Below are positions 1 through 64,000 of a stretch of 64,000 nucleotides of DNA, one piece after another (the first letter of the stretch is position 1; the number at the start of each line of letters is the position of its first letter). The translations under genes were made by a program, and so were the position numbers. Source of the DNA: an uncultured Flavobacteriales bacterium (GTDB lineage Bacteria > Bacteroidota > Bacteroidia > Flavobacteriales_E > Vicingaceae); NCBI GenBank assembly GCA_905479915.1, contig CAJQOH010000028.1:1-64000 (forward strand), in the 5' to 3' direction. Under the pieces are notes generated by a model that worked only from the letters and a program-made list of their open reading frames with translations, had not been told where the DNA came from and made no database searches.

Positions 1-15
1 GATTTTTAGTGTTAT

Positions 16-276
16 TTAAAGTTGTCCTTCTTCTCTTTTCTGATGGTATTTATCGCATCCTAATGATTCTTGAAAACAGACACAATCCTTTTTATTGACT
101 TGGCAGCTTACATAGCAGTATTGTTCTTTTTCTTCTTCTAAGCTGTCTGAGTCAAACTTTACATGGGTAGCTATATTTTCAATATTCTCGCCTTCAACAT
201 TTTCTATATAAAAATTCAGGATCTTAATTAGTTCTGAAGTACTTTCTCCTGTAATTTCTAGCGTTATTGTTCCCAT
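16..276 (-). CDS. Small hypothetical protein of the integrated element
   Basis: An 86-residue acidic protein that I do not recognise. The N-terminal half reads as a short beta/alpha unit. The last 35 residues carry five cysteines (CYVSC, DCVC, GCDKYH), so metal binding or disulfides are possible. Its ATG lies inside the end of the upstream gene (13-bp overlap), which implies translational coupling as the last visible cistron of a leftward operon starting near 3188. Function unknown; operon context suggests an accessory phage or element gene. Confidence 0.6.
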   Translation of the reverse strand: MGTITLEITGESTSELIKILNFYIENVEGENIENIATHVKFDSDSLEEEKEQYCYVSCQVNKKDCVCFQESLGCDKYHQKREEGQL

Positions 277-548
277 AGGTGATAGCCTTTTTCGTTTATA
301 TTCACTGTTTCTTTTTCTGAACCTATAACCATTATTACTGTTATATCTTTAGGGAGTAACTTATTTCTAACTGCCCTAATTTCATCCATAGTTGGATAGC
401 GTTCTGCATTAGATATAACAAGGTGGTGTTTGTCATTTTTTTTATTTGCAACCACTAGACAGTCTTTGGTTTGGTACATTCTGCTATCTTCTGGCAAACA
501 TTTCGGTACAACGTTCTTTTTGAACTCTATGATCTTAATTTCTTGCAT
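264..548 (-). CDS. Small phage-like hypothetical protein
   Basis: A 94-residue soluble protein. The pattern HLVIS..RYPTMDEI..VRNKLLP....HLWEQ resembles small early proteins in phages and integrated elements whose function is unknown to me. It starts 6 nt after the HTH gene stop and overlaps the next gene by 13 bp, so it is part of the leftward operon. Reality of the gene is supported by tight packing; the family assignment is from memory only. Confidence 0.6.
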   Translation of the reverse strand: MQEIKIIEFKKNVVPKCLPEDSRMYQTKDCLVVANKKNDKHHLVISNAERYPTMDEIRAVRNKLLPKDITVIMVIGSEKETVNINEKGYHLWEQ

Positions 549-554
549 TTGGAT

Positions 555-872
555 TTATCTTTTTCGTTTTCTTGAGAGCACTTCTTTATCCCATTTTTGA
601 ACTTCATGTTTCCAAAAAGTATTGGGTTTTCCGGGTGTATAAGGCAATCCCCATTCTCTGATATACTTATATATGGTGGCACGTTTTATAGGTTGTCCTT
701 CTGTTCCAAAATAATTACAAACATCATCGGTATTCCATCGTTCGTCTTCTTCTTTAACTTCTTGGTAAATAATGAGGTTCTTGTCTTTAAATTTTTGAAA
801 TGCAGTGGTACAAACTTGCTCTAATGCTTGTTGATGTTCAGGGTTATTAATGTCAAATAGAATTACACTCAT
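555..872 (-). CDS. Helix-turn-helix protein, excisionase/MerR-like
   Basis: A 105-residue protein. Residues about 45-100 form an HTH_17-like unit (WNTDDVCNYFG ... RATIYKYIREWGLPYTPGKPNTFWKHEVQKW) with a basic tail, as in excisionases and small DNA-binding regulators. It sits 2 nt after the YqaJ gene stop in the same operon. Likely role: recombination directionality factor or element regulator (inference). No enzymatic motif is seen. Confidence 0.7.
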   Translation of the reverse strand: MSVILFDINNPEHQQALEQVCTTAFQKFKDKNLIIYQEVKEEDERWNTDDVCNYFGTEGQPIKRATIYKYIREWGLPYTPGKPNTFWKHEVQKWDKEVLSRKRKR

Positions 873-874
873 TG

Positions 875-1912
875 CTAATTTTTTAGGTTAATGGATAATC
901 TTCTCGCTCCTTTAATATTGGCTTTCCAGAGTATTGATCCTTGTTCTCCAAAGTCTGCTTTTTCAGTATTTTTCATGATGGTTTTGATTTTTACTGCGTT
1001 TACTAGTTTATCTGATTTGGCAAGGTTTTCGTTTTCTTTGGCTTGATTGTAATGAACTGCTAATTGCCATAATTCGTCTGTTCCTTCTATTGTAATGGGC
1101 GCTACTTTAAAGATCTTATTGAGAAATTCATCTAAAGACTTATCAGGTGTTGCTGCTGGTTCGAGTTCTTGTAGCTCAGCAACTGCTTTTTGTATTTTAG
1201 GATCTTCTAATTGGTCTGGATGGATGTTGTAATAATTGGTTATTCCGTATTCTTCTTTAAGCATTCTTGCTTTAAGTACATTCATCCAGAATTGATGTGA
1301 AAGTCTTTCTATTTTCTCCATAATTTCTTGTACAAATACATCTGAACGATTGAATTCATAGACTTTAAAATCATTGCCATCTACTTCCATAGCTAATGCT
1401 CCGTGTTCATATTCGGTCACCATTAAATAGCTAATCAACTGTACAATATGCTCATAGGGAATATCGTCTGTATATGCTTTTAAGCGGTAGGAAGAAATGT
1501 TTTTACATTCTAATACTCCTCTACCTTTTTTCCCATCTGAAAGAATCATTCGATCTATGGATGAAAAGAGTTGGGGATATTTTGAATTGGTGATGTAAGC
1601 AAATACGGATCGAACATTATTTGTCTTTTTTCCCTCTTTTAAATTGTTGAACATTTCATCTGCATCTCCATCCCAATATTGATATAGATTGGCAATTTCT
1701 GGTTCGTGAAGGTTTCCAAATCCAATAAATCTGTTTGGTTTTACAAAGGGTTCGTATTCTCCTATTTTTTCTAAGTGAAGCTCTAGGGGTGTTTTATAAG
1801 GGGATATGCCTAAAAGTGTAGCAATATCACTTCCTCCTAATCCGCTCTGTCGATAATCTAACCATTGCTGTTCAGACATATCTTTGGTACTAATTCGATT
1901 AATATAACTCAT
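875..1912 (-). CDS. YqaJ-family viral recombinase/exonuclease
   Basis: A 345-residue member of the YqaJ (lambda-exonuclease-like, PD-(D/E)xK) family, which resects double-stranded DNA 5' to 3' for single-strand annealing. Diagnostic features are GLGGSDIATLLGISPYKTP at residues 24-42, GNLHEPEIA at about 67-75, the metal site D120 (SSID) and the E135-x-K137 pair in VLECKN. The C-terminal 100 residues are helical and family-specific. It starts 2 nt after the RecA-like ATPase gene, the classic two-gene phage recombination module. The nuclease call is secure; host or element substrate is inferred. Confidence 0.9.
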   Translation of the reverse strand: MSYINRISTKDMSEQQWLDYRQSGLGGSDIATLLGISPYKTPLELHLEKIGEYEPFVKPNRFIGFGNLHEPEIANLYQYWDGDADEMFNNLKEGKKTNNVRSVFAYITNSKYPQLFSSIDRMILSDGKKGRGVLECKNISSYRLKAYTDDIPYEHIVQLISYLMVTEYEHGALAMEVDGNDFKVYEFNRSDVFVQEIMEKIERLSHQFWMNVLKARMLKEEYGITNYYNIHPDQLEDPKIQKAVAELQELEPAATPDKSLDEFLNKIFKVAPITIEGTDELWQLAVHYNQAKENENLAKSDKLVNAVKIKTIMKNTEKADFGEQGSILWKANIKGARRLSINLKN

Positions 1913-1914
1913 AG

Positions 1915-2928
1915 TTAATTGTTCTGGTCTATTTTTTTGATAGTTTCTTCAGCGGAATTGGCTGATTTTGTTTCTGATTTACCTTCTTTACTTCCTTGCT
2001 TATCTTGGATTTCAAAGCCAGGTAAGTTGATGTTGTATTTAATCTGGAGTGCTGCAGCACGTTTACTCAATGCATTTTTTAACATTCTAACGGTATAGTC
2101 ATATTTTACTTCCTTAATTTTATCAAGGAGCGTGTCTAGTTCGTGAGGCTCGGTTGCTGTATCTATTTCTTTTTTGAGTGGTCCATAAATTTCAATAGGG
2201 CTAGATTTATCTTCTAATCGAGCTTTAAACCGATGCTTTACGTCTTCTATTACTTCTGAAAGGAATGTTGGATAACTATCAGATTTATGGTCTGGTATAA
2301 TGTATTCTGGTAATTCAATGGAATTTTTACCCATTGCATCTTCACTGTGATCGAAACAAAGGATTCTTTTGTTTTCTTTTAAAGTGATATAACCTATTAA
2401 ATCAAAATCTCTTTCAAATATCTTTTTAGAGCTTCCAACTATATCAGGATAGGATTTGTAGTCTTCTGTCCTGTTCCTCTTTACATAGTTATTGTGTGCG
2501 ATTACAACTACATCTTTTTGAAATAATTTTATCGCTTTCATAAATCGTCCGGATTCAGCTTTAATCTCTCCCCAACCGTTTTCTTTAGGTTTGCCTTGGG
2601 ACATAAATAGTTTGGGTTTGGTTTCAAATAAGCAATCTATAATCAATTCCAATACGTCTCCATAGGTATCTATAACAATAGAGTTATATTGTTCTATATC
2701 TTCTTTGGATGCTAAGGTTCTTAATACTTTATTCCAGCTTTCTTTTGCTGATAACTCATTAAAAGTGATTGGTTGAAGTGGATAGGATGCTCGGTGAACC
2801 CCTCGATTAAAATCTAGTAATAATGGATTAAAGCTAGTCAATGCTAAAGAGGTTTTTCCTAATCCTCCTTCTCCAAAAATCATTATTTTAATGTTTCTCA
2901 CTTGAGGGGTGTTAAATTCTAGTGTCAT
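1915..2928 (-). CDS. Phage-type RecA-like/AAA ATPase (Sak4-like)
   Basis: A 337-residue P-loop ATPase. Walker A is GEGGLGKTS (residues 19-27) and Walker B is the hydrophobic strand ending SIVIDTYGD near residue 88. The N-terminal 230 residues match the phage AAA_24/Sak4-type RecA-like core, and the C-terminal tail is charged and probably disordered. Pairing with a YqaJ exonuclease suggests single-strand annealing or strand-exchange help during element recombination or replication (inference). It starts 11 nt after the upstream small ORF. Confidence 0.85.
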   Translation of the reverse strand: MTLEFNTPQVRNIKIMIFGEGGLGKTSLALTSFNPLLLDFNRGVHRASYPLQPITFNELSAKESWNKVLRTLASKEDIEQYNSIVIDTYGDVLELIIDCLFETKPKLFMSQGKPKENGWGEIKAESGRFMKAIKLFQKDVVVIAHNNYVKRNRTEDYKSYPDIVGSSKKIFERDFDLIGYITLKENKRILCFDHSEDAMGKNSIELPEYIIPDHKSDSYPTFLSEVIEDVKHRFKARLEDKSSPIEIYGPLKKEIDTATEPHELDTLLDKIKEVKYDYTVRMLKNALSKRAAALQIKYNINLPGFEIQDKQGSKEGKSETKSANSAEETIKKIDQNN

Positions 2929-2939
2929 AATTATTTTGT

Positions 2940-3188
2940 TTAAGAGATGCCTAACCTTTTTTTTCTTTCTTGTGCTAATTCTTCTAGAATATCGACTATA
3001 TCTTTATCGAAATATCTTTTATTCACTACATTTCTAATCCTTGTTTTATTGGGAACTTCTAATCCTTTTTCTTTGGCTCTTTCTTGAACGGGTAAAACAT
3101 AGTGAGGGGTTATAAATCTCAATAGGTCCGTATTTTCTAATTTATCAATACAGTATTCTTTTAGTGCTTGGCAAGTATCTCTGCTCAT
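2940..3188 (-). CDS. Small hypothetical protein, first gene of the leftward operon
   Basis: An 82-residue basic, mostly helical protein (RDTCQALKEYC, KTRIRNVVNKRYFDKDIVDILEELAQERKKRLGIS). The middle segment NKTRIRNVVNKR resembles a DNA-recognition helix, so a small DNA-binding or regulatory role is possible but unproven. It is the promoter-proximal cistron of the operon 3188 to 16, and its upstream side is the 725-nt repeat-rich gap. I do not recognise the family. Confidence 0.6.
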   Translation of the reverse strand: MSRDTCQALKEYCIDKLENTDLLRFITPHYVLPVQERAKEKGLEVPNKTRIRNVVNKRYFDKDIVDILEELAQERKKRLGIS

Positions 3189-3349
3189 AATTATTTGTTT
3201 TTATACAGGGAAATTTTAAACAAAGTAATCCCTAGTAATACCGTTTGGGGTATCGTAATTAATAGTAAAGTGTTCGATTTAGTTCTCTATAGAACTGCTA
3301 ATTTTGATTGGAAATGATTATTCTAATTTCATATTTTCTTCGTTTTCAA

Positions 3350-3391
3350 GTTTATACCTTCATAAAAAACGAGTGATGTCCTAACCCCTCT
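3350..3391 (+). repeat. Direct repeat, copy 1 (GTTTATACCTT ... GATGTCCTAACCCCTCT)
   Basis: GTTTATACCTT at 3350-3360 is followed 14 nt later by GATGTCCTAACCCCTCT. The same two blocks recur with near-identical spacing at 3830-3873. Role unknown; a protein-binding or recombination site is possible. Confidence 0.65.
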
Positions 3392-3552
3392 CATTTTTCA
3401 TATTAATTGTGTTATTATATTTATAACTAATTCATTCTCTAAAAAGTATCCTTTTTGGCTACTTTTAAGGTAAAACGTTACCATTCTTTTATTAAACGGC
3501 CATATTTTAGCTATAAATGATTCTTTACTGTTTAATAAAGAAATAATAATAG

Positions 3553-3603
3553 CACAAACCTACTGTTCAAGTTTTTCATATTACAACAAGTTATTACAAA
3601 CTT
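3553..3603 (+). repeat. 51-bp imperfect direct repeat, left copy
   Basis: Aligning 3553-3603 without gaps to 5720-5770 gives 40 of 51 identical bases by hand count, including TTTTTCATA and TACAAACTT. The two copies are in the same orientation and bracket the integrase gene. They could be integrase or accessory-factor binding arms, or old attachment-site copies. Confidence 0.6.
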
Positions 3604-3746
3604 TAATAAAGGATAATCATCTAGTATAAATAGGTATGCTATCTAACAAAAATTCACAAATTATATAGATCTTATTAAGAATTGGAAGCTAAAGAATTTT
3701 AAGGAGATAAGAATAGTACATCAAAAATATTTAAACGAAACAATAA

Positions 3747-3782
3747 GTATTAACACTTACTAGTTATTTAGGTATTAACACT
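3747..3782 (+). repeat. Two 11-bp direct repeats GTATTAACACT
   Basis: Identical 11-mers at 3747-3757 and 3772-3782 are spaced 25 nt start to start, in the gap between the integrase gene and the leftward operon. Two same-strand sites at roughly two and a half helical turns suggest a repressor or accessory-factor site, but this is inference from spacing alone. Confidence 0.45.
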
Positions 3783-3829
3783 CTATTAAAGAAAGATTAG
3801 TAATTTCGTAAGATAAATTCTTTTTTAGA

Positions 3830-3885
3830 GTTTATACCTTAGTGAGGGGAAATTGGATGTCCTAAAACCCCTCTTGCCCCTCACT
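3830..3885 (+). repeat. Direct repeat, copy 2, with an inverted repeat
   Basis: GTTTATACCTT at 3830-3840 and GATGTCCTAAAACCCCTCT at 3855-3873 repeat copy 1 at 3350-3391. This copy additionally contains AGTGAGGGG (3841-3849) facing CCCCTCACT (3877-3885), a perfect 9-bp inverted repeat with a 27-nt interior. It lies just beyond the 3' end of the integrase gene. A U-tract follows on the + strand, but no + strand gene precedes it. Confidence 0.65.
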
Positions 3886-3914
3886 TTATTTTTTTAGTAG
3901 AACACTGAAAACAA

Positions 3915-5645
3915 TTAACTTACCTGAGTTTTCCTATTGAACTTGTTGCTCTCTTTTATAGTCTCTGCTGATAAGGAAATTAATTTTGCTTCGGGTTGGT
4001 TTTTGAATTTATTTAATACTGAAGAATAAAAATCGTCACTGATAATATCCATATAAATTTGAGTTGTTGAAAGTTTAGAATGTCCTAATGCTCTCATTAT
4101 TTTAAGTAAGTTCATATCTCTTACAGCCATATTTGTTCCAAATGTATGTCGTGATGTATGAAAACTCAATTGACTCCATCGAGGAAAACAATCTTCAAAT
4201 AACTTCTTACCTCTTCCTCTATAAACTAAAACATTATCATTAAATAATCCTGAACATTCTAACATCTGGTGTAGTGATTCATTGAGTTTTCCATTATTGT
4301 ATTGAACAGGTAAAATTCTGTTCTCTCCTTTTACTTCATCTTTATATTTTTCTATAATAGATAAACAATATTCACTTAACGGAAATTCTTGTAAAACCCT
4401 ATGTCTTATTGTTTTTTTCGGATAAAGACGAACGACTTTAATCATTTTACCATTCTTATCATAGCTATCAATAATATGTTTATGATTCAACTCCTTTAAA
4501 TCACTATGTCTCAAAGGTGCTTCACTCGCAAAACAATACCAATCTCTAACTCTATTATATGATTCTGTCTTACGAAGCAATGACTCTCTGTTTTGACACC
4601 ATTCCTTATCAATTACAAATTCAATCATCTTTTTTTTATCAAAAACATAAGTCTGATAATTACTTATTTTTTTTAATTCCCCAGGAAAATCATATCGTTC
4701 TATATTTTTTCTGATTGTATCTTGCCCTACATCCATAATTTGGCTCAATTCTCTTGCTGTCCAAAATGACTCTCCATTTTCTTTTGCCACCTTAAACCTA
4801 TTAACATATTGATCAAGAATATTTTTTTTAAAATCAATTTCTTTTAATACAGATAATTCTTCATACAATGCAAAGAAGATCTGATTAATTAATGGAGGAT
4901 AAGTACCCTTGAAGAAACCAGAATGCATATGTGGATATTCATCCCCATATTCAGATATGACATCCCTCATCTTAGCTAAATATTTTTTTGCTGTACCATT
5001 ACCAAGATCTGCTCCATTTTTATCAATTAAGTATTCCTTTATGGAATTAAAACAATCCTTAGTAAGGCTATTCAATGTAAGAAATTTATTTTTTTGTAAT
5101 TCGTATTTTTTTATATGCTTTTTTGTTTGTTCCAATATAGTGATCGTACCTTCTACAATATCTCCATCTTTACCTCCCTTATCAATATAATCTTGTACTA
5201 AATCAGAAAGAGTTATTTCGAATGGTTTTTTTCCATCTAGTCTCTCTTTTCTTTGTTTTTTGTATCCACTTTCATCAAACTTTAACATTCTGTTTTCATC
5301 TAATCTTAATCTGTAGGCTTCTTCTAACTCCTCTACACTTGTATCCACCGTATTCCCATAATCATCTTTTCGACTAATTAGCTTCTTAATTTCAAACATT
5401 CTTTTTTTCCAATTCCGAAGAAAATCATTAAGCTTTATTGCTTCATCACTATCTTCTTTTACCCATTTTTCTTGCTTAGTTCTCTTATCAATAAAGGGAT
5501 TCCATTTATCAGGGTTTGCTTTAATTTTCAAACTATGTTGAAATGAGGTCTTTCCTCTTTTAGAGGTTTTATCAAAATATTTTACTTTGATAGTCTTTTC
5601 TTCTGTCTTATCTCTTTGGATAAGGTAAAAATTGATTGTTGCCAT
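3915..5645 (-). CDS. int: Tyrosine recombinase (integrase) with an internal HTH domain
   Basis: A 576-residue tyrosine site-specific recombinase. The order is an N-terminal arm-binding strand region (about 1-60), a SAM-like core-binding domain (about 145-245), an unusual HTH/excisionase-like insert (about 293-345, FWTARELSQIMDVGQDTIRKN), and a catalytic domain with R379, H496-x-x-R499, H522 and nucleophile Y531, so all key residues are present. Bacteroidota integrases of this type are usually about 400 residues, and the excess is the insert plus a long N-terminus. It is transcribed away from tRNA-Asp, with iterated repeats upstream, as expected at an attachment end. It should mediate integration and excision of the element to the left. 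Confidence 0.93.
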   Translation of the reverse strand: MATINFYLIQRDKTEEKTIKVKYFDKTSKRGKTSFQHSLKIKANPDKWNPFIDKRTKQEKWVKEDSDEAIKLNDFLRNWKKRMFEIKKLISRKDDYGNTVDTSVEELEEAYRLRLDENRMLKFDESGYKKQRKERLDGKKPFEITLSDLVQDYIDKGGKDGDIVEGTITILEQTKKHIKKYELQKNKFLTLNSLTKDCFNSIKEYLIDKNGADLGNGTAKKYLAKMRDVISEYGDEYPHMHSGFFKGTYPPLINQIFFALYEELSVLKEIDFKKNILDQYVNRFKVAKENGESFWTARELSQIMDVGQDTIRKNIERYDFPGELKKISNYQTYVFDKKKMIEFVIDKEWCQNRESLLRKTESYNRVRDWYCFASEAPLRHSDLKELNHKHIIDSYDKNGKMIKVVRLYPKKTIRHRVLQEFPLSEYCLSIIEKYKDEVKGENRILPVQYNNGKLNESLHQMLECSGLFNDNVLVYRGRGKKLFEDCFPRWSQLSFHTSRHTFGTNMAVRDMNLLKIMRALGHSKLSTTQIYMDIISDDFYSSVLNKFKNQPEAKLISLSAETIKESNKFNRKTQVS

Positions 5646-5719
5646 AATATAATTGTTTAAGGGTTATGTTTTTACTTGCATTAACATTTATTAACTTCAG
5701 CTTAAACCCTTATGAATGC

Positions 5720-5770
5720 AACAAACGTAGTATTCAACTTTTTCATAATCCTACAACTTCGTACAAACTT
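5720..5770 (+). repeat. 51-bp imperfect direct repeat, right copy
   Basis: Partner of 3553-3603 (40 of 51 matches, ungapped, same orientation). It lies upstream of the integrase start, between the gene and the 13-bp iterated repeats. Confidence 0.6.
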
Positions 5771-5798
5771 CTCACAAAAAACAAGCTGTTTTCAGAAA

Positions 5799-5862
5799 AG
5801 TGGATACAAATAGTGGATACAAATTACAAATTGAGTGGCTACACATAGAAGTCGATACAAGT
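5799..5862 (+). repeat. Four iterated 13-bp repeats, probable integrase arm sites
   Basis: AGTGGATACAAAT occurs twice in perfect tandem (5799-5811, 5812-5824), followed by degenerate copies AGTGGCTACACAT (5834-5846) and AGTCGATACAAGT (5850-5862). All are on the same strand between the integrase gene and tRNA-Asp. Short iterated sites of this kind next to an integrase gene are typical arm-type binding sites of an attachment region. The crossover core itself cannot be assigned because the other element end is outside the window. Confidence 0.65.
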
Positions 5863-5928
5863 TCTTTCCAAAATGGAAAAACCTCCCACGCCCTTACTAT
5901 CAAACAAAATTATGGATATAAATAAACG

Positions 5929-5957
5929 AAAAAAGCCATCCTAAACGGATGGCTTTT
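5929..5957 (-). terminator. Rho-independent terminator of tRNA-Asp
   Basis: Perfect 11-bp stem AAAAGCCATCC (5931-5941) / GGATGGCTTTT (5947-5957) with a 5-nt loop. On the minus strand the stem runs into six U residues, 22 nt beyond the tRNA 3' end. Confidence 0.85.
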
Positions 5958-5979
5958 ACTTAGCTTTAAAACTAATTGT

Positions 5980-6056
5980 TGGCGGTCTGGACGGGACTCG
6001 AACCCGCGACCCCCTGCGTGACAGGCAGGTATTCTAACCAACTGAACTACCAGACC
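5980..6056 (-). tRNA. tRNA-Asp (anticodon GTC), CCA encoded
   Basis: The minus strand folds into a standard cloverleaf. The acceptor stem GGTCTGG pairs with CCAGACC, the anticodon loop is CTGTCAC with GTC, and the T arm has GGTTCGAGTCC. The discriminator G (5983) is followed by genomic CCA (5980-5982). It is a common integration target for tyrosine recombinases, and the integrase gene is the next gene on its 3' side. Confidence 0.97.
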
Positions 6057-6124
6057 TTACTATTAATAGTAATATTGTAATTCTAAAGCAGTATTTTTAA
6101 GATCATTTCCTTTGTTAAGGGCTG

Positions 6125-6154
6125 CAAATATAGATGATTGTTTTTAGTGTGCAA
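6125..6154 (-). promoter_or_regulatory. Bacteroidota-type promoter of tRNA-Asp
   Basis: On the minus strand a -33 TTG (6152-6154) is followed by exactly 19 nt and a perfect -7 box TATATTTG (6125-6132). This matches the Bacteroidota consensus TTG-N19-TAnnTTTG. The predicted start would be about 60 nt before the mature tRNA. Confidence 0.65.
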
Positions 6155-6183
6155 TAAAAAAATGAAAAAAATTATAGAAAATT

Positions 6184-7113
6184 TTACATCATCTTTTTCC
6201 TTTTAACAAGATAGGTTTCTAGTATACTGTTAAACCCTTGATTCACATCAACTTCTACAAGCTCAATTCCAAATTGCAAACAACGTAGTTTTAATCTTTC
6301 AGCACGTTTTGTTATTTCTTCAATGTATTTTTCTCGCACATCATTTGGATGCACTTTTACTTCATCACCAGTTTCTAGATCAATAAATTGATAAGGACGG
6401 TTTTCAAACTTAAAATCCAATTCCTTTTCTTTATCTACAGTGTAAAACAATATAACCTCGTTCTTATTATATTTTAAATGCTGAAGTGCTTCGAAAAGCT
6501 CTTCTTGTTGCGCAACATTTTCCATCATATCGCTAAACAAAATAATTAAAGAACGTTTATGCACACTTTCTGCAATGGTATGCAATGCTTTAATCGTAGA
6601 TGTTTTTGTATTTATCTTAGGATTATTGATTAAACTTTCCAATTCATTAGTCAACCGTTTATGGTGCATAACACTTGACTTATCTGGAGTATGGACATCT
6701 AATTTATCAGAAAAAACACTTAAACCTACAGCATCCCTTTGTTTTTTCATCAAGTTCATAATTGCTGCAGTTGCATAAACAGAAAACTTAATCTTATTAT
6801 ACGCTCCACTATTTTCATAATCAATCTCTGGAAAGTACATTGATGAAGAACCATCAATAACCATATGACACCTTAAATTGGTTTCTTCCTCATATCTTTT
6901 AATAAACAACTTCTCCGTTCTTCCATACAATTTCCAATCAATATGCCTTGTAGATTCTCCTGGATTATAAATACGATGCTCCGCAAACTCAACTGAAAAA
7001 CCATGAAAAGGACTTTTATGAAGACCTGTTACAAAACCTTCCACAATTTGTTTAGCAATCAATTCTAATTTAGAATAACGCTGTATTTCTTGTATGTCTA
7101 TTTTATAACTCAA
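6184..7113 (-). CDS. DUF58 domain protein (vWA-like)
   Basis: A 309-residue cytosolic protein of the DUF58 family, usually found next to MoxR AAA ATPases. Visible hallmarks are GLHKSPFHGFSVEFAEHRIYNPGESTRHIDWK near residues 30-70 (cited as the DUF58 signature region) and a vWA-like core with IDGSSSM near residue 90. No MoxR gene or BatA/BatB partner is adjacent, so its partner must be elsewhere. The long DUF58 N-terminal membrane segment is absent, as in the short Bacteroidota forms. Confidence 0.88.
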   Translation of the reverse strand: MSYKIDIQEIQRYSKLELIAKQIVEGFVTGLHKSPFHGFSVEFAEHRIYNPGESTRHIDWKLYGRTEKLFIKRYEEETNLRCHMVIDGSSSMYFPEIDYENSGAYNKIKFSVYATAAIMNLMKKQRDAVGLSVFSDKLDVHTPDKSSVMHHKRLTNELESLINNPKINTKTSTIKALHTIAESVHKRSLIILFSDMMENVAQQEELFEALQHLKYNKNEVILFYTVDKEKELDFKFENRPYQFIDLETGDEVKVHPNDVREKYIEEITKRAERLKLRCLQFGIELVEVDVNQGFNSILETYLVKRKKMM

Positions 7114-7189
7114 TTGTTGATAACGAATTTTCGAAATTAAACTGTAAAGGTTAAACTTTATTATTTTTCCTGAATTATTATTTAAAATT

Positions 7190-8995
7190 ATGGTTTTAGA
7201 ATTAGTTGATTGGATAATCGTTGTTATATTTTTAGGGATAACTCTTTATGTGGGCCTAAAGTTTAAAAATAAAGCAAGTGGCTCTCTTACCGACTTTTTT
7301 TTAGCTGGCAGAAACCTACCTTGGTACATTGCCGGAATATCTATGGTGGCCACCACTTTTGCCGCAGACACCCCTCTTTGGGTTGCTGAAGTAATTAAAA
7401 AAAATGGAATCTCTGGTAACTGGTTATGGTGGAATATGCTTATTGGAGGTATGCTTACTACTTTTTTCTTTGCCAAAATGTGGCGAAAAGCAAATGTATT
7501 GACCGAATTAGAATTTTTAGAATTACGTTACTCAGGAAAAGCAGCTAAGAATTTTAGAAAATTTAAATCTGTTTACTTAGGCATATTTTTCAATACCATT
7601 ATCATTGGTTGGGTAAATGCGGCTATGATTAAAATTTTAATCATATTTCTAAATATAGATTACCAAACTGCCTTTATCTACATTGGAGTATTAATGGTTC
7701 TTATTGCCATTTATTCTTCCCTATCAGGATTGTTAGGTGTTGCTATTACTGATGCTGTTCAATTTATTTTAGCGATGACTGGGTGTCTAATATTAGCTGT
7801 AATTATGTTAAACTCTGATCAGGTTGGAGGTGTTGTTGGTTTAAAGGAAAAACTTCCTGCTTGGCGTTTTGATTTTTTCCCTACTATAAATAGTACAGGT
7901 TCTGCTATAGGAACATTTGGACTAACCATTGGTGCCTTCTTTTCATTTATAGCTGTACAATGGTGGGCAAGCTGGTATCCGGGCAATGAACCTGGTGGAG
8001 GCGGTTATATTTCTCAAAGAATGATGAGTACCAAAAACGAAAAACATGCAGTTTTTGCGACCCTTTTTTTTCAAATAGCACATTATGCTATTCGTCCTTG
8101 GCCATGGATCATTGTAGGCTTGTGTGCATTAGTTGTTTACCCAAACTTAGCCATGAATGAAGCCGGAAATGGATTTGTAATGGCCATGCGAGATTTTATG
8201 CCTACAGGTTTAAGAGGGTTATTATTTACTGCCTTTTTAGGTGCATATATGAGTACAATTTCAACCCAACTTAATTGGGGAGCAAGTTATTTAACGAATG
8301 ATCTATACAAACGAAACGCAGAAGACAAACAACAACAAGTTGATCAAAAAAAATTGGTGAAAGTAGGGCGGATATTTACTATCATTATCATGGCAATTGC
8401 TTTAGTCATTACTTCTTTCATTGATACTATTGATGGAGCTGCACGATTCTTAATTGCTTCCTCTGCAGGTTTAGGGGCTGTCTTAATTTTAAGGTGGTAT
8501 TGGAGTAGAATTAACATTTGGAGTGAAATTTCAGCCACCATTGCGCCAATTATTGGATACTCTTTAAGTAAATATATAATAGCACCACTGTTTAATTATG
8601 ATATAAACATAAATGAAGTTGGCAATGATTTTATAGCAAATGAGGGGATACTTTTATCTACTACATTATTTACAACTATTGTTTGGCTACTAGTTACATT
8701 TTTAACAAAACCAGAAAGTGATGAAACCTTAAAAAAATTCTACACTCAAGTAGAACCTGAAGGCGCATGGAATAGTATTCGAGAAAAATTAAACATTCCT
8801 AAAGAAAGTTCACAAATACCTCAATTAATAATCTGTTGGATTAGTGCTACTGCCCTAACCTATTCAACACTTTTCTTAATTGGTAAATTACTTTTTGCTG
8901 ACTATTTCTATGCCATCATCAACTTAATTATCGCAATAGTCTCTCTTTCAATTCTCCTATATTTTATGTTTCGTACAAAAATATTTAATGATTGA
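7190..8995 (+). CDS. Sodium:solute symporter (SSS family)
   Basis: A 601-residue inner-membrane protein with about 14 hydrophobic segments. Family signs are GRNLPWYIAGISMVATTFAAD near residue 40 and SSLSGLLGVAITDAVQF near 180, the SSS signature region. It takes up an organic solute with Na+; the substrate cannot be read from sequence. Divergent from the DUF58 gene, with a 76-nt gap. Confidence 0.9.
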   Translation: MVLELVDWIIVVIFLGITLYVGLKFKNKASGSLTDFFLAGRNLPWYIAGISMVATTFAADTPLWVAEVIKKNGISGNWLWWNMLIGGMLTTFFFAKMWRKANVLTELEFLELRYSGKAAKNFRKFKSVYLGIFFNTIIIGWVNAAMIKILIIFLNIDYQTAFIYIGVLMVLIAIYSSLSGLLGVAITDAVQFILAMTGCLILAVIMLNSDQVGGVVGLKEKLPAWRFDFFPTINSTGSAIGTFGLTIGAFFSFIAVQWWASWYPGNEPGGGGYISQRMMSTKNEKHAVFATLFFQIAHYAIRPWPWIIVGLCALVVYPNLAMNEAGNGFVMAMRDFMPTGLRGLLFTAFLGAYMSTISTQLNWGASYLTNDLYKRNAEDKQQQVDQKKLVKVGRIFTIIIMAIALVITSFIDTIDGAARFLIASSAGLGAVLILRWYWSRINIWSEISATIAPIIGYSLSKYIIAPLFNYDININEVGNDFIANEGILLSTTLFTTIVWLLVTFLTKPESDETLKKFYTQVEPEGAWNSIREKLNIPKESSQIPQLIICWISATALTYSTLFLIGKLLFADYFYAIINLIIAIVSLSILLYFMFRTKIFND

Positions 8996-9090
8996 CCTTA
9001 AAATCTGCTAATTAATCGAAAGAAATTGTTTTTAATCTTGAAGATTTTTTGTTTATTTGCAGACACAGAAAATTTTCTAAAATAATATCA

Positions 9091-9996
9091 ATGACTAAGA
9101 AATATTTTAACTTAAAAAATCAAGTATTCACTTTATCAGTATTAGCTGTTTTTGCAGTAAGCTGTGGAGGTGAAGAACCTACAGAAGATCAAATAGAATC
9201 TCCAGTTGAGGAAAAAGATCCTAACAGTACTCAATTAATGGAAATTGACGGAAAAATCTTTAGTATTCCCTCTCCTATCCAAACTGCAATTTTGATTAAA
9301 AATGCAGGAACAAATTACAACAAAGAAGTATTGAATGAGCCTTCTAAGGTAACGAACTATTCAACTAACTTTAAAAAGGCCATTAATCTTGGTGTTTACG
9401 GGGCAGATTTAGGTTACGTAACAATGTATGATCAAACACAGGATGCAATTTCTTTTTTAACTGCTGTTAAATCTATAGCAGATGATTTAGGAGTAAGTAG
9501 TGCTTTTGATTTAGCTCTTGTAGAAAGATTTGAAAAAAATATTGGAAACCAAGATTCGTTATTGGCTTTAGTTTCTGATGCATATAAATCTAGTGACAGA
9601 TACTTAAAAGGAAACCAACAAAATGATGTAGGTAGTTTAATTTTAGCTGGAGGATGGATTGAAAGTTTATACTTTGCTACTACAACAGCAGAGATGACTA
9701 AAAATCAAGATGTTATTAAAAGAATTGGTGAACAAAAAACAACTGTTTACAATCTTATTAAATTATTAACACCATATTATAGCAAGCCAGACTTCACTAA
9801 ATTAATTGATGATTTAATGGAGTTAAATGAAATTTACGAGCAAGTAGAATCTACTTACACTTTCGTAAAACCTACTGTTGATGTTGAAAATAAAACAACT
9901 ACAATAAACAGTACTACAGTTGTAAATATTACTGATGAGCAATTAAAAGCAATTTCTGATAAAGTACTTGCAATGAGAATTGAAATTATTAGTTAA
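9091..9996 (+). CDS. Exported lipoprotein of unknown function
   Basis: 301 residues from the ATG at 9091. A longer ORF begins at 9049, but only the later ATG gives a proper lipoprotein signal (MTKKYFNLKNQVFTLSVLAVFAVSC) with lipobox AVSC at residue 25. The mature part is acidic at first and then helical and repetitive in character. No catalytic motif is seen. The neighbouring gene also encodes an exported protein. Confidence 0.75.
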   Translation: MTKKYFNLKNQVFTLSVLAVFAVSCGGEEPTEDQIESPVEEKDPNSTQLMEIDGKIFSIPSPIQTAILIKNAGTNYNKEVLNEPSKVTNYSTNFKKAINLGVYGADLGYVTMYDQTQDAISFLTAVKSIADDLGVSSAFDLALVERFEKNIGNQDSLLALVSDAYKSSDRYLKGNQQNDVGSLILAGGWIESLYFATTTAEMTKNQDVIKRIGEQKTTVYNLIKLLTPYYSKPDFTKLIDDLMELNEIYEQVESTYTFVKPTVDVENKTTTINSTTVVNITDEQLKAISDKVLAMRIEIIS

Positions 9997-10011
9997 TAGT
10001 AAAGAATTATT

Positions 10012-10071
10012 AAAATAAACACATAAAACGAAAGTTTTAAGTGGCTAGAAAAGCAATAAAAATAAACACAT
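10012..10071 (+). repeat. 13-bp direct repeat in a 5' leader
   Basis: AAAATAAACACAT occurs at 10012-10024 and again at 10059-10071, the second copy ending at the start codon of the next gene. Part of an A-rich untranslated leader; significance uncertain. Confidence 0.4.
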
Positions 10072-10495
10072 GAAAAAGAATAACATACTTAAAACATTAG
10101 CTTTAGTAATCGGATTGGTTACTTATTCAGCATCTTTTGCACAATGTGATACAATCGCAGCTATGTGCGATAAACATATTACTTCAAGCTTCATTTCTGA
10201 TGGTCAAGACTACAGATCTTTATTATTAGACGATGAAATTGCAGAGTTTAATATGACACTTTACGGAGGAAGTACATATAGATTTGCTGCTTGTAGTGGT
10301 TTAGCTGATGGAAACTTACTTTTCTCTGTTTATGATAAAGAAAGAAATTTATTATTTACAAATAAAGATTATGCAAACTCTGCATTTTGGGATTTTAAAA
10401 TTACAAATACATTAGATTGTATTATTGAAGCCCAATTAGATCCTAACAATTTAGCTTCTGGATGTGCTGTCCTGCTAGTAGGATTTAAACAATAA
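10070..10495 (+). CDS. Small secreted protein of unknown function
   Basis: 141 residues with a clear signal peptide (MKKNNILKTLALVIGLVTYSASFA, cleavage before QCD). The mature domain of about 117 residues has five cysteines and a beta-rich pattern (FNMTLYGGSTYRFAACSG ... LLFSVYDKERNLLF), which resembles small pre-peptidase-like beta sandwiches. No family is assigned. A strong terminator follows 15 nt after the stop. Confidence 0.7.
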   Translation: MKKNNILKTLALVIGLVTYSASFAQCDTIAAMCDKHITSSFISDGQDYRSLLLDDEIAEFNMTLYGGSTYRFAACSGLADGNLLFSVYDKERNLLFTNKDYANSAFWDFKITNTLDCIIEAQLDPNNLASGCAVLLVGFKQ

Positions 10496-10510
10496 GTAAT
10501 AAAAAAGTTG

Positions 10511-10541
10511 AAAGGCATTATTATTAATAATGCCTTTTTTT
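10511..10541 (+). terminator. Rho-independent terminator
   Basis: Perfect 12-bp stem AAAGGCATTATT (10511-10522) / AATAATGCCTTT (10526-10537) with a 3-nt loop, followed by a U tract. It ends the secreted-protein transcript before the ABC gene. Confidence 0.85.
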
Positions 10542-10565
10542 CTATTGATAGATTAACCGAGTACC

Positions 10566-13500
10566 ATGAGTGAAAGAATATTAAAAGCCTTAATGCAATT
10601 GTTTTCTATTGTATCTGAAGCTGAAGATATTTCCGATAAAAGTAGAAAAATTGTTGCCTCCTTCCTTAAGCAACAACTGAGTCAACAATTGGTTGATGAA
10701 TACTTAAAACTCTACGATGAATTCATAGAAGCTAAAACCAGAAAGTCAAAAAGTGGTAAAGCTAAAAAGCGTACTTCAGTTAACTCTGTAAAGGTTCTTT
10801 TAATCTGTACTCAGATAAATGAAGAACTTGCTCAAAAACAAAAGATAATTGTTCTTATTCGTTTATTAGAATTTATCTATGCCAATAAAACTCCATCAGA
10901 ACAAGAAATGGAGTTTATTGAAACGGTTTCAGAAACATTTAACATTACAAAAGACGAATTTACGCTTTGCCATGGCTTCATTGAAAACAGTGATGAAAAA
11001 GGCTTCGATGTAAATCAAGCGCTTATTGTCGATAACAAAAAAGAGAATACTTACAAGCAAAGTCACCACATCTATTCTGAAGGAATAAATGGGACACTGA
11101 GAATCATTAAGCTAGAAACTGTAAACATGTTCTTTGTTCGCTATTTTGGTGACACTGAACTTTACTTAAACGGTATTCTCCTTAATAAGAATAGATCAAG
11201 TATCTTAAATCAAGGATCTTCTATACGAAGCTCTAAAGTCCAACCAATATACTACAGTGATATTGTAAGTTGTTACTTTGCTAATGATAATGCCGAAAAA
11301 ATTATTTTCAATGTAGAAAACCTCACCTATAAATTCAAAGGTGGAAACCAAGGAATGCACCCTTTTAGCTTTTCAGAAGAATCTGGAAGAATGGTTGGTA
11401 TTATGGGTGCCAGTGGAGCTGGTAAATCTACTTTATTGAATCTATTGAATGGCGCTTACACTCCTACTACTGGACAAATCACCATTAACGGAGTTGATAT
11501 TCATCATGAACAAGATAAAATTGAAGGTGTTATTGGTTATGTATCTCAAGATGATTTATTAATTGAGGAACTTACAGTTTTCCAAAACCTTTTTTACAAT
11601 GCAAAACTTTGTTTTGCAAAAATGAATGATACAGAAATCACTAAACGAGTTATTGATGTATTAAATAGTATTGGACTATACGAAGCCAAAGATTTAAAAG
11701 TTGGTAGTCCGATGGAAAAAACCATTAGTGGTGGACAAAGAAAACGTTTAAATATAGCTTTAGAATTAATCCGTGAACCAGCAGTTCTTTTTGTAGATGA
11801 ACCAACATCTGGTTTATCTTCTAGAGATTCAGAAAACATTATGGATTTACTTAAAGAGCTTGCTCTTAAAGGTAAATTAATTTTTGTTGTAATTCACCAA
11901 CCTTCATCAGACATCTACAAAATGTTTGATAACTTATTAATCTTAGATACCGGTGGTTACCCAATTTACAATGGAAATCCTGTTGACGCTGTTGTTTACT
12001 TTAAACAGTTAGCAAATCACGTAAATAGTGATGAAAGTGAATGTTTAAGCTGTGGTAATGTTAACTCAGAGCAAATATTTGATATCATAGAAGGACGAAT
12101 TGTTGATGAATATGGTAATGCTACTAAAAACAGAAAAGTTACGCCTACCGAATGGTATGACACCTATAAAGATAAAGTAGCTCAAGATCTTTCTGATTTT
12201 AATAAAACAAACGAAGCCTTAAAAATACTATCTAACATTCCTAACAAATGGAAACAGTTTAAAGTATTTATAACTAGAGATGTTTTATCAAAACTAACAA
12301 ATACACAATACCTTTTAATTAACTTTTTAGAAGCTCCATTCCTCGCATTTATTTTAGCATACTTAATGCGCTATTTCAATTCTGACTCTAGCAATGAGTT
12401 AGGATATGTGTTTAGAGAAAATGAGAACTTCCCTGCTTATTTATTTATGTCAGTTATTGTTGCCCTATTTATTGGATTAACAGTAAGTGCCGAAGAAATA
12501 TTTAGAGATCAAAAAATTAGAAAACGAGAGAAATTTTTGAACCTTAGTAAAGGTGGGTATTTAGCATCAAAAATTAGTGTGATGTTTCTTATTTCAGCGA
12601 TTCAAATGTTATGTTTCGTTCTTATTGGAAACTTAATATTAGATATTCAAGGAATGCATTTACATTACTGGCTGGTACTATTTACTACTGCCTGTTTTGC
12701 AAATATGCTAGGTTTAAACATTTCTGCGAGTTTCAACTCTGCTGTTACCATTTACATTTTAATACCATTCTTAGTAATACCTCAACTATTATTAAGTGGT
12801 GTAATGGTTAAATTTGACAAACTAAACCCAACCGTTACAGTTCAAGAGAATGTACCATTTGTTGGAGAAATTATGACTTCACGGTGGGCCTATGAAGCTA
12901 TTGCTGTTCATCAATTTAAGGACAACGATTTTGAAAAGCAATTCTTTAAATTAGATAAAGCTTTTAAGAAATTTGAATTCAGAAAAAACTTTTGGCTAGG
13001 GAAACTAACTGCAAAGATTAGTAGTGTTGAAAATAACTTTGGTCAAGAAGACCAAACAGAGCAAATCAAAGAAAATTTAACGCTTTTACGAAACGAAATA
13101 GGGAAAGAACTTAAACGTAATCCCCATGTTGAGTTTAGCATGTTAGAAAACTTATATATCGACAAATTAAACAAAGAAGTATTTGACGAAACTAAGTTTT
13201 ACATTACAGAACTAAATCAATTTTATTTAAGCAAGTACAAGAAAGCTTATAACGATAAAGATGCTTTAACTGCACAGTTAAATAAGGACGAAGAAGCAAA
13301 AAAGAACTTCATTAAGATGAAAGATGAGTGCACAAATGATGCCTTATCTGATTATGTAAAAGATAAAAATTCTTTGAATAAAATCTTAGAACTAGATGGA
13401 CATTTAATTCAAAAATCAGATCCAATCTATTTAACTCCAAGCGGTTTTAGAGCTCACTTCTACGCTCCAGAAAAAAGAGTTTTTGGATCTTATTACGATA

Positions 13501-13625
13501 CCTTCTGGGTTAATCTGATTGTAATATGGACAATGTCTATTATCCTCGCAATATCATTGTATTTTGATCTACTTAGAAAAAGTATTGAAGGTATCGGAAA
13601 GCTTTTTGAAAAAAATAAGTACTAA
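10566..13625 (+). CDS. ABCG-like half-transporter with N-terminal TerB-like region
   Basis: A 1019-residue inner-membrane ABC protein. Residues 1-140 are helical and TerB-like, about 175-240 form a small beta domain that may be FHA-like, and about 250-480 are the ATPase, with Walker A GASGAGKST (281-289), signature SGGQRKR (388-394), Walker B LFVDE (408-412) and H-loop VIHQPSS. The ABC2-type membrane domain covers about 580-770, then a charged coiled region of about 200 residues, and a last membrane helix near 985-1005. The reverse order (ATPase then membrane) is typical of ABCG exporters. Substrate unknown. Stands alone between terminators. Confidence 0.88.
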   Translation: MSERILKALMQLFSIVSEAEDISDKSRKIVASFLKQQLSQQLVDEYLKLYDEFIEAKTRKSKSGKAKKRTSVNSVKVLLICTQINEELAQKQKIIVLIRLLEFIYANKTPSEQEMEFIETVSETFNITKDEFTLCHGFIENSDEKGFDVNQALIVDNKKENTYKQSHHIYSEGINGTLRIIKLETVNMFFVRYFGDTELYLNGILLNKNRSSILNQGSSIRSSKVQPIYYSDIVSCYFANDNAEKIIFNVENLTYKFKGGNQGMHPFSFSEESGRMVGIMGASGAGKSTLLNLLNGAYTPTTGQITINGVDIHHEQDKIEGVIGYVSQDDLLIEELTVFQNLFYNAKLCFAKMNDTEITKRVIDVLNSIGLYEAKDLKVGSPMEKTISGGQRKRLNIALELIREPAVLFVDEPTSGLSSRDSENIMDLLKELALKGKLIFVVIHQPSSDIYKMFDNLLILDTGGYPIYNGNPVDAVVYFKQLANHVNSDESECLSCGNVNSEQIFDIIEGRIVDEYGNATKNRKVTPTEWYDTYKDKVAQDLSDFNKTNEALKILSNIPNKWKQFKVFITRDVLSKLTNTQYLLINFLEAPFLAFILAYLMRYFNSDSSNELGYVFRENENFPAYLFMSVIVALFIGLTVSAEEIFRDQKIRKREKFLNLSKGGYLASKISVMFLISAIQMLCFVLIGNLILDIQGMHLHYWLVLFTTACFANMLGLNISASFNSAVTIYILIPFLVIPQLLLSGVMVKFDKLNPTVTVQENVPFVGEIMTSRWAYEAIAVHQFKDNDFEKQFFKLDKAFKKFEFRKNFWLGKLTAKISSVENNFGQEDQTEQIKENLTLLRNEIGKELKRNPHVEFSMLENLYIDKLNKEVFDETKFYITELNQFYLSKYKKAYNDKDALTAQLNKDEEAKKNFIKMKDECTNDALSDYVKDKNSLNKILELDGHLIQKSDPIYLTPSGFRAHFYAPEKRVFGSYYDTFWVNLIVIWTMSIILAISLYFDLLRKSIEGIGKLFEKNKY

Positions 13626-13661
13626 AATCAATAACAAAAAATCATTTTTACACGTAAAAGA

Positions 13662-13694
13662 AAGGTCATAAACCCCTTGTAGGCCTTATTTTAT
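13662..13694 (+). terminator. Possible weak terminator
   Basis: AAGGTC (13662-13667) can pair with GGCCTT (13682-13687) with one G-U wobble, followed by ATTTTAT. The stem is short, so this is tentative. Confidence 0.3.
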
Positions 13695-13698
13695 ATAA

Positions 13699-15918
13699 AT
13701 GATTCGTAAATTAATTTTTTTCTTCCCTTTACAATTACTTTTAGTTAATCTAAAGAGAAATCATTTATTACTTATTTTATGGCTTATCCTTTTCGGATTT
13801 GTAAGTAAGCTAATAGCCAGTAAATATGGCATCTACTACCTCTTTTTAGCCCCTGAATATCTTGGCACAGTAAGTTTTTGGTCTTACGGGATCATGGGTT
13901 TTGCTATAGGTGGCTTTGTAATGACTTTCAATATTAGTAGTTACATTATCAATAGTAAGAGATTCCCTTTTATTGCAGCACTTAAACGCCCTTTTTTAAG
14001 GTTCTGCATCAACAACTCGTTACTACCATTTATATTCATGACCTATTATATTTTACAGGTTATTCACTATCACATAAATAATGAGAATACATCTTTAACA
14101 ACTATAGCCATATATGTTTTTGCAATTGTTTTTGGATACACCATCAACATCATAAGCTCTCTCACCTACTTCTTATCTACAAACAAAAACATCTTCAAAA
14201 AATTAGGTATATCTGCTAATTTAGATGACGAGAAACAGGTCAATTCATTATTTACAAAACAAGAAAACATTTACGAAACCCTTAAAAACAATAGGAAATG
14301 GCATGTTGAAATGTACTTGCACACTCCTTTTATTGTTAAACCAGCAAGAGATATTTCTCATTATGATAAAAAAATGTTGAAGTCAGTTATTTCTCAAAAC
14401 CATTTAAATGCATCTTTTTTTGAAATTGTCATTTTTATCTCACTAATTGGCCTTGGATTGTTTAGTGAAAATGTTTATTGTGTAATTCCTGCTGGCGCAA
14501 GTATTATCCTATTCTTCACTATCCTATTTATTTTAATGAGTGCATTTTATGCGTGGTTTAAAGGTTGGACAACAATCATTTTTGTAAGCTTATTCTTTCT
14601 TATTAACCATCTATCTAAGAATGATCAATTCAATTATGATAATATGGCTTATGGCTTAAATTATACTTCAGAAAAAGCAGATTATTCCAATCAAAACTTA
14701 TACAATATTGGAAACAACTTAGATACAATAAATAGCGATAAAAAGAATGCAATAGCTATTCTTAACAATTGGAAGAACAAAAACAACTCAACCACAAAAC
14801 CTAAAATAGTATTCATAAATACCAGCGGAGGTGGTTCTAGATCCATGTTATGGACATTCTATATGCTCCAAACCTCTGATAGTTTAACCAATGGAAAACT
14901 CTTTAATCAAACCCATTTAATTACTGGTTCTTCAGGGGGAATGATTGGTGCTTCTTATTTTAGAGAATTAGCTCTTCAAAAACCAGCATTAAACCATTCC
15001 ATCTATTCTAAAAATTATGCAAATAACATTTCCCAAGATTTATTAAACCCTATAGCTTTTAGTATTGCTACAAATGATTTCTTTTTTAGATTGAAAAAAC
15101 ATAAAGTAGGAAACTATACCTATAGAAAAGATAGAGGCTACTCTTTTGAAAGACAACTACTACTTAATACTGATAACGCTTTAGACAAAAACATAAAAGA
15201 TTATACGTTACCAGAATACAATTCAGAAATCCCTATAATGATACTATCACCTACCATTATAAATGATGGTAGAAGGATGCTTATCTCATCACAACCAATA
15301 TCTTACTTAACATCCAACAAACATCCTAACTCAGTTAAAAACAAATCTATCATAGAAAATATTGAGTTTACACGGCTATTCGAAAAGCAAGATGCCAACA
15401 ATTTAAAATTTACTAGTGCATTAAGAATGAGTGCCACCTTCCCCATAATAATGCCAAGGGTATCATTACCTACAGAACCTAAAACAAATGTAATTGATGC
15501 TGGCATGAGAGATAACTTTGGGAAACTAACCACATACAAATACATTCACACATTTAAAAAATGGATTAATGAAAATACCAGTGGTATTATTATTCTCACC
15601 CTAAGAGACAAGCCAAAAGAGTTAGTTGTCAATAAACAATCTATCAATAGCATTACTGAAAATTTTCTTAGTCCGGTAGGTAGTTTATATGATAACCTCT
15701 TCCCTATTCAAGATTACAACCTTGATGAAATGTTACATTACCTGGGTAATGACTTTAACAAACCAATTGACATAATAGATTTTGAGTTAAACAATTCTAA
15801 AAATGAAATCTCTTTAAGTTGGCACCTTACAGGTAATGAAAAAGAAAAAATTCTAAACTCCATTCATTCTAAAAAAAATCAGGAATCACTGAAAAGACTA
15901 AAATTATTACTCCTTTAA
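13699..15918 (+). CDS. Membrane-anchored patatin-like phospholipase
   Basis: 739 residues. The N-terminal 310 residues hold about six hydrophobic helices, and the rest is a patatin domain. The oxyanion loop is SGGGSRS (376-382), the nucleophile elbow G410-S-S412-G-G holds the serine, and the dyad aspartate is D600 in IDAGMRDN. Patatins hydrolyse ester bonds of glycerolipids; here the enzyme is tethered to the inner membrane. The domain is complete. It lies just upstream of two GDPD lipoproteins, consistent with lipid turnover (inference). Confidence 0.88.
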   Translation: MIRKLIFFFPLQLLLVNLKRNHLLLILWLILFGFVSKLIASKYGIYYLFLAPEYLGTVSFWSYGIMGFAIGGFVMTFNISSYIINSKRFPFIAALKRPFLRFCINNSLLPFIFMTYYILQVIHYHINNENTSLTTIAIYVFAIVFGYTINIISSLTYFLSTNKNIFKKLGISANLDDEKQVNSLFTKQENIYETLKNNRKWHVEMYLHTPFIVKPARDISHYDKKMLKSVISQNHLNASFFEIVIFISLIGLGLFSENVYCVIPAGASIILFFTILFILMSAFYAWFKGWTTIIFVSLFFLINHLSKNDQFNYDNMAYGLNYTSEKADYSNQNLYNIGNNLDTINSDKKNAIAILNNWKNKNNSTTKPKIVFINTSGGGSRSMLWTFYMLQTSDSLTNGKLFNQTHLITGSSGGMIGASYFRELALQKPALNHSIYSKNYANNISQDLLNPIAFSIATNDFFFRLKKHKVGNYTYRKDRGYSFERQLLLNTDNALDKNIKDYTLPEYNSEIPIMILSPTIINDGRRMLISSQPISYLTSNKHPNSVKNKSIIENIEFTRLFEKQDANNLKFTSALRMSATFPIIMPRVSLPTEPKTNVIDAGMRDNFGKLTTYKYIHTFKKWINENTSGIIILTLRDKPKELVVNKQSINSITENFLSPVGSLYDNLFPIQDYNLDEMLHYLGNDFNKPIDIIDFELNNSKNEISLSWHLTGNEKEKILNSIHSKKNQESLKRLKLLLL

Positions 15919-15985
15919 GACTTTGTCAATTATATCAATTAATTTAGCATTCAAATAAACACAGTAGTTTAGTAACTACATTTAG

Positions 15986-16489
15986 ATGAAACTATACTTA
16001 GCCATACTCTTACTTTTCACTTATTCTTTCTGCATCGCTCAAAGCGATAGTTTATCGACAAAGAAAAATAGCATCTATTTAGAAATACTAGGTATCGGAG
16101 GATATGGATCTTTAAACTATGAAAGAGGTTTATTTGAAGTGAATAAAATAAAAATTGGTGCTCGATTAGGACTCAGCACTTATCATTTAACCGATTTTAC
16201 AACTAGTTTCAATCCCGATATTATTATTCCTATAGCTATTCATGCTCAATACGGAAACAAGCATAACGCTGAAGTTGGACTAGGTCAAGTAATTTCTAAT
16301 ATTGTAGAAACAAACGAGGTAACATTTAATCCTGAAAGAACAACAAACATCCATGCCAACTTTACTATTGGGTATCGCTACCAAAAACCTAAAGGAGGGT
16401 TCGTATTTAGGATAAACTACAGCCCTGTAATCGAATTTTATAAAGACTATAGACATTGGGCAGGTCTGTCTGTTGGTTATGCCTTTTAA
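15986..16489 (+). CDS. Small outer-membrane beta-barrel-like protein
   Basis: 167 residues with signal peptide MKLYLAILLLFTYSFCIAQ. The mature part alternates hydrophobic and polar residues and ends in an aromatic strand (GLSVGYAF), as in small outer-membrane barrels. It includes NYERGLFEVNKIKIGARLG, a pattern common in Bacteroidota barrels. Its stop lies 8 nt before the next gene's start. No specific function. Confidence 0.7.
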   Translation: MKLYLAILLLFTYSFCIAQSDSLSTKKNSIYLEILGIGGYGSLNYERGLFEVNKIKIGARLGLSTYHLTDFTTSFNPDIIIPIAIHAQYGNKHNAEVGLGQVISNIVETNEVTFNPERTTNIHANFTIGYRYQKPKGGFVFRINYSPVIEFYKDYRHWAGLSVGYAF

Positions 16490-16496
16490 ATTATTT

Positions 16497-17321
16497 ATGT
16501 CCCAAAAATTAATTTTAATATCATTCTTAATCGTTACGCTATCTTGCAGTAAAGAAGAGTTTGACATTCAAAATTTAAATGGAAATAAAATTTCAGCACT
16601 TGGTCATTCTGGCATGGGCAACCGAAGTGCGTACCCTAGAAACTCATACGAATCTCTAACAAAATCTTTAAATTTAGGTGCCGATGGAATAGAGATAGAT
16701 CTTCAACTAACTAAAGACAATGTTCTAATAGCTTTTCATGATGAAGACTTATCTGAAAGCACTAACATTAAAGGACTTGTTAGATCATTGACATGGTCAG
16801 AGATACAGAATGCTTACTACACCAATCCTCTATACACAAGCTACTCCATAATCTCAATGGATCAACTACTCTCTAACACGGATGATATGCACCAATACAA
16901 TTATACATTAGATTGCAAGTACCATCCTTTAAGCAACGATGATACTCAATATGAAACAGACTATATAAATGCACTTAGCCAATTAATAACAAAGTTCAAT
17001 CTTATCAATAATGCATACATCGAATCTCAAAGTGAAGACTTTTTAAGATTATTACAACTTGAAAACAATGAATTTAACTTATTCATAAATCCTTATTCCT
17101 TTGAATATGGATTAGAAACCGCTAATAAATTAGGCTTATTTGGGATATCAATGTCAACAGACAATATTTCTGAAGACCAAATAGAGGCAGCCCACGATAA
17201 CAACCTATTTATTGCCATTTGGGGTGTTCAAACAAATGGAGACAATACAAGGGCAGTAAACAAAAACCCTGATTTTATCCAAACAGATTGTATTAGTCAC
17301 CTTGTAAATCTATTAGATTGA
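16497..17321 (+). CDS. Glycerophosphodiester phosphodiesterase family lipoprotein, copy 1
   Basis: 274 residues from the ATG at 16497. An ATG at 16473 would overlap the upstream gene and spoil the signal, whereas 16497 gives a signal with lipobox TLSC. The GDPD TIM barrel shows GHSGMGN (first His), GADGIEIDLQLTKD with metal ligands E and D, and FHDEDL (second His). The usual GHRG arginine is replaced (GHSG) and PENT reads PRNS, so substrate preference may differ from glycerophosphodiesters. The adjacent gene is a paralogue with an identical 18-residue segment after the lipid cysteine. Confidence 0.87.
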   Translation: MSQKLILISFLIVTLSCSKEEFDIQNLNGNKISALGHSGMGNRSAYPRNSYESLTKSLNLGADGIEIDLQLTKDNVLIAFHDEDLSESTNIKGLVRSLTWSEIQNAYYTNPLYTSYSIISMDQLLSNTDDMHQYNYTLDCKYHPLSNDDTQYETDYINALSQLITKFNLINNAYIESQSEDFLRLLQLENNEFNLFINPYSFEYGLETANKLGLFGISMSTDNISEDQIEAAHDNNLFIAIWGVQTNGDNTRAVNKNPDFIQTDCISHLVNLLD

Positions 17322-17364
17322 TACACAATCCATGTAAATATCATAATCGCCTCTTACCTCTTAG

Positions 17365-18207
17365 ATGATTAAAGTTATTACATATCCCTATAAATTGACC
17401 CTGCTCTTAGTTGTGGTTACTTTATTTTCTTGCAGTAAAGAAGAGTTTGATATTCAAAATTTAAATGGGAACAAAATTTCGGCATTTGGTCATGGAGGAA
17501 TGGGTAACAGAAGTACCTATCCATCAAATTCTTATGAATCTATATTAAAGTGTTTAAACTTTGGTGCAAACGGAACAGAATTAGATGTTCAAATAACTAA
17601 GGATAGTGTCTTAGTTGCATTTCATGATGTAGACCTTTCAGAAAGCACGAACATTGCTGGAATGGTCAATTCGCTTACTTGGTCTGAAATACAAAATGCT
17701 CATTATAAAAACCCTTTATACACTAGCTATTCAATAATATCATTAGATCAATTGTTTTCCAACATTGATAATCTAAACCAGTATGATTTTACTTTTGATT
17801 GCAAACTCAATTATGGAAACGAAAATATAGACACTTATAACTCTAGATACGTTAATGCGTTAGAACAAATTATTACAAAATTTAATCTAATCAACAACGT
17901 TTACATCGAATCACAGAAAGAAGATTTTTTAACTTTATTACAGCAAAAAAATACAGATTATAAGTTATTTATCTATCCTACTTCATTTAATGAAGGATTA
18001 GATATTGCTACAAGACTAAACTTGTTTGGCATTACCATATCAACAGATTATGTATCAAAAGAAGAAATAGAAATTGCCCACAGCAACAACCTATACATTG
18101 CCATTTGGGGCATAGGATCAAAATCAGCAAATTCTGATGGAATTAAAAAAAACCCAGACTTTATCCAATCAGATAAAATCAAAAACTTAATTAGCTTATT
18201 AAATTAG
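17365..18207 (+). CDS. Glycerophosphodiester phosphodiesterase family lipoprotein, copy 2
   Basis: 280 residues, a tandem paralogue of the preceding gene. The lipobox is LFSC, and the same SCSKEEFDIQNLNGNKIS begins the mature protein. The catalytic set is GHGGMGN, GTELDVQITKD and FHDVDL, again with no arginine after the first His. The two genes share most motifs through the C-terminus (NPDFIQ), which points to a recent duplication. Probably anchored to the periplasmic or surface face, acting on extracytoplasmic phosphodiesters. Confidence 0.87.
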   Translation: MIKVITYPYKLTLLLVVVTLFSCSKEEFDIQNLNGNKISAFGHGGMGNRSTYPSNSYESILKCLNFGANGTELDVQITKDSVLVAFHDVDLSESTNIAGMVNSLTWSEIQNAHYKNPLYTSYSIISLDQLFSNIDNLNQYDFTFDCKLNYGNENIDTYNSRYVNALEQIITKFNLINNVYIESQKEDFLTLLQQKNTDYKLFIYPTSFNEGLDIATRLNLFGITISTDYVSKEEIEIAHSNNLYIAIWGIGSKSANSDGIKKNPDFIQSDKIKNLISLLN

Positions 18208-20193
18208 TTAATAGGCTGCAATATTTTTCAACTCTTCTTTAAACCTATCTTTTGGCATAAATTGCTCTTCCAATTGATTAATAAAAGGAACTGGTGTATC
18301 TAAACTTGCAACTCGTTTAATTGGAGCATCTAAATATTCAAAACAATTCTCAGTAATTAATGCACTCAATTCACCTCCCATTCCATTGAACATTGTAGCC
18401 TCATGCAATATAATTACTCTACCAGTTTTTCTTGCAGATTCAAAAATTGTCTCTGTATCTAATGGTACTAATGTTCTTAAATCAACCAAATCGGCTGAGA
18501 TTTCAGGGTTTTCCTCTAAAGCCTCTAGAGCCCAATGAACACCCATACCATAAGTAACTATAGTTACATCATTACCTTCTTTAATTAAACTTGCCTTCCC
18601 TAATTCTAATGTAAAATAATCATCTGGCACATCCTCTTTTATACTTCTGTACATTCCTTTATGTTCAAAAAACATAACAGGATTTGGATCTTCAATACTT
18701 GCAGCTAACAATCCTTTAGCATCTGTAGGAAATGCAGGATAAACAACCTTCAAACCTGGTGTATGTGTAAACCACGATTCATTACATTGAGAATGGAATG
18801 GTCCAGCAGCCATACCTCCTCCAGTAGGCATCCTAACCACAACATCTGCATTTTGCCCCCAACGGTAATGGATCTTTGCTAGGTTATTACAAATCTGTGT
18901 AATCCCTTCAGAAACAAAATCAGCAAATTGCATTTCTACCATTGCTTTTTGTCCATTAATCGATAATCCTAATCCAGCTCCCAAAATAGCAGATTCACAA
19001 AGTGGAGTGTTTCTCACTCTTTCTCTACCAAACTGATCAACAAAACCATCCGTAATTTTAAATACTCCTCCGTAATCTCCAATATCTTGCCCCATCAAAA
19101 CTAAATCATCATACTTCTCCATACTCTGACGTAAACCTTCAGAAATAGCATCTACAACTCTTTTTTCAGATTTAGCAGCTGTTTTAGGTAACGTTTCTTG
19201 AAATGTAAAAGGAGCATACATATCATTTAATTCCGTGGCAAGTTCTGCACTTACAGTTTCTTCTTCAAAAGCTTTGTCCCATTCTGAAACTACTTCTGAT
19301 TTTATTTCTCCTTTAATTTCCTCAATGGTTTTTTCATCCAGTACTTTTTCATCCAACAAGAACTTCTCATAGTTGTTTACCGGATCTTTTTTACCCCACT
19401 CATCCATTAATTCTTGAGGTACATATTTAGTTCCTGAAGCTTCTTCATGCCCCCTCATTCTAAAAGACAAACATTCAACTAAAACAGGTCTTGGATTTTT
19501 ACGAATGGATTCAGCAATCTGACTTATTTTATGATAAACTTCTAAAACGTTATTTCCTTCAATTAATTCAGTCTCAATTCCATATCCGATTCCTTTGTCA
19601 ACAAAATTCTTAAAAACAAATTGCTCACTTGATGGTGTTGAAAGACCATAACCATTATTCTCTACTAAAAATATAACGGGTAATTTCCAAACTGCAGCTG
19701 TATTAATTGATTCATGAAAATCTCCTTCACTTGCTCCACCATCACCAGTAAATACTAAGGTTACTTTTTCTTCACCTTTTAATTTCTTTCCTAAAGCTAT
19801 CCCATCAGCAACCCCCATTTGAGGACCCAAATGAGAAATCATTCCAACTACATTATGCTCTTTTGAACCAAAGTGAAATGAACGATCTCTACCTTTTGTA
19901 AACCCATTCATTTTTCCTTGAAACTGTGAAAACAATCTATGCAATGGAATATCTCTTGCAGTAAATACTCCTAAATTACGGTGCATAGGCAATATAAATT
20001 CATCCTTATCTAAAGCCATTGTCGCTCCAACAGAGATACCTTCTTGACCAATTCCAGAAAACCACTTCGAAATTCTTCCTTGGCGTAACAACACCATCAT
20101 TTTCTCTTCGATTAACCGAGGCTTTAAAATGGCCTTATATAAGTTTATTAAAACCTCATCAGAGTATTTTCTTCGATTATATTTTAATGACAT
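18208..20193 (-). CDS. Fused 2-oxoacid dehydrogenase E1 (alpha+beta), thiamine-dependent
   Basis: 661 residues joining an E1-alpha (about 1-330) and an E1-beta (about 345-661). The TPP motif GDGGASEGDFHES...ENN near residue 150-180 is in the alpha half, and the beta half begins EKRVVDAISEGL and has MGQDIGDYGGVF and MPTGGGM. Such fusions are common in Bacteroidota and usually act as the branched-chain 2-oxoacid (2-oxoisovalerate) dehydrogenase E1, supplying branched acyl-CoA primers for iso-fatty acids. Pyruvate as substrate cannot be excluded. E2 and E3 are not nearby. Convergent with the GDPD genes, with no gap. Confidence 0.9.
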   Translation of the reverse strand: MSLKYNRRKYSDEVLINLYKAILKPRLIEEKMMVLLRQGRISKWFSGIGQEGISVGATMALDKDEFILPMHRNLGVFTARDIPLHRLFSQFQGKMNGFTKGRDRSFHFGSKEHNVVGMISHLGPQMGVADGIALGKKLKGEEKVTLVFTGDGGASEGDFHESINTAAVWKLPVIFLVENNGYGLSTPSSEQFVFKNFVDKGIGYGIETELIEGNNVLEVYHKISQIAESIRKNPRPVLVECLSFRMRGHEEASGTKYVPQELMDEWGKKDPVNNYEKFLLDEKVLDEKTIEEIKGEIKSEVVSEWDKAFEEETVSAELATELNDMYAPFTFQETLPKTAAKSEKRVVDAISEGLRQSMEKYDDLVLMGQDIGDYGGVFKITDGFVDQFGRERVRNTPLCESAILGAGLGLSINGQKAMVEMQFADFVSEGITQICNNLAKIHYRWGQNADVVVRMPTGGGMAAGPFHSQCNESWFTHTPGLKVVYPAFPTDAKGLLAASIEDPNPVMFFEHKGMYRSIKEDVPDDYFTLELGKASLIKEGNDVTIVTYGMGVHWALEALEENPEISADLVDLRTLVPLDTETIFESARKTGRVIILHEATMFNGMGGELSALITENCFEYLDAPIKRVASLDTPVPFINQLEEQFMPKDRFKEELKNIAAY

Positions 20194-20341
20194 AGTGTTG
20201 AATTTAGTAAAACAAAGTTAATTGATTTTGTGTAACGTTCCCCAATAAATGGTTTACTTTATAACAATTTAAAACTATTTTTGTTGATAACCATAAAAAT
20301 TGGTTTTACTATACAATTACAAGGATTACGAACTACTTTAG

Positions 20342-22282
20342 ATGATTAAAAGAAACGGAAACATATACCTAGCATTATTACTACGATTTAGTATTGCTCT
20401 TGTTGTTTTCACTATTTGTAGATTAATTTTTCTTGGCTTTAACCTTAGCTTCTACCCTAACTTATCTTTTAGTGAAACATTAAACCTTCTTTATGGTGGG
20501 GTAATTTTCGATATTTCAGCTCTATTTTATCTATTATCGCTTTATATTCTGCTCCAAATAGTACCTTTTAAATTTAGAAACGCTAAAGTTTATCAAAAAG
20601 TAACCTTTTGGTTTTATTTTATTCCTATATCGCTGAGTGTGATCTTTAACCTTTCTGATACACTGTACTATCAATTCACTTTAAAGCGTACCACATTTGC
20701 AATAATGGATCAATTATCAAATGAAACAAACCTTGGCAAATTATTTTTCCAATTTATTATAGATTATTGGTACATGGTTTTAACTGCAGTCGCAATAATC
20801 TTAAGTTCTTTTTTCTTGAATAAAAGAATAACAGTTCAAGAAGTTCAAATAAAAAAACCAATCTATTACTACCTTAGCTCAGCGTTACTTTTTTGTACAA
20901 TCACAGCTTTAATGATTATTGGAATTAGAGGCGGATACGTTCATAGTACAAGACCAATAACATTAAGTAATGCTTCAAAGTACACTTCAAAACCAAATCA
21001 AAGAGCCATCGTTCTTAACACTCCTTTCTCTTTAATAAAAACACTTAATGAAACACCATTACAAGAAGTAAACTACTTCTCTTCGACAGAAGAACAAGAA
21101 AAGGTTTTTACTGCCTATCATAGCAACTCGAATAAAAAACATGAAGCTTTTCAAGAGAAAAATGTTGTACTTATTATTTTGGAGAGTTTTGGTCGTGAGC
21201 ACATTGGCGCACTAAACAAACACATCCCTAATTACAATGGTTTCACTCCCTTTCTAGATTCTCTTATTGATTTTTCTTACACCTTTAAACAATCATTCGC
21301 TAATGGTAGAAAATCGATATCAGGAATGCCATCAACCATTGCATCAGTTCCATCTCTAACTACACCTTTTATCTTATCTCACTACTCAGGAAATAACATA
21401 AATAGTTTAGCCAACATCTTAGAAACCAAAGGATATTACAGTGCTTTTTTTCATGGGGCACCAAATGGGTCAATGGGATTTGACGCTTTCAGTAAACAAG
21501 CTGGTTTTATGGACTATTTTGGCATGAAAGAATATGGAAATGATGATGACTTTGATGGTTTTTGGGGCATATGGGATGAAGAGTTTTTTCAATATTATGC
21601 CAATGAAATGAAAAATATGAAAGAGCCTTTTTTCACTTCTATTTTTTCTCTTTCATCACACCATCCATTTCAACTTCCAAAAAGATATGAAAATACTTTC
21701 CCTAAGGGCAATTTACCAATACAAGAAACTGTAGGTTATACCGACAACGCTTTAAAAGAGTTTTTTAAAACCAGTTCAAAAATGCCATGGTTTAAGAACA
21801 CAATATTTGTAATTACAGCAGACCATGCAGCATCATTTAGTGACTTAAATGAATACAGATCATTCACAGGTTTCTTTGCAGCACCTATAATTTTTTACGA
21901 TCCTTCAAATCCTAACCTAGTTGGCTTTAATGATTCTACAGTTGTTCAACACATTGATATTATGCCTACAATTCTAGACATGCTCAATTATCCGAAAGAT
22001 TATATTGCATTTGGAACAGATGTATTTGATACCTTGTCTACTCATTTTGCGCTAACCTATATTGATGGTACTTACTATATTTTTGATGGAGAATACCTAT
22101 TGCAATATGATGGAGTTAATTCTGTAGGGATGTATAATTTCATAAAAGACCCCCTATTTAAATCCAATTTAATTGCTACCGATAATCCAAAAAAAGGTGA
22201 AATGTTAAAGTTATGTCAAGCTTTTATTCAAGAACACAATAGAAGAATGATTCATAATGAGATATCCGTAAAAATCAATTAG
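20342..22282 (+). CDS. LTA synthase-like sulfatase-fold membrane enzyme, copy 1
   Basis: 646 residues with about five N-terminal membrane helices (to about 200) and an extracytoplasmic alkaline-phosphatase/sulfatase-fold domain. Metal and catalytic signs are ILESFGREHIG (Glu, about 280), ANGRKSISGMPS (nucleophile region, about 320), SSHHPFQLP and ITADHAA (about 490). The family transfers phosphoglycerol or phosphoethanolamine to glycans or lipids. A Gram-negative does not make lipoteichoic acid, so a lipid or glycan headgroup transfer is likelier. A paralogue follows 263 nt downstream. Confidence 0.88.
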   Translation: MIKRNGNIYLALLLRFSIALVVFTICRLIFLGFNLSFYPNLSFSETLNLLYGGVIFDISALFYLLSLYILLQIVPFKFRNAKVYQKVTFWFYFIPISLSVIFNLSDTLYYQFTLKRTTFAIMDQLSNETNLGKLFFQFIIDYWYMVLTAVAIILSSFFLNKRITVQEVQIKKPIYYYLSSALLFCTITALMIIGIRGGYVHSTRPITLSNASKYTSKPNQRAIVLNTPFSLIKTLNETPLQEVNYFSSTEEQEKVFTAYHSNSNKKHEAFQEKNVVLIILESFGREHIGALNKHIPNYNGFTPFLDSLIDFSYTFKQSFANGRKSISGMPSTIASVPSLTTPFILSHYSGNNINSLANILETKGYYSAFFHGAPNGSMGFDAFSKQAGFMDYFGMKEYGNDDDFDGFWGIWDEEFFQYYANEMKNMKEPFFTSIFSLSSHHPFQLPKRYENTFPKGNLPIQETVGYTDNALKEFFKTSSKMPWFKNTIFVITADHAASFSDLNEYRSFTGFFAAPIIFYDPSNPNLVGFNDSTVVQHIDIMPTILDMLNYPKDYIAFGTDVFDTLSTHFALTYIDGTYYIFDGEYLLQYDGVNSVGMYNFIKDPLFKSNLIATDNPKKGEMLKLCQAFIQEHNRRMIHNEISVKIN

Positions 22283-22343
22283 AATACTGCATTTCCTAGC
22301 TGGTTTAATTGAAAAATAATCGACAAATTCTAGTTTGATTTCG

Positions 22344-22351
22344 TAACTTTG
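22344..22351 (+). promoter_or_regulatory. Putative -7 promoter box TAACTTTG
   Basis: A perfect TAnnTTTG match 43 nt before the small CxxC membrane protein gene at 22394. No TTG at the proper -33 spacing, so it is supported by one element only. Confidence 0.4.
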
Positions 22352-22393
22352 TTAAAGTGATGATTTCAAATAAGAGAACATTCTAAAACCTAT

Positions 22394-22525
22394 ATGATGC
22401 AAGAAATTCTTGTCTTCTCGAGCCTATTTTTCGCTATAGTTTATTTGTTTATGAAATATACTGTTAAACGAAAATCTCATAACTGTACAAAGTGCGGACT
22501 TAACGAGAACAATCAATCAAAATAA
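22394..22525 (+). CDS. Single-span CxxC micro-protein (FeoB-associated-like)
   Basis: A 43-residue ORF too short for standard calling. MMQEILVFSSLFFAIVYLFMK forms one membrane helix, followed by KRKSHNCTKCGL with a CxxC and a polar tail. This layout matches the FeoB-associated Cys-rich membrane family and similar small Bacteroidota proteins, though no feoB is visible. It sits in an otherwise empty gap, preceded by a TAACTTTG promoter box at 22344. Second ATG at 22397 is also possible. Confidence 0.55.
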   Translation: MMQEILVFSSLFFAIVYLFMKYTVKRKSHNCTKCGLNENNQSK

Positions 22526-22545
22526 ATTTACCTTAGTTTGTTTGA

Positions 22546-24459
22546 ATGAGTACTTACTTAAATCACGTAAAGCTTTTAGTTAAAAAAATAAGTGTTGCTT
22601 TTTTAATCTTCACTCTATGTAGAATTTTATTCTTCATTTTTAATTACAAACATTTTACTGAAGTTTCTACTGACTTATTCTTTTATGGGTTAAGATTTGA
22701 TTTAGTCGCTATTTCCTATTTATTTTCTCCCTTAATTTTACTTCATTTACTCCCTTTCCCCTTTAGAAATTACAATTGGTACAGTACAATCTTAAAAATC
22801 ATTTTTTATTTTTTAATAACAATTGCTGTAGCCATTAACATTATAGACGTTGCTTATTTTGACTTTACCTTAAAACGAACAACCACCGACTTTTTTGGTA
22901 TGGTAGGAACTGGTGATGATTTCTTTAAACTACTACCTCATTACATTATTGACTTTTGGTACAATTATGTCTTATTCGTCATACTTTTAGTTATTGCTTG
23001 GTTTTTACATAAAAAGTACTGTTCACCTGCAACTATTTTCAAACCATTTGTAATAAAAGATTATTTAATTCACACACTTATTCTAATCCTTTTCTCAGGG
23101 CTAACTCTCTTAGGAATGAGAGGAGGAATACAATACACCCCCATTGATATAATTAATGCCGGACAGTATGCTCCAGCTCAAAACATCCCGATAGTTTTAA
23201 ATACTCCTTTCACTATTTTAAAAACAATTAACTCTGAAAGTATCCAACCTATTAATTATTATACCCAAAACGAAATTGAATCAATTTACTCTCCAAAAAC
23301 AATAATTAAAAGTGACAGCCCTTACAAAGGAAAAAATGTTGTTCTAATCATTTTAGAAAGTTTTGCTAAAGAATATGTTGGAGCATACAATAACGGTGTC
23401 GGTTACACACCCTTTGTTGATTCATTAATTAAAAATAGTTACAACTTTACGAATGCCTATGCCAATGGCAGCAGATCTATTGAATCCTTACCTTGTCTTT
23501 TAGCAGGAATCCCGCAACTCATGTCAACTCCCTACACTATTTCCAGTTACACTGGAAATCAGATAGAAGGTTTACCACTATTACTAAAAAAGGAAGGGTA
23601 CAACACTTCTTTTTATCATGGAGGAGCAAATGGTACAATGGGGTTTAATGGATTTGTTGGAACCGCTGGAATAGACAACTATTATGGACTAAATGAATAC
23701 CCTACTCCAGAATTAGATTATGATGATTATTGGGGAATATTTGATGAACCTTATTTGCAATACTTTGCTTCTGAGCTCAATGATAAACAACAACCTTTTT
23801 TCAGTACTGTTTTTACAGTATCATCACACCACCCTTATACTATTCCAAAAAAGCATATAGGACGTTTCCCTAAAGGAGACCTTCCCTTGCATGAAACGAT
23901 AGGATATACTGATTATGCCTTGAAATTGTTTTTTGAAAAATCAAAACAGATGCCATGGTTTAACAATACGCTCTTTATTTTTACAGCAGATCATTCTACA
24001 CAATCAAACATGGATAAATACAAAACCAGATTAGGTAGATACGCTGTACCATTCTTTATTTATGATCCTACTGGAAACTTAAAAGGAGAACATCACACGC
24101 TATTTCAACATCTTGATGTAACTCCTTCCATTTTAAGTCTAGTAAGCGGTGACAATAAAATAATTTCTTTTGGAAACAACACCTTCAGTAACAACAAAAA
24201 ATTTACAGTCCAATATGTTAATGGCATTTACCAAATTTCAACTAAAGATATTTTCTTGATATTTGATGGAGAAAAAACAACTGATTTTTATGACTTAAAT
24301 AAAGACAAATTGTTGACTAACAATTTAATTGAAAAACTAAGTAGTGACCAAAAAATTAAAAAAGAAAAAACTGAAAACCTTTTAAAAGGAATCATACAAC
24401 AATACAACAACAGGCTAATTAACAATCAATTATCAATATCAAACAGCTTAAACCATTAA
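22546..24459 (+). CDS. LTA synthase-like sulfatase-fold membrane enzyme, copy 2
   Basis: 637 residues with the same architecture as the copy at 20342: about five N-terminal membrane helices, then the sulfatase fold with ILESFAKEYVG (Glu about 270), ANGSRSIESLP (about 306), SSHHPYTIP and FTADHS (about 480). The two proteins align throughout (shared TLKRTT, RGGI/RGGY, VLNTPF). Its stop overlaps the proposed AUU start of the kinase gene. A transferase using phosphatidylglycerol would release diacylglycerol, which the adjacent kinase could recycle (inference). Confidence 0.88.
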   Translation: MSTYLNHVKLLVKKISVAFLIFTLCRILFFIFNYKHFTEVSTDLFFYGLRFDLVAISYLFSPLILLHLLPFPFRNYNWYSTILKIIFYFLITIAVAINIIDVAYFDFTLKRTTTDFFGMVGTGDDFFKLLPHYIIDFWYNYVLFVILLVIAWFLHKKYCSPATIFKPFVIKDYLIHTLILILFSGLTLLGMRGGIQYTPIDIINAGQYAPAQNIPIVLNTPFTILKTINSESIQPINYYTQNEIESIYSPKTIIKSDSPYKGKNVVLIILESFAKEYVGAYNNGVGYTPFVDSLIKNSYNFTNAYANGSRSIESLPCLLAGIPQLMSTPYTISSYTGNQIEGLPLLLKKEGYNTSFYHGGANGTMGFNGFVGTAGIDNYYGLNEYPTPELDYDDYWGIFDEPYLQYFASELNDKQQPFFSTVFTVSSHHPYTIPKKHIGRFPKGDLPLHETIGYTDYALKLFFEKSKQMPWFNNTLFIFTADHSTQSNMDKYKTRLGRYAVPFFIYDPTGNLKGEHHTLFQHLDVTPSILSLVSGDNKIISFGNNTFSNNKKFTVQYVNGIYQISTKDIFLIFDGEKTTDFYDLNKDKLLTNNLIEKLSSDQKIKKEKTENLLKGIIQQYNNRLINNQLSISNSLNH

Positions 24460-25333
24460 TACTAAACAAAACATATTATTTATTATCAACCCTATTTCTG
24501 GTGTTGGAAAACAAAAAGTGGTTGAGAAGCTTGTTGCAGAATTTTTAGATTTTTCAAAATTCGATTCAACAATAAAATACACCGAGAGAGCAAAGCATGC
24601 TATGGAAATAGCAGCAGATAATGCGAATAAATTTGATATTATTGTTGCTGTTGGAGGAGATGGCTCTGTAAATGAGATAGGTAAACAACTCATAAACACC
24701 AATACCTCATTTGCAATTATTCCTGCAGGGTCTGGTAATGGACTAGCCCGAAACTTACATATTCCAATGAACATCAAAAAAGCAATTTTGCTTATAAACA
24801 AGGGAAAAACAAAAGCTATTGATGTCGTTAAAATTAATAATGATCATTTTTTAGGAACTGCTGGATTTGGTTTTGATGCCTATATCAGCTGGAAATTTGA
24901 AGAGGCTCCAACAAGAGGATTACTAACCTATTTAAAAGTAGCTTTTAAAGGGTTCTGGACGTATAAATCTGCTGATTACACAGTACGATACAACGATAAA
25001 GAAGAACAAATCTCTAAAGGAATGCTCGTTACATTTGCCAATTCAAAACAATATGGAAACAATATTCTGATAGCACCTAATGCTATTATTGATGATGGGT
25101 TAATCAGGTTGGTTATAGTTGAAAAGTTCCCTATTATCTACCTTCCAATCTTTGGTTTTTACTTTCTAAGCAAACAAATTCATAAATTTAAGTTTACAAA
25201 ACAATTTGAAAGTAAAAAAATGACACTACTTAACCCTAGTAATAATATTCATATTGACGGTGAAGCAGTAAAAATGGACAATAAAATAAACATAGAAGTA
25301 CTAAACAAATCATTAAACGTAATAGTACCATGA
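24455..25333 (+). CDS. Diacylglycerol kinase-like lipid kinase, probable AUU start
   Basis: 292 residues if translation begins at ATT 24455. The GTG at 24518 would delete the conserved first strand NILFIINPISGVGK, which is essential to the DAGK_cat fold. Upstream in frame there is a stop at 24449, so only ATT (24455) or ATA (24473) remain. Motifs are IVAVGGDGSVNEIGK (nucleotide binding), IIPAGSGNGLARN and GTAGFGFDA. Family members phosphorylate diacylglycerol or related lipids at the inner membrane. The start overlaps the stop of the sulfatase-fold gene and the end overlaps the SUI1 gene by 4 bp, so all three are coupled. Confidence 0.85.
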   Translation: MNTKQNILFIINPISGVGKQKVVEKLVAEFLDFSKFDSTIKYTERAKHAMEIAADNANKFDIIVAVGGDGSVNEIGKQLINTNTSFAIIPAGSGNGLARNLHIPMNIKKAILLINKGKTKAIDVVKINNDHFLGTAGFGFDAYISWKFEEAPTRGLLTYLKVAFKGFWTYKSADYTVRYNDKEEQISKGMLVTFANSKQYGNNILIAPNAIIDDGLIRLVIVEKFPIIYLPIFGFYFLSKQIHKFKFTKQFESKKMTLLNPSNNIHIDGEAVKMDNKINIEVLNKSLNVIVP

Positions 25334-25659
25334 GTAAGAACAAAAACATTGTATATTCAACCAATCCTAACTACAATTCTGAAGAGGAAGATGCCGTTGA
25401 ATCGTTAGAAAATGATCAACAACAACTAAAAGTACTAATTGACCGTAAACAACGAAAAGGAAAACCGGTAACTTTAGTTACTGGATTTGTTGGTTCAGAA
25501 GATGACATAAAAGATTTAGCGAAAACATTAAAGTCAAAATGTGGTGTTGGCGGATCTGCAAAAGATGGGGAAATATTAATTCAAGGTGAATTTAAAGATA
25601 AAGTTTACGACCTCTTAGTTAAAATGGGATTCATAAAAACAAAAAAAGTTGGAGGTTAA
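25330..25659 (+). CDS. SUI1/eIF1-like translation initiation factor (YciH family)
   Basis: 109 residues. The SUI1 domain occupies about 36-105, with RKGKPVTLVTGF, LKSKCGVGGSAKDGEI and LIQGEFKDKVYDLLVKMGF, a complete eIF1/YciH core; the N-terminus is polar. The family binds the small ribosomal subunit, and eIF1 and bacterial YciH affect initiation fidelity and start choice. Start is a normal ATG, overlapping the kinase gene stop (ATGA). Both neighbours lack AUG, GUG or UUG starts, which is unusual for this role. Confidence 0.92.
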   Translation: MSKNKNIVYSTNPNYNSEEEDAVESLENDQQQLKVLIDRKQRKGKPVTLVTGFVGSEDDIKDLAKTLKSKCGVGGSAKDGEILIQGEFKDKVYDLLVKMGFIKTKKVGG

Positions 25660-25681
25660 CCATTACTTTCACAAATAACTT

Positions 25682-28600
25682 ATTATAACAGAAAAGATCA
25701 AACAGTTAAAACTCTATATCACCATCATACTTATTCTAGTAGTAAGTTCTTCGTTACTTTCTCAAACCTATAATTTTGAGCATTACAATGTAGAAGAAGG
25801 CTTATCACAGTCTACAGTAACTGCCATTATTCAAGATAAAAGAGGGCATTTATGGATAGGTACTGCTGGAGGAGGTATATGTAAATTTGATGGGGTCAAA
25901 TTTGTTAAGTACTCAGAAAAAGATGGAATTCCTGGAGATATTGTAACTGACTTAACTGAAGATAATGAAGGGAATATATGGATAGCTTCAACATGGGGCA
26001 ATGTTACAAAATACAACGGAAGAAAGTTTTTCAGCTTCAATAAAAAAGATGGGCTTTTAACCAACAATGGAATTCGCACGCTATTTACAGATAAAGATGG
26101 TAGTGTTTGGGTTGGTAGTGACCAAGGTGTCTCTGTTTATAAAAACGGAACTTTTACAAATCATACTGAAGATGATAATCTACTAGGAAATGTAATTAAC
26201 AAAATCAATCAAGATTCTAAGGGTAACGTTTGGGTATGTACAAATAAGGGTATATCAATCTTTGGAAAGAATAAAATCATCAAATTATCTTCTAAAGACG
26301 GACTCCCCTCAGATGATGTAAGAGCTATCCAGGAAGATTCTTATGGAAATTACTATATCGGAACAACAAAAGGTATCACCAAATTACTATCAGGCAGTAT
26401 TATCAATAACTCTTTTGAATTTGATAAGGTTTTATTTAGAGGAATACATGCTGAAATATCTGATATCTTACTAGATAAAGAAAAAAACATTTGGATCTCA
26501 TCTAAAGGATCAGGAATCTATCTTTTAAAACAGAACAAAACAATAACTCACCTCACAAAAAAGAATGGACTTCTAACAAATAATTTGAATAAATTATTTA
26601 TGGATAGGTCTAGTAATATTTGGATAGGAACTGATGGTGCCGGATTAATAAAATATGGAAACAAAGCTTTTACCTATTACAGCAGAATACCCGGCCTAAA
26701 CAATCTTGCTGTTTTTTGTATTACCCAAGATCCTGAGAACAACATTTGGGTTGGTACGCATGATGAAGGTGTCTATAAGTTTAATGGAACTTATTCAACT
26801 CAATACACAACAAAAAACGGCTTAGGTAGTAATACTGTTAGATCCTCTGTTACAGATAAAAAAGGAAATATTTGGTTTGCTACAAGTAAAGGTCTTTCTA
26901 AATATAAAGATGGCGTTTTTAGAACATACACTACGAGTGATGGCTTACCTTCAAATAATATACGATCCTTACTTCTAGATAAAAATAATAACTTATGGAT
27001 TGGAACAGCAGGAGCTGGGCTTTCCAAATACAACTACACATCATTCAAAAATTACTCAGAAAAAGATGGATTAGCTTTCAATTATATTCACTCCCTTTTT
27101 GAAGATTCTAAAGGTAATATTTGGATTGGTACTGGTAATGGAGTGACAAAATATGCCGACAATGTTTTTACAAGCTTCAAAAAATCTAGTGGGTTTTGCA
27201 ATCTATATATTGGAAGCATTACAGAAGATAAAAATGGAAACATTTGGTTTGGTACAGATCGATGCGCTGTGAAGTATGATGGATTAGATTTTAAAACAGT
27301 AACCATGGAAGATGGGCTTTCTTCTGGCATAATTTATTTAATGCATAATGATAAGAAAGGAAACCTATGGATTGGTACCAACAATGGAATTGACAGAGTA
27401 AAATTTGATAGCTATGGACAAATAAGTCGAATAAAAAATTACAAGTCAAAACAAGGATTTAAAGGTGTAGAGTGCAATAGCAGAGCAATATTTGAAGACA
27501 ATAAAAACAACCTATGGATTGGAACCGTTAAAGGAGTTATAAAATATGATCCTACTCAAGATAAAACAAATGTATTTGAACCAAACATTCATATTAATAA
27601 TCTTAAACTATTTTTTGAAGATGTTGATTGGCTTAACTATTCTAAGAAATTAATTAAGTGGAACAACCTACCTGAAAACCTTGTTTTAAGTTATGACAAC
27701 AACCATTTAACTTTTGAGTTTTCTGCAATCAATCTTACTTTTCCTGAGGATGTTCACTACAGGTTTAAATTAACTCCATTTGATAACGAATGGTACAGTT
27801 CTACAGAAAAAAATGTTGCTACTTATTCTAACCTCCCACCTGGAGATTACACCTTTTCTGTAAAAGCAAGAAATGAAGATGGTTTATGGAATCAAAAAGC
27901 AGCATCTTACAATTTTAAAATAACCTCTCCTTGGTTTAAAGAATGGTGGTTTGTTCTTTGTATTATCGTATTAATCTTTTACATCATTTATAAAATATCA
28001 TCTTTTAAGGAACAACAACAAGTTAAAATAAGTAAAGACTTAGAAGAGAAAGTAAAAGAAAGAACTGCATTAATAGAAACTCAAAGAGATGAAAAAGAAG
28101 TGCTCTTAAAAGAGATTCACCATAGAGTTAAAAATAACATGCAAGTTATTATAAGCTTAATTAGTATTCAATCTGGATACACACAAGATAAAATTGCTTT
28201 AGCACTGTTTGACGAAGCTAAAAGTAGAATTCGTTCTATGGCATTGATTCATGAAAAAATGTATCAAACAGGAGATTTAGCTTACATAGATATTCAAGAT
28301 TATATCATGGCATTAACCAACGATTTAATTGATACCTATGCAATTAATTGTGATATTTTTCTTGACATTAAAATTGATAAAACAAAGTTTGCTATTGACA
28401 CACTTATCCCGTTAGGTTTACTTCTTAATGAAATCATTTCTAATGCCTTGAAATATGGTTTTGTAGGTACAGACAAAGGGAAGATGGTTATTCATTTACA
28501 ACTAGATGAAAAAGACAACAACTTTGTATTACTAGTTGGTGATAATGGAGTTGGTATGCCATTTGGAACATTAGAAAAGGAAGATGGAACTCTGGGTATG

Positions 28601-28699
28601 GAGTTGGTTAAAATATTTGTTACCCAATTAGATGGTGAAATTAAAAGGCTTGAAGATAAAGGGACATTTTACGAGATTAAATTCCCTCCAAGAGGCTAA
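25682..28699 (+). CDS. Propeller-type two-component sensor histidine kinase, non-canonical start
   Basis: 1005 residues from ATT 25682 (ATA 25685 or ATC 25697 also possible). No in-frame ATG, GTG or TTG occurs before 26585, yet the frame is open and clearly coding from 25679. It has a signal-anchor (KLYITIILILVVSSSLLSQ), then 14 WIGT-type propeller repeats (two seven-bladed propellers), a Y_Y_Y domain (about 674-737), a membrane helix (about 752-775), a HisKA_2 region with H813-H814 (EIHHRVKNNMQ) and HATPase with NEIISNALKYG and GDNGVGMP. The propellers are extracytoplasmic and should sense a glycan or envelope signal. No receiver domain, so the partner regulator is elsewhere. Confidence 0.87.
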   Translation: MITEKIKQLKLYITIILILVVSSSLLSQTYNFEHYNVEEGLSQSTVTAIIQDKRGHLWIGTAGGGICKFDGVKFVKYSEKDGIPGDIVTDLTEDNEGNIWIASTWGNVTKYNGRKFFSFNKKDGLLTNNGIRTLFTDKDGSVWVGSDQGVSVYKNGTFTNHTEDDNLLGNVINKINQDSKGNVWVCTNKGISIFGKNKIIKLSSKDGLPSDDVRAIQEDSYGNYYIGTTKGITKLLSGSIINNSFEFDKVLFRGIHAEISDILLDKEKNIWISSKGSGIYLLKQNKTITHLTKKNGLLTNNLNKLFMDRSSNIWIGTDGAGLIKYGNKAFTYYSRIPGLNNLAVFCITQDPENNIWVGTHDEGVYKFNGTYSTQYTTKNGLGSNTVRSSVTDKKGNIWFATSKGLSKYKDGVFRTYTTSDGLPSNNIRSLLLDKNNNLWIGTAGAGLSKYNYTSFKNYSEKDGLAFNYIHSLFEDSKGNIWIGTGNGVTKYADNVFTSFKKSSGFCNLYIGSITEDKNGNIWFGTDRCAVKYDGLDFKTVTMEDGLSSGIIYLMHNDKKGNLWIGTNNGIDRVKFDSYGQISRIKNYKSKQGFKGVECNSRAIFEDNKNNLWIGTVKGVIKYDPTQDKTNVFEPNIHINNLKLFFEDVDWLNYSKKLIKWNNLPENLVLSYDNNHLTFEFSAINLTFPEDVHYRFKLTPFDNEWYSSTEKNVATYSNLPPGDYTFSVKARNEDGLWNQKAASYNFKITSPWFKEWWFVLCIIVLIFYIIYKISSFKEQQQVKISKDLEEKVKERTALIETQRDEKEVLLKEIHHRVKNNMQVIISLISIQSGYTQDKIALALFDEAKSRIRSMALIHEKMYQTGDLAYIDIQDYIMALTNDLIDTYAINCDIFLDIKIDKTKFAIDTLIPLGLLLNEIISNALKYGFVGTDKGKMVIHLQLDEKDNNFVLLVGDNGVGMPFGTLEKEDGTLGMELVKIFVTQLDGEIKRLEDKGTFYEIKFPPRG

Positions 28700-28780
28700 C
28701 AGTTCTCTGTTCATAAACTCAAAACAGACCTTATTATTTCTTTAATAGAATAAAGCATATTTACATTTAGTTATATTTAA

Positions 28781-30289
28781 ATGTATTTAGTGCAAATCCT
28801 TAGTAAAAGAATCAAGTTACAACTTCTATTCGCATTAACTTTAGTTATCTGCTTTAATTTTTCTTTTGCTCAAAAGCAACACATTTCTACTTACAAAAAA
28901 GAATTTAAACAATTTAGAAAATTAGAGTACAACATAAATTTAATCGCGCTCTCTGAGGTTAAACCTGACAAAAAATGGAACAACTATAACGGTGGGCCAA
29001 TTAACACTACGGATTCTTTATTTTCTTTTAGCGATAGTTTACTAGCTAAATACTTCCCAACAAATTCTGATAAAATCAGAAACGAATATTTAGCTTTTTA
29101 TTTCTCTCAAAAAACAGCTAAATGTCCAACCTTATTCAGCTTATTAAAATATTACGAACCAATTATCAGTCAAAACTTAACTAAAAATAACCTTCCTAAA
29201 GAATTAAACCTACTTCCAGTAATTCTCTCTGCCTTTAATCCAAATTCGAATAATGGAATTGGAGGATATGGTTATTGGCACCTAAACTATCCACAAGCAA
29301 TTAAATATGGTTTAACTGTAAATAGTTTTGTAGATGAACGTTCTGATTTTAAAAAATCTACAAAGGCAGCTACAAGATATATTGCTGATCTTTATAAAAA
29401 ATATAACGATTGGGAATTAACACTTACAGCATATTCCTGTGGTGTTAATACCGTAAACAAATTATTAACTCGGCACTCAGCAACAAGTTACAAAGAAATC
29501 TACCCTTTCTTACAACCAGAAACAAAAGATATCGTTCAAGCATTTGTTGCAATGAATTATGTTTACAATTATGACAATTATGGTGCGATCAATCTAAACC
29601 CAATATTTGATCTAGACACCATTCAAATTGAAAAGAAACTTCAATTTGAAGCCATTAATCATGTGCTTGAAACTAAATCGAAGCAACTTCGATTTTTAAA
29701 TCCAATTTTAACAAAAGATATTTTCCCTAATAATTTCACCGCTTACCTACCAAAAGAAACAAGCATTAAGTTCGTAGAACTCAAAGACAGTATTTACTTC
29801 TACCAAGATTCTGTAATGCTCAAGCCTAAGGTTGAAACACCAGATTTTGTAATCCCTAAAAATGGAGAACCATATGTATACACTGTACGTTCTGGAGATG
29901 TTTTAGGATTAATTGCCGATAAACACAATGTTCGTGTTTCTCAAATCCAAAACTGGAATGGCTTAAACGGAACCAGAATCAACATTGGACAAAAATTAAC
30001 GATTTACTCTAAAAATGAAAAGTCAAAAGTAAAAAGTGAAAAGCTGCCAACAGAAAAAAAAGAACTTATAGATAAAACAAAAACTAACAATAAGAAATCA
30101 GCACAACAACACACTATAAACAAAACACCAAATACTAAATCCCACTCTACATACACTGTTAAATCAGGAGATAACTTATGGGTAATCGCAAAAAAGTATT
30201 CTGGAGTATCAGCTCAAAACATAATGGATTTTAACGGGATTGACGGCAACTTAAAAGTTGGTCAAGTAATTAAAATTCCTAAATACTAA
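28781..30289 (+). CDS. LysM protein with degenerate lytic-transglycosylase domain
   Basis: 502 residues with a signal peptide ending FSFAQ. An MltD-like SLT domain (about 125-260) is followed by LysM domains at about 365-410 and 455-500. The fold is recognisable (NLPKELNLLPVILSAFNPNS, then GYGYWHLN, then AYSCGVN), but the catalytic Glu of the usual VIES motif is L149, WQFM has become WHLN and AYNAG has become AYSCG. It is probably a peptidoglycan-binding pseudoenzyme or scaffold (inference). It overlaps the next gene by 1 nt (TAATG). Confidence 0.85.
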   Translation: MYLVQILSKRIKLQLLFALTLVICFNFSFAQKQHISTYKKEFKQFRKLEYNINLIALSEVKPDKKWNNYNGGPINTTDSLFSFSDSLLAKYFPTNSDKIRNEYLAFYFSQKTAKCPTLFSLLKYYEPIISQNLTKNNLPKELNLLPVILSAFNPNSNNGIGGYGYWHLNYPQAIKYGLTVNSFVDERSDFKKSTKAATRYIADLYKKYNDWELTLTAYSCGVNTVNKLLTRHSATSYKEIYPFLQPETKDIVQAFVAMNYVYNYDNYGAINLNPIFDLDTIQIEKKLQFEAINHVLETKSKQLRFLNPILTKDIFPNNFTAYLPKETSIKFVELKDSIYFYQDSVMLKPKVETPDFVIPKNGEPYVYTVRSGDVLGLIADKHNVRVSQIQNWNGLNGTRINIGQKLTIYSKNEKSKVKSEKLPTEKKELIDKTKTNNKKSAQQHTINKTPNTKSHSTYTVKSGDNLWVIAKKYSGVSAQNIMDFNGIDGNLKVGQVIKIPKY

Positions 30290-31860
30290 TGGAGAACAAT
30301 AAAAACATAAACCCATTCATTACACTTATAAGCCTTCTAGCTATAATGGGGTTATTGTGTTTAATTATGTTTTTCTTTCCTGCTAAAGGGCTTCAAGTGG
30401 GTTCTTCTACTATAAAATTCCCAACTACCACTGATTTTTTTCTACCCAAAATGGAAGAAGATAGTTTAGCCAAAGTTGAAAAAGATTTGGCTGAAATATT
30501 TGACTCAACCATTGTTGTGAGCCAAATAGACTCTACAGTTATTCAACATAAATTAGATTCTTTAAAAAACTTTAGACAAAGCCTACAATTAAACGACAAA
30601 GGTAAATCAGCTATGCATCGCTTTTTCGATGCTTTAGACAATGCAAAAAAGAAAAAAGTAAGAATTATGCATTACGGTGATTCTCAAATAGAGGCAGATA
30701 GAATAACTTCTTATTTAAGAAATGAATTGCAAAAGAAATTTGGAGGTTATGGAGCAGGATTGTTTCCAATTATACAGGTAGCTCGAAAAATGAGTGTAAA
30801 TACAGAATTTTCTGAAAACTGGAAACGTTATCCTGGTTTTGGAAGAAAAGACAGCACTGTTAAACATATGAAATATGGCGCTTTAATGGCTTTTTGTAGA
30901 TATGCTCCTATACCCGAGACTACTATTATTAATGATAGCATAATGCTTGAAGGTTGGTTAAAAATCAAAAAACCAAGAGCTTCTTACGGAAGAACAAAGT
31001 CTTATACTCAGTTAAAAATATTTTTGAGTAACTCTCATGCTAACATTAGATATAAAATTTTAGCTGATGGAGTTGATGCAGTAAAAGGAATTATTTCTGC
31101 CAACACTCCTTTCCAAACTATAAAAGCCAACTTTGATAAAACTCCAGAAGAAATAATGGTAACCTTTAATGGAAATGATAGTCCTGATATTTATGGGATT
31201 TCATTAGAAGGTAATAATGGAATTGTAATGGATAACATTCCTTTAAGGGGGTCATCTGGAACCATATTTACGAAACAAAATGGTACACTCTTAAGCAATA
31301 TGTATGCAAACCTCTCTCCTAGCTTAATTTTAATGGAGTTTGGAGGGAACACTATTCCATACATTAAAAATGAAAAAGGAGCTTCTGACTATGGAAGATG
31401 GTTTAAATCTCAAATAAACTTCATGAAAAAACGCAATCCAAACGCTGCAATTATTGTTATTGGACCCGGAGATATGTCTGTAAAAGAAGGTACTGAATTT
31501 GTTACTTACCCTATGTTAGAAGCTGTTAGAGATGCAATGAAAGATGCGGCAATAAGTTCTGGCTGTGTATTTTGGGACATGTACGAAGTTATGGGTGGAA
31601 AAAATTCCATGCCTAAATGGGTAAATGCCGAACCATCTTTAGCCGCTTCAGACTACATTCACTTTTCTCCAAAAGGAGCTAAAAAGATAGCTGAAGAGTT
31701 TAACGTGAAGTTATTTAATATGTACAATGAGTATAAAGGAATTAAAACAAAAAGTCATAAAGTCAAAAGTAACAAGTCTAAAGTTGATAGCTCTCATTCC
31801 TTAAGTAATAAGAAAACAGAGCCACTCAACGGTCTACATATAAAAGAACCAAAAAATTGA
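30289..31860 (+). CDS. Membrane-anchored SGNH/GDSL hydrolase-like protein 1
   Basis: 523 residues. One N-terminal membrane helix (about 10-30) and a coiled linker precede an SGNH domain with GDS (130-132, nucleophile S132), EFGGNTIP as the block III region, and D455-x-x-H458 (SDYIHFSPKG). All catalytic residues are present. The C-terminal tail is Lys/Ser-rich and low complexity. Linked to a second SGNH gene and an MBOAT acyltransferase, the layout of O-acetylation systems in which the MBOAT exports an acyl group and the SGNH protein transfers it (established for DltBD/AlgIJX-like systems; inferred here). Confidence 0.85.
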   Translation: MENNKNINPFITLISLLAIMGLLCLIMFFFPAKGLQVGSSTIKFPTTTDFFLPKMEEDSLAKVEKDLAEIFDSTIVVSQIDSTVIQHKLDSLKNFRQSLQLNDKGKSAMHRFFDALDNAKKKKVRIMHYGDSQIEADRITSYLRNELQKKFGGYGAGLFPIIQVARKMSVNTEFSENWKRYPGFGRKDSTVKHMKYGALMAFCRYAPIPETTIINDSIMLEGWLKIKKPRASYGRTKSYTQLKIFLSNSHANIRYKILADGVDAVKGIISANTPFQTIKANFDKTPEEIMVTFNGNDSPDIYGISLEGNNGIVMDNIPLRGSSGTIFTKQNGTLLSNMYANLSPSLILMEFGGNTIPYIKNEKGASDYGRWFKSQINFMKKRNPNAAIIVIGPGDMSVKEGTEFVTYPMLEAVRDAMKDAAISSGCVFWDMYEVMGGKNSMPKWVNAEPSLAASDYIHFSPKGAKKIAEEFNVKLFNMYNEYKGIKTKSHKVKSNKSKVDSSHSLSNKKTEPLNGLHIKEPKN

Positions 31861-33101
31861 ATATTAAGCACTACATATACACTACAATCTTAATAGGACT
31901 GAGTTCTATAGGATTTGCGCAAAGCAATCCACATCTTTTACCCAATCATGATTTTGTGGTTTATGATTCTACAGATATTCGTTTTTATAATGATAGTGCG
32001 AACTATAACACTTTCTTTGAAAAGTTAGACGATGTCATTTTTAACGGTAAAGGCAAAGTAAGACTAATGCAAATTGGTGGTTCTCACATTCAAGCAGATA
32101 TCTGGTCGGATCAAATTCGAAAAAACTTTCAAAAAGTGTCTCCCAACCTAAATGGTGGTAGAGGATTTTTATTTCCTTACAGATTAGCTCACACCAATAA
32201 CCCTTACTATTATAAATGTACTTCTACAGGAGAATGGAAAGGGTTTAGAAACTCATTAATGAAACATGATACTACCTGGGGAGTTTCTGGCATCACTGCT
32301 TCAACTCAAGATAGCGCAGCAACACTTAAGTTTTATTTTAGAGGAGATGAAACACCTTATTATGATTTTAACAGTATTAAAATATTTCACGATGTAGACT
32401 CATCAGACTATTGTATTGAACTAATTTCAGACACTTGCTCATTGATCAGAATTAACAAGGAAATAGGTTATACAGAATTTGTTTTTGATCATTATGTAGA
32501 TTCTTTCGAATTAAATATTTACCGACAAGACACTATTGTTTCTGCTTTTAATTTATATGGGATTAGCTTGGACAACAATGATCCTGGAGTGATATATACT
32601 TCAGTTGGTGTAAATGGAGCCAGTACAAAAAGTTATTTAAGATGTGAATTGTTTTCCAAACATTTAAAAGCAGTTAATCCTGATTTGGTCATCTTTTGTA
32701 TAGGAATTAATGATGCCTATGACCCAGGTTTTAATCCTGAAAAATACGAACGCAATTATGACACTTTAGTTCAATGGATTAAATCTGTAAACCCCGATGC
32801 TAAATTCTTATTTGTTACCAATAACGACAGCTATTACAAAAGAAGATATCCTAATAAAAGAGTTTTTAAAGCAAGAGATGTTATGATTAACCTTGCTACT
32901 AAACATAATGCTGGAATGTGGGATATGTTTAATGTTATGGGTGGATTAGGCTCTTGTAACAAATGGATTAAAAATGGGTATGCCAAAAAAGATAAAATCC
33001 ATTTAACGAAGAAAGGCTACATACTAATGGGTAATCTAATGTTTTCAGCAATAATGAAAGAATATGATAAACACCTGCAAATGTTAAGTCTTGAAGAATA
33101 A
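31857..33101 (+). CDS. Secreted SGNH hydrolase-like protein 2, TTG start
   Basis: 414 residues starting at TTG 31857, which overlaps the TGA of the previous gene by 4 bp (TTGA). The signal peptide ends IGFAQ. The SGNH block I reads GGSHIQAD, with S76 in place of GDS, followed by VIFCIGINDAYD (block III) and D379-x-x-H382 (KIHLTKKG). The Asp of GDS is Gly here, but the serine and the D-x-x-H pair are kept. A paralogue of the preceding SGNH protein, probably its partner. Confidence 0.85.
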   Translation: MNIKHYIYTTILIGLSSIGFAQSNPHLLPNHDFVVYDSTDIRFYNDSANYNTFFEKLDDVIFNGKGKVRLMQIGGSHIQADIWSDQIRKNFQKVSPNLNGGRGFLFPYRLAHTNNPYYYKCTSTGEWKGFRNSLMKHDTTWGVSGITASTQDSAATLKFYFRGDETPYYDFNSIKIFHDVDSSDYCIELISDTCSLIRINKEIGYTEFVFDHYVDSFELNIYRQDTIVSAFNLYGISLDNNDPGVIYTSVGVNGASTKSYLRCELFSKHLKAVNPDLVIFCIGINDAYDPGFNPEKYERNYDTLVQWIKSVNPDAKFLFVTNNDSYYKRRYPNKRVFKARDVMINLATKHNAGMWDMFNVMGGLGSCNKWIKNGYAKKDKIHLTKKGYILMGNLMFSAIMKEYDKHLQMLSLEE

Positions 33102-33148
33102 ATTATGGCTAGAGAAATAACTTTTAACTTTAACAACTCATCAACTTT

Positions 33149-33802
33149 ATGAACTCCATTAAAGCGGTAATATATGATATGGATGGAGTTATTATTGATT
33201 CCGAACCATTATGGAGAAAAGCTTTAATACATTGCTTTAACAAAGTTGGTTTTGATTTTACGCAAGACAAATGTAGAATAACCCAAGGAATGCGATTAAT
33301 AGAAGTTGTTGAATACTGGTATGCTGAACAACCATGGAAAGGACCATCCTTAGAAGAAGTAGAGCAAGATATCCTGAGAAAAGTAACCGAACTAATTTCA
33401 GAAAAAGGAGAAGCAATGGAAGGTGTTTACGAATCTATTCAATTGTTTAAAACTAAAGGTTATAAATTAGGCCTAGCCTCATCTTCTGCTTCATCTTTAA
33501 TTAATGTTGTCTTAGAAAAACTAAATATTACTGCTGAGTTTGAAGTAATTAAATCTGCTGAATTTTTAGAGTTAGGAAAACCACATCCCGAAGTTTTTAT
33601 TCAAACAGCTAAAGAGCTAAACATTCCAGCAATTAACTGTTTAGTTATTGAAGATTCATTTCACGGTGTTTTAGCCGGAAAATCAGCATTAATGAAAGTG
33701 GTCGCTGTTCCTGAAGAAAAATATCATAACGATACAAGATTTAGTATTGCTGATTATAATTTGAAAAGTTTAAAGGAATTAAAAAATGTAAATTTTGAAT
33801 AG
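33149..33802 (+). CDS. HAD-family sugar phosphatase (HxpB/beta-PGM-like)
   Basis: 217 residues, a cytosolic HAD subclass I enzyme. Nucleophile D10 and acid D12 are in YDMDGVIIDSEP, the motif II region is LGLASSSASS, K is in LGKPHPEVF and the acidic motif IV is VIEDSFHG. The cap is a four-helix type as in hexitol or sugar phosphatases. Substrate not determinable. It lies between the SGNH pair and the MBOAT gene, 47 nt after the former. Confidence 0.88.
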   Translation: MNSIKAVIYDMDGVIIDSEPLWRKALIHCFNKVGFDFTQDKCRITQGMRLIEVVEYWYAEQPWKGPSLEEVEQDILRKVTELISEKGEAMEGVYESIQLFKTKGYKLGLASSSASSLINVVLEKLNITAEFEVIKSAEFLELGKPHPEVFIQTAKELNIPAINCLVIEDSFHGVLAGKSALMKVVAVPEEKYHNDTRFSIADYNLKSLKELKNVNFE

Positions 33803-33820
33803 ATTAACAACATATAATTG

Positions 33821-33901
33821 GTTCTCGATACATTTTTTGATTTTGTCAGTTCGAGTGTTACGAAGTTATTTCGGAATGTATCGAGAACAAAAATCAAAAA
33901 A
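33821..33901. repeat. Palindromic intergenic repeat
   Basis: A perfect 14-bp inverted repeat, GTTCTCGATACATT (33821-33834) and AATGTATCGAGAAC (33875-33888), encloses a 40-nt interior containing CAGTTCGAGTG. TTTTTTGATTTT (33833-33844) is also complementary to AAAATCAAAAAA (33890-33901), giving an alternative pairing. It resembles dispersed REP-like palindromes of Flavobacteria. The only spacer of any length in the block before the MBOAT gene. Confidence 0.7.
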
Positions 33902-33940
33902 TACTCAAACTAACAATTATTCAACTTCTAGCAGAATACT

Positions 33941-35644
33941 TTGAATGAAATAACAAACATATCAGAATGGTTCTCTTGGTTTTTTAGCTTTGAGAATATC
34001 AAACACATCTTCACCTACAATGAAGGTGAACCATTAATTTTTACTGGTTTTTATTTTTGGGGATTTTTTGCAGTAGTACTCACCTTCTACTCCATCATCC
34101 ACAAAAAAAGAGCAATGCGTAACGCATTTTTATTCTTAGTTAGTCTGTTCTTCTATTACAAAACTAGTGGCTTATTCATAACCATACTCTTGTTTTCTAC
34201 ATTATCAGACTATATCATTGGACATATCATTCATGCTTCAAAAAAGAAAGTCGTTAAAAAAGTATTTGTTGCAATTAGTGTTATTATTAACCTTTTTGTT
34301 CTCTGTTATTTTAAATACGCTTATTTCTTTACCGATTCATTCAATGCCTTTTTCCAAACAAACTATGAAGTCTTCAACCACTTTGCATATTGGACGAATG
34401 AATATACAGATACTCACTTTACAGTCAACAAAATACTCTTACCCGTTGGGGTTTCTTTTTACACCTTTCAAACAATAAGTTATGCTGTAGATGTTTATAG
34501 AGAAGAAATTAAACCAGTAAAAAGTATTCTTGATTTTGGATTTTATGTTTCTTTCTTCCCTCAGTTAGTTGCTGGCCCCATCGTAAGAGCTGCAGATTTT
34601 ATACCTCAACTTTACAAACCGTATAGCTTATCAAAATACAATTTTGGTTTAGCACTATTTTGGATTTTAAAAGGGTTAACTAAAAAAGTAATTATTGGAG
34701 ATTATATTGCTGTAAATTTTATTGATCGTATTTTCGATAACCCTACCATGTTTACTGGGTTTGAAAACCTAATGGCGCTATATGGTTATTCCCTCCAAGT
34801 TTATGCCGACTTTTCTGGATATACAGATATAGCTATCGGTATAGCATTATTAGTGGGGTTCAGTCTACCTAAAAACTTTAACTCTCCTTACAAAGCAAAA
34901 AACGTTGGAGAATTTTGGAAACGCTGGCACATTAGTCTATCGGGTTGGCTAAAAGATTATTTATACATTCCTTTAGGTGGTAATCGTGGAGGAAGTGTTG
35001 GAACTTGGATCGCGTTGATTTTTATTTCTGCATTCATTATCATGCTTTCAGGTAAAATGATCGTTCTCTATGGTTTTATTTGGGCTGCGCTATTGTTAAC
35101 CTTCTTAGCTATATGGATAAAGTCTTTTAGAGCATGGTTAACCACTAACATCAACCTCTTGATCACAATGTTACTAGGTGGTTTATGGCATGGTGCAAGC
35201 TGGCAATTTGTAATTTGGGGAGGACTAAATGGTTTAGGTCTTATGGTCTATAAACTTTGGAGAAAGATTAGTCCTTACGAAAAGTACGATAACGCAATAG
35301 CATTAGTCGTAAAAGTATTTGTAACGTTTAACTTTATAACTTTTACACGTATTTGGTTTAGAGCAGAGAATATGGAATCTACTTGGCAAATCATTAATCA
35401 AATAAGCACAAGCTTTAATACCTCATTAATCCCTGAAGTTCTCAGCTCTTATAGCAATGTCTTTGCAGTAATGCTAATTGGGTTTGTTATTCACTGGCTA
35501 CCAGTAAAAGTAAAAGATTGGTATCGTGAAACATTTATTAAACTCCCACTAATTGTTAAAATAGTTGTTTCTGTAATTACCGTTTTTGGAGTTTATCAAG
35601 CTATGTCTTCAGAGTTACAAGCATTTATTTACTTCCAGTTCTAA
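33941..35644 (+). CDS. MBOAT-family O-acyltransferase (AlgI/DltB-like)
   Basis: 567 residues starting at TTG, with about eleven membrane helices. Signature segments are RWHISLSGWLKDYLYIPLGG (H330) and LLGGLWHGASW, with the invariant catalytic-site H417. AlgI/DltB members move acyl groups across the inner membrane to an extracytoplasmic acceptor, usually with an SGNH partner. Two SGNH genes lie just upstream. Target (peptidoglycan, capsule or LPS) not identifiable from sequence; LysM and pseudo-SLT linkage hints at peptidoglycan. Confidence 0.92.
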   Translation: MNEITNISEWFSWFFSFENIKHIFTYNEGEPLIFTGFYFWGFFAVVLTFYSIIHKKRAMRNAFLFLVSLFFYYKTSGLFITILLFSTLSDYIIGHIIHASKKKVVKKVFVAISVIINLFVLCYFKYAYFFTDSFNAFFQTNYEVFNHFAYWTNEYTDTHFTVNKILLPVGVSFYTFQTISYAVDVYREEIKPVKSILDFGFYVSFFPQLVAGPIVRAADFIPQLYKPYSLSKYNFGLALFWILKGLTKKVIIGDYIAVNFIDRIFDNPTMFTGFENLMALYGYSLQVYADFSGYTDIAIGIALLVGFSLPKNFNSPYKAKNVGEFWKRWHISLSGWLKDYLYIPLGGNRGGSVGTWIALIFISAFIIMLSGKMIVLYGFIWAALLLTFLAIWIKSFRAWLTTNINLLITMLLGGLWHGASWQFVIWGGLNGLGLMVYKLWRKISPYEKYDNAIALVVKVFVTFNFITFTRIWFRAENMESTWQIINQISTSFNTSLIPEVLSSYSNVFAVMLIGFVIHWLPVKVKDWYRETFIKLPLIVKIVVSVITVFGVYQAMSSELQAFIYFQF

Positions 35645-35701
35645 TGGAACTTAGTTTTTATTTACTAAGTTTGGTTTTAATTTAAATCTAAAAAATAAAT
35701 A

Positions 35702-37280
35702 ATGAAACACTTATCACTTATAGTTTTGTTGGTTTTGCCAACATTTTTAATTTCTCAAGAAGTAAAAACTGCTAAAGATTTTGAAATAGAAATAGGTCCT
35801 GCCTACCCTGTTGTTGATGCGAAAGTAAAAGAATACTTCTATCACCAAGATGAAATTTTATCTATTAAAGTTGGAGGAGTAATTACTATACAAAAATTCA
35901 ATGCAAATGCTTTAGAGCAAAAAGGAAGAAAAGAAATCCCAATTAAAAAGAATTTACCTAGAGGTTTTGTGCATGAAACATTTGTTCAATCTGGTGATAA
36001 AATTTTACCAATTCTACAATGTTCGGGATAAACCAAACAAAACAGAGCAAATATTTGTACAAGAGATTACTTTTGGAAAAATGGGGCTTGAGAATAATCG
36101 ATTAGTCTCAAAAATAAAAGGGAAAGTTCAAAGTGCGATGGGAAGAAATAAAATTAGCATCTACCAATCGTATGATCATTCTAAATACCTTATGACCTAT
36201 CGTAGACATCCTAAAGTAAAAAGTGACAAGGTAAATAAAGATGTTATTGGGATGACTGTTTTGGATGGTAACATGAACCCTATTTGGGAAAAAGAAATTA
36301 CAATGCCTTATACAGAAGCAATGATGGACAACATTAGTTACGATATTGATTCAAAAGGAAATGCATACGCTTTAGTGAGAGTAAGAACTCCAGACAAAAA
36401 GAGGCACCTAGAATTACTTAAGTACAACAATTCTGATACTCCTGAAATCACAAAAATTGAGGCTCAAGGAAAAAAATTCCCTCATGGAATTACTTTAGAA
36501 GAAGGAAAAGATGGTCAGATTTACTGTGCAGGTTTTTATGGCGAAGGATTTTATGCTAATGGAGTTTATGTTTCTATCATTGATGAAAATGGTATTCTTA
36601 AAAATGAGCAATTTCATGATATCCCATTAGAAATAATCAATCAAAACGTTAGTGAAAGAAAACAAGCAAAAAATGCAAAAAAGGAAGGGACAAAGAAAGA
36701 AGTAGGAATCTATCAATTAGATCTTGACCACCTTATGGTTAATGATGATGGTAGTATTCTTATCGTTGGCGAAGTCTTTTTTATAACAATGAGACATACT
36801 CCTACGTCTAACGGAAGATATAAAACTACTTATGTTCACCATTATGAAGATATGTTCATGGCTAAACTTAGTGCAGACGGGAAAGTTAAATGGATGAAGA
36901 AAGTACCTAAAAACCAAAAGGCTGCTACATCATCTAGTAGCCCTCGTAGAATTGGAGTTGACCTATCTTACTGCTTCATGTCCACTGGAAATGATCATTA
37001 TTTATTATACATAGATAATATTAAAAACATGACTTTACCACTAAACAAAAGACCTAAGGTACACTCTTCAGGTAAAGGAGGTTTTTTAACATCTTATAAA
37101 ATAAATGATGCTTCAGGAGATGTTTCTAAATTATCTTTATTTGATTTACGAGATGTTAAAGGTATTCCAGTTTATCAATTTAATACAGGGAGAATTATTC
37201 AACCTACCGATAAAGAATTTATTCTAGAATTATATAAAAAGAAAAAACAAGATATTTTATTACGAATCAACTTGAATTAA
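35702..37280 (+). pseudogene. Secreted protein gene interrupted by a 1-nt frameshift
   Basis: The signal-peptide ORF (35702-36031, MKHLSLIVLLVLPTFLIS) and a longer ORF in the +1 frame join smoothly at GATAAAATTTTA (35996-36007). Removing one A of the AAAA run at 35999-36002 gives GDKFYQFYNVRDK and one 525-residue protein, with total length one base over a multiple of three. The protein is secreted with extended repeats of beta strands (GNAYALVRVRTP, IYCAGFYGEGFYANGVY) and has no catalytic motif known to me. The shift may be a true mutation, slippage variation or an assembly error; a -1 programmed shift does not fit because the shift is +1. Confidence 0.75.
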
Positions 37281-37298
37281 AATACATTTTTCTTTAAC

Positions 37299-37334
37299 AA
37301 AAAAAAGGATTCCTAATTAGGAATCCTTTTTTTT
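37299..37334 (+). terminator. Bidirectional Rho-independent terminator
   Basis: Perfect palindrome: eight A, GGATTCCT, AATT loop, AGGAATCC, eight T. It sits 18 nt after the interrupted secreted-protein gene. Confidence 0.92.
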
Positions 37335-37357
37335 GTTAATTAGTTGAAATTGACGAC

Positions 37358-37741
37358 ATGGATAACACTACAAATTCTATCAACTGGTTTGAAATACCTG
37401 TTTTAGACATCAACAGAAGCAAGCAGTTTTACGAAACAGTATTTAACATTGAATTGAAAACTGAAGAAATGATGGATTGTGAAATGGCCTTCTTCCCCTT
37501 TGAATCAGGTTCAGGTAAACTTTCAGGTTCTTTAGTTAAAGGAAAACACCATAAGCCAAGTATGGAAGGAACCTTTGTTTATTTAAATGCCAATCCATGT
37601 ATGGATGAAGCACTCAGTAAAATTGAAGCTGCTGGTGGAAAAATTCTCAATCCTAAAACCAGCATAGGAGATTGTCATGGTTTTATAGCATACTTTAAAG
37701 ATACTGAAGGCAATTGCATAGGAATTCATTCTAGAGAATGA
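37358..37741 (+). CDS. VOC superfamily (glyoxalase-like) protein
   Basis: 127 residues with a single VOC-like pair of beta-alpha-beta-beta-beta units: NWFEIPVLDINRSKQFYETVF at the start and IAYFKDTEGNCIGIHS at the end. The family includes glyoxalases, dioxygenases and antibiotic-binding proteins, and here the substrate is unknown. Metal ligands are hard to assign from one sequence. Cytosolic, with no signal. Follows a terminator, so it has its own transcript. Confidence 0.85.
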   Translation: MDNTTNSINWFEIPVLDINRSKQFYETVFNIELKTEEMMDCEMAFFPFESGSGKLSGSLVKGKHHKPSMEGTFVYLNANPCMDEALSKIEAAGGKILNPKTSIGDCHGFIAYFKDTEGNCIGIHSRE

Positions 37742-37791
37742 TATCTTACTTTAGCCCTTCAATTTCCCTCCATTTATCCTAAAGAAATTAA

Positions 37792-37799
37792 TACCTTTG
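37792..37799 (+). promoter_or_regulatory. Putative -7 promoter box TACCTTTG
   Basis: Perfect TAnnTTTG match 20 nt before the ATG of the peptidase gene. No TTG at the -33 position. Confidence 0.4.
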
Positions 37800-37818
37800 A
37801 AGCTTTAAAACTTACTCC

Positions 37819-39177
37819 ATGAAAAAAATAATCCTTCTTATATTTATTACAGCTTCTGCATGCTCTTTTGCTCAAACAGATTCTATTTTTATTAGAAAAA
37901 TATATGATGAAGCATTAGAAAGAGGTGAATCTCATGAAAATTTAAGAAGCCTATGTAAAGATGTAGGAGCTCGAATAACAGGTTCTGCTGAAGCTGAAAT
38001 GGCTATTAAATGGGGAGAGAAACTCTTAAATTCTTATGGGTTCGATAAAGTTTACCTACAAGAAATACAAGTACCCCACTGGGAAAGAGGAACAAAAGAA
38101 GCCGCTTGGATAATTAATGAAAAAGGGGAAACATTAAAACTTGACATATTAGCATTAGGTGGATCAGTAAGTACCAACGGGTTAATTTCTGGAGAAGTAA
38201 TTGGAGTTGAAGATATTGAGGCTTTACAAAAACTTACAGAAGCTGATGTTAAAGATAAAATTGTTTTTTTAAGTCAAGCGTTTGATAAAAAGAATATAGA
38301 AACCTCTAGGTCTTATGGTGCATGCTACCCTATTCGTGGAGAAGGAACAAATGAAGCTGGGAAACTAAATGCAAAAGCAGTAGTTATTCGTTCTTTAGCA
38401 ACTCCAGAGGACCACTTTCCCCATACTGGAACGATGCACTATGAAGAAGGAGTAAACAAAATACCAGGAGCAGCAATGAGCACAAAAAATGCTACACTTT
38501 TGTCGGAGTGGTTAAAGGAAGGAACAGTTACTTTAAAAATGGAAATGGACTGTAAACAATATGAAGATGTTACTTCATACAACGTAATTGCTGAAATCAA
38601 TGGAAAAGATGATAAAATTATTACCTGGGGAGGACATCTAGATTCTTGGGACGTTGGTGAAGGTGCACACGATGATGGTGCAGGAATAGCTCATAGTATT
38701 GAAGCAATGCGAATCCTAAAAAAATTAAACTATAAACCTAACCATAAATTGAGGTGTGTTTTATTTATGAATGAAGAAAACGGAAACATGGGAGGGAAAA
38801 GTTACGCCCAAATTGCATCTGAAAAGAAAGAAGAACACATTTGTGCCATTGAAAGTGATAGAGGTGGTTTTTTACCGATTGGATTTGATGTTAGTGGTTC
38901 TGATGAGCAAGTTGCTTTAGTTAATGAATCAAAAAAATTATTGTCTGATTTTGAATTGTATCGATTTAGAAAAGGCTTTGGAGGAGTAGATATTAATCCT
39001 TTAAAAGAATACTATCCAGATATGATTCAATTAGGAATGGCAATTAATTCTCAAGCTTATTTCAATTATCACCATACTCATAATGATGTTTTTGAGAATG
39101 TAAATAAACGTGAACTTGAACTCGGAAGTGCTGCAATGGCTGCAATGATTTACTTAATGGATAAAAACTTAAAGTAA
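37819..39177 (+). CDS. Secreted M28-family metallopeptidase
   Basis: 452 residues with signal peptide ending CSFAQ. A PA domain (about 110-210) is inserted before the di-zinc M28 catalytic domain, with GGHLDSWDVGEGAHDDGAG (His and Asp ligands), NEENG (general-base Glu and Glu ligand), ESDRGG (Asp) and YHHTH near the end (His). It resembles carboxypeptidase Q/PGCP-like aminopeptidases. Exported, likely for nutrient peptides. The next gene starts 1 nt after its stop. Confidence 0.9.
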   Translation: MKKIILLIFITASACSFAQTDSIFIRKIYDEALERGESHENLRSLCKDVGARITGSAEAEMAIKWGEKLLNSYGFDKVYLQEIQVPHWERGTKEAAWIINEKGETLKLDILALGGSVSTNGLISGEVIGVEDIEALQKLTEADVKDKIVFLSQAFDKKNIETSRSYGACYPIRGEGTNEAGKLNAKAVVIRSLATPEDHFPHTGTMHYEEGVNKIPGAAMSTKNATLLSEWLKEGTVTLKMEMDCKQYEDVTSYNVIAEINGKDDKIITWGGHLDSWDVGEGAHDDGAGIAHSIEAMRILKKLNYKPNHKLRCVLFMNEENGNMGGKSYAQIASEKKEEHICAIESDRGGFLPIGFDVSGSDEQVALVNESKKLLSDFELYRFRKGFGGVDINPLKEYYPDMIQLGMAINSQAYFNYHHTHNDVFENVNKRELELGSAAMAAMIYLMDKNLK

Positions 39178-39178
39178 A

Positions 39179-39829
39179 ATGAAAAAACTATTAATACTTA
39201 GTACAGTACTATTTCTATTTTCAAATTTTTCACAAGCTCAAGAAAATGGATTAAACTTTGGCCCTGCATATGATAATTTTATCGGAAAAGATGCAGGATC
39301 AGGACAATTAGCAGGGTTTCGAATTTCATACGAACAAACTAAACAACAGTTTGGTCGTTCAGGATCTTGGAGAAGTGGCATCCAATTTTCAGTTGGAAAC
39401 TATGACAAAAGTGAGGACAACACCCTTACTATTAATAGTTTGGCATATAGCTCTAGTACTACAAACTATAGATCCTTACAAGGTGAATTGATTCAAAAAA
39501 TGTATTTTGGAAATGGAAACTTCCAATATGGTGGCATGTACATTATGGTTGGTTTAGGCCTTAATTTAGTGGTTCATAAAACTGAATATGATTATATTAA
39601 CCCCACCCCTTATTACTCTCAGAACAGTGAAGATTTCATTTATCAATTTACAACTAATGCTGGATTTGGATACGATTTAAATATGAATAATTTTAGCCTA
39701 TTTATCGAAAGTGATTTCAATTTTCCAATTATAGGCGTTGATAATTTAGATCCATTCGAATCTAAACTAGGAAAACGTACCGCTAATTTTTATGGTATAT
39801 CTCTAGGTATACGTTTTAACCTAACATAG
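39179..39829 (+). CDS. Outer-membrane beta-barrel-like protein
   Basis: 216 residues with signal peptide ending FSQAQ. The mature part has alternating strands (SWRSGIQFSVGNYD, YGGMYIMVGLGLNLVVH, FSLFIESDFNFP) and ends with GISLGIRFNLT, an aromatic-rich C-terminal strand of barrel proteins. Starts 1 nt after the M28 stop, so co-transcribed. Function unknown. Confidence 0.75.
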   Translation: MKKLLILSTVLFLFSNFSQAQENGLNFGPAYDNFIGKDAGSGQLAGFRISYEQTKQQFGRSGSWRSGIQFSVGNYDKSEDNTLTINSLAYSSSTTNYRSLQGELIQKMYFGNGNFQYGGMYIMVGLGLNLVVHKTEYDYINPTPYYSQNSEDFIYQFTTNAGFGYDLNMNNFSLFIESDFNFPIIGVDNLDPFESKLGKRTANFYGISLGIRFNLT

Positions 39830-39849
39830 CAGAGTTGCCTAAAAAAAAG

Positions 39850-39857
39850 TAAATTTG
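39850..39857 (+). promoter_or_regulatory. Putative -7 promoter box TAAATTTG
   Basis: Perfect TAnnTTTG match 25 nt before the protease ATG. The nearest upstream TTG (39835) is only 12 nt away, too close for a standard -33 element. Confidence 0.4.
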
Positions 39858-39882
39858 TAACATCAAAAGCAATAAAAATAAT

Positions 39883-41217
39883 ATGAGAAAACTTTTATTT
39901 ACTATCACATTAATTGGAATTTTAGCAAATTCGTATGCCCAAAAAACAAAAGTATATACCTCTCCTACTGTCTACATTATTAAGAAAAATGTTGTTGCTC
40001 CTCAAGGAGTTACTTTAAGAGGTGAATACCCTGATGAAGATTATATCATTGCTTATAAAAAAGGGTTCATAACACAAGGCGAATTCATTAAAAACATTAT
40101 GAAAAAGGGTGAAGAATTTACTTTTAATGTATCTGAAATTCCTGAAAAAATAAATTTAGATCAAGAAAAAAGAAATACTATTAACTTTTCTAGGTTTAAA
40201 TACAAGTCTGACAATTACTATTATTCTATTTCAGATAGTGAAGCTAAAAGAATGATGGAGAAAATGAATTTAAATTTGTCTGATTTAGGATTTAAAGTGA
40301 ACATAGCAAAACAGACACTATTTGAAGAAAAAGTAGAAAAAGTTGATTTTAGCATTGGTGCTGAAGTAGTATCAACTTTAGTTAAAACTCTAGGAACAGC
40401 AGGGTACAACATTTCTACTGTTGTAAAATGGGTAGTTTATGATATGAACAAAGAAAAAGTAATCCTTAATAAAACTTCTTTTGGTTATTCAAATTCAAGA
40501 AAAGCAAAAACCTTTTCAGAAGAATACAAACTTGCTTTAAAAGATGCTATGAATACCTTAGTTTATGATCAAGAATTTCAAAAAATAGTATCTAGTGAGG
40601 TTACAAAAAAAGAAGAAACAAATGTTGAAGAAAAATTAGAAATTGATTTTAAAGAGGAATTAGCTGAGTCTATAGATGTTCTTGATTATGTAAAACAAGC
40701 TACAGTTACTATCAAAACAGGAAATGGACATGGAAGTGGATTTTTTATTAGCTCTAATGGATATATTCTTACAAATGAACACGTTATTAATGATGGTGGA
40801 GACATTGAAGTTGAATTAAGTAATGGATTAATCATAGATGCAGAAGTAATAAGAGAAAGCAAGAAAAAAGATGTAGCTCTTTTAAAAGTAACTGGTAAGG
40901 GATTTAAATCTATTCCTATTAATGATGAGAAAACTAGTGCCGGAACAGAAGTATATGCTGTTGGTACTCCTAGAAATTTAGATTTAGGACAAACTGTTAC
41001 TAAAGGAATTATAAGTGGACATAGAGCATTTAAAGACAACACATACATCCAAACTGATGTTAGTATTAATAAAGGTAATAGTGGTGGACCACTAATTAAC
41101 CTTAAAGGGGAAGTTCTTGGAATTGTTGCTTCAAAATTAATTGGTGAAGGAATTGAAGGTATAGGATTTGGAATTCCTATCATTAAAGCACTAGAAACTT
41201 TAAATATCAAACATTAA
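39883..41217 (+). CDS. Secreted S1C trypsin-like (HtrA-like) protease without PDZ
   Basis: 444 residues with signal peptide ending NSYAQ. The N-terminal 250 residues are a family-specific domain, and the protease is at about 265-440, with H300 (TNEHV), D330 (KKDVALL) and S400 (NKGNSGGP), the full triad. GHGSGFFIS precedes it as in HtrA. There is no PDZ domain, so it is not a classical DegP. The 5' leader shares 17 identical bases with that at 10049. Likely envelope protein processing or quality control. Confidence 0.88.
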   Translation: MRKLLFTITLIGILANSYAQKTKVYTSPTVYIIKKNVVAPQGVTLRGEYPDEDYIIAYKKGFITQGEFIKNIMKKGEEFTFNVSEIPEKINLDQEKRNTINFSRFKYKSDNYYYSISDSEAKRMMEKMNLNLSDLGFKVNIAKQTLFEEKVEKVDFSIGAEVVSTLVKTLGTAGYNISTVVKWVVYDMNKEKVILNKTSFGYSNSRKAKTFSEEYKLALKDAMNTLVYDQEFQKIVSSEVTKKEETNVEEKLEIDFKEELAESIDVLDYVKQATVTIKTGNGHGSGFFISSNGYILTNEHVINDGGDIEVELSNGLIIDAEVIRESKKKDVALLKVTGKGFKSIPINDEKTSAGTEVYAVGTPRNLDLGQTVTKGIISGHRAFKDNTYIQTDVSINKGNSGGPLINLKGEVLGIVASKLIGEGIEGIGFGIPIIKALETLNIKH

Positions 41218-41339
41218 CAATTCTAGAAACGTTAAGACTACGTTAAAGTCTCCAGATAAAAGTTAATTTCTCTTAAATTGGGTTGAACGGTTTGTAGTGA
41301 ACCCCTCTAATCTATATATTTACATTTAAGATTAAAAAA

Positions 41340-42227
41340 TTGACTGCAATTCTAAATATCAACGGAGTTTCCAAAAGTTATGGAAAAGTAAAAGCTTTAA
41401 ATAACTTAACCCTTCAAATCAATAAGGGAGAAATTTATGGGATTCTAGGTCCTAACGGAAGTGGTAAAACAACAACATTAGGAATTATATTAGGGGTATT
41501 AAATGCCGACAACGGTTCTTATTCATGGAATGGAAATTCACCCAGTAAAGAAGATCGAAAAAAAATTGGTTCTCTGCTTGAAACACCTAACTTCTACCCT
41601 TACTTATCTGCCCGTCAAAACCTTTCAATTGTCTGTAAGATAAAAGAAGTTTCTGAAAGTGAAGTAGATCGAGTTTTAAGTGTGGTAGATTTAATTAGTA
41701 GAGCTGATTCCAAATTCAAAACTTTTTCTTTAGGAATGAAACAGCGTTTAGCAATTGCTTCTGCCCTACTCGGAGATCCTGAAACATTAGTTTTAGATGA
41801 ACCAACAAATGGTTTAGACCCACAAGGAATAGCTGAAATTAGAACCATTATATTAGATTTAGCAGCAACTGGCAAAACTATTATTATGGCTAGTCATATT
41901 TTAGATGAAGTTGAAAAGACATGTACACACGTTGCAGTACTTAAACTTGGAAACCTTTTAACTTATGGATCTATTCAATCAGTTTTAAACAATCAAGAAC
42001 AACTTATCGTTGCTTCAGAAAATTTAGACATCTTAAAACTCTCGCTCGCTCAAATTGACGGAGTAAGTAATATCAATACGTTTGGGGATAAAATAACATT
42101 AATGTTAGCAACAGGAAAAGACAGTACTTACCTGAACAAGGCATTATTTGATAAAGGAATTGTTCTTTCTGAAATTGGAATTCAAAAATCTAATCTAGAA
42201 AGTAACTTTTTAGAATTGATAAAATAA
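41340..42227 (+). CDS. ABC-2 type transporter ATP-binding protein, TTG start
   Basis: 295 residues from TTG 41340. Walker A is GPNGSGKTTT, signature LGMKQR (a natural variant of LSGGQ in this subfamily), Walker B is LVLDEPTNGLDP, and the H-loop is MASHILDE. The C-terminal 90 residues are the usual accessory region. The upstream TATATTTACATTTA resembles a -7 region. Its permease partner lies 329 nt downstream, separated by a repeat-rich gap that is unusual for such pairs. Confidence 0.9.
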   Translation: MTAILNINGVSKSYGKVKALNNLTLQINKGEIYGILGPNGSGKTTTLGIILGVLNADNGSYSWNGNSPSKEDRKKIGSLLETPNFYPYLSARQNLSIVCKIKEVSESEVDRVLSVVDLISRADSKFKTFSLGMKQRLAIASALLGDPETLVLDEPTNGLDPQGIAEIRTIILDLAATGKTIIMASHILDEVEKTCTHVAVLKLGNLLTYGSIQSVLNNQEQLIVASENLDILKLSLAQIDGVSNINTFGDKITLMLATGKDSTYLNKALFDKGIVLSEIGIQKSNLESNFLELIK

Positions 42228-42556
42228 ACTATTCATTTTTCCATTGATGAAAAAACGAATCAAAAAAATCTAGTCAAAAATATACTCGAACCGTATTTTT
42301 GACGTGCCAACATACCATTCTAAAATCTATAAAGGTTTTAGAATAAAGAAATATAATTTTTAATGGCATTCAAGGGATTAATGTTCTGGTCGAAATGAAA
42401 AACTTAGTAAGACTGGAAAGTTGAGAGCTTCGCTCGAAAATCATCCAGCCGCACTTTGTCTTTCATGAAGACAAGGTTATTAAACCATTGTAAGCCCTGA
42501 ACTTTTTGGTTCTTTTTGTTTCAAGACAAAAAAGAACATGAAACATTTAAAAAGAT
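42228..42556. other. Inverted-repeat-rich gap inside an ABC transporter operon
   Basis: 329 nt with no ORF. Four hairpin-capable inverted repeats are visible: GTCAAAAATA/TATTTTTGAC (42273-42303), ATTCTAAAA/TTTTAGAAT (42317-42344), TTGTCTT/AAGACAA (42456-42474) and GTTCTTTTTGT/ACAAAAAAGAAC (42509-42537). None is followed by a clean U tract. The base composition is richer in G+C than its surroundings at 42400-42470. It looks like inserted dispersed intergenic repeats that now separate ATPase and permease genes. Confidence 0.6.
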
Positions 42557-43333
42557 ATGATTAACCTACTAAAAATAGAATACAAGAAGTTAATTCCTTA
42601 CTCAACATTTTGGACAATTTTTGGATTATTCTTTCTGTTTACTCCAGTTGTTTTTTATGGGGCAGGACAAATTAAATTTGATGGTTTTCCTGTTGATTTT
42701 GCTACCATGTACAATTTTCCAAATGTATGGAACAATATCACCTATTTGGCTAGCTGGTTCAATCTCTTAATAGGGATGTTGTTTGTGATTTTAGTTTGCA
42801 ATGAATTTTCATTTAAAACTTTTAGACAACATGTAATTGACGGACAAAGTAAAGCAGATTTCATTATCGCAAAAATCTTATTAATGAGTTCCTTTTCATT
42901 ACTAAGTACACTCTATTTACTTATAGTCGGTTTTCTATTTGGGTCTTTCTCAGGAAGCGAAGCTTCTTTTTTAATAGACATTAAATACCTTTTAATATAT
43001 TTTATACAATCACTAGGATACATGTCTCTAGGATTAATAATAGCTGTTTTAATACGCTCTTCAGCACTATCTATTATTTTATTTATCTGCTCTATATTTT
43101 TTGAATCTATCATTAGACTATTAATACCTGATGCATTGGCTCAATTCTTTCCTATGAAAATCATTTCTAACCTTACACCTGTTCCTACTCCTGGAGGAAT
43201 ACAAGTTGCTAATATCAATGGAGTAGTAGCAGAAGCCATATCCTTAAATAGCACTTTAATTATAGCCGTTTTTTACATTTTTGCTTTTTGGGGTATTTCT
43301 TACTTTATCCTTACAAAAAAAGACATTAAATGA
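42557..43333 (+). CDS. ABC-2 type permease
   Basis: 258 residues with about six membrane helices (FWTIFGLFFLFTP, NLLIGMLFVILVC, ILLMSSFSLLSTLYLLIVG, and others), typical of ABC-2 permeases. It ends 4 bp into the acetyltransferase gene (ATGA overlap). Presumed partner of the ATPase upstream; substrate unknown. Confidence 0.88.
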   Translation: MINLLKIEYKKLIPYSTFWTIFGLFFLFTPVVFYGAGQIKFDGFPVDFATMYNFPNVWNNITYLASWFNLLIGMLFVILVCNEFSFKTFRQHVIDGQSKADFIIAKILLMSSFSLLSTLYLLIVGFLFGSFSGSEASFLIDIKYLLIYFIQSLGYMSLGLIIAVLIRSSALSIILFICSIFFESIIRLLIPDALAQFFPMKIISNLTPVPTPGGIQVANINGVVAEAISLNSTLIIAVFYIFAFWGISYFILTKKDIK

Positions 43334-43845
43334 TTTCTATTGTTAAGGCATCGATAACAGATGTACAAGCAATCATCGATCTTGCTAAAGTATCATTTGT
43401 TGAATCTCATCATACCAGTGCTTCAAAAGAAGTGATGGATAGTTACATAAAAAAAAGCTTTACTAAAGAAGCTATTCAAGGTGAATTAAATGATTCCAAC
43501 AACCTGTTTTATATCATATATTACAAAGGAAAAGCAGCTGGGTTTTCTAAAATAATTTTGGATAGTAAACATCCTAACATTAACCTCAGGAAGGTTACAA
43601 AATTAGAACGCATTTACCTTTTGGAAGAATTTCACAACCTCAAATTAGGTTATCAGCTTTTTCAATTCAATGTAGAACTCTCACAAAAGAATAATGAAAA
43701 AGGCATGTGGCTTTTTGTTTGGGAAGAGAATAGCAAAGCAATCAATTTTTACAAAAAAATAGGTTTTACAATTATTGGTAGTCACGATTTTTTTCTTTCA
43801 CCAACACATTCAAACCCAAACCATCAAATGTTACTAGAATATTAG
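43330..43845 (+). CDS. GNAT-family N-acetyltransferase
   Basis: 171 residues. The GNAT fold shows as VQAIIDLAKVSFVESH at the start, then KLERIYLLEEFHNLKLGYQLFQFN (the beta4-alpha3 acetyl-CoA loop, with KLGYQL in place of the usual R/Q-x-x-G-x-A), then MWLFVWEENSKAINFYKKIGFTIIG. Substrate unknown. Overlaps the permease stop by 4 bp, so it is translationally coupled to the transporter. Confidence 0.88.
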   Translation: MISIVKASITDVQAIIDLAKVSFVESHHTSASKEVMDSYIKKSFTKEAIQGELNDSNNLFYIIYYKGKAAGFSKIILDSKHPNINLRKVTKLERIYLLEEFHNLKLGYQLFQFNVELSQKNNEKGMWLFVWEENSKAINFYKKIGFTIIGSHDFFLSPTHSNPNHQMLLEY

Positions 43846-44684
43846 TGCACTGATTTGTAACCTTCTTTTGAATTCTTTAACGTAACACGCTTGCCATCTT
43901 CTTGCTTAAACTTTGTAGGAATCGTTTTAACTTCCATATCCTCATCAAAAGTATATACTTGAAAATGTAAATGAGGACCAGAAGACCAACCTGTATTACC
44001 GCTTAAAGCGATTACTTGTCCAGCTTCAACCCTATCTCCTTCTTTTACCTTACTTCCATTTTTTTTGATATGGAAATAATCCGCCATTGTTCCATCACTA
44101 TGGTATATGGTAATATAATTACCATAATCAATGTATTTCATGGTTTTACCGTGTTTATCAGAATCATCTTTAATAAAGATAACAACACCATCTCTTGCAG
44201 CGCAAACTGGGGTACCTTCCTTCATAGTGAAATCTACAGCATATGTCTTCCCATCCATAAAGTGAGAGAACTTACCACCATAAGCCTGCCCTATAGAATA
44301 ACTTTCACCCTCCTTATAAGGTATAGTATAAGCATAATCATCATGCTTAGTATTATAAATATCTCCATGACAATAGCTAGTAATATATCCTAATTGACTC
44401 CCTTTTAAAGGGTCTTTAATTGTTAAAGTAAACAACTTAAACTCTTTTGCACCAGCTGGCACAACACCTTCAAAAGGCAATTCAACATCCGCCTTCATGT
44501 TTTTAAGAGCAGTAAATTTGATGTATACCGACTCATCACATAAATAGTTGTTTTTTGCATAAACCACAGCAGAACCATCCTCTTCATTCCTCACATTATA
44601 CACCTCAAAAGGGTCGTCAGAGTTTTGAGAAAAAACTGGCACAAACGCCAACAACACTGCAGCTAAACTAAATATATATTTCAT
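43842..44684 (-). CDS. Secreted M23-family peptidase
   Basis: 280 residues from the ATG at 44684; a longer ORF starts at 44756, but only the internal ATG gives a signal peptide (MKYIFSLAAVLLAFVPVFSQ). The N-terminal half is a family-specific beta domain. The LytM/M23 core has YAVDFTMKEGTPVCAARDG, and HLHF at the active site (SGPHLHFQVY). The first zinc His appears to be in SHF upstream of YAVDF, as in the YAVDF-type subset. Probably cleaves peptidoglycan peptides. Downstream of the DUF2235 gene in the same orientation. Confidence 0.87.
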   Translation of the reverse strand: MKYIFSLAAVLLAFVPVFSQNSDDPFEVYNVRNEEDGSAVVYAKNNYLCDESVYIKFTALKNMKADVELPFEGVVPAGAKEFKLFTLTIKDPLKGSQLGYITSYCHGDIYNTKHDDYAYTIPYKEGESYSIGQAYGGKFSHFMDGKTYAVDFTMKEGTPVCAARDGVVIFIKDDSDKHGKTMKYIDYGNYITIYHSDGTMADYFHIKKNGSKVKEGDRVEAGQVIALSGNTGWSSGPHLHFQVYTFDEDMEVKTIPTKFKQEDGKRVTLKNSKEGYKSVH

Positions 44685-44730
44685 GTTTGTAATTTTATTG
44701 GAGATACCATTTCCAAAAACCATGCTAAAG

Positions 44731-45747
44731 TTACACTTCAATGTTATTCCATCCATATTTATGGATATATCTTTTTAAATTATCTGGAGCGTAACCTGAA
44801 TTTTCATAACGTTTTTTCACGCTAATATGAACTGGAGTTTCTGGAAGAATCTCTCTAACATGTTTTCCTAATAATTTATAGAACTTCTTTTGTTCATTGT
44901 GTTTACTCGCCATTTCATTAACAGTTACATTAATGTGTTTCTTAAATTTTAAACCATCTAACTCTGCTTCTTTTTTCATCCACATCATCGGAATTTCTGA
45001 CAGTACAGAACCATCTTTATCTGGTTTATAACTCCCTCCAACATCAGAATGATTACCGGCAAACCATACTTGTTTCAAGTCTACTTTGTTCTGACTATCT
45101 TGTTTCCATATTGTTGGCTCAAAATCTTTCCTCACCTCATCAATTGACAATGCATGTCTTGCTGTTTTAATATTGGATCCTATCTTATTGTCATAAAACA
45201 AATTTTTAGGTTTAATAAAGCCAAAAATACTTGTTGGCAACCCCATAGAGCCTACAGTATCCCAAACCCCAACAAACTTCACAACAGTTCTATCACTTAC
45301 CGAATAATCTTTTCTAAATTGAACGGAGTGCTCATGCTTTATATAATACTTACTGTTCTTATACAGATCAAACGCTTTATTAATCAATTTAGCATTCTCC
45401 TTTTTCAATATACTGCAATTGTTAATTAAACCACACAAACTCCTAACAGTATATGCACCTCTACTAAAACCAAAAAAGAATAGCTCATCTCCTTTTTCAT
45501 AATTGTGGACTATAAACCGATAACAATCCTTAATGTTTTTATCTAAACCTTTACCAAAGGCTCCTCCTGAAGCAGAAGAATGATAAGATCCAATTCCCCA
45601 ATCGTAAAAAACGGTTTGAACAGTTTTATCTCCAGCTATGGGTGCAATTGCCCTTGAAAACTTTAATACATTAGTCGGAAAATCCTTTTCTAAATCCTCT
45701 TCAGGCTTATTCCAAGTTCCATCTGCACAAATTATTATTCGTTTCAT
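44731..45747 (-). CDS. DUF2235 alpha/beta-hydrolase (Tle1-like)
   Basis: 338 residues. It begins ICADGTWNKPEED, and GFSRGAYTVRSL carries the catalytic serine (G-x-S-x-G). VGVWDTVGSMGLP likely has the catalytic Asp. DUF2235 proteins include type VI lipase effectors and housekeeping hydrolases. No signal peptide and no secretion genes nearby, so a cytosolic role is likelier. The M23 gene begins 46 nt downstream, on the same strand. Confidence 0.87.
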   Translation of the reverse strand: MKRIIICADGTWNKPEEDLEKDFPTNVLKFSRAIAPIAGDKTVQTVFYDWGIGSYHSSASGGAFGKGLDKNIKDCYRFIVHNYEKGDELFFFGFSRGAYTVRSLCGLINNCSILKKENAKLINKAFDLYKNSKYYIKHEHSVQFRKDYSVSDRTVVKFVGVWDTVGSMGLPTSIFGFIKPKNLFYDNKIGSNIKTARHALSIDEVRKDFEPTIWKQDSQNKVDLKQVWFAGNHSDVGGSYKPDKDGSVLSEIPMMWMKKEAELDGLKFKKHINVTVNEMASKHNEQKKFYKLLGKHVREILPETPVHISVKKRYENSGYAPDNLKRYIHKYGWNNIEV

Positions 45748-45854
45748 AATACTATATTAAAAGTGATTGTTAAAAATACAAATTGAAAAAAACAATCCAA
45801 CCATTTTCATCTACCAATCGTACTAATTATAGTATTAACCTAACTTATTATCCC

Positions 45855-46253
45855 ATGAACCAAACAAATAGCCCCGCTCAAAAATTTTGTTTTATCAGCA
45901 CTTCAGAACAAAGTTATTTAGCCGATTACATTAACCTTGCCCGAAATGATTCAGTACTTGACCTTTCTTTTAAAAACATCAATTTATCAGAATTAAAAAG
46001 TTACGAGCCTAATATTATTATTCTTGATGAATATTTTAAAGATGAGGATTATAGTAACATTATAGATTCTATTAAAAAGAACTTTAGATACGTTAAAATT
46101 TACTTTCTATCTCCAGAATATGCAAATTACAATGGAATCATTCAATACATAAATCATAAGAACCATTACTACTCTAATTTTAGTATTGAAATCATTAACC
46201 ACATTAACTCAATATCAGGAAATAACCAGAATGATTATCTAGAGGCCAGCTAA
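45855..46253 (+). CDS. Small receiver-like protein of unknown function
   Basis: 132 residues from ATG 45855; a TTG at 45783 would add 24 residues. The segment SYEPNIIILDEYFKDEDYSNIIDSIKKNFRY resembles the beta3 phospho-acceptor strand of response regulators (ILDE), then KIYFLSPEY, but the first acidic pocket and the Lys are not evident, so phosphorylation is doubtful. Its 3' end overlaps the phhA end by 15 bp on the opposite strand. Confidence 0.6.
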   Translation: MNQTNSPAQKFCFISTSEQSYLADYINLARNDSVLDLSFKNINLSELKSYEPNIIILDEYFKDEDYSNIIDSIKKNFRYVKIYFLSPEYANYNGIIQYINHKNHYYSNFSIEIINHINSISGNNQNDYLEAS

Positions 46254-46952
46254 ATCCTCTGCATACCTATCCAAAGATTGGTAAAGATCTTCAAACGAAT
46301 CTAAAAGAAAATACTTGGTCTGAATTTCGCTATTACAAAAGTAAGTCTTAACAACTTCCTCTATAGTAAAAGGAATAATCTCTACCCCACTCTCATACAC
46401 AAAGTTAGTTTCTCCAAAAGAAGACATGATACCTGCTCCATAAATCATTGGTTTGTTTCCTTTTAGCAAACCAAACTCAATAGTAAACCAATAGATACGT
46501 TGCAACTCAATCAAAACCTCTTCCGAGTCTTTAAATCGCATTCCTATTTGCCCCATTTTTTGGGCAAAATCTCCATATGCCTTATTCATGAATAAAGGTA
46601 TATGTCCAAATATATCATGAAACATATCAGGTTCTTCTAAATAATCCAATTGCTTCATAGACCTTAGCCATGTTGAAGAACAAAACTTTTTTTTGGAAAG
46701 TAGCTCAAAAAAGTCGGCCACAGGAATTAACCCAGGCACAACTTCAATGGTCCAACCTGTTTGATTGGTTAGTACACGATTCAATTCTTCAAAACGAGGA
46801 ATACTTTCTGAATTTAAAACAGGTTTCAACTCGTTTAAGCAGTCCAAATACTCTTTACATGATTTATCCTTTAAGTTTTTAGCTTGTCTTTCAAATAAAG
46901 TTTTCCATACTTTAAAATCTTCTGCAGTATAGTTTTCAAATTGTTGTTTCAT
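46239..46952 (-). CDS. phhA: Phenylalanine 4-monooxygenase
   Basis: 237 residues, a complete bacterial catalytic domain. The iron ligands are H112 and H117 (DMFHDIFGHIP) and E159 (FTIEFG), and YGAGIMSSFGE and the pterin-site loops are present. It hydroxylates phenylalanine to tyrosine with tetrahydropterin and O2. The pterin-recycling dehydratase gene lies just upstream on the same strand, separated by a terminator-like hairpin. No regulatory ACT domain, as usual in bacteria. Confidence 0.94.
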   Translation of the reverse strand: MKQQFENYTAEDFKVWKTLFERQAKNLKDKSCKEYLDCLNELKPVLNSESIPRFEELNRVLTNQTGWTIEVVPGLIPVADFFELLSKKKFCSSTWLRSMKQLDYLEEPDMFHDIFGHIPLFMNKAYGDFAQKMGQIGMRFKDSEEVLIELQRIYWFTIEFGLLKGNKPMIYGAGIMSSFGETNFVYESGVEIIPFTIEEVVKTYFCNSEIQTKYFLLDSFEDLYQSLDRYAEDLAGL

Positions 46953-46972
46953 TATTCTTTAATTTTTAGCAT

Positions 46973-47003
46973 AAAAAAAGCTCGATTCTATTGAACCGAG
47001 CTT
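46973..47003 (-). terminator. Rho-independent terminator between phhB and phhA
   Basis: Stem CGAGCTT/AAGCTCG (47003-46997 and 46984-46978) with a 12-nt loop, then a run of U on the minus strand (seven A at 46973-46979). It lies between two functionally linked genes and may attenuate rather than stop. Confidence 0.7.
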
Positions 47004-47113
47004 AATATATTTTTAACATATTCTTACTTCCTCAGTTCTTATTAAGAATTAAGTGATAGTAATAATATGTGTTTTGTCTTTTCATTTCAGGGTCAAAAAT
47101 AAGAATTAATCTA

Positions 47114-47434
47114 CTACGAATTCATTCTTGGTCGTTTCGTATTTGTTTCTGCAACTATTTCTTCAATTCTACTGGCCAATTCAAAATCATTCATTGTTAG
47201 ACCACCAACATCATGAGAACTTAACTTAATATTTAACACGTTGTAAGAATTGTACCAATCCGGATGATGATTTAATTCTTCAGCAACCTCTCCTATTTTA
47301 ACCATTACTGCTATGGCTTGCTTAAAATTTTTAAAGGTGTATTTTTTTACAATTCTACTTTCATTATCATCTAACGACCAACCTTTAAGGGTTGTTAAAT
47401 TGTAATCTATTTCATTATCAGTTAACCTTTTCAT
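47114..47434 (-). CDS. phhB: 4a-hydroxytetrahydrobiopterin dehydratase
   Basis: 106 residues from the ATG at 47434; an earlier ATG (47458) is possible but overlaps the upstream gene by 41 bp. Active-site features are LNHHPDWYNSYN (two His) and SSHDVGGLT. It dehydrates the pterin carbinolamine made by phenylalanine hydroxylase, and the gene pair with phhA fits this. It overlaps the end of the GH3 fusion gene by 17 bp, so translation may be coupled to it. Confidence 0.92.
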   Translation of the reverse strand: MKRLTDNEIDYNLTTLKGWSLDDNESRIVKKYTFKNFKQAIAVMVKIGEVAEELNHHPDWYNSYNVLNIKLSSHDVGGLTMNDFELASRIEEIVAETNTKRPRMNS

Positions 47435-50414
47435 TTGCTCCTTTTTTAATTGCATCATAAATTACTTGCTGAATATTTGTTCTAATATTCATCTTCAATA
47501 GCTTCTTATTTTCCGCATTTGGATATATTCTATTGGACAAGAATACATATACAATTTCTTCCTCTGGATCTGCCCAAGCCATCGTTCCAGTAAATCCTGT
47601 ATGACCAAAACTACTTTGTGCAATACTATCACAAGTTGGACCTCCGTAACCTTGTAAAAAAGGTTTATCGAATCCTGCAGCTCTTCTATTCTCGTTTTCA
47701 TCATCAATAAACTGACGCTTAGTAAATTCATTCAGAGTTGTATCTTTTATGTAGCGAACTCCACCATACGTTCCCCCATTCAAATACATCTGCATCAATT
47801 TCGCCAAATCATTTGCATTAGAAAAAACTCCTGCATGACCTCCAACTCCACCTAACATTGCAGAACCTGGATCATGAACATCTCCTTTAATTATCTGTTT
47901 CCTGAATACTTTATCATCTTCCGTTGGAGGAATTCTATCTAAGCTAAACCTTTCTCTAGGCATATAACCGGTAGTTGTCATTCCCAAGTCAGCATAAATA
48001 GTACTAACATAATCCGCAAGAGGTTCTCCTGTTTGTTTCTCTACAATTTTCATCATAAAGTAATACCCTAAATCACTATAACGGTATTTTTTCTCTTTTA
48101 TAGGTCCACGTAATATTCTTTGATAAATAGTATCTGGATAATATTTATTGATGTAAAAATTTTCTGTTACTCGATGCGGATAAATAGCATTAGAATCTAA
48201 ACTGTAAATATCATACTTAGGAATTCCTTTAGCCATTGTTTTAATGTAGAATGGAACCCAGGCCTGTAAACCTGATTGATGCGCTAATATTTCTCTCAAG
48301 CCTAAATCTCCATACTTTGATGAATCTGGAATTAAATCAAATAAATAACTACTTAGTGTAGAATCTAAACTAAACTTTCCTTCATCTTGTAAACGCATTA
48401 CAGAAAGTAATGAGGCACTAATCTTTGTTATCGAAGCTAAATCATAAATATCGGTATTCTTAACCGCTCTATTTTTATCATAAGTATGATGTCCAAAAGA
48501 CTTGTTATAAATCACTTTCCCTTTTTTAGCAACCAACACCTGACAACCCGGGTATGCATGCTCTGCAATTCCATTTAAAGCAATAGAGTCTATTGGAAAT
48601 AAATCACTTTGATTAATCCCTACCTCTTCTGGTTCAGTATACTTGAATCTGTTAATTGATTCTACTACTATACCACTTCCTTCTTGGAATGTTTTAGAAA
48701 CGCTTACAGGTAATTTCCCATTAGCACCTATCCCTCCAAAAATTAATTGAGCCGCTCCCCAATTTGCATACCTACTATCTTGGTAGGCCATAATCAATCC
48801 ATCTGTTTTTTCAATCTGATTAAAATCTATCAGACTATAAGGGTTCGCAAAAACTGTTAAGATCACCTTGTTGTTCTTGGTTAAATTGGCAATCATATCT
48901 TTAGTTCCTGATCCTATTTTATAGCTCTTCCAAGGGTTTTTATTTGACTTGTGTATGGATACTATAATTGTATTGTAAGACCTCAACGTATCCAATAACG
49001 CAGCATTCTTTTTACTTTCTAATTCTTTCACATTAAAATGATCCACATGATTATAAAGAGACAACTCATTTTGAAAATCATTTACCCTCTCTTCGCCTAT
49101 CACTAATGAAGCAATTCTCAATTTACTTAAATCTTTTAAAGGGATTATATTGTTTTCATTTTTCAATACAGTTAACGAAGCTTCAGAAAGTTTTCTGTTC
49201 AATAATTCATACGCTCTTGTATTTAAATCTTCTATCAAATTTTCTTTTTCAACTTCTTGGTAGTTATTTAATCCCTCCCATTGTTTAGCTCTTAAAATCT
49301 TTAAACACCTTTTATCTACTTCCTCTCTAGTAATCTCTCCAGCGGATATTGCCTTATTAATTTCAGCAATTCCTACATTCACATCTTCAGAAAACAACAA
49401 GACATCATTTCCTGCCAACAAGGCTTTTACATCTACAACACCAGGTTTAAATAAAGAACTAACCCCTTTCATATTTAAAGCATCAGTAAAGATTAACCCT
49501 TTAAACCCCAAAGAATCTTGTAATAAATCCGTTACTACATTTTTAGATAAAGTAGTTGCTGTATTTTCAACCTCAGCATAAGCAGGAATATTAAGATGTG
49601 CCACCATCATACTTGCTAAACCATTGTTAATCAATTTATAAAATGGATAGAGTTCTATAGAATCCATTCTTCCTTTTGTATGATTAATTGTTGGCAATGA
49701 TTTATGAGAGTCTTTATCTGTATCACCATGTCCTGGAAAATGCTTGGCATTTGCCATCACATTTACCGATTGCATTCCTTTCATGTAAGCTATTCCTTTA
49801 CTTGCTACATTTTCTTTATTCTCTCCAAAAGAACGTGCATTAATAATTGGATTTTTAGGATTAACATTAATATCCACAACTGGAGCAAAGTTGACATGGA
49901 TACCTAAACGCTTACATTGCTCTCCAATATGAACTCCCATATCATAGATCAATTGTTCATCCTGTATTGCTCCCAAAGTCATTTGCCAAGGGTACTTAAC
50001 CGTACTATCCAAACGCATAGCCAATCCCCACTCTCCATCTATAGAAACCATCAACGGCACTTTTGATTTACGTTGGTATCGATTAATTAACTCGGCCTGT
50101 CTTAAAGGTCCTCCTTGCATAAATATTAAACCTCCTATCTTATTTTCTGTTACTAATTTTTCAATTTTTGCAACATGACTTGCTCCTTGGTTAGAATATG
50201 CTGCCACCATAAACAATTGAGCCGTTCTTTCATCGGGAGTCATTGTCTTAAAAACAGAATCTGCCCAGTTTGTTGATATTTCTAAAAATGGCGGATCATT
50301 TTCGGCATCGATTATAATTTTATTCGATAATGGTTTTACAAATGCCGTGGTAACCATAAGCACTAAAACCAACCCTATTCCTATTATTTTTTCTACTTTC
50401 ATTGTTCTCATCAA
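47418..50414 (-). CDS. GH3 beta-N-acetylhexosaminidase fused to a beta-lactamase-type serine hydrolase
   Basis: 998 residues. Signal or anchor helix about 10-28; the GH3 NagZ-like part runs to about 580 with KHFPGHGDTDKDSH near 224. The serine hydrolase domain (about 615-990) has S660-x-x-K663 (ASITK), YSDLGY and HTGFTG, all three class C/esterase motifs. Such fusions are common in Bacteroidota and link muropeptide glycan cleavage with a D-peptidase or esterase (inference). The start is ATG 50414 or 50402. Confidence 0.9.
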   Translation of the reverse strand: MMRTMKVEKIIGIGLVLVLMVTTAFVKPLSNKIIIDAENDPPFLEISTNWADSVFKTMTPDERTAQLFMVAAYSNQGASHVAKIEKLVTENKIGGLIFMQGGPLRQAELINRYQRKSKVPLMVSIDGEWGLAMRLDSTVKYPWQMTLGAIQDEQLIYDMGVHIGEQCKRLGIHVNFAPVVDINVNPKNPIINARSFGENKENVASKGIAYMKGMQSVNVMANAKHFPGHGDTDKDSHKSLPTINHTKGRMDSIELYPFYKLINNGLASMMVAHLNIPAYAEVENTATTLSKNVVTDLLQDSLGFKGLIFTDALNMKGVSSLFKPGVVDVKALLAGNDVLLFSEDVNVGIAEINKAISAGEITREEVDKRCLKILRAKQWEGLNNYQEVEKENLIEDLNTRAYELLNRKLSEASLTVLKNENNIIPLKDLSKLRIASLVIGEERVNDFQNELSLYNHVDHFNVKELESKKNAALLDTLRSYNTIIVSIHKSNKNPWKSYKIGSGTKDMIANLTKNNKVILTVFANPYSLIDFNQIEKTDGLIMAYQDSRYANWGAAQLIFGGIGANGKLPVSVSKTFQEGSGIVVESINRFKYTEPEEVGINQSDLFPIDSIALNGIAEHAYPGCQVLVAKKGKVIYNKSFGHHTYDKNRAVKNTDIYDLASITKISASLLSVMRLQDEGKFSLDSTLSSYLFDLIPDSSKYGDLGLREILAHQSGLQAWVPFYIKTMAKGIPKYDIYSLDSNAIYPHRVTENFYINKYYPDTIYQRILRGPIKEKKYRYSDLGYYFMMKIVEKQTGEPLADYVSTIYADLGMTTTGYMPRERFSLDRIPPTEDDKVFRKQIIKGDVHDPGSAMLGGVGGHAGVFSNANDLAKLMQMYLNGGTYGGVRYIKDTTLNEFTKRQFIDDENENRRAAGFDKPFLQGYGGPTCDSIAQSSFGHTGFTGTMAWADPEEEIVYVFLSNRIYPNAENKKLLKMNIRTNIQQVIYDAIKKGANEKVN

Positions 50415-50597
50415 AAGACTAAAATTACCGTTATTTCAAGCCTAAGATTTCAGATCGGCAAGCTCTTATTAACAACGAATTATTTATATCCCAAATTGTT
50501 TAAAACTCTTGATTAAAAGTTATTGCAAAACATTAAGTTTTTTCTTTATTCAACTACTTTTGAAACCTTAAAATCACTCACTAAAAAAGCAAGAAAA

Positions 50598-51443
50598 ATG
50601 CCAACAATCGTTGAATTAGAAAAAACAGCAAGTCAAGTTAGAAGAGATATCGTTAGAATGGTTCATGCAGTAAGCTCAGGACATCCAGGAGGATCTTTAG
50701 GTTGTGCTGATTATTTAGTAGCCTTATATTTTGAGGTAATGAATCACAATCCATCAAATTTCAATATGGATGCAACTAATGAAGATATATTTTTCTTATC
50801 AAACGGTCACATTTCACCAGTTTTTTACAGCGTTTTAGCGCGTTCAGGATATTTTTCAGTTTCAGAGTTAGCAACATTTAGAAAATTAAACACTCGTTTA
50901 CAAGGTCACCCAACAACTCATGAAGGTTTAGAAGGAGTTAGAATTGCAAGTGGTTCTTTAGGACAAGGTTTATCTGTGGCAATTGGTGCTGCTGAAACAA
51001 AAAAATTAAACAACGATAATGGAATTGTTTTTACGCTTCATGGTGACGGTGAAATTCAAGAAGGACAAATATGGGAAGCAGCGATGTATGCGGCTCACAA
51101 CAAATTAGACAATCTTATTTCTACCATCGATTACAATCACAAACAAATTGATGGAGACATTAGTGATGTATTGGATTTAGGAGACATTAAAGCAAAATGG
51201 CAAGCTTTTGGATGGGACGTTATGGAAATGGACGGAAACAACATGCAAGAAGTGATTGATGGCTTAAATGAAGCTAAAACACACTTAGGTAAGGGAAAAC
51301 CCGTTATGATAATTATGAAAACTGAAATGGGACAAGGTGTTGACTATATGATGGGAACACACAAATGGCACGGAAACGCCCCTAATGATGAACAATTAGC
51401 TTCCGCTCTAGGTCAATTAGAAGAAACGCTTGGTGACTACTAA
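50598..51443 (+). CDS. tktN: Transketolase, N-terminal subunit
   Basis: 281 residues from ATG 50598, chosen because the longer ORF (50523) adds a non-conserved N-terminus. It carries the TPP-binding half: HPGGSLGCADYLVALYF, GSLGQGLSVAIG and the GDGEIQEGQIWEAAMYAAHNKLDN motif. It needs the C-terminal half at 53378 to act in the pentose phosphate pathway. Unusually, a four-helix-bundle gene and a vWA gene lie between the two halves. Confidence 0.92.
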   Translation: MPTIVELEKTASQVRRDIVRMVHAVSSGHPGGSLGCADYLVALYFEVMNHNPSNFNMDATNEDIFFLSNGHISPVFYSVLARSGYFSVSELATFRKLNTRLQGHPTTHEGLEGVRIASGSLGQGLSVAIGAAETKKLNNDNGIVFTLHGDGEIQEGQIWEAAMYAAHNKLDNLISTIDYNHKQIDGDISDVLDLGDIKAKWQAFGWDVMEMDGNNMQEVIDGLNEAKTHLGKGKPVMIIMKTEMGQGVDYMMGTHKWHGNAPNDEQLASALGQLEETLGDY

Positions 51444-51460
51444 AAAGTCTTCAAGTCCTC

Positions 51461-51889
51461 TAATCTACAAAGTCTTCAAAAAGAAAGAATAAAGAAAATA
51501 AAGATGAGTTCATTTAAAGATTTAACCGTTTACAAAAAGGCTTTCGCTTTAGCAATGGAAGTTTTTGAAATGACTAAAACTTTTCCGAAAGAAGAAAGGT
51601 ACTCTTTAATTGATCAGATAAGAAGATGCTCTCGTTCAGTTTGCTCCAACTTAGGGGAAGGATATAGAAAACGACAATATCCAGCTCATTTTGTAGCAAA
51701 AGTTTCAGATGCTGATATGGAAAATTCAGAAACTCAAGTTTGGCTGGACTTCTCATTAGCTTGTAAATATATTGACAAAGACACTTATAAAGATAAAACT
51801 GAAAAATCAATAGAAATAGGGCGTATGCTAAATCATATGATTAATAACCCTAAAAAATATAGTTAATTAATATTTGAAGACTGTAGACT
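51461..51889. repeat. Inverted repeat enclosing the four-helix-bundle gene
   Basis: TCTACAAAGTCTTCAA (51463-51478) upstream and TTGAAGACTGTAGA (51874-51887) downstream are complementary over 14 pairs with one 2-nt bulge (AA). The bases between comprise the whole four-helix-bundle gene with short flanks. A further AGTCTTCAA lies at 51445-51453. Intervening sequences of 23S rRNA that encode this protein family also have complementary ends (family knowledge). Confidence 0.65.
51504..51866 (+). CDS. Four-helix-bundle protein (23S rRNA IVS/S23-type)
   Basis: 120 residues of the TIGR02436-like four-helix bundle: FKDLTVYKKAFALAMEVFEMTKTFP, then LIDQIRRCSRSVCSNLGEGY, then ENSETQVWLDFSLACKYI. Family members are encoded in rRNA intervening sequences, and many are free-standing of unknown function. 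This one sits between the transketolase halves and inside a flanking inverted repeat, which suggests a mobile or inserted cassette. No catalytic residues. Confidence 0.92.
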   Translation: MSSFKDLTVYKKAFALAMEVFEMTKTFPKEERYSLIDQIRRCSRSVCSNLGEGYRKRQYPAHFVAKVSDADMENSETQVWLDFSLACKYIDKDTYKDKTEKSIEIGRMLNHMINNPKKYS

Positions 51890-51896
51890 GAATATT

Positions 51897-53288
51897 GTGA
51901 ACTTTTTTAAAAAACATATCAAACTTTTAAAACCTGCTTTAGTAGCTCTTACCCTACTACTTGCATTCAATTCTCACGCTCAAATTAAGCAGAAAACAAG
52001 AATCTTATTTGTTTTAGATGCTTCACAGAGTATGCTCGGGCAATGGAGTGGTGAACAAAAAATGAAGGTTGCCTCTCGTCTTTTAAGTAATTTAATGGAT
52101 AGTCTTAAATCCGTAGAAAACTTAGAAGTTGGCATGAGAGTTTATGGACATCAATTTTCTGTAGCTAATGGAGATCGGAGCTGTGAAGACACTAAATTAG
52201 AAGTTCCTTTTAATGGTCAAAGTGGTTATGAAAACATCAAAACAACTTTAGGCCAGCTTTACCCAAAAGGAACAACACCTATTGCCTATTCTTTAGAGCA
52301 AACAAAAAATGATTTTCCACCCTGTTCAAACTGTAGAAATATAATTATTCTTATTACGGATGGTATTGAAGAGTGTGATGGAGATCCTTGTGCAGTTGCA
52401 ATGGCTCTACAAAAAAACGGAGTTACACTTAAACCTTTTGTAATCGGGATGGGATTAGATTTAGAAGTGATAGATGCTTTTAAATGTATTGGAACATTTT
52501 ATGAAACAAAAGATGCTGAATCATTTAACAATGTTTTAAATGTAGTGATCTCTCAAGCCATGAACAACACCACAGTTCAAGTAAATCTATTGGATGCTGC
52601 TGGAGATCCTAGCGAAACTGATGTAAACATGACCTTCTACAACAGCCATTCTAAAGCCATAGCGTACAACTTTATCCATACGATGAACAACAGAGGTGTC
52701 CCAGACACTATCCCCTTAGATCCTGCCTTAAAATATGATTTAACAGTTCATACACTTCCTGAAATTAGCAAGGATAGCATTACGATTAAACCAGGTATTC
52801 ACAACATTATAGCTCTTGATGCACCACAAGGTTATTTAAAATTAGAAATGAATGGATTAAATGAATATGATGATCTGAAATGTATTGTAAGGCAAAAAGG
52901 AAAAATGAAAACACTTTACGTTCAAAATTTTGAAGAAACAACAAAGTACATTACTGGAGATTTTGATTTAGAAATTCTTACACTACCGAGAATGTACATA
53001 AACGATGTAAACATTAGACAAAGCCATACCACTAAGGTATTTATTCCTGAGCCAGGTATAGCTACCTTCTTCTTACCCGGAAGAGGCATAACAAGTATAT
53101 TTCTAGAAAACAACAATAAATTAGAATGGATTTACAACATTTCCCCACAAACAGATAGAGAAACTGTTGTATTTCAACCAGGTAGTTACAGGATTATTTA
53201 CAGAGGACTTAACGCCAAAAACGTTATTTATACAAAAGAAAAAAAGTTTACAGTAAAATCAGGAGCATCAACACAAGTTAAATTTTAA
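51897..53288 (+). CDS. Secreted vWA-domain protein, GTG start
   Basis: 463 residues from GTG 51897, signal peptide ending NSHAQ. The vWA domain (about 35-215) has the MIDAS D41-A-S43-Q-S45 (FVLDASQSM) and a later acidic loop (IILITDGIEECDGD). About eight cysteines and a C-terminal half of beta domains (IKPGIHNIIALDAPQGYLKLEMNG) suggest carbohydrate- or protein-binding repeats. Extracytoplasmic; partner unknown. Located within the transketolase locus. Confidence 0.85.
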   Translation: MNFFKKHIKLLKPALVALTLLLAFNSHAQIKQKTRILFVLDASQSMLGQWSGEQKMKVASRLLSNLMDSLKSVENLEVGMRVYGHQFSVANGDRSCEDTKLEVPFNGQSGYENIKTTLGQLYPKGTTPIAYSLEQTKNDFPPCSNCRNIIILITDGIEECDGDPCAVAMALQKNGVTLKPFVIGMGLDLEVIDAFKCIGTFYETKDAESFNNVLNVVISQAMNNTTVQVNLLDAAGDPSETDVNMTFYNSHSKAIAYNFIHTMNNRGVPDTIPLDPALKYDLTVHTLPEISKDSITIKPGIHNIIALDAPQGYLKLEMNGLNEYDDLKCIVRQKGKMKTLYVQNFEETTKYITGDFDLEILTLPRMYINDVNIRQSHTTKVFIPEPGIATFFLPGRGITSIFLENNNKLEWIYNISPQTDRETVVFQPGSYRIIYRGLNAKNVIYTKEKKFTVKSGASTQVKF

Positions 53289-53377
53289 CACGTTAACCCT
53301 GAATTAATTATTGAGAATAAAGTGAATTAATATAGACGCTACAGCAAACATTAACTGAAGTCACAATTGAAAATGAT

Positions 53378-54328
53378 ATGAAAGAATACACTTACACAGA
53401 AAAGAAAGACACTCGTTCTGGTTTTGGAGACGGTTTAACCGAATTAGGAAGAGAAAATGAGAATGTAGTCGCACTTTGTGCAGATCTTACAGGATCTTTA
53501 AAAATGAACGATTTTGAAAATGAAAACCCAGATCGTTTTTTCCAAGTTGGTATTGCTGAAGCAAATATGATTGGTATAGCTGCAGGAATGACCATTGGTG
53601 GTAAAATTCCTTTTACAGGAACTTTCGCTAACTTTTCAACCAGTAGAGTTTATGATCAAATCAGACAATCAGTAGCCTACTCTGGTAAGAACGTAAAAAT
53701 TTGTGCTTCACACGCTGGTTTAACACTAGGTGAAGATGGTGCTACTCACCAAGTGCTAGAAGACATAGGTATGATGAAAATGCTTCCTGGGATGACAGTT
53801 ATCAACCCTTGTGATTACAACCAAACAAAAGCAGCTACAAAAGCTATTGCAGATCATAAAGGGCCTGTTTATTTAAGGTTTGGAAGACCAAAAGTACCTG
53901 TTTTCATGAACGAGCCATTCGTTATCGGAAAAGCGATCAACCTACAAGAAGGTGCTGATGTTAGTATTTTCGCAACAGGCCATTTAGTTTGGGAAGCATT
54001 AGAAGCACACAAAACATTAGCTGACAAAGGAATCAATGCGGAAATAATAAATATCCACACGATTAAACCTTTAGACGTAAAAGCAGTCTTAGATTCAGCA
54101 AACAAAACTAAATGTGTTGTAACTGCTGAAGAACATATGAGAAATGGCGGTTTAGGTGATAGTATTGCTCAAGTAATAACACACAATAATCCAATGCCAA
54201 TAGAATATGTTGCTGTAAACGATAGTTTTGGAGAGAGTGGAACTCCAGATCAATTAATGGAAAAATATGGTTTAAATGCCGAAGCAATTGTAAAAGCTGC
54301 AGAAAAAGCTATTGCTCGTAAAGGATAA
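53378..54328 (+). CDS. tktC: Transketolase, C-terminal subunit
   Basis: 316 residues with the pyrimidine-binding and C-terminal domains: ALCADLTGSLKMNDF, FQVGIAEANMIGIAAGMTIGGKIPF (the catalytic Glu region), SHAGLTLGEDGATHQ and LRFGRPKVPVF. It complements the N-terminal subunit at 50598. Ends before a terminator (54356). Confidence 0.92.
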   Translation: MKEYTYTEKKDTRSGFGDGLTELGRENENVVALCADLTGSLKMNDFENENPDRFFQVGIAEANMIGIAAGMTIGGKIPFTGTFANFSTSRVYDQIRQSVAYSGKNVKICASHAGLTLGEDGATHQVLEDIGMMKMLPGMTVINPCDYNQTKAATKAIADHKGPVYLRFGRPKVPVFMNEPFVIGKAINLQEGADVSIFATGHLVWEALEAHKTLADKGINAEIINIHTIKPLDVKAVLDSANKTKCVVTAEEHMRNGGLGDSIAQVITHNNPMPIEYVAVNDSFGESGTPDQLMEKYGLNAEAIVKAAEKAIARKG

Positions 54329-54355
54329 AAACCCATCTAAGAAAAGGAAAATATT

Positions 54356-54391
54356 AAATCCACTGACTATTATGGTTGGTGGATTTTTTTT
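54356..54391 (+). terminator. Rho-independent terminator after transketolase C
   Basis: Stem AAATCCAC (54356-54363) / GTGGATTT (54379-54386) with a 15-nt loop and a U tract. Located 28 nt past the tktC stop. Confidence 0.75.
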
Positions 54392-54422
54392 AAGACAAAA
54401 TTGTCACGCTTCAAAACAATAA

Positions 54423-54971
54423 ATGGAACATTATTCTGACGATAAATTATTAGACCTATTTCGAGAAGAAAGCTCTCGAAACTATGCCTATAATCTAATT
54501 GTTAGAAAATACCAAGAAAGAATTTATTGGCACATTAGACGAATGGTTATTACTCATGAAGATGCTGATGATGTTACCCAAAATACGTTGATAAAAGCAT
54601 GGAAAGGTCTCCATAAATTTAAAGCAGAATCGCAACTTTATACATGGCTTTACCGAATCGCCACTAATGAATCCATTACTTTCTTAAACAAGAAAAAGAA
54701 AAGGTTCTTCATCTCAATGAATGATGTTGAGCATGAATTATCCCAATCTTTAGAAAGTGATGAACAATATTCTGGAGATGAAATACAACTTAAATTGCAA
54801 AAAGCCATTTTAACATTACCAGAAAAACAAAGATTGGTTTTTAACATGCGCTATTATGATGAAATGAAATACGATGACATATCAAAAATATTAAACACTT
54901 CTGTTGGTGCATTGAAAGCATCTTATCATCACGCAGTAAAAAAAATAGAAAGTTATATTAAGGAGGATTAA
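54423..54971 (+). CDS. ECF-type sigma factor
   Basis: 182 residues. Region 2 is LIVRKYQERIYWHIRRMVITHEDADDVTQNTLIKAWKGLHKFK with TWLYRIATNE, and region 4 is LPEKQRLVFNMRYYDEMKYDDISKILNTSVGALKASYHHAVKKIE. No extra domains. The two following genes are a one-span membrane protein and a secreted protein, a typical sigma/anti-sigma/envelope-sensor layout. Confidence 0.92.
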   Translation: MEHYSDDKLLDLFREESSRNYAYNLIVRKYQERIYWHIRRMVITHEDADDVTQNTLIKAWKGLHKFKAESQLYTWLYRIATNESITFLNKKKKRFFISMNDVEHELSQSLESDEQYSGDEIQLKLQKAILTLPEKQRLVFNMRYYDEMKYDDISKILNTSVGALKASYHHAVKKIESYIKED

Positions 54972-55004
54972 ACCTTTTATATAAATTTAAGTCTTAGATA
55001 TAGA

Positions 55005-55457
55005 ATGAAAAACAAAAAGGAAATATTAGAAGAAATTGAAAAAGAAGCTCCTTTTCTTTCGCAAATCAAAAAAGAAAATCATTTTTCTACCCCAGAAAAT
55101 TACCTTGAATTTTTACCTGAGGTAATGAATGATAAAATATTGAATAAAAATTACTTAAGTATTTTATTTGACAAATTGTCATACAAGATTTTTATTCCCG
55201 TTTCAGCTGCAATTGTTTTAGTTTTTGTGATTCTCAATTTCAACACCGAGAACATTTCATCCGAATTAACATCCGATCAATTAAGTGAACTCATCATAGA
55301 TGATGAGTATTTTGAAATAGATGATTATTTGGTCTATGAAGCTTATGCAGAACTATTAGAAGAAGAGGAAAACGAAGCTACTTCAGAAAACGATGAATAC
55401 ATCAATTACTTGTTAGAAAACGATATTGATATCAATTTAATTATAGAAGAGCTTTAA
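55005..55457 (+). CDS. Putative anti-sigma membrane protein
   Basis: 150 residues. A cytosolic N-terminal region with FSTPENYLEFLPEVMND, a single membrane helix at about 63-80 (FIPVSAAIVLVFVILNF), and a very acidic extracytoplasmic tail. The FxxPEnYFexlPe motif resembles small partners of Bacteroidota ECF factors (family knowledge). Starts 33 nt after the sigma stop. Anti-sigma role is inferred from position. Confidence 0.72.
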   Translation: MKNKKEILEEIEKEAPFLSQIKKENHFSTPENYLEFLPEVMNDKILNKNYLSILFDKLSYKIFIPVSAAIVLVFVILNFNTENISSELTSDQLSELIIDDEYFEIDDYLVYEAYAELLEEEENEATSENDEYINYLLENDIDINLIIEEL

Positions 55458-55488
55458 GCTCACAATCATGAATTTAATTTATAAAGTT

Positions 55489-55992
55489 ATGAATCCATTA
55501 AAAAAAATAATCACCACCACCCTATTACTAACCATAGTAACAATGGCATTTGGACAACAAAAGAAAAACGATAGAAAAGCTCACAAAGAGAAAATTCAAG
55601 CAATGAAAGTTGGTTACATCACGGAAAAGATTAACCTAACAACTGCTGAAGCCCAGCAGTTTTGGCCAATTTACAATGAGTATGATGCTAAAATGGATGC
55701 ACTTAGAAAGAGCATGAGAAAAATGCACAAACAAGAGGCTTCTATTAACGAAATGTCTGATGTTGATGTAGAAAACATGATCAACACAATCAATGACACT
55801 AGACAAAAAGAACTCAATACCCAAAAGGAGTACTTGCAAAAGTTTAAAAGTGTTCTTCCCATTAAAAAGGTAGCTAAACTATATAAAGCTGAGCATGGCT
55901 TTAAAAGAAAGTTGTTAAAAAAATTAAAAGTAAAAAAAGGAGGCCCCAACGATTTAAACATCCCACCTCCACCACCAGGAAAAAGACATTAA
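55489..55992 (+). CDS. Secreted helical Spy/CpxP-like protein
   Basis: 167 residues from ATG 55489 (55468 gives a longer N-terminus). Signal peptide ends VTMAFGQ. The mature part is helical, with INLTTAEAQQFWPIYNEYDAKMDALRK, a Spy/sensor-of-ECF-like region, and ends in basic and proline-rich residues (LNIPPPPPGKRH). It likely acts as a periplasmic chaperone or stress sensor under the sigma factor. Confidence 0.78.
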   Translation: MNPLKKIITTTLLLTIVTMAFGQQKKNDRKAHKEKIQAMKVGYITEKINLTTAEAQQFWPIYNEYDAKMDALRKSMRKMHKQEASINEMSDVDVENMINTINDTRQKELNTQKEYLQKFKSVLPIKKVAKLYKAEHGFKRKLLKKLKVKKGGPNDLNIPPPPPGKRH

Positions 55993-55997
55993 ATCTT

Positions 55998-56029
55998 AAA
56001 CCCTGACTTTAATCAGTCAGGGTTTTTTT
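55998..56029 (+). terminator. Rho-independent terminator of the ECF operon
   Basis: Perfect 11-bp stem AAACCCTGACT (55998-56008) / AGTCAGGGTTT (56015-56025) with a 6-nt loop, followed by U residues. Confidence 0.9.
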
Positions 56030-56060
56030 ATGATTAAATTTTACTAATTTCGTTGGTACT

Positions 56061-56918
56061 ATGATAAAAATTAGAATTGGCGGAGTTCCTGAACACTTCA
56101 ACCTACCTATCCATTTAGCAAATGAAAGTGGAGATTTTAAGGCGGCTGGCATTGAAATAGAATGGACCAACTTTGGAGGTGGTACTGGTGAAATGACTAA
56201 AGCACTTCGTAATAACGAAGTAGACCTCTGTATTCTACTTACTGAAGGAATCATACTAGATATCATAAACGGAAATCCTGCAAAAATTATTAGTGAATAT
56301 GTAAGCACACCACTTTGTTGGGGCATACACACAAGTATAAACAACCCCATAAACGAATACAGCCAGATTTACGAAAAACAGTATGCAATTAGCAGAAATG
56401 GCTCAGGATCGCACCTAATGGCCCAAATTGATGCAAACGGACAAGGTCTTGAACTAAAAGAAAATCAATTTGAAATCATAAAAAACTTAGATGGAGCACT
56501 TTCTTCATTGGAGAAATTAGATACAGATGTATTCTATTGGGAAAAATTCACCACAAAACCTTATGTTGATTCAGGGTTATTAAAAAGAATTGGAGAGTTC
56601 CCTACCCCTTGGCCTTCTTTTATGATTGCAGCTTCTGATGCAATTTTAAAAGAACATCCTCAAGCAATTGACAAACTTCTAGATGTAATACAGGATAATT
56701 GTAGAGAGTTTATGTTAAGTGAAAAAGAAGTAATCCCTCAAGTTGCTGAACGCTATCAGTTAAAACTAGAAGATGCCGAAAACTGGTTTCACAGAACAGA
56801 ATGGGCAACTAACGGTTGGGTTAGCGATAAAATGTTGCAGTCTGTTATTTACAACTTAAAATTGGCCAATATCTTAGAGCAAGACAAAGCGATTCCTGAA
56901 TTAATCTGGAAAAGGTAA
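56061..56918 (+). CDS. NMT1/THI5-like substrate-binding-fold protein without signal peptide
   Basis: 285 residues of a type II periplasmic-binding fold: GGVPEHFNLPIHLANESGDFKAAGIEIEW, GTGEMTKALRNNEVDLCILLTEG, FPTPWPSFMIAASDAILKEHP. The family binds thiamine precursors or sulfonates. The protein starts at MIKIRIGGVPEH with no signal or lipobox and has no transporter neighbours, so a cytosolic function (for example a catalytic or sensing role) is possible. Confidence 0.82.
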   Translation: MIKIRIGGVPEHFNLPIHLANESGDFKAAGIEIEWTNFGGGTGEMTKALRNNEVDLCILLTEGIILDIINGNPAKIISEYVSTPLCWGIHTSINNPINEYSQIYEKQYAISRNGSGSHLMAQIDANGQGLELKENQFEIIKNLDGALSSLEKLDTDVFYWEKFTTKPYVDSGLLKRIGEFPTPWPSFMIAASDAILKEHPQAIDKLLDVIQDNCREFMLSEKEVIPQVAERYQLKLEDAENWFHRTEWATNGWVSDKMLQSVIYNLKLANILEQDKAIPELIWKR

Positions 56919-57053
56919 TTGTTCTGCCTAAAAAATAATTTCTTTAATACAGTATGTTAGCTGCATATCAATGCAACTAACAAGGACATTCGCAACAATT
57001 TCAAAGAAACTACCTCAATTGAATATCAAACAATTTTTTTCAACTTTCTATCG

Positions 57054-57683
57054 TTGTATTCTAAAACTGACATTCTGAAAAAAATAACACTACTCCTAAC
57101 ACTACTTTTTTGCCTTTTCAATTTAAATGCTCAAAAATGGGACAACATGAAAATAATCACAGAAATTGGCCTTCCCATAGGCACAGCTTCTGAAAATCTA
57201 GGACTACTCATTAATGTTGAACCTAAATTAAAGGTTTCAGACAATGTTTTTATGGGGATAAGAATAGCAATGGCGGTAAATTCTCAAACATTAAAAAATC
57301 ATGATAACACACAGTTCATTATCGATGATGAATTTGATCATGGCTTCCTTTCAATTATACCAACCATTGATTACTATTGGCAGAAAGAAAATTTCCTCCC
57401 ATATTTAGGCGCAGGTATAGGTCCCTATTCACTGGCCAATAACATAGATGTTTTAAGAATGAGCTCAATCAATTCTAACGCAAACACATTTGAAGTAGAA
57501 GTCGCACATCAAATAGGTTTTCTTGTAAGAGGAGGATTTGAATTAGGGAAAGGAAGGTTTGGATTGGAATATAATTTCGTTCCAAAAACAACTCTTGAAT
57601 CACCAAATGAGAAAGAAAGAATAGGGACAGTAGATAGCAGCTATTTGGGTCTTACCATTGGCTTTGTAATTGGAGGAAGGTAA
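57054..57683 (+). CDS. Outer-membrane beta-barrel-like protein, TTG start
   Basis: 209 residues from TTG 57054. The signal peptide ends FNLNAQ. Strands such as FLPYLGAGIGPYSLANN and GRFGLEYNFVPKT and a final GLTIGFVIGG indicate an outer-membrane barrel of the OmpA/OprF-like kind. The hairpin 56956-56981 lies upstream. Function unknown. Confidence 0.72.
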   Translation: MYSKTDILKKITLLLTLLFCLFNLNAQKWDNMKIITEIGLPIGTASENLGLLINVEPKLKVSDNVFMGIRIAMAVNSQTLKNHDNTQFIIDDEFDHGFLSIIPTIDYYWQKENFLPYLGAGIGPYSLANNIDVLRMSSINSNANTFEVEVAHQIGFLVRGGFELGKGRFGLEYNFVPKTTLESPNEKERIGTVDSSYLGLTIGFVIGGR

Positions 57684-57748
57684 ATACCTCTAAGCAATTA
57701 ACATTTTGTAAATACTTACTTTACAAAAGTTATCCTCACCATCCGTTT

Positions 57749-58981
57749 CTACAACTCTCTTTGCAACATACCCAATGCTGTAATTGCAGCACGCTCAATA
57801 TTTACATCACGCTGTTTGCCAAATAAATATTTTTTAGAAGTCACTCCATCAGGGGTTGCAACAGCAATCCAAACAGTACCAACAGGTTTTTCGTCAGACC
57901 CTCCCGTTGGACCCGCAATACCCGAAGTAGCAATAGCATAATCTGTATCCATCTTTTGCTGTACCCCTAAAGCCATTTGCTCTACCACACCCTTACTAAC
58001 AGCTCCATAACTATCCAAATCATTAACACTAACATTCAAATCATTTATCTTAACTTCATTGGCATAAGCAATCACAGAACCTTTATAATAAGCTGAACTA
58101 CCCGCAACCCTTGTAATTAAATGAGCAATATAACCACCTGTACAACTCTCTGCTGTTACTATTGTTTTATTCGATTTCAAGAGCATTTCCCCTATCACAC
58201 TTGCCAAATCCTCATTTTCTTCAGAATAAATGTGTTTTGAAATAAGCTGTTCTAATTTTTCAACTTCATGATCAATTTTACTTTGAAGCAAGTCTCTATC
58301 TCTCCCAGTAATACTTAATCTAAGCTTAACCCTTCCGGGTGATGGTAAGTAAGCCAGCTTAATAGTTTCTGGTAAATTATTTTCCCAATCAGCAATTTGC
58401 TCTGCCAACATAGATTCTGGCACCCCTTGTGTATACACCATATGATTAATAATCTCAGGCAAATCAAATTGTGCTTTCAATTTTGGGATAATCTGATCCG
58501 AAACCATAACCTTCATCTCATAAGGAACGCCTGGCATTGCAACAACAACTTTACCGCCCTTCTCAAACCACAAACCTGGTGCAGTTCCATTAGCATTATG
58601 AATAACTGTACAATTATCAGGAACCATTGCCTGACTTTTGTTGTTTTCATTCATTCTAAACCCTCTACTTGTTACCAATTTTTCGATGTGCTGATAAACT
58701 TTTTCATCCCTCACTAAACTTCCACCGAAGTATTTATTTAGTGTAGGCATTGTTAAATCATCATTTGTTGGCCCTAAACCACCTGTAATTAGAACAACAT
58801 CAGATTTACTTAAAGAAGTCTCTAAAGCGCTTAAAATAGCTTCTTCTACATCTGCAATTGTAGTTTGTTCACGAACAGCAAAACCAATAGCATTCAATTG
58901 CTTTGACATCCAAAAAGCATTCGTATTTAAAGTCTGTCCAATAAGCAACTCATCCCCTATTGAAATTATATCTAAGTTCAT
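57749..58981 (-). CDS. cinA: CinA-family nicotinamide-nucleotide amidase/competence protein
   Basis: 410 residues. The N-terminal MoCF-like domain has ISIGDELLIGQTLNTN and VLITGGLGPTNDDLT, and the C-terminal CinA amidase domain has TAESCTGGYIAHLITRV, GAVSKGVVEQMA and ATSGIAGPTGG. It deamidates nicotinamide mononucleotide in pyridine-nucleotide salvage; also DNA-damage or competence-linked in some bacteria. Divergent from the lipoprotein gene. Confidence 0.94.
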   Translation of the reverse strand: MNLDIISIGDELLIGQTLNTNAFWMSKQLNAIGFAVREQTTIADVEEAILSALETSLSKSDVVLITGGLGPTNDDLTMPTLNKYFGGSLVRDEKVYQHIEKLVTSRGFRMNENNKSQAMVPDNCTVIHNANGTAPGLWFEKGGKVVVAMPGVPYEMKVMVSDQIIPKLKAQFDLPEIINHMVYTQGVPESMLAEQIADWENNLPETIKLAYLPSPGRVKLRLSITGRDRDLLQSKIDHEVEKLEQLISKHIYSEENEDLASVIGEMLLKSNKTIVTAESCTGGYIAHLITRVAGSSAYYKGSVIAYANEVKINDLNVSVNDLDSYGAVSKGVVEQMALGVQQKMDTDYAIATSGIAGPTGGSDEKPVGTVWIAVATPDGVTSKKYLFGKQRDVNIERAAITALGMLQREL

Positions 58982-58985
58982 CTTT

Positions 58986-58993
58986 CAAATGTA
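58986..58993 (-). promoter_or_regulatory. Putative -7 box TACATTTG for cinA
   Basis: Perfect TAnnTTTG on the minus strand, 5 nt before the cinA ATG, which would make the transcript nearly leaderless. No -33 match. Single-element support. Confidence 0.35.
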
Positions 58994-59013
58994 GAATTAA
59001 AGTTTGAATTCAT

Positions 59014-59021
59014 TAATTTTG
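59014..59021 (+). promoter_or_regulatory. Putative -7 box TAATTTTG for the DUF4197 gene
   Basis: Perfect TAnnTTTG, 28 nt before the ATG at 59049, divergent from the cinA box. No -33 TTG at the right spacing. Confidence 0.4.
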
Positions 59022-59048
59022 ATATCAACATTAATCCAAAAATAAGTC

Positions 59049-59768
59049 ATGAAAAAAATTACAATTATATCAGGAATTGCTATTCTATTATTTGGCTGTG
59101 CTGAAATGACCACAGTTATGAACGAAGCGAACAAGGCCATAGAGAATAGTTCAACAGGTCCTGCTCCTCTTACCAACAATGAAGTAATCAAAGGTTTAAA
59201 GGAAGCATTATCAGTTGGAACGAACAACTCTACAGCGTTAACTTCAAAATTAGATGGGTTTTATAAGAATCCTGAAATTTTTATTCCATTCCCTCCAGAA
59301 GCGATTAAAGTAAAAGAAAAAGTAGAAACTTTAGGACTAAAACCTCAAGTAGATAAATTTGTAATGACACTTAACCGATCGGCAGAAACAGCATCTAAAG
59401 AGGCTGCTCCAATATTTATCAATGCCATCACAAGCATGAGTATTGCTGATGGATTCGCCATTTTAAAAGGTGGTGATAATGCAGCTACAAATTACTTAAA
59501 AGAAAAAACTACCGGACAACTGAAAATAAAGTTCAACCCCATTGTAAAAGAAGCGATCACAAAAGTAGAAGTAACAAAATATTGGAACCCAGTAATCAAC
59601 ACTTATAATAAGATTCCTTTTATAGAAAAACAAAATCCAGATTTAGAAGACTATGTTACTACTAAAGCAATGGATGGGCTATTTTTAATGATAGAAAAAG
59701 AAGAGAAAGCAATTCGTAAAGATCCTTTAGCAAGGGTTACTGATATTTTAAAACGTGTTTTTAGTTAA
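59049..59768 (+). CDS. DUF4197 lipoprotein
   Basis: 239 residues. Signal with lipobox FGC (MKKITIISGIAILLFGC) and a DUF4197 domain, with LTNNEVIKGLKEALSVGTNNS, FIPFPPEAIKVKEKV and SIADGFAILKGGDNAATNYLKEKT. Mainly helical; function unknown, found widely in Gram-negatives. It ends 1 nt into the NUDIX gene (TAATG), so translation is coupled. Confidence 0.88.
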   Translation: MKKITIISGIAILLFGCAEMTTVMNEANKAIENSSTGPAPLTNNEVIKGLKEALSVGTNNSTALTSKLDGFYKNPEIFIPFPPEAIKVKEKVETLGLKPQVDKFVMTLNRSAETASKEAAPIFINAITSMSIADGFAILKGGDNAATNYLKEKTTGQLKIKFNPIVKEAITKVEVTKYWNPVINTYNKIPFIEKQNPDLEDYVTTKAMDGLFLMIEKEEKAIRKDPLARVTDILKRVFS

Positions 59769-60328
59769 TGATTGACGAAACAAAAAATCCATGGAAAACA
59801 CTTAAAAGTGAGGTTAAATACGAGAACCCATGGATTAAAATAACTGAACACCAAACAATTGATGCTGCTGGAGGAGATGGTATTTATGGTGTTGTTCATT
59901 ATAAGAATATCGCAATAGGCATCATTCCTTTAGATGAAGAATACAATACATGGCTAGTTGGTCAGTATCGATATCCTTTACAACAATACAGTTGGGAAAT
60001 TTGCGAAGGAGGAGGACTCCACACCAAAGATGTTTTAGACTCTGCAAAAAGAGAATTACTAGAGGAACTTGGTATAAAAGCAACCAATTGGAAGAGCATC
60101 ATGAAAATGCATTTAAGCAATTCCGTTTCTGATGAAGAAGGCATCATCTACATTGCTAAGGACTTAAGTTATTTTGAGCCTGAACCTGAAGATTGTGAAG
60201 TATTGCAAATAAAAAAACTTCCTTTTAGTGAAGTTTATGAAATGGTTATAAATGGAGAAATAACGGATAGCTTAACTGTTGCAGGTATTTTAAAGACGAA
60301 ACTATTGATAGATAAAGGAGAACTCTAA
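59768..60328 (+). CDS. NUDIX hydrolase (ADP-ribose pyrophosphatase-like)
   Basis: 186 residues. The Nudix box reads CEGGGLHTKDVLDSAKRELLEELGI, with the REllEELG core intact and the first Glu position occupied by K/D. The N-terminal strands IAIGIIPLDEEYNTWLVGQYRYP resemble ADP-ribose pyrophosphatases, which detoxify ADP-ribose. Substrate not proven. It starts on the stop of DUF4197 and ends on the start of the next gene (TAATG), a three-gene coupled set. Confidence 0.87.
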   Translation: MIDETKNPWKTLKSEVKYENPWIKITEHQTIDAAGGDGIYGVVHYKNIAIGIIPLDEEYNTWLVGQYRYPLQQYSWEICEGGGLHTKDVLDSAKRELLEELGIKATNWKSIMKMHLSNSVSDEEGIIYIAKDLSYFEPEPEDCEVLQIKKLPFSEVYEMVINGEITDSLTVAGILKTKLLIDKGEL

Positions 60329-61830
60329 TGAATGTTCTCAATGTCATAAAATCAAAAAGTATCTGGATCATTTGTATACTTTCTTTTTTAACTGCATTTT
60401 CCTACAACCAAACCAACCTTAAACACATTCCAAAAGAGCAAGTACGAGAACACCAAACTGTAATTACCAATGATGACATTAGCTATTTAAGACCTGCTAA
60501 AAACTATATTGAGAACGGTAACTGGAAAGCCAATTCTCCCGGCATACAAAGCTATTTTATTAGAACTCCAGGCTATGGAATATTCTACATGATGTGCCTA
60601 AAACTTTCCAATGCTTCATCTGCATTAATCTTCTTAAAAATTATTCAGCACCTCCTTTTTGCAATATCTGTATACTGGTTTTATAGCACCACTCATTCTT
60701 TAATAAATAATAAAACCATTGCATTCATATCTGCTAGCATCTATGGTTTAACCCCCATTGCAATAGGTTTTTTATCCTACACCTTAACAGAAGGGGTTAC
60801 CCCTGCACTACTTCTACTCTATGTATTTCTATTGTTTAAAGGATATAAAAAAGGTAGTAATCATCAAAAAAACACCCATTATTTTCTAGCCGCGCTAGCC
60901 TTCTCATCTTTACTAATCATTAGACCACAATTAGGATTTATAGGCATTCTACTTCCCATATTTCTTTTTAAAAGCTTCTACAAAGAAGGTATCCTTAAAC
61001 TCGTAATGAAACTCGTCCTATTTGGAAGCATTGCTTTTAGTTTTATGCTAATTTGGCAATACAGAAACTATAACATTACCAACAAGTTTGTTGGATTACA
61101 TTCCATTTACTACGCAGACAACAATTCCATTTACAGACCCACTTTTAAAGAGCTATGGAACCTTACTGGTGGATGGGCTCAAGAAGGACATGTCACACAC
61201 TCTTACATGGTTCCTATGTGGTCAGCAGCAATTAAAGGCGATACGGCTGAGCATTATGTACAAGCTGCTATCAACACATTTCCCAAAGAAGTTGTTGACC
61301 ATTTTGGAGAAGCAAGACTATCAACTGTTTTTAAAGGCTACCAAAAAGCTACATTCCATCAAAAATATTATTATGATCAGGAGCTTCCTATGCCCAATGA
61401 AATTCCTAAAGTAGAGCTTGAGGTAATTGAAGATTTCAAACAACTAACCAAAGAGTATAAAAGTAATTTCTGGTTTCAATACCACATCTTATCCCCCCTA
61501 AAAGTGTTTAAAGTAATGGCTTTTCACTCCAACCTATCCCTCTATATGTTTCAGCATACTTATCGAGGAAACTGGTCAATGGAGCTTCTAAGGTTTCTTT
61601 CTTTCGGACTTCATTCAATTAGTTTTATTGCTCTTCTAATTGGGTTACTCTTATTTAAATCAAACAATTGGAGAATGAATACACTCTGGATAACAACGTT
61701 TATCTACGTATTCTATCTATGCTATTTTCAAAGAGGAATAGAAGAACGTTACACATTACCTGTTCTTCCCATATTAATTATAGGAGTAACAGTATTACTA
61801 AATCAACTGAGAATAAGGTTAAGGAGATAA
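60328..61830 (+). CDS. GT-C-like polytopic membrane protein (glycosyltransferase-39-like)
   Basis: 500 residues with about ten membrane helices. An N-terminal extracytoplasmic loop after the first helix carries ITNDDISYLRPAKNYIENGNWK, placed as the acidic catalytic loop of PMT/ArnT-type GT-C enzymes, and RTPGYGIFYM is typical. It may add a sugar or aminosugar to lipid A or glycans. Coupled to the NUDIX gene by a 1-nt overlap. Its end overlaps pdxH by 12 bp on the other strand. Confidence 0.75.
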   Translation: MNVLNVIKSKSIWIICILSFLTAFSYNQTNLKHIPKEQVREHQTVITNDDISYLRPAKNYIENGNWKANSPGIQSYFIRTPGYGIFYMMCLKLSNASSALIFLKIIQHLLFAISVYWFYSTTHSLINNKTIAFISASIYGLTPIAIGFLSYTLTEGVTPALLLLYVFLLFKGYKKGSNHQKNTHYFLAALAFSSLLIIRPQLGFIGILLPIFLFKSFYKEGILKLVMKLVLFGSIAFSFMLIWQYRNYNITNKFVGLHSIYYADNNSIYRPTFKELWNLTGGWAQEGHVTHSYMVPMWSAAIKGDTAEHYVQAAINTFPKEVVDHFGEARLSTVFKGYQKATFHQKYYYDQELPMPNEIPKVELEVIEDFKQLTKEYKSNFWFQYHILSPLKVFKVMAFHSNLSLYMFQHTYRGNWSMELLRFLSFGLHSISFIALLIGLLLFKSNNWRMNTLWITTFIYVFYLCYFQRGIEERYTLPVLPILIIGVTVLLNQLRIRLRR

Positions 61831-62472
61831 TCGTGATTGTTTCCAGTCATCACCCAAATTGGTATAAACAATTCTATCGTGTAATCGACTAGGTCTTCCT
61901 TGCCAAAACTCAATCTTAACTGGTTTTACAACATACCCACCCCAATGTGACGGACGAGGAATAACAACATCTTTAAATTTTTCAGTGAAGTAAACTACTT
62001 TATCTTCCAATTCTTTTCTGGTCAACAATTCCGAACTCTGATCAGAAGCCCAAGCTCCAATCTGACTTTCTCTTGGCCTTTTAGCAAAATAAGCATCAGA
62101 ACCTTCCGCACTCATTTTCTCAACTAATCCTTCTATTCGTACTTGTCGCTCAAGTTCTCCCCAGAAAAAGTTTAGCGCTACTTTATTGTTTTGCTCTAAA
62201 TCTTTTCCTTTATCACTACTATAGTTGGTATAAAAAACAAAACTCTCATCCACAATACCGCGCATGTAAACAATACGAGTAGATGGTTGACCATTAGCAG
62301 AAACCGTTGTTACAGACATTGCATAAGGATCTAGTAATTGAGCATTAACAGCTTCTTCAAACCAAACATTAAATTGTTCTATCGGATTCTCATCTACCGA
62401 TTCTTCATTTAATGGTTTCCCAGAAAAATCTCTTCTAACTTCGCTTAAGTAGTTTTTAACATCATCACTCAT
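61819..62472 (-). CDS. pdxH: Pyridoxamine 5'-phosphate oxidase
   Basis: 217 residues from ATG 62472; a longer ORF from 62529 adds a hydrophobic stretch absent from the family, and a TAACTTTG promoter box lies inside it. The FMN-binding region includes RIVYMRGIVDESFVFYTNYSSDKGKDL, ALNFFWGELERQVRIEG and RPSRLHDR at the end. It oxidises pyridoxine or pyridoxamine phosphate to PLP. Confidence 0.93.
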   Translation of the reverse strand: MSDDVKNYLSEVRRDFSGKPLNEESVDENPIEQFNVWFEEAVNAQLLDPYAMSVTTVSANGQPSTRIVYMRGIVDESFVFYTNYSSDKGKDLEQNNKVALNFFWGELERQVRIEGLVEKMSAEGSDAYFAKRPRESQIGAWASDQSSELLTRKELEDKVVYFTEKFKDVVIPRPSHWGGYVVKPVKIEFWQGRPSRLHDRIVYTNLGDDWKQSRLSP

Positions 62473-62496
62473 AATCAAAACCAATATTACTAAGAA

Positions 62497-62504
62497 CAAA
62501 GTTA
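62497..62504 (-). promoter_or_regulatory. Putative -7 box TAACTTTG for pdxH
   Basis: Perfect TAnnTTTG on the minus strand, 24 nt before the chosen ATG at 62472 and inside the longer ORF, which supports the shorter start. No -33 TTG. Confidence 0.45.
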
Positions 62505-62583
62505 AGAAATTGATGGTTTTTATTAACATAAATCAAACATCCCTTATTATTACATAATTAATTGGTAGATTTATTGTTGTATT

Positions 62584-63174
62584 ATGAACAATCCATTAGA
62601 CTATACCATAACCGAACTTAACAAGTTAGCTCCAAAAAAAGGACGATTACTTATTTCAGAACCTTTTATGGACGATCCTTACTTTAAACGATCTGTTGTT
62701 CTACTTACTGAATACAGTAACGATGGTGCTTTAGGATTTATACTGAATAAACCCTTAGACATTACCATAAATGATACAATGGAAGATTTTCCACCTTTTG
62801 ATGCTCCCATATTCATGGGAGGACCGGTTCAGTCTGACAGTTTATTCTACATCCATTCACAAGGCGAATTTATTGAGAGTAGCGTTAAGATTACAGAAAA
62901 CCTCTATTGGTCTGGAAACTTCGATCAATTGAAGCAACTAGTTAAAGACCAACAAATATTTCCTCATGAAATCAAGTTTTTTATTGGTTATTCGGGATGG
63001 GACAAAGCACAATTGACTGAAGAAATAGAGTCTGAATCATGGATCATTTCAGACATTAAATCAAAAGAAATCAATCAGCTTAATGATGTTAACCTATGGA
63101 AAAACACATTAAAAGAAATGGGATCTAAATTCTCAGTATTATCTAACTTTCCAGAAGATCCAAGTTACAACTAA
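62584..63174 (+). CDS. YqgE/AlgH family protein
   Basis: 196 residues with KKGRLLISEPFMDDPYFKRSVVLLTEYSNDGALGFILNKPL, GGPVQSD and FIGYSGWDKAQL, all diagnostic of the YqgE/AlgH family. It is cytosolic and its biochemical role is unsettled, with links to regulation or nucleotide binding. The barrel gene starts 6 nt downstream. Confidence 0.92.
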   Translation: MNNPLDYTITELNKLAPKKGRLLISEPFMDDPYFKRSVVLLTEYSNDGALGFILNKPLDITINDTMEDFPPFDAPIFMGGPVQSDSLFYIHSQGEFIESSVKITENLYWSGNFDQLKQLVKDQQIFPHEIKFFIGYSGWDKAQLTEEIESESWIISDIKSKEINQLNDVNLWKNTLKEMGSKFSVLSNFPEDPSYN

Positions 63175-63180
63175 TTCTAA

Positions 63181-63981
63181 ATGAATAAAGCATCTATTAT
63201 TTTCCTACTAAGCATCCTACCCTTTTGTGTTAATGCTCAAGAAGTTGACTATGTAATTGATGACCCTAGTAAAACAAAAGTACGCAAGCAAAACCTACCT
63301 AGTTTACCAGACGATAACTCAATACCAAATCCAGATTATACTGCTTACTTTTTAAATGCAACTGCTTATACTTTAGATCATAAAAAAATTAGACTATCGG
63401 GTACAGATGTTGTCTTTGTAAAAGCAAGTTATGGTCTAATGGACAATTTTACTGCTTCAGTAAACCTCTCTATACTTGGAACATTTACCGGCTCTTTAAA
63501 ACAACAATTTAATTTAACTGATCAAGTTAAAGCTGGAATATCAGTTTCTGGAGGTAGACTAATTCTTCTAGATTCCGACTTAACACAAATTGATTCTACC
63601 ATTTATTTTGGAGGGGGACAAGCAATGCTTACTTTGGGTGATAGACAAGACAACCTGACTATAGGTACTGGAATATACTATGTAAAAAGTTCTTTTGATT
63701 TTTTAGGTAATGGTCGAGAAAGCTTCACTTCTAACAATGTGTATGTTGCTTTACAAAAGCAAATAAGTCGGAAACTATACCTTATGGCTGAAGGAATGTA
63801 CTTCTTAAATACTCAAATTTTTACTGGAGCAATCGGAATCAAAGCGATTATAGGAGATCGTATATCTTTAGGTGCTGGAGTAATGCCATTCGGCTACAAT
63901 GATCCAACAGCAAACTTAGTTGTAGAACCTATTCCTATCCCCCTCATTTCTTTTCGATATATCTTAGGAAGGGATAGATAA
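63181..63981 (+). CDS. Outer-membrane beta-barrel-like protein
   Basis: 266 residues with signal peptide ending CVNAQ. The mature part starts with a polar linker and then alternating strands (FTASVNLSILGTFTG, LTIGTGIYYVKSSF, LYLMAEGMYFLNT), ending in LISFRYILGRD. Likely an outer-membrane barrel; function unknown. Close to the YqgE gene (6-nt gap). Confidence 0.75.
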   Translation: MNKASIIFLLSILPFCVNAQEVDYVIDDPSKTKVRKQNLPSLPDDNSIPNPDYTAYFLNATAYTLDHKKIRLSGTDVVFVKASYGLMDNFTASVNLSILGTFTGSLKQQFNLTDQVKAGISVSGGRLILLDSDLTQIDSTIYFGGGQAMLTLGDRQDNLTIGTGIYYVKSSFDFLGNGRESFTSNNVYVALQKQISRKLYLMAEGMYFLNTQIFTGAIGIKAIIGDRISLGAGVMPFGYNDPTANLVVEPIPIPLISFRYILGRDR

Positions 63982-64000
63982 GTTTAATCGCTCTAAGATC

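What the first reader, a model, noticed from the sequence alone, without database searches (positions are those of the whole stretch)
51445..51889. Four-helix-bundle gene enclosed by an inverted repeat, inside a transketolase locus
Complementary segments at 51463-51478 and 51874-51887 (14 pairs, one bulge) enclose the whole four-helix-bundle gene. In 23S rRNA intervening sequences this same protein family is encoded between ends that pair. Here the cassette lies between the two halves of transketolase. This suggests that free-standing four-helix-bundle genes can move as stem-bounded units into protein operons.
Basis: partly seen in the sequence, partly recalled or inferred. Interest (0 to 1): 0.62.

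Follow-up and report, generated by a model that had tools for sequence, protein, structure and literature searches.

The report
Stem-bounded mobile cassettes inside operons
A small gene family known from extra pieces in bacterial ribosomal RNA also travels as a roughly 455-base cassette that lands between genes of ordinary operons across many phyla, enclosed by matching seven-base repeat arrays, and this window holds one worn copy.

Summary
The complementary arms exist at the stated place: 51464-51480 and 51873-51887, 15 pairs with a 2-nt bulge. In this copy alone they are only marginally above chance. Comparison makes the case. I examined 257 short-class PF05635 loci from this genus, family and phylum and from many other phyla. 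About 62-65% have such arms, against 1.5% of 682 ordinary genes and 2-4% of swapped flanks.

The arms are degenerate tandem heptamers (AG every 7 nt in the 5' arm, CT every 7 nt in the 3' arm). Their sequence differs from site to site, yet they stay complementary within each locus. Empty sites exist: the sdhA|sdhB gap is 5-30 nt in 22 genomes and 426-492 nt in 6. The same gap is re-invaded by unrelated copies, and close relatives sit at different sites with similar arms. Orthologues of the window's site in two other genera have strong arms.

Corrections: transketolase is naturally two genes, with a VWA gene also between them. The arms show no sense-strand RNA selection signal (G·U 120, A·C 117). 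The protein is under strong purifying selection. No held paper links this family to operons or heptamers. RNase III processing and the mode of movement remain inferred.

The parts
50598..51443 (+). upstream host gene: transketolase N-terminal half (separate gene)
   Evidence: PF00456, 173 bits; ends in its own stop codon in all 10 genomes in which it was found
51444..51480 (+). 5' arm: eroded heptamer array (AAAGTCTTCAAGTCCTCTAATCTACAAAGTCTTCAAA), starting at the base after the upstream stop codon; paired part 51464-51480
   Evidence: orthologues L138 and L179 carry stronger CAGTCTT-type arrays at the same place; in 126 loci the 5' arm starts a median of 0 nt from the upstream stop codon
51504..51866 (+). 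four-helix-bundle (23S_rRNA_IVP / S23-like) protein gene, 120 aa
   Evidence: PF05635 113.2 bits, TIGR02436 101.3 bits; dN/dS 0.05 against L044 and 0.11 against L179
51873..51903 (+). 3' arm: heptamer array (TTTGAAGACTGTAGACTGAATATTGTGAAC...), paired part 51873-51887
   Evidence: pairs with the 5' arm in the minimum-energy and centroid RNA folds
51897..53288 (+). downstream host gene: von Willebrand factor A domain protein; likely GTG start inside the end of the 3' array
   Evidence: PF00092, 46.9 bits; lies next to transketolase-N in relatives without the cassette
53378..54328 (+). host gene: transketolase C-terminal half (separate gene)
   Evidence: PF02779 and PF02780

Best explanation
The feature is one copy of a mobile cassette of about 455 nt: 5' heptamer array, a gene for an IVP/S23-type four-helix-bundle protein, and a 3' heptamer array complementary to the first. 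SHOWN: arms and gene behave as one unit that is absent from empty sites; it sits in the gap between a stop codon and the next start codon of co-directional genes, nearly always in the sense orientation; arm sequence changes quickly but complementarity is kept; the protein is conserved at each site. INFERRED, in falling confidence: (1) the cassette is read from the host operon's transcript, because it nearly always lies in the sense orientation; (2) in that transcript the arms fold into a stem that RNase III may cut, as in 23S rRNA intervening sequences, freeing the loop and leaving two mRNA pieces with intact cistrons, which would explain why only such gaps are tolerated; (3) the arms are kept complementary by DNA-level copying of one array into the other (slippage plus template switching), not by selection on RNA pairing; (4) the protein recognises the AG/CT comb that recurs every 7 nt and is needed for movement or for tolerating the insert. 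The enzyme that moves the cassette is unknown.
For: Arms: 61.5% of 179 phylum loci score 12 or more against 1.9% of swapped flanks; 65% against 3.8% in 78 loci of many phyla; 1.5% of 682 other genes. Heptamers: lag-7 identity 0.40/0.38 against about 0.30 at other lags; comb motif 1.87-1.95 bits against a null maximum of 1.37-1.49 bits, found independently in both arms. Unit: sdhA|sdhB gap 5-30 nt in 22 genomes and 426-492 nt in 6; median span 455 nt, 5' arm a median of 0 nt from the upstream stop. Mobility: 160 sites for 250 loci; related copies at different sites and unrelated copies at one site; arms are alike between different sites mainly when the proteins are at least 65% identical (32-36% of pairs, against 1-7%). 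Coordinated change: own-pair sum 1774 against a maximum of 1567 in 5000 permutations within sites. Orientation: 130 sense and 8 antisense of 145 loci with confident neighbours. Constraint: dN/dS 0.03-0.13 in 23 of 24 orthologue pairs, the other being mispaired. In Coxiella the 23S rRNA IVS is 428 nt, carries this gene, has a 28-bp terminal stem and heptamer repeats before the ORF, and is cut out by RNase III (PMC4990558).
Against: The window's own arms are marginal when taken alone. Stem mismatches show no sense-strand bias (G.U 120, A.C 117), so selection for an RNA stem is not supported. About 35-40% of loci lack clear arms at this threshold. One cyanobacterial copy (L352) has direct, not inverted, arrays. 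No transposase or target-site duplication was found, and no expression data exist here. Strong purifying selection at fixed sites also fits a domesticated host function.
Confidence: 0.72

Rival explanations
1. The genes are ordinary host genes, for instance operon-specific RNA-binding regulators, that spread by conventional gene transfer; the flanking hairpins are attenuators or mRNA-stability elements selected at the RNA level.
For: Strong purifying selection at each fixed site and long vertical retention at sdhA|sdhB, hmgA|HPPD and the transketolase site. Nearly exclusive sense orientation.
Against: No excess of G.U over A.C in the stems. The same gap is occupied by unrelated copies. Empty gaps carry no hairpin. 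The unrelated nature of the host operons (sdh, suf, trp, sco, cas, transfer genes) does not suggest regulation of one process.
Confidence: 0.15
2. Heptamer hairpins were there first, made by polymerase slippage, and the gene merely inserts into their loops.
For: Gene-less heptamer hairpins exist, for example the 25-bp palindrome at the transketolase site of G012, and short heptamer repeats are known in several genomes (PMC4692102, PMC4679880).
Against: Twenty-two empty sdhA|sdhB gaps are only 5-30 nt long and hold no array. Similar arms accompany similar proteins at different sites. Intergenic heptamer arrays are rare in 860 kb of two genomes (5 stretches, two of them flanking a broken copy of the gene).
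Confidence: 0.08
3. This copy's inverted repeat is a chance match beside an ordinary gene.
For: Score 11.0 is reached by 3 of 54 window genes, this one included; RNA fold z-score 0.36.
Against: Same-site orthologues have scores of 12.0, 16.5 and 25.5 with related heptamers, and the family-wide excess is about 30-fold.
Confidence: 0.05

Closest known systems
23S rRNA intervening sequences (IVS) with an S23/IVP ORF, e.g. Coxiella burnetii (PMC4990558)
   Same: Same protein family, similar length (428 nt against a median of 455 nt here), terminal complementary arms around the ORF, heptamer direct repeats before the ORF in Coxiella.
   Different: Here the host is a protein operon, not rRNA; arms are heptamer arrays on both sides; sense orientation in the gap between cistrons; cutting by RNase III is not shown.
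Heptameric tandem repeats: cyanobacterial STRRs, TAACTGA repeats of Beggiatoaceae, GGGAATC repeats of Xanthomonas (PMC2670836, PMC4679880, PMC4692102)
   Same: Seven-base units, intergenic, often in operons, in Xanthomonas often paired as inverted repeats.
   Different: Those papers do not link the repeats to the four-helix-bundle gene; here the arrays are the two ends of a cassette that carries it.
MITEs and insertion sequences
   Same: Short, patchy, inverted ends, present and absent at one site.
   Different: End sequence is not shared between copies, no transposase inside, insertion confined to gaps between cistrons and oriented.
Diversity-generating retroelement accessory protein Avd (bAvd)
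   Same: Homologous four-helix-bundle fold family.
   Different: Score 36.7 against the curated cut-off of 80 for Avd; no reverse transcriptase seen among the predicted ORFs around the cassette.

Membership tests
PF05635 / TIGR02436 four-helix-bundle protein family | profile score above the curated cut-off | tested here: met
   113.2 bits (cut-off 33.8) and 101.3 bits (cut-off 24)
23S rRNA intervening sequence (IVS) element | ORF of the IVP/S23 family | tested here: met
23S rRNA intervening sequence (IVS) element | complementary ends enclosing the ORF | tested here: met
   15 pairs in the window, marginal alone; strong in orthologues and family-wide
23S rRNA intervening sequence (IVS) element | located inside an rRNA gene | tested here: not met
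   between transketolase-N and a VWA gene; no rRNA hit around the cassette nor in 20 loci of other phyla
23S rRNA intervening sequence (IVS) element | excision of the transcript by RNase III | not testable with these tools
   needs RNA work; shown for Coxiella in PMC4990558
Diversity-generating retroelement Avd | score above the curated cut-off NF033474 | tested here: not met
   36.7 against 80 bits
MITE / insertion sequence | terminal inverted repeat sequence shared between copies | tested here: not met
   arms differ between sites even within one genome; cross-pairs at the same site score near background at sdhA|sdhB (8.4 against 13.8)
MITE / insertion sequence | target-site duplication | tested here: inconclusive
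   empty gaps are 5-30 nt and too diverged to call a duplication
Cyanobacterial STRR-type heptamer repeats | tandem units of 7 nt | tested here: met
   lag 7, 14 and 21 peaks and comb motif; perfect arrays on Nostoc plasmids; window copy itself eroded

The most novel reading that the evidence does not exclude
A class of mobile element, found in many bacterial phyla and in archaeal assemblies, whose only gene is an IVP/S23 four-helix-bundle protein and whose ends are self-renewing inverted heptamer arrays with an AG/CT comb every 7 nt. It colonises gaps between cistrons in the sense orientation, and many 'orphan' bacterial heptamer repeats (STRRs, TAACTGA, intergenic hairpins) are its remains.
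Probability: 0.5. Interest if true: 0.88.

Novelty: new variant of a known kind. Interest (0 to 1): 0.76.

Why it matters
The S23/IVP family is widespread and has no known function, and bacterial heptamer repeats have had no explained origin. Linking the two turns both into one testable question: does this small protein bind and move, or license, heptamer-armed cassettes? It also means that many core operons (sdh, suf, trp, sco, cas, transketolase) carry an unnoticed insert that separates cistrons otherwise only a few bases apart, which should affect mRNA processing and translational coupling.

Tried and rejected
RNAduplex energies of the flanks: background too noisy because long interior loops are rewarded; replaced by strict local complementarity. 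Whole-cassette RNA folding: no excess stability (z 0.36). RNA-selection test by G.U against A.C: no signal (the tRNA control is small, 4 tRNAs, G.U 6 and A.C 0). Neighbour orientation by longest ORF: inflated exceptions through shadow ORFs at high G+C; redone with a composition filter. The search for related loci with the diverse alignment A1 failed; a closer subclass worked. Genome-wide search for gene-less heptamer hairpins: most intergenic hairpins are ordinary terminators, and of the gene-less gap sequences only some are better than shuffles. DNA alignment A3 is not used: its L179 slice was in the wrong orientation. Phage records: no relative of the L160 protein. Rfam: nothing relevant around the cassette. 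Neighbour names not tested by profile (e.g. hemL, hmgA, queA, ispD, nqr, thi) rest on reading the sequence; sdhA/B, HPPD, sufB/C, scoA/B and trpD/C were confirmed.

Full report
WHAT WAS CLAIMED.

THE OBSERVATION. The segments are there: 51464-51480 pairs with 51873-51887 over 15 positions with a 2-nt bulge. The gene inside, 51504-51866, belongs to PF05635 / TIGR02436. By itself the repeat is weak: score 11.0, p 0.03-0.04, reached by 3 of 54 window genes including this one, and the whole cassette RNA folds no better than shuffles, although its best and centroid folds contain the stem. The locus reads transketolase-N, cassette, VWA protein, transketolase-C; the N-half ends in its own stop codon in all 10 genomes in which it was found, with or without the cassette, so the cassette does not split a gene.

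THE SAME SITE ELSEWHERE. In the genus the cassette is at this site only in the window's genome and G001; other members have gene-less hairpins, some heptameric (a 25-bp palindrome in G012), or nothing. Two further genera of the family carry an orthologue here (76-78% protein identity to the window copy) with arms scoring 16.5 and 25.5 and plain CAGTCTT-type heptamers. The window's arms look like an eroded form of those.

THE FAMILY. The window's genome has eight PF05635 genes. One is a longer class (about 165-176 aa) kept at one conserved site in the genus, without arms (0 of 9). The short class lies between co-directional genes at many different sites and is flanked by arms whose sequence differs from site to site. 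Over 179 short-class loci from the phylum, 61.5% score 12 or more, against 1.9% of swapped flanks and none of 8 long-class loci. Over 78 relatives from many phyla, including Bacillota, Pseudomonadota, Planctomycetota, Acidobacteriota, candidate phyla and archaeal assemblies, 65% against 3.8%. Of 682 other genes in 860 kb of two genomes, 1.5% reach 12 and 0.1% reach 14. Twenty loci outside Bacteroidota were checked for rRNA and none lies in it.

THE ARMS. They are degenerate tandem heptamers: identity at lag 7 is 0.40 (5') and 0.38 (3') with peaks at 14 and 21, against about 0.30 at other lags. An unsupervised alignment of the units gives the same comb in both arms, AG every 7 nt in the 5' arm and CT every 7 nt in the 3' arm, above the null obtained by permuting columns. 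Perfect arrays occur on Nostoc plasmids, e.g. gggaaca repeats before the gene and tgttccc repeats after it. The 5' arm begins a median of 0 nt from the upstream stop codon, the 3' arm ends a median of 10 nt before the next ATG, and the span is 455 nt.

MOBILITY. At sdhA|sdhB, 31 genomes of the family give 22 short gaps (5-30 nt), six inserts of 426-492 nt and three gaps of 54-72 nt, for which a hairpin is at best marginal. Two of the inserts there (L184, L186) carry a protein only 32-41% identical to the others, so the gap was entered more than once. Copies of one lineage occur at different sites (L069 within the trpD|trpC clade; L014, L015 and L041 at three sites), and one gap can hold unrelated copies. 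In all, 250 loci fall in 160 distinct gaps. Arms of copies at different sites resemble each other mainly when the proteins are at least 65% identical, so the arms travel with the gene. Orientation is 130 sense to 8 antisense among 145 loci with confident neighbours. Named neighbours were confirmed by profile for sdhA, sdhB, HPPD, sufB, sufC, scoA, scoB, trpD and trpC; cyanobacterial plasmids show the gene between cas6 and cas4 and beside transfer genes.

HOW THE ARMS STAY COMPLEMENTARY. Within 37 sites with several copies, own arm pairs score 1774 in sum, above the maximum of 5000 permutations within sites (1567), so arms change together. Yet mismatches in 161 stems are G.U 120 and A.C 117. 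Selection for a stem in the sense RNA should favour G.U; none is seen. A DNA-level process such as slippage with template switching between the arrays is the simpler account; this is inference.

THE PROTEIN. Same-site orthologues have dN/dS of 0.03-0.13; the single high value (L059/L060) compares two different copies by mistake. The subclass profile matches solved structures 2gsc and 2rld. Strong constraint at each site, with up to 16 copies in a genome, suggests that each copy serves its own site or cassette; this is inference.

WHAT IS KNOWN. The 23S rRNA IVS of Coxiella carries this family, has a 28-bp terminal stem, heptamer repeats before the ORF, and is excised by RNase III (PMC4990558). 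The family is also reported in 16S and 23S rRNA insertions of CPR bacteria (PMC11270868) and is related to Avd (PMC10053308). Heptamer repeats without explanation are described in Beggiatoaceae, Cyanobacteria and Xanthomonas (PMC4679880, PMC2670836, PMC4692102). No held paper found in nine searches connects the gene family with heptamer arms or with protein operons; the library lacks most subscription journals, so priority is not certain.

VERDICT. Novelty: a new variant of a known kind (IVS-like element), with a fair chance of being a distinct class of mobile element.

Noticed in passing
L007, L017-L020, L029, L073-L075: A longer class (about 165-176 aa) of the same family is kept at one site, apparently queA|ispD by sequence reading, in most genus members, without arms or heptamers: a likely domesticated member and a useful negative control.
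   Followed up: partly
L083 (G012), just after the transketolase-N stop codon: Gene-less near-perfect 25-bp palindrome of heptamer-like units at the exact site of the window's cassette; possibly the scar of a lost cassette. Its units resemble the arms of L012 at another site in another species.
   Followed up: partly
L352, flanks of 1501-1860 (Pseudanabaena galeata plasmid pPg_01): Long heptamer arrays flank the gene as direct repeats (agctaaa before, agccaaa after), not inverted: an exception to the rule.
   Followed up: no
L348 and L352: The gene sits between cas6 and cas4 of CRISPR operons on plasmids of two cyanobacteria.
   Followed up: partly
L123 region: G001:C8:16022-16201 lies in L121: Stand-alone intergenic array with about a dozen ACTAACC units and no IVP gene within 10 kb, next to GGTTTTTAGTG-like units.
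   Followed up: no
G001:C8:7497-7932 (L067, L121): Two heptamer-periodic stretches about 300 nt apart flank a degenerate copy of the gene (one in-frame stop), a decaying cassette.
   Followed up: partly
L349 and L350: Two Nostoc plasmids with the same insertion differ in the number of 3' heptamer units (one unit more in L350), direct evidence of array slippage.
   Followed up: partly
window 51888-51903: The likely GTG start codon of the VWA gene lies within the end of the 3' heptamer array, so the insert may supply the start region of the downstream gene.
   Followed up: no
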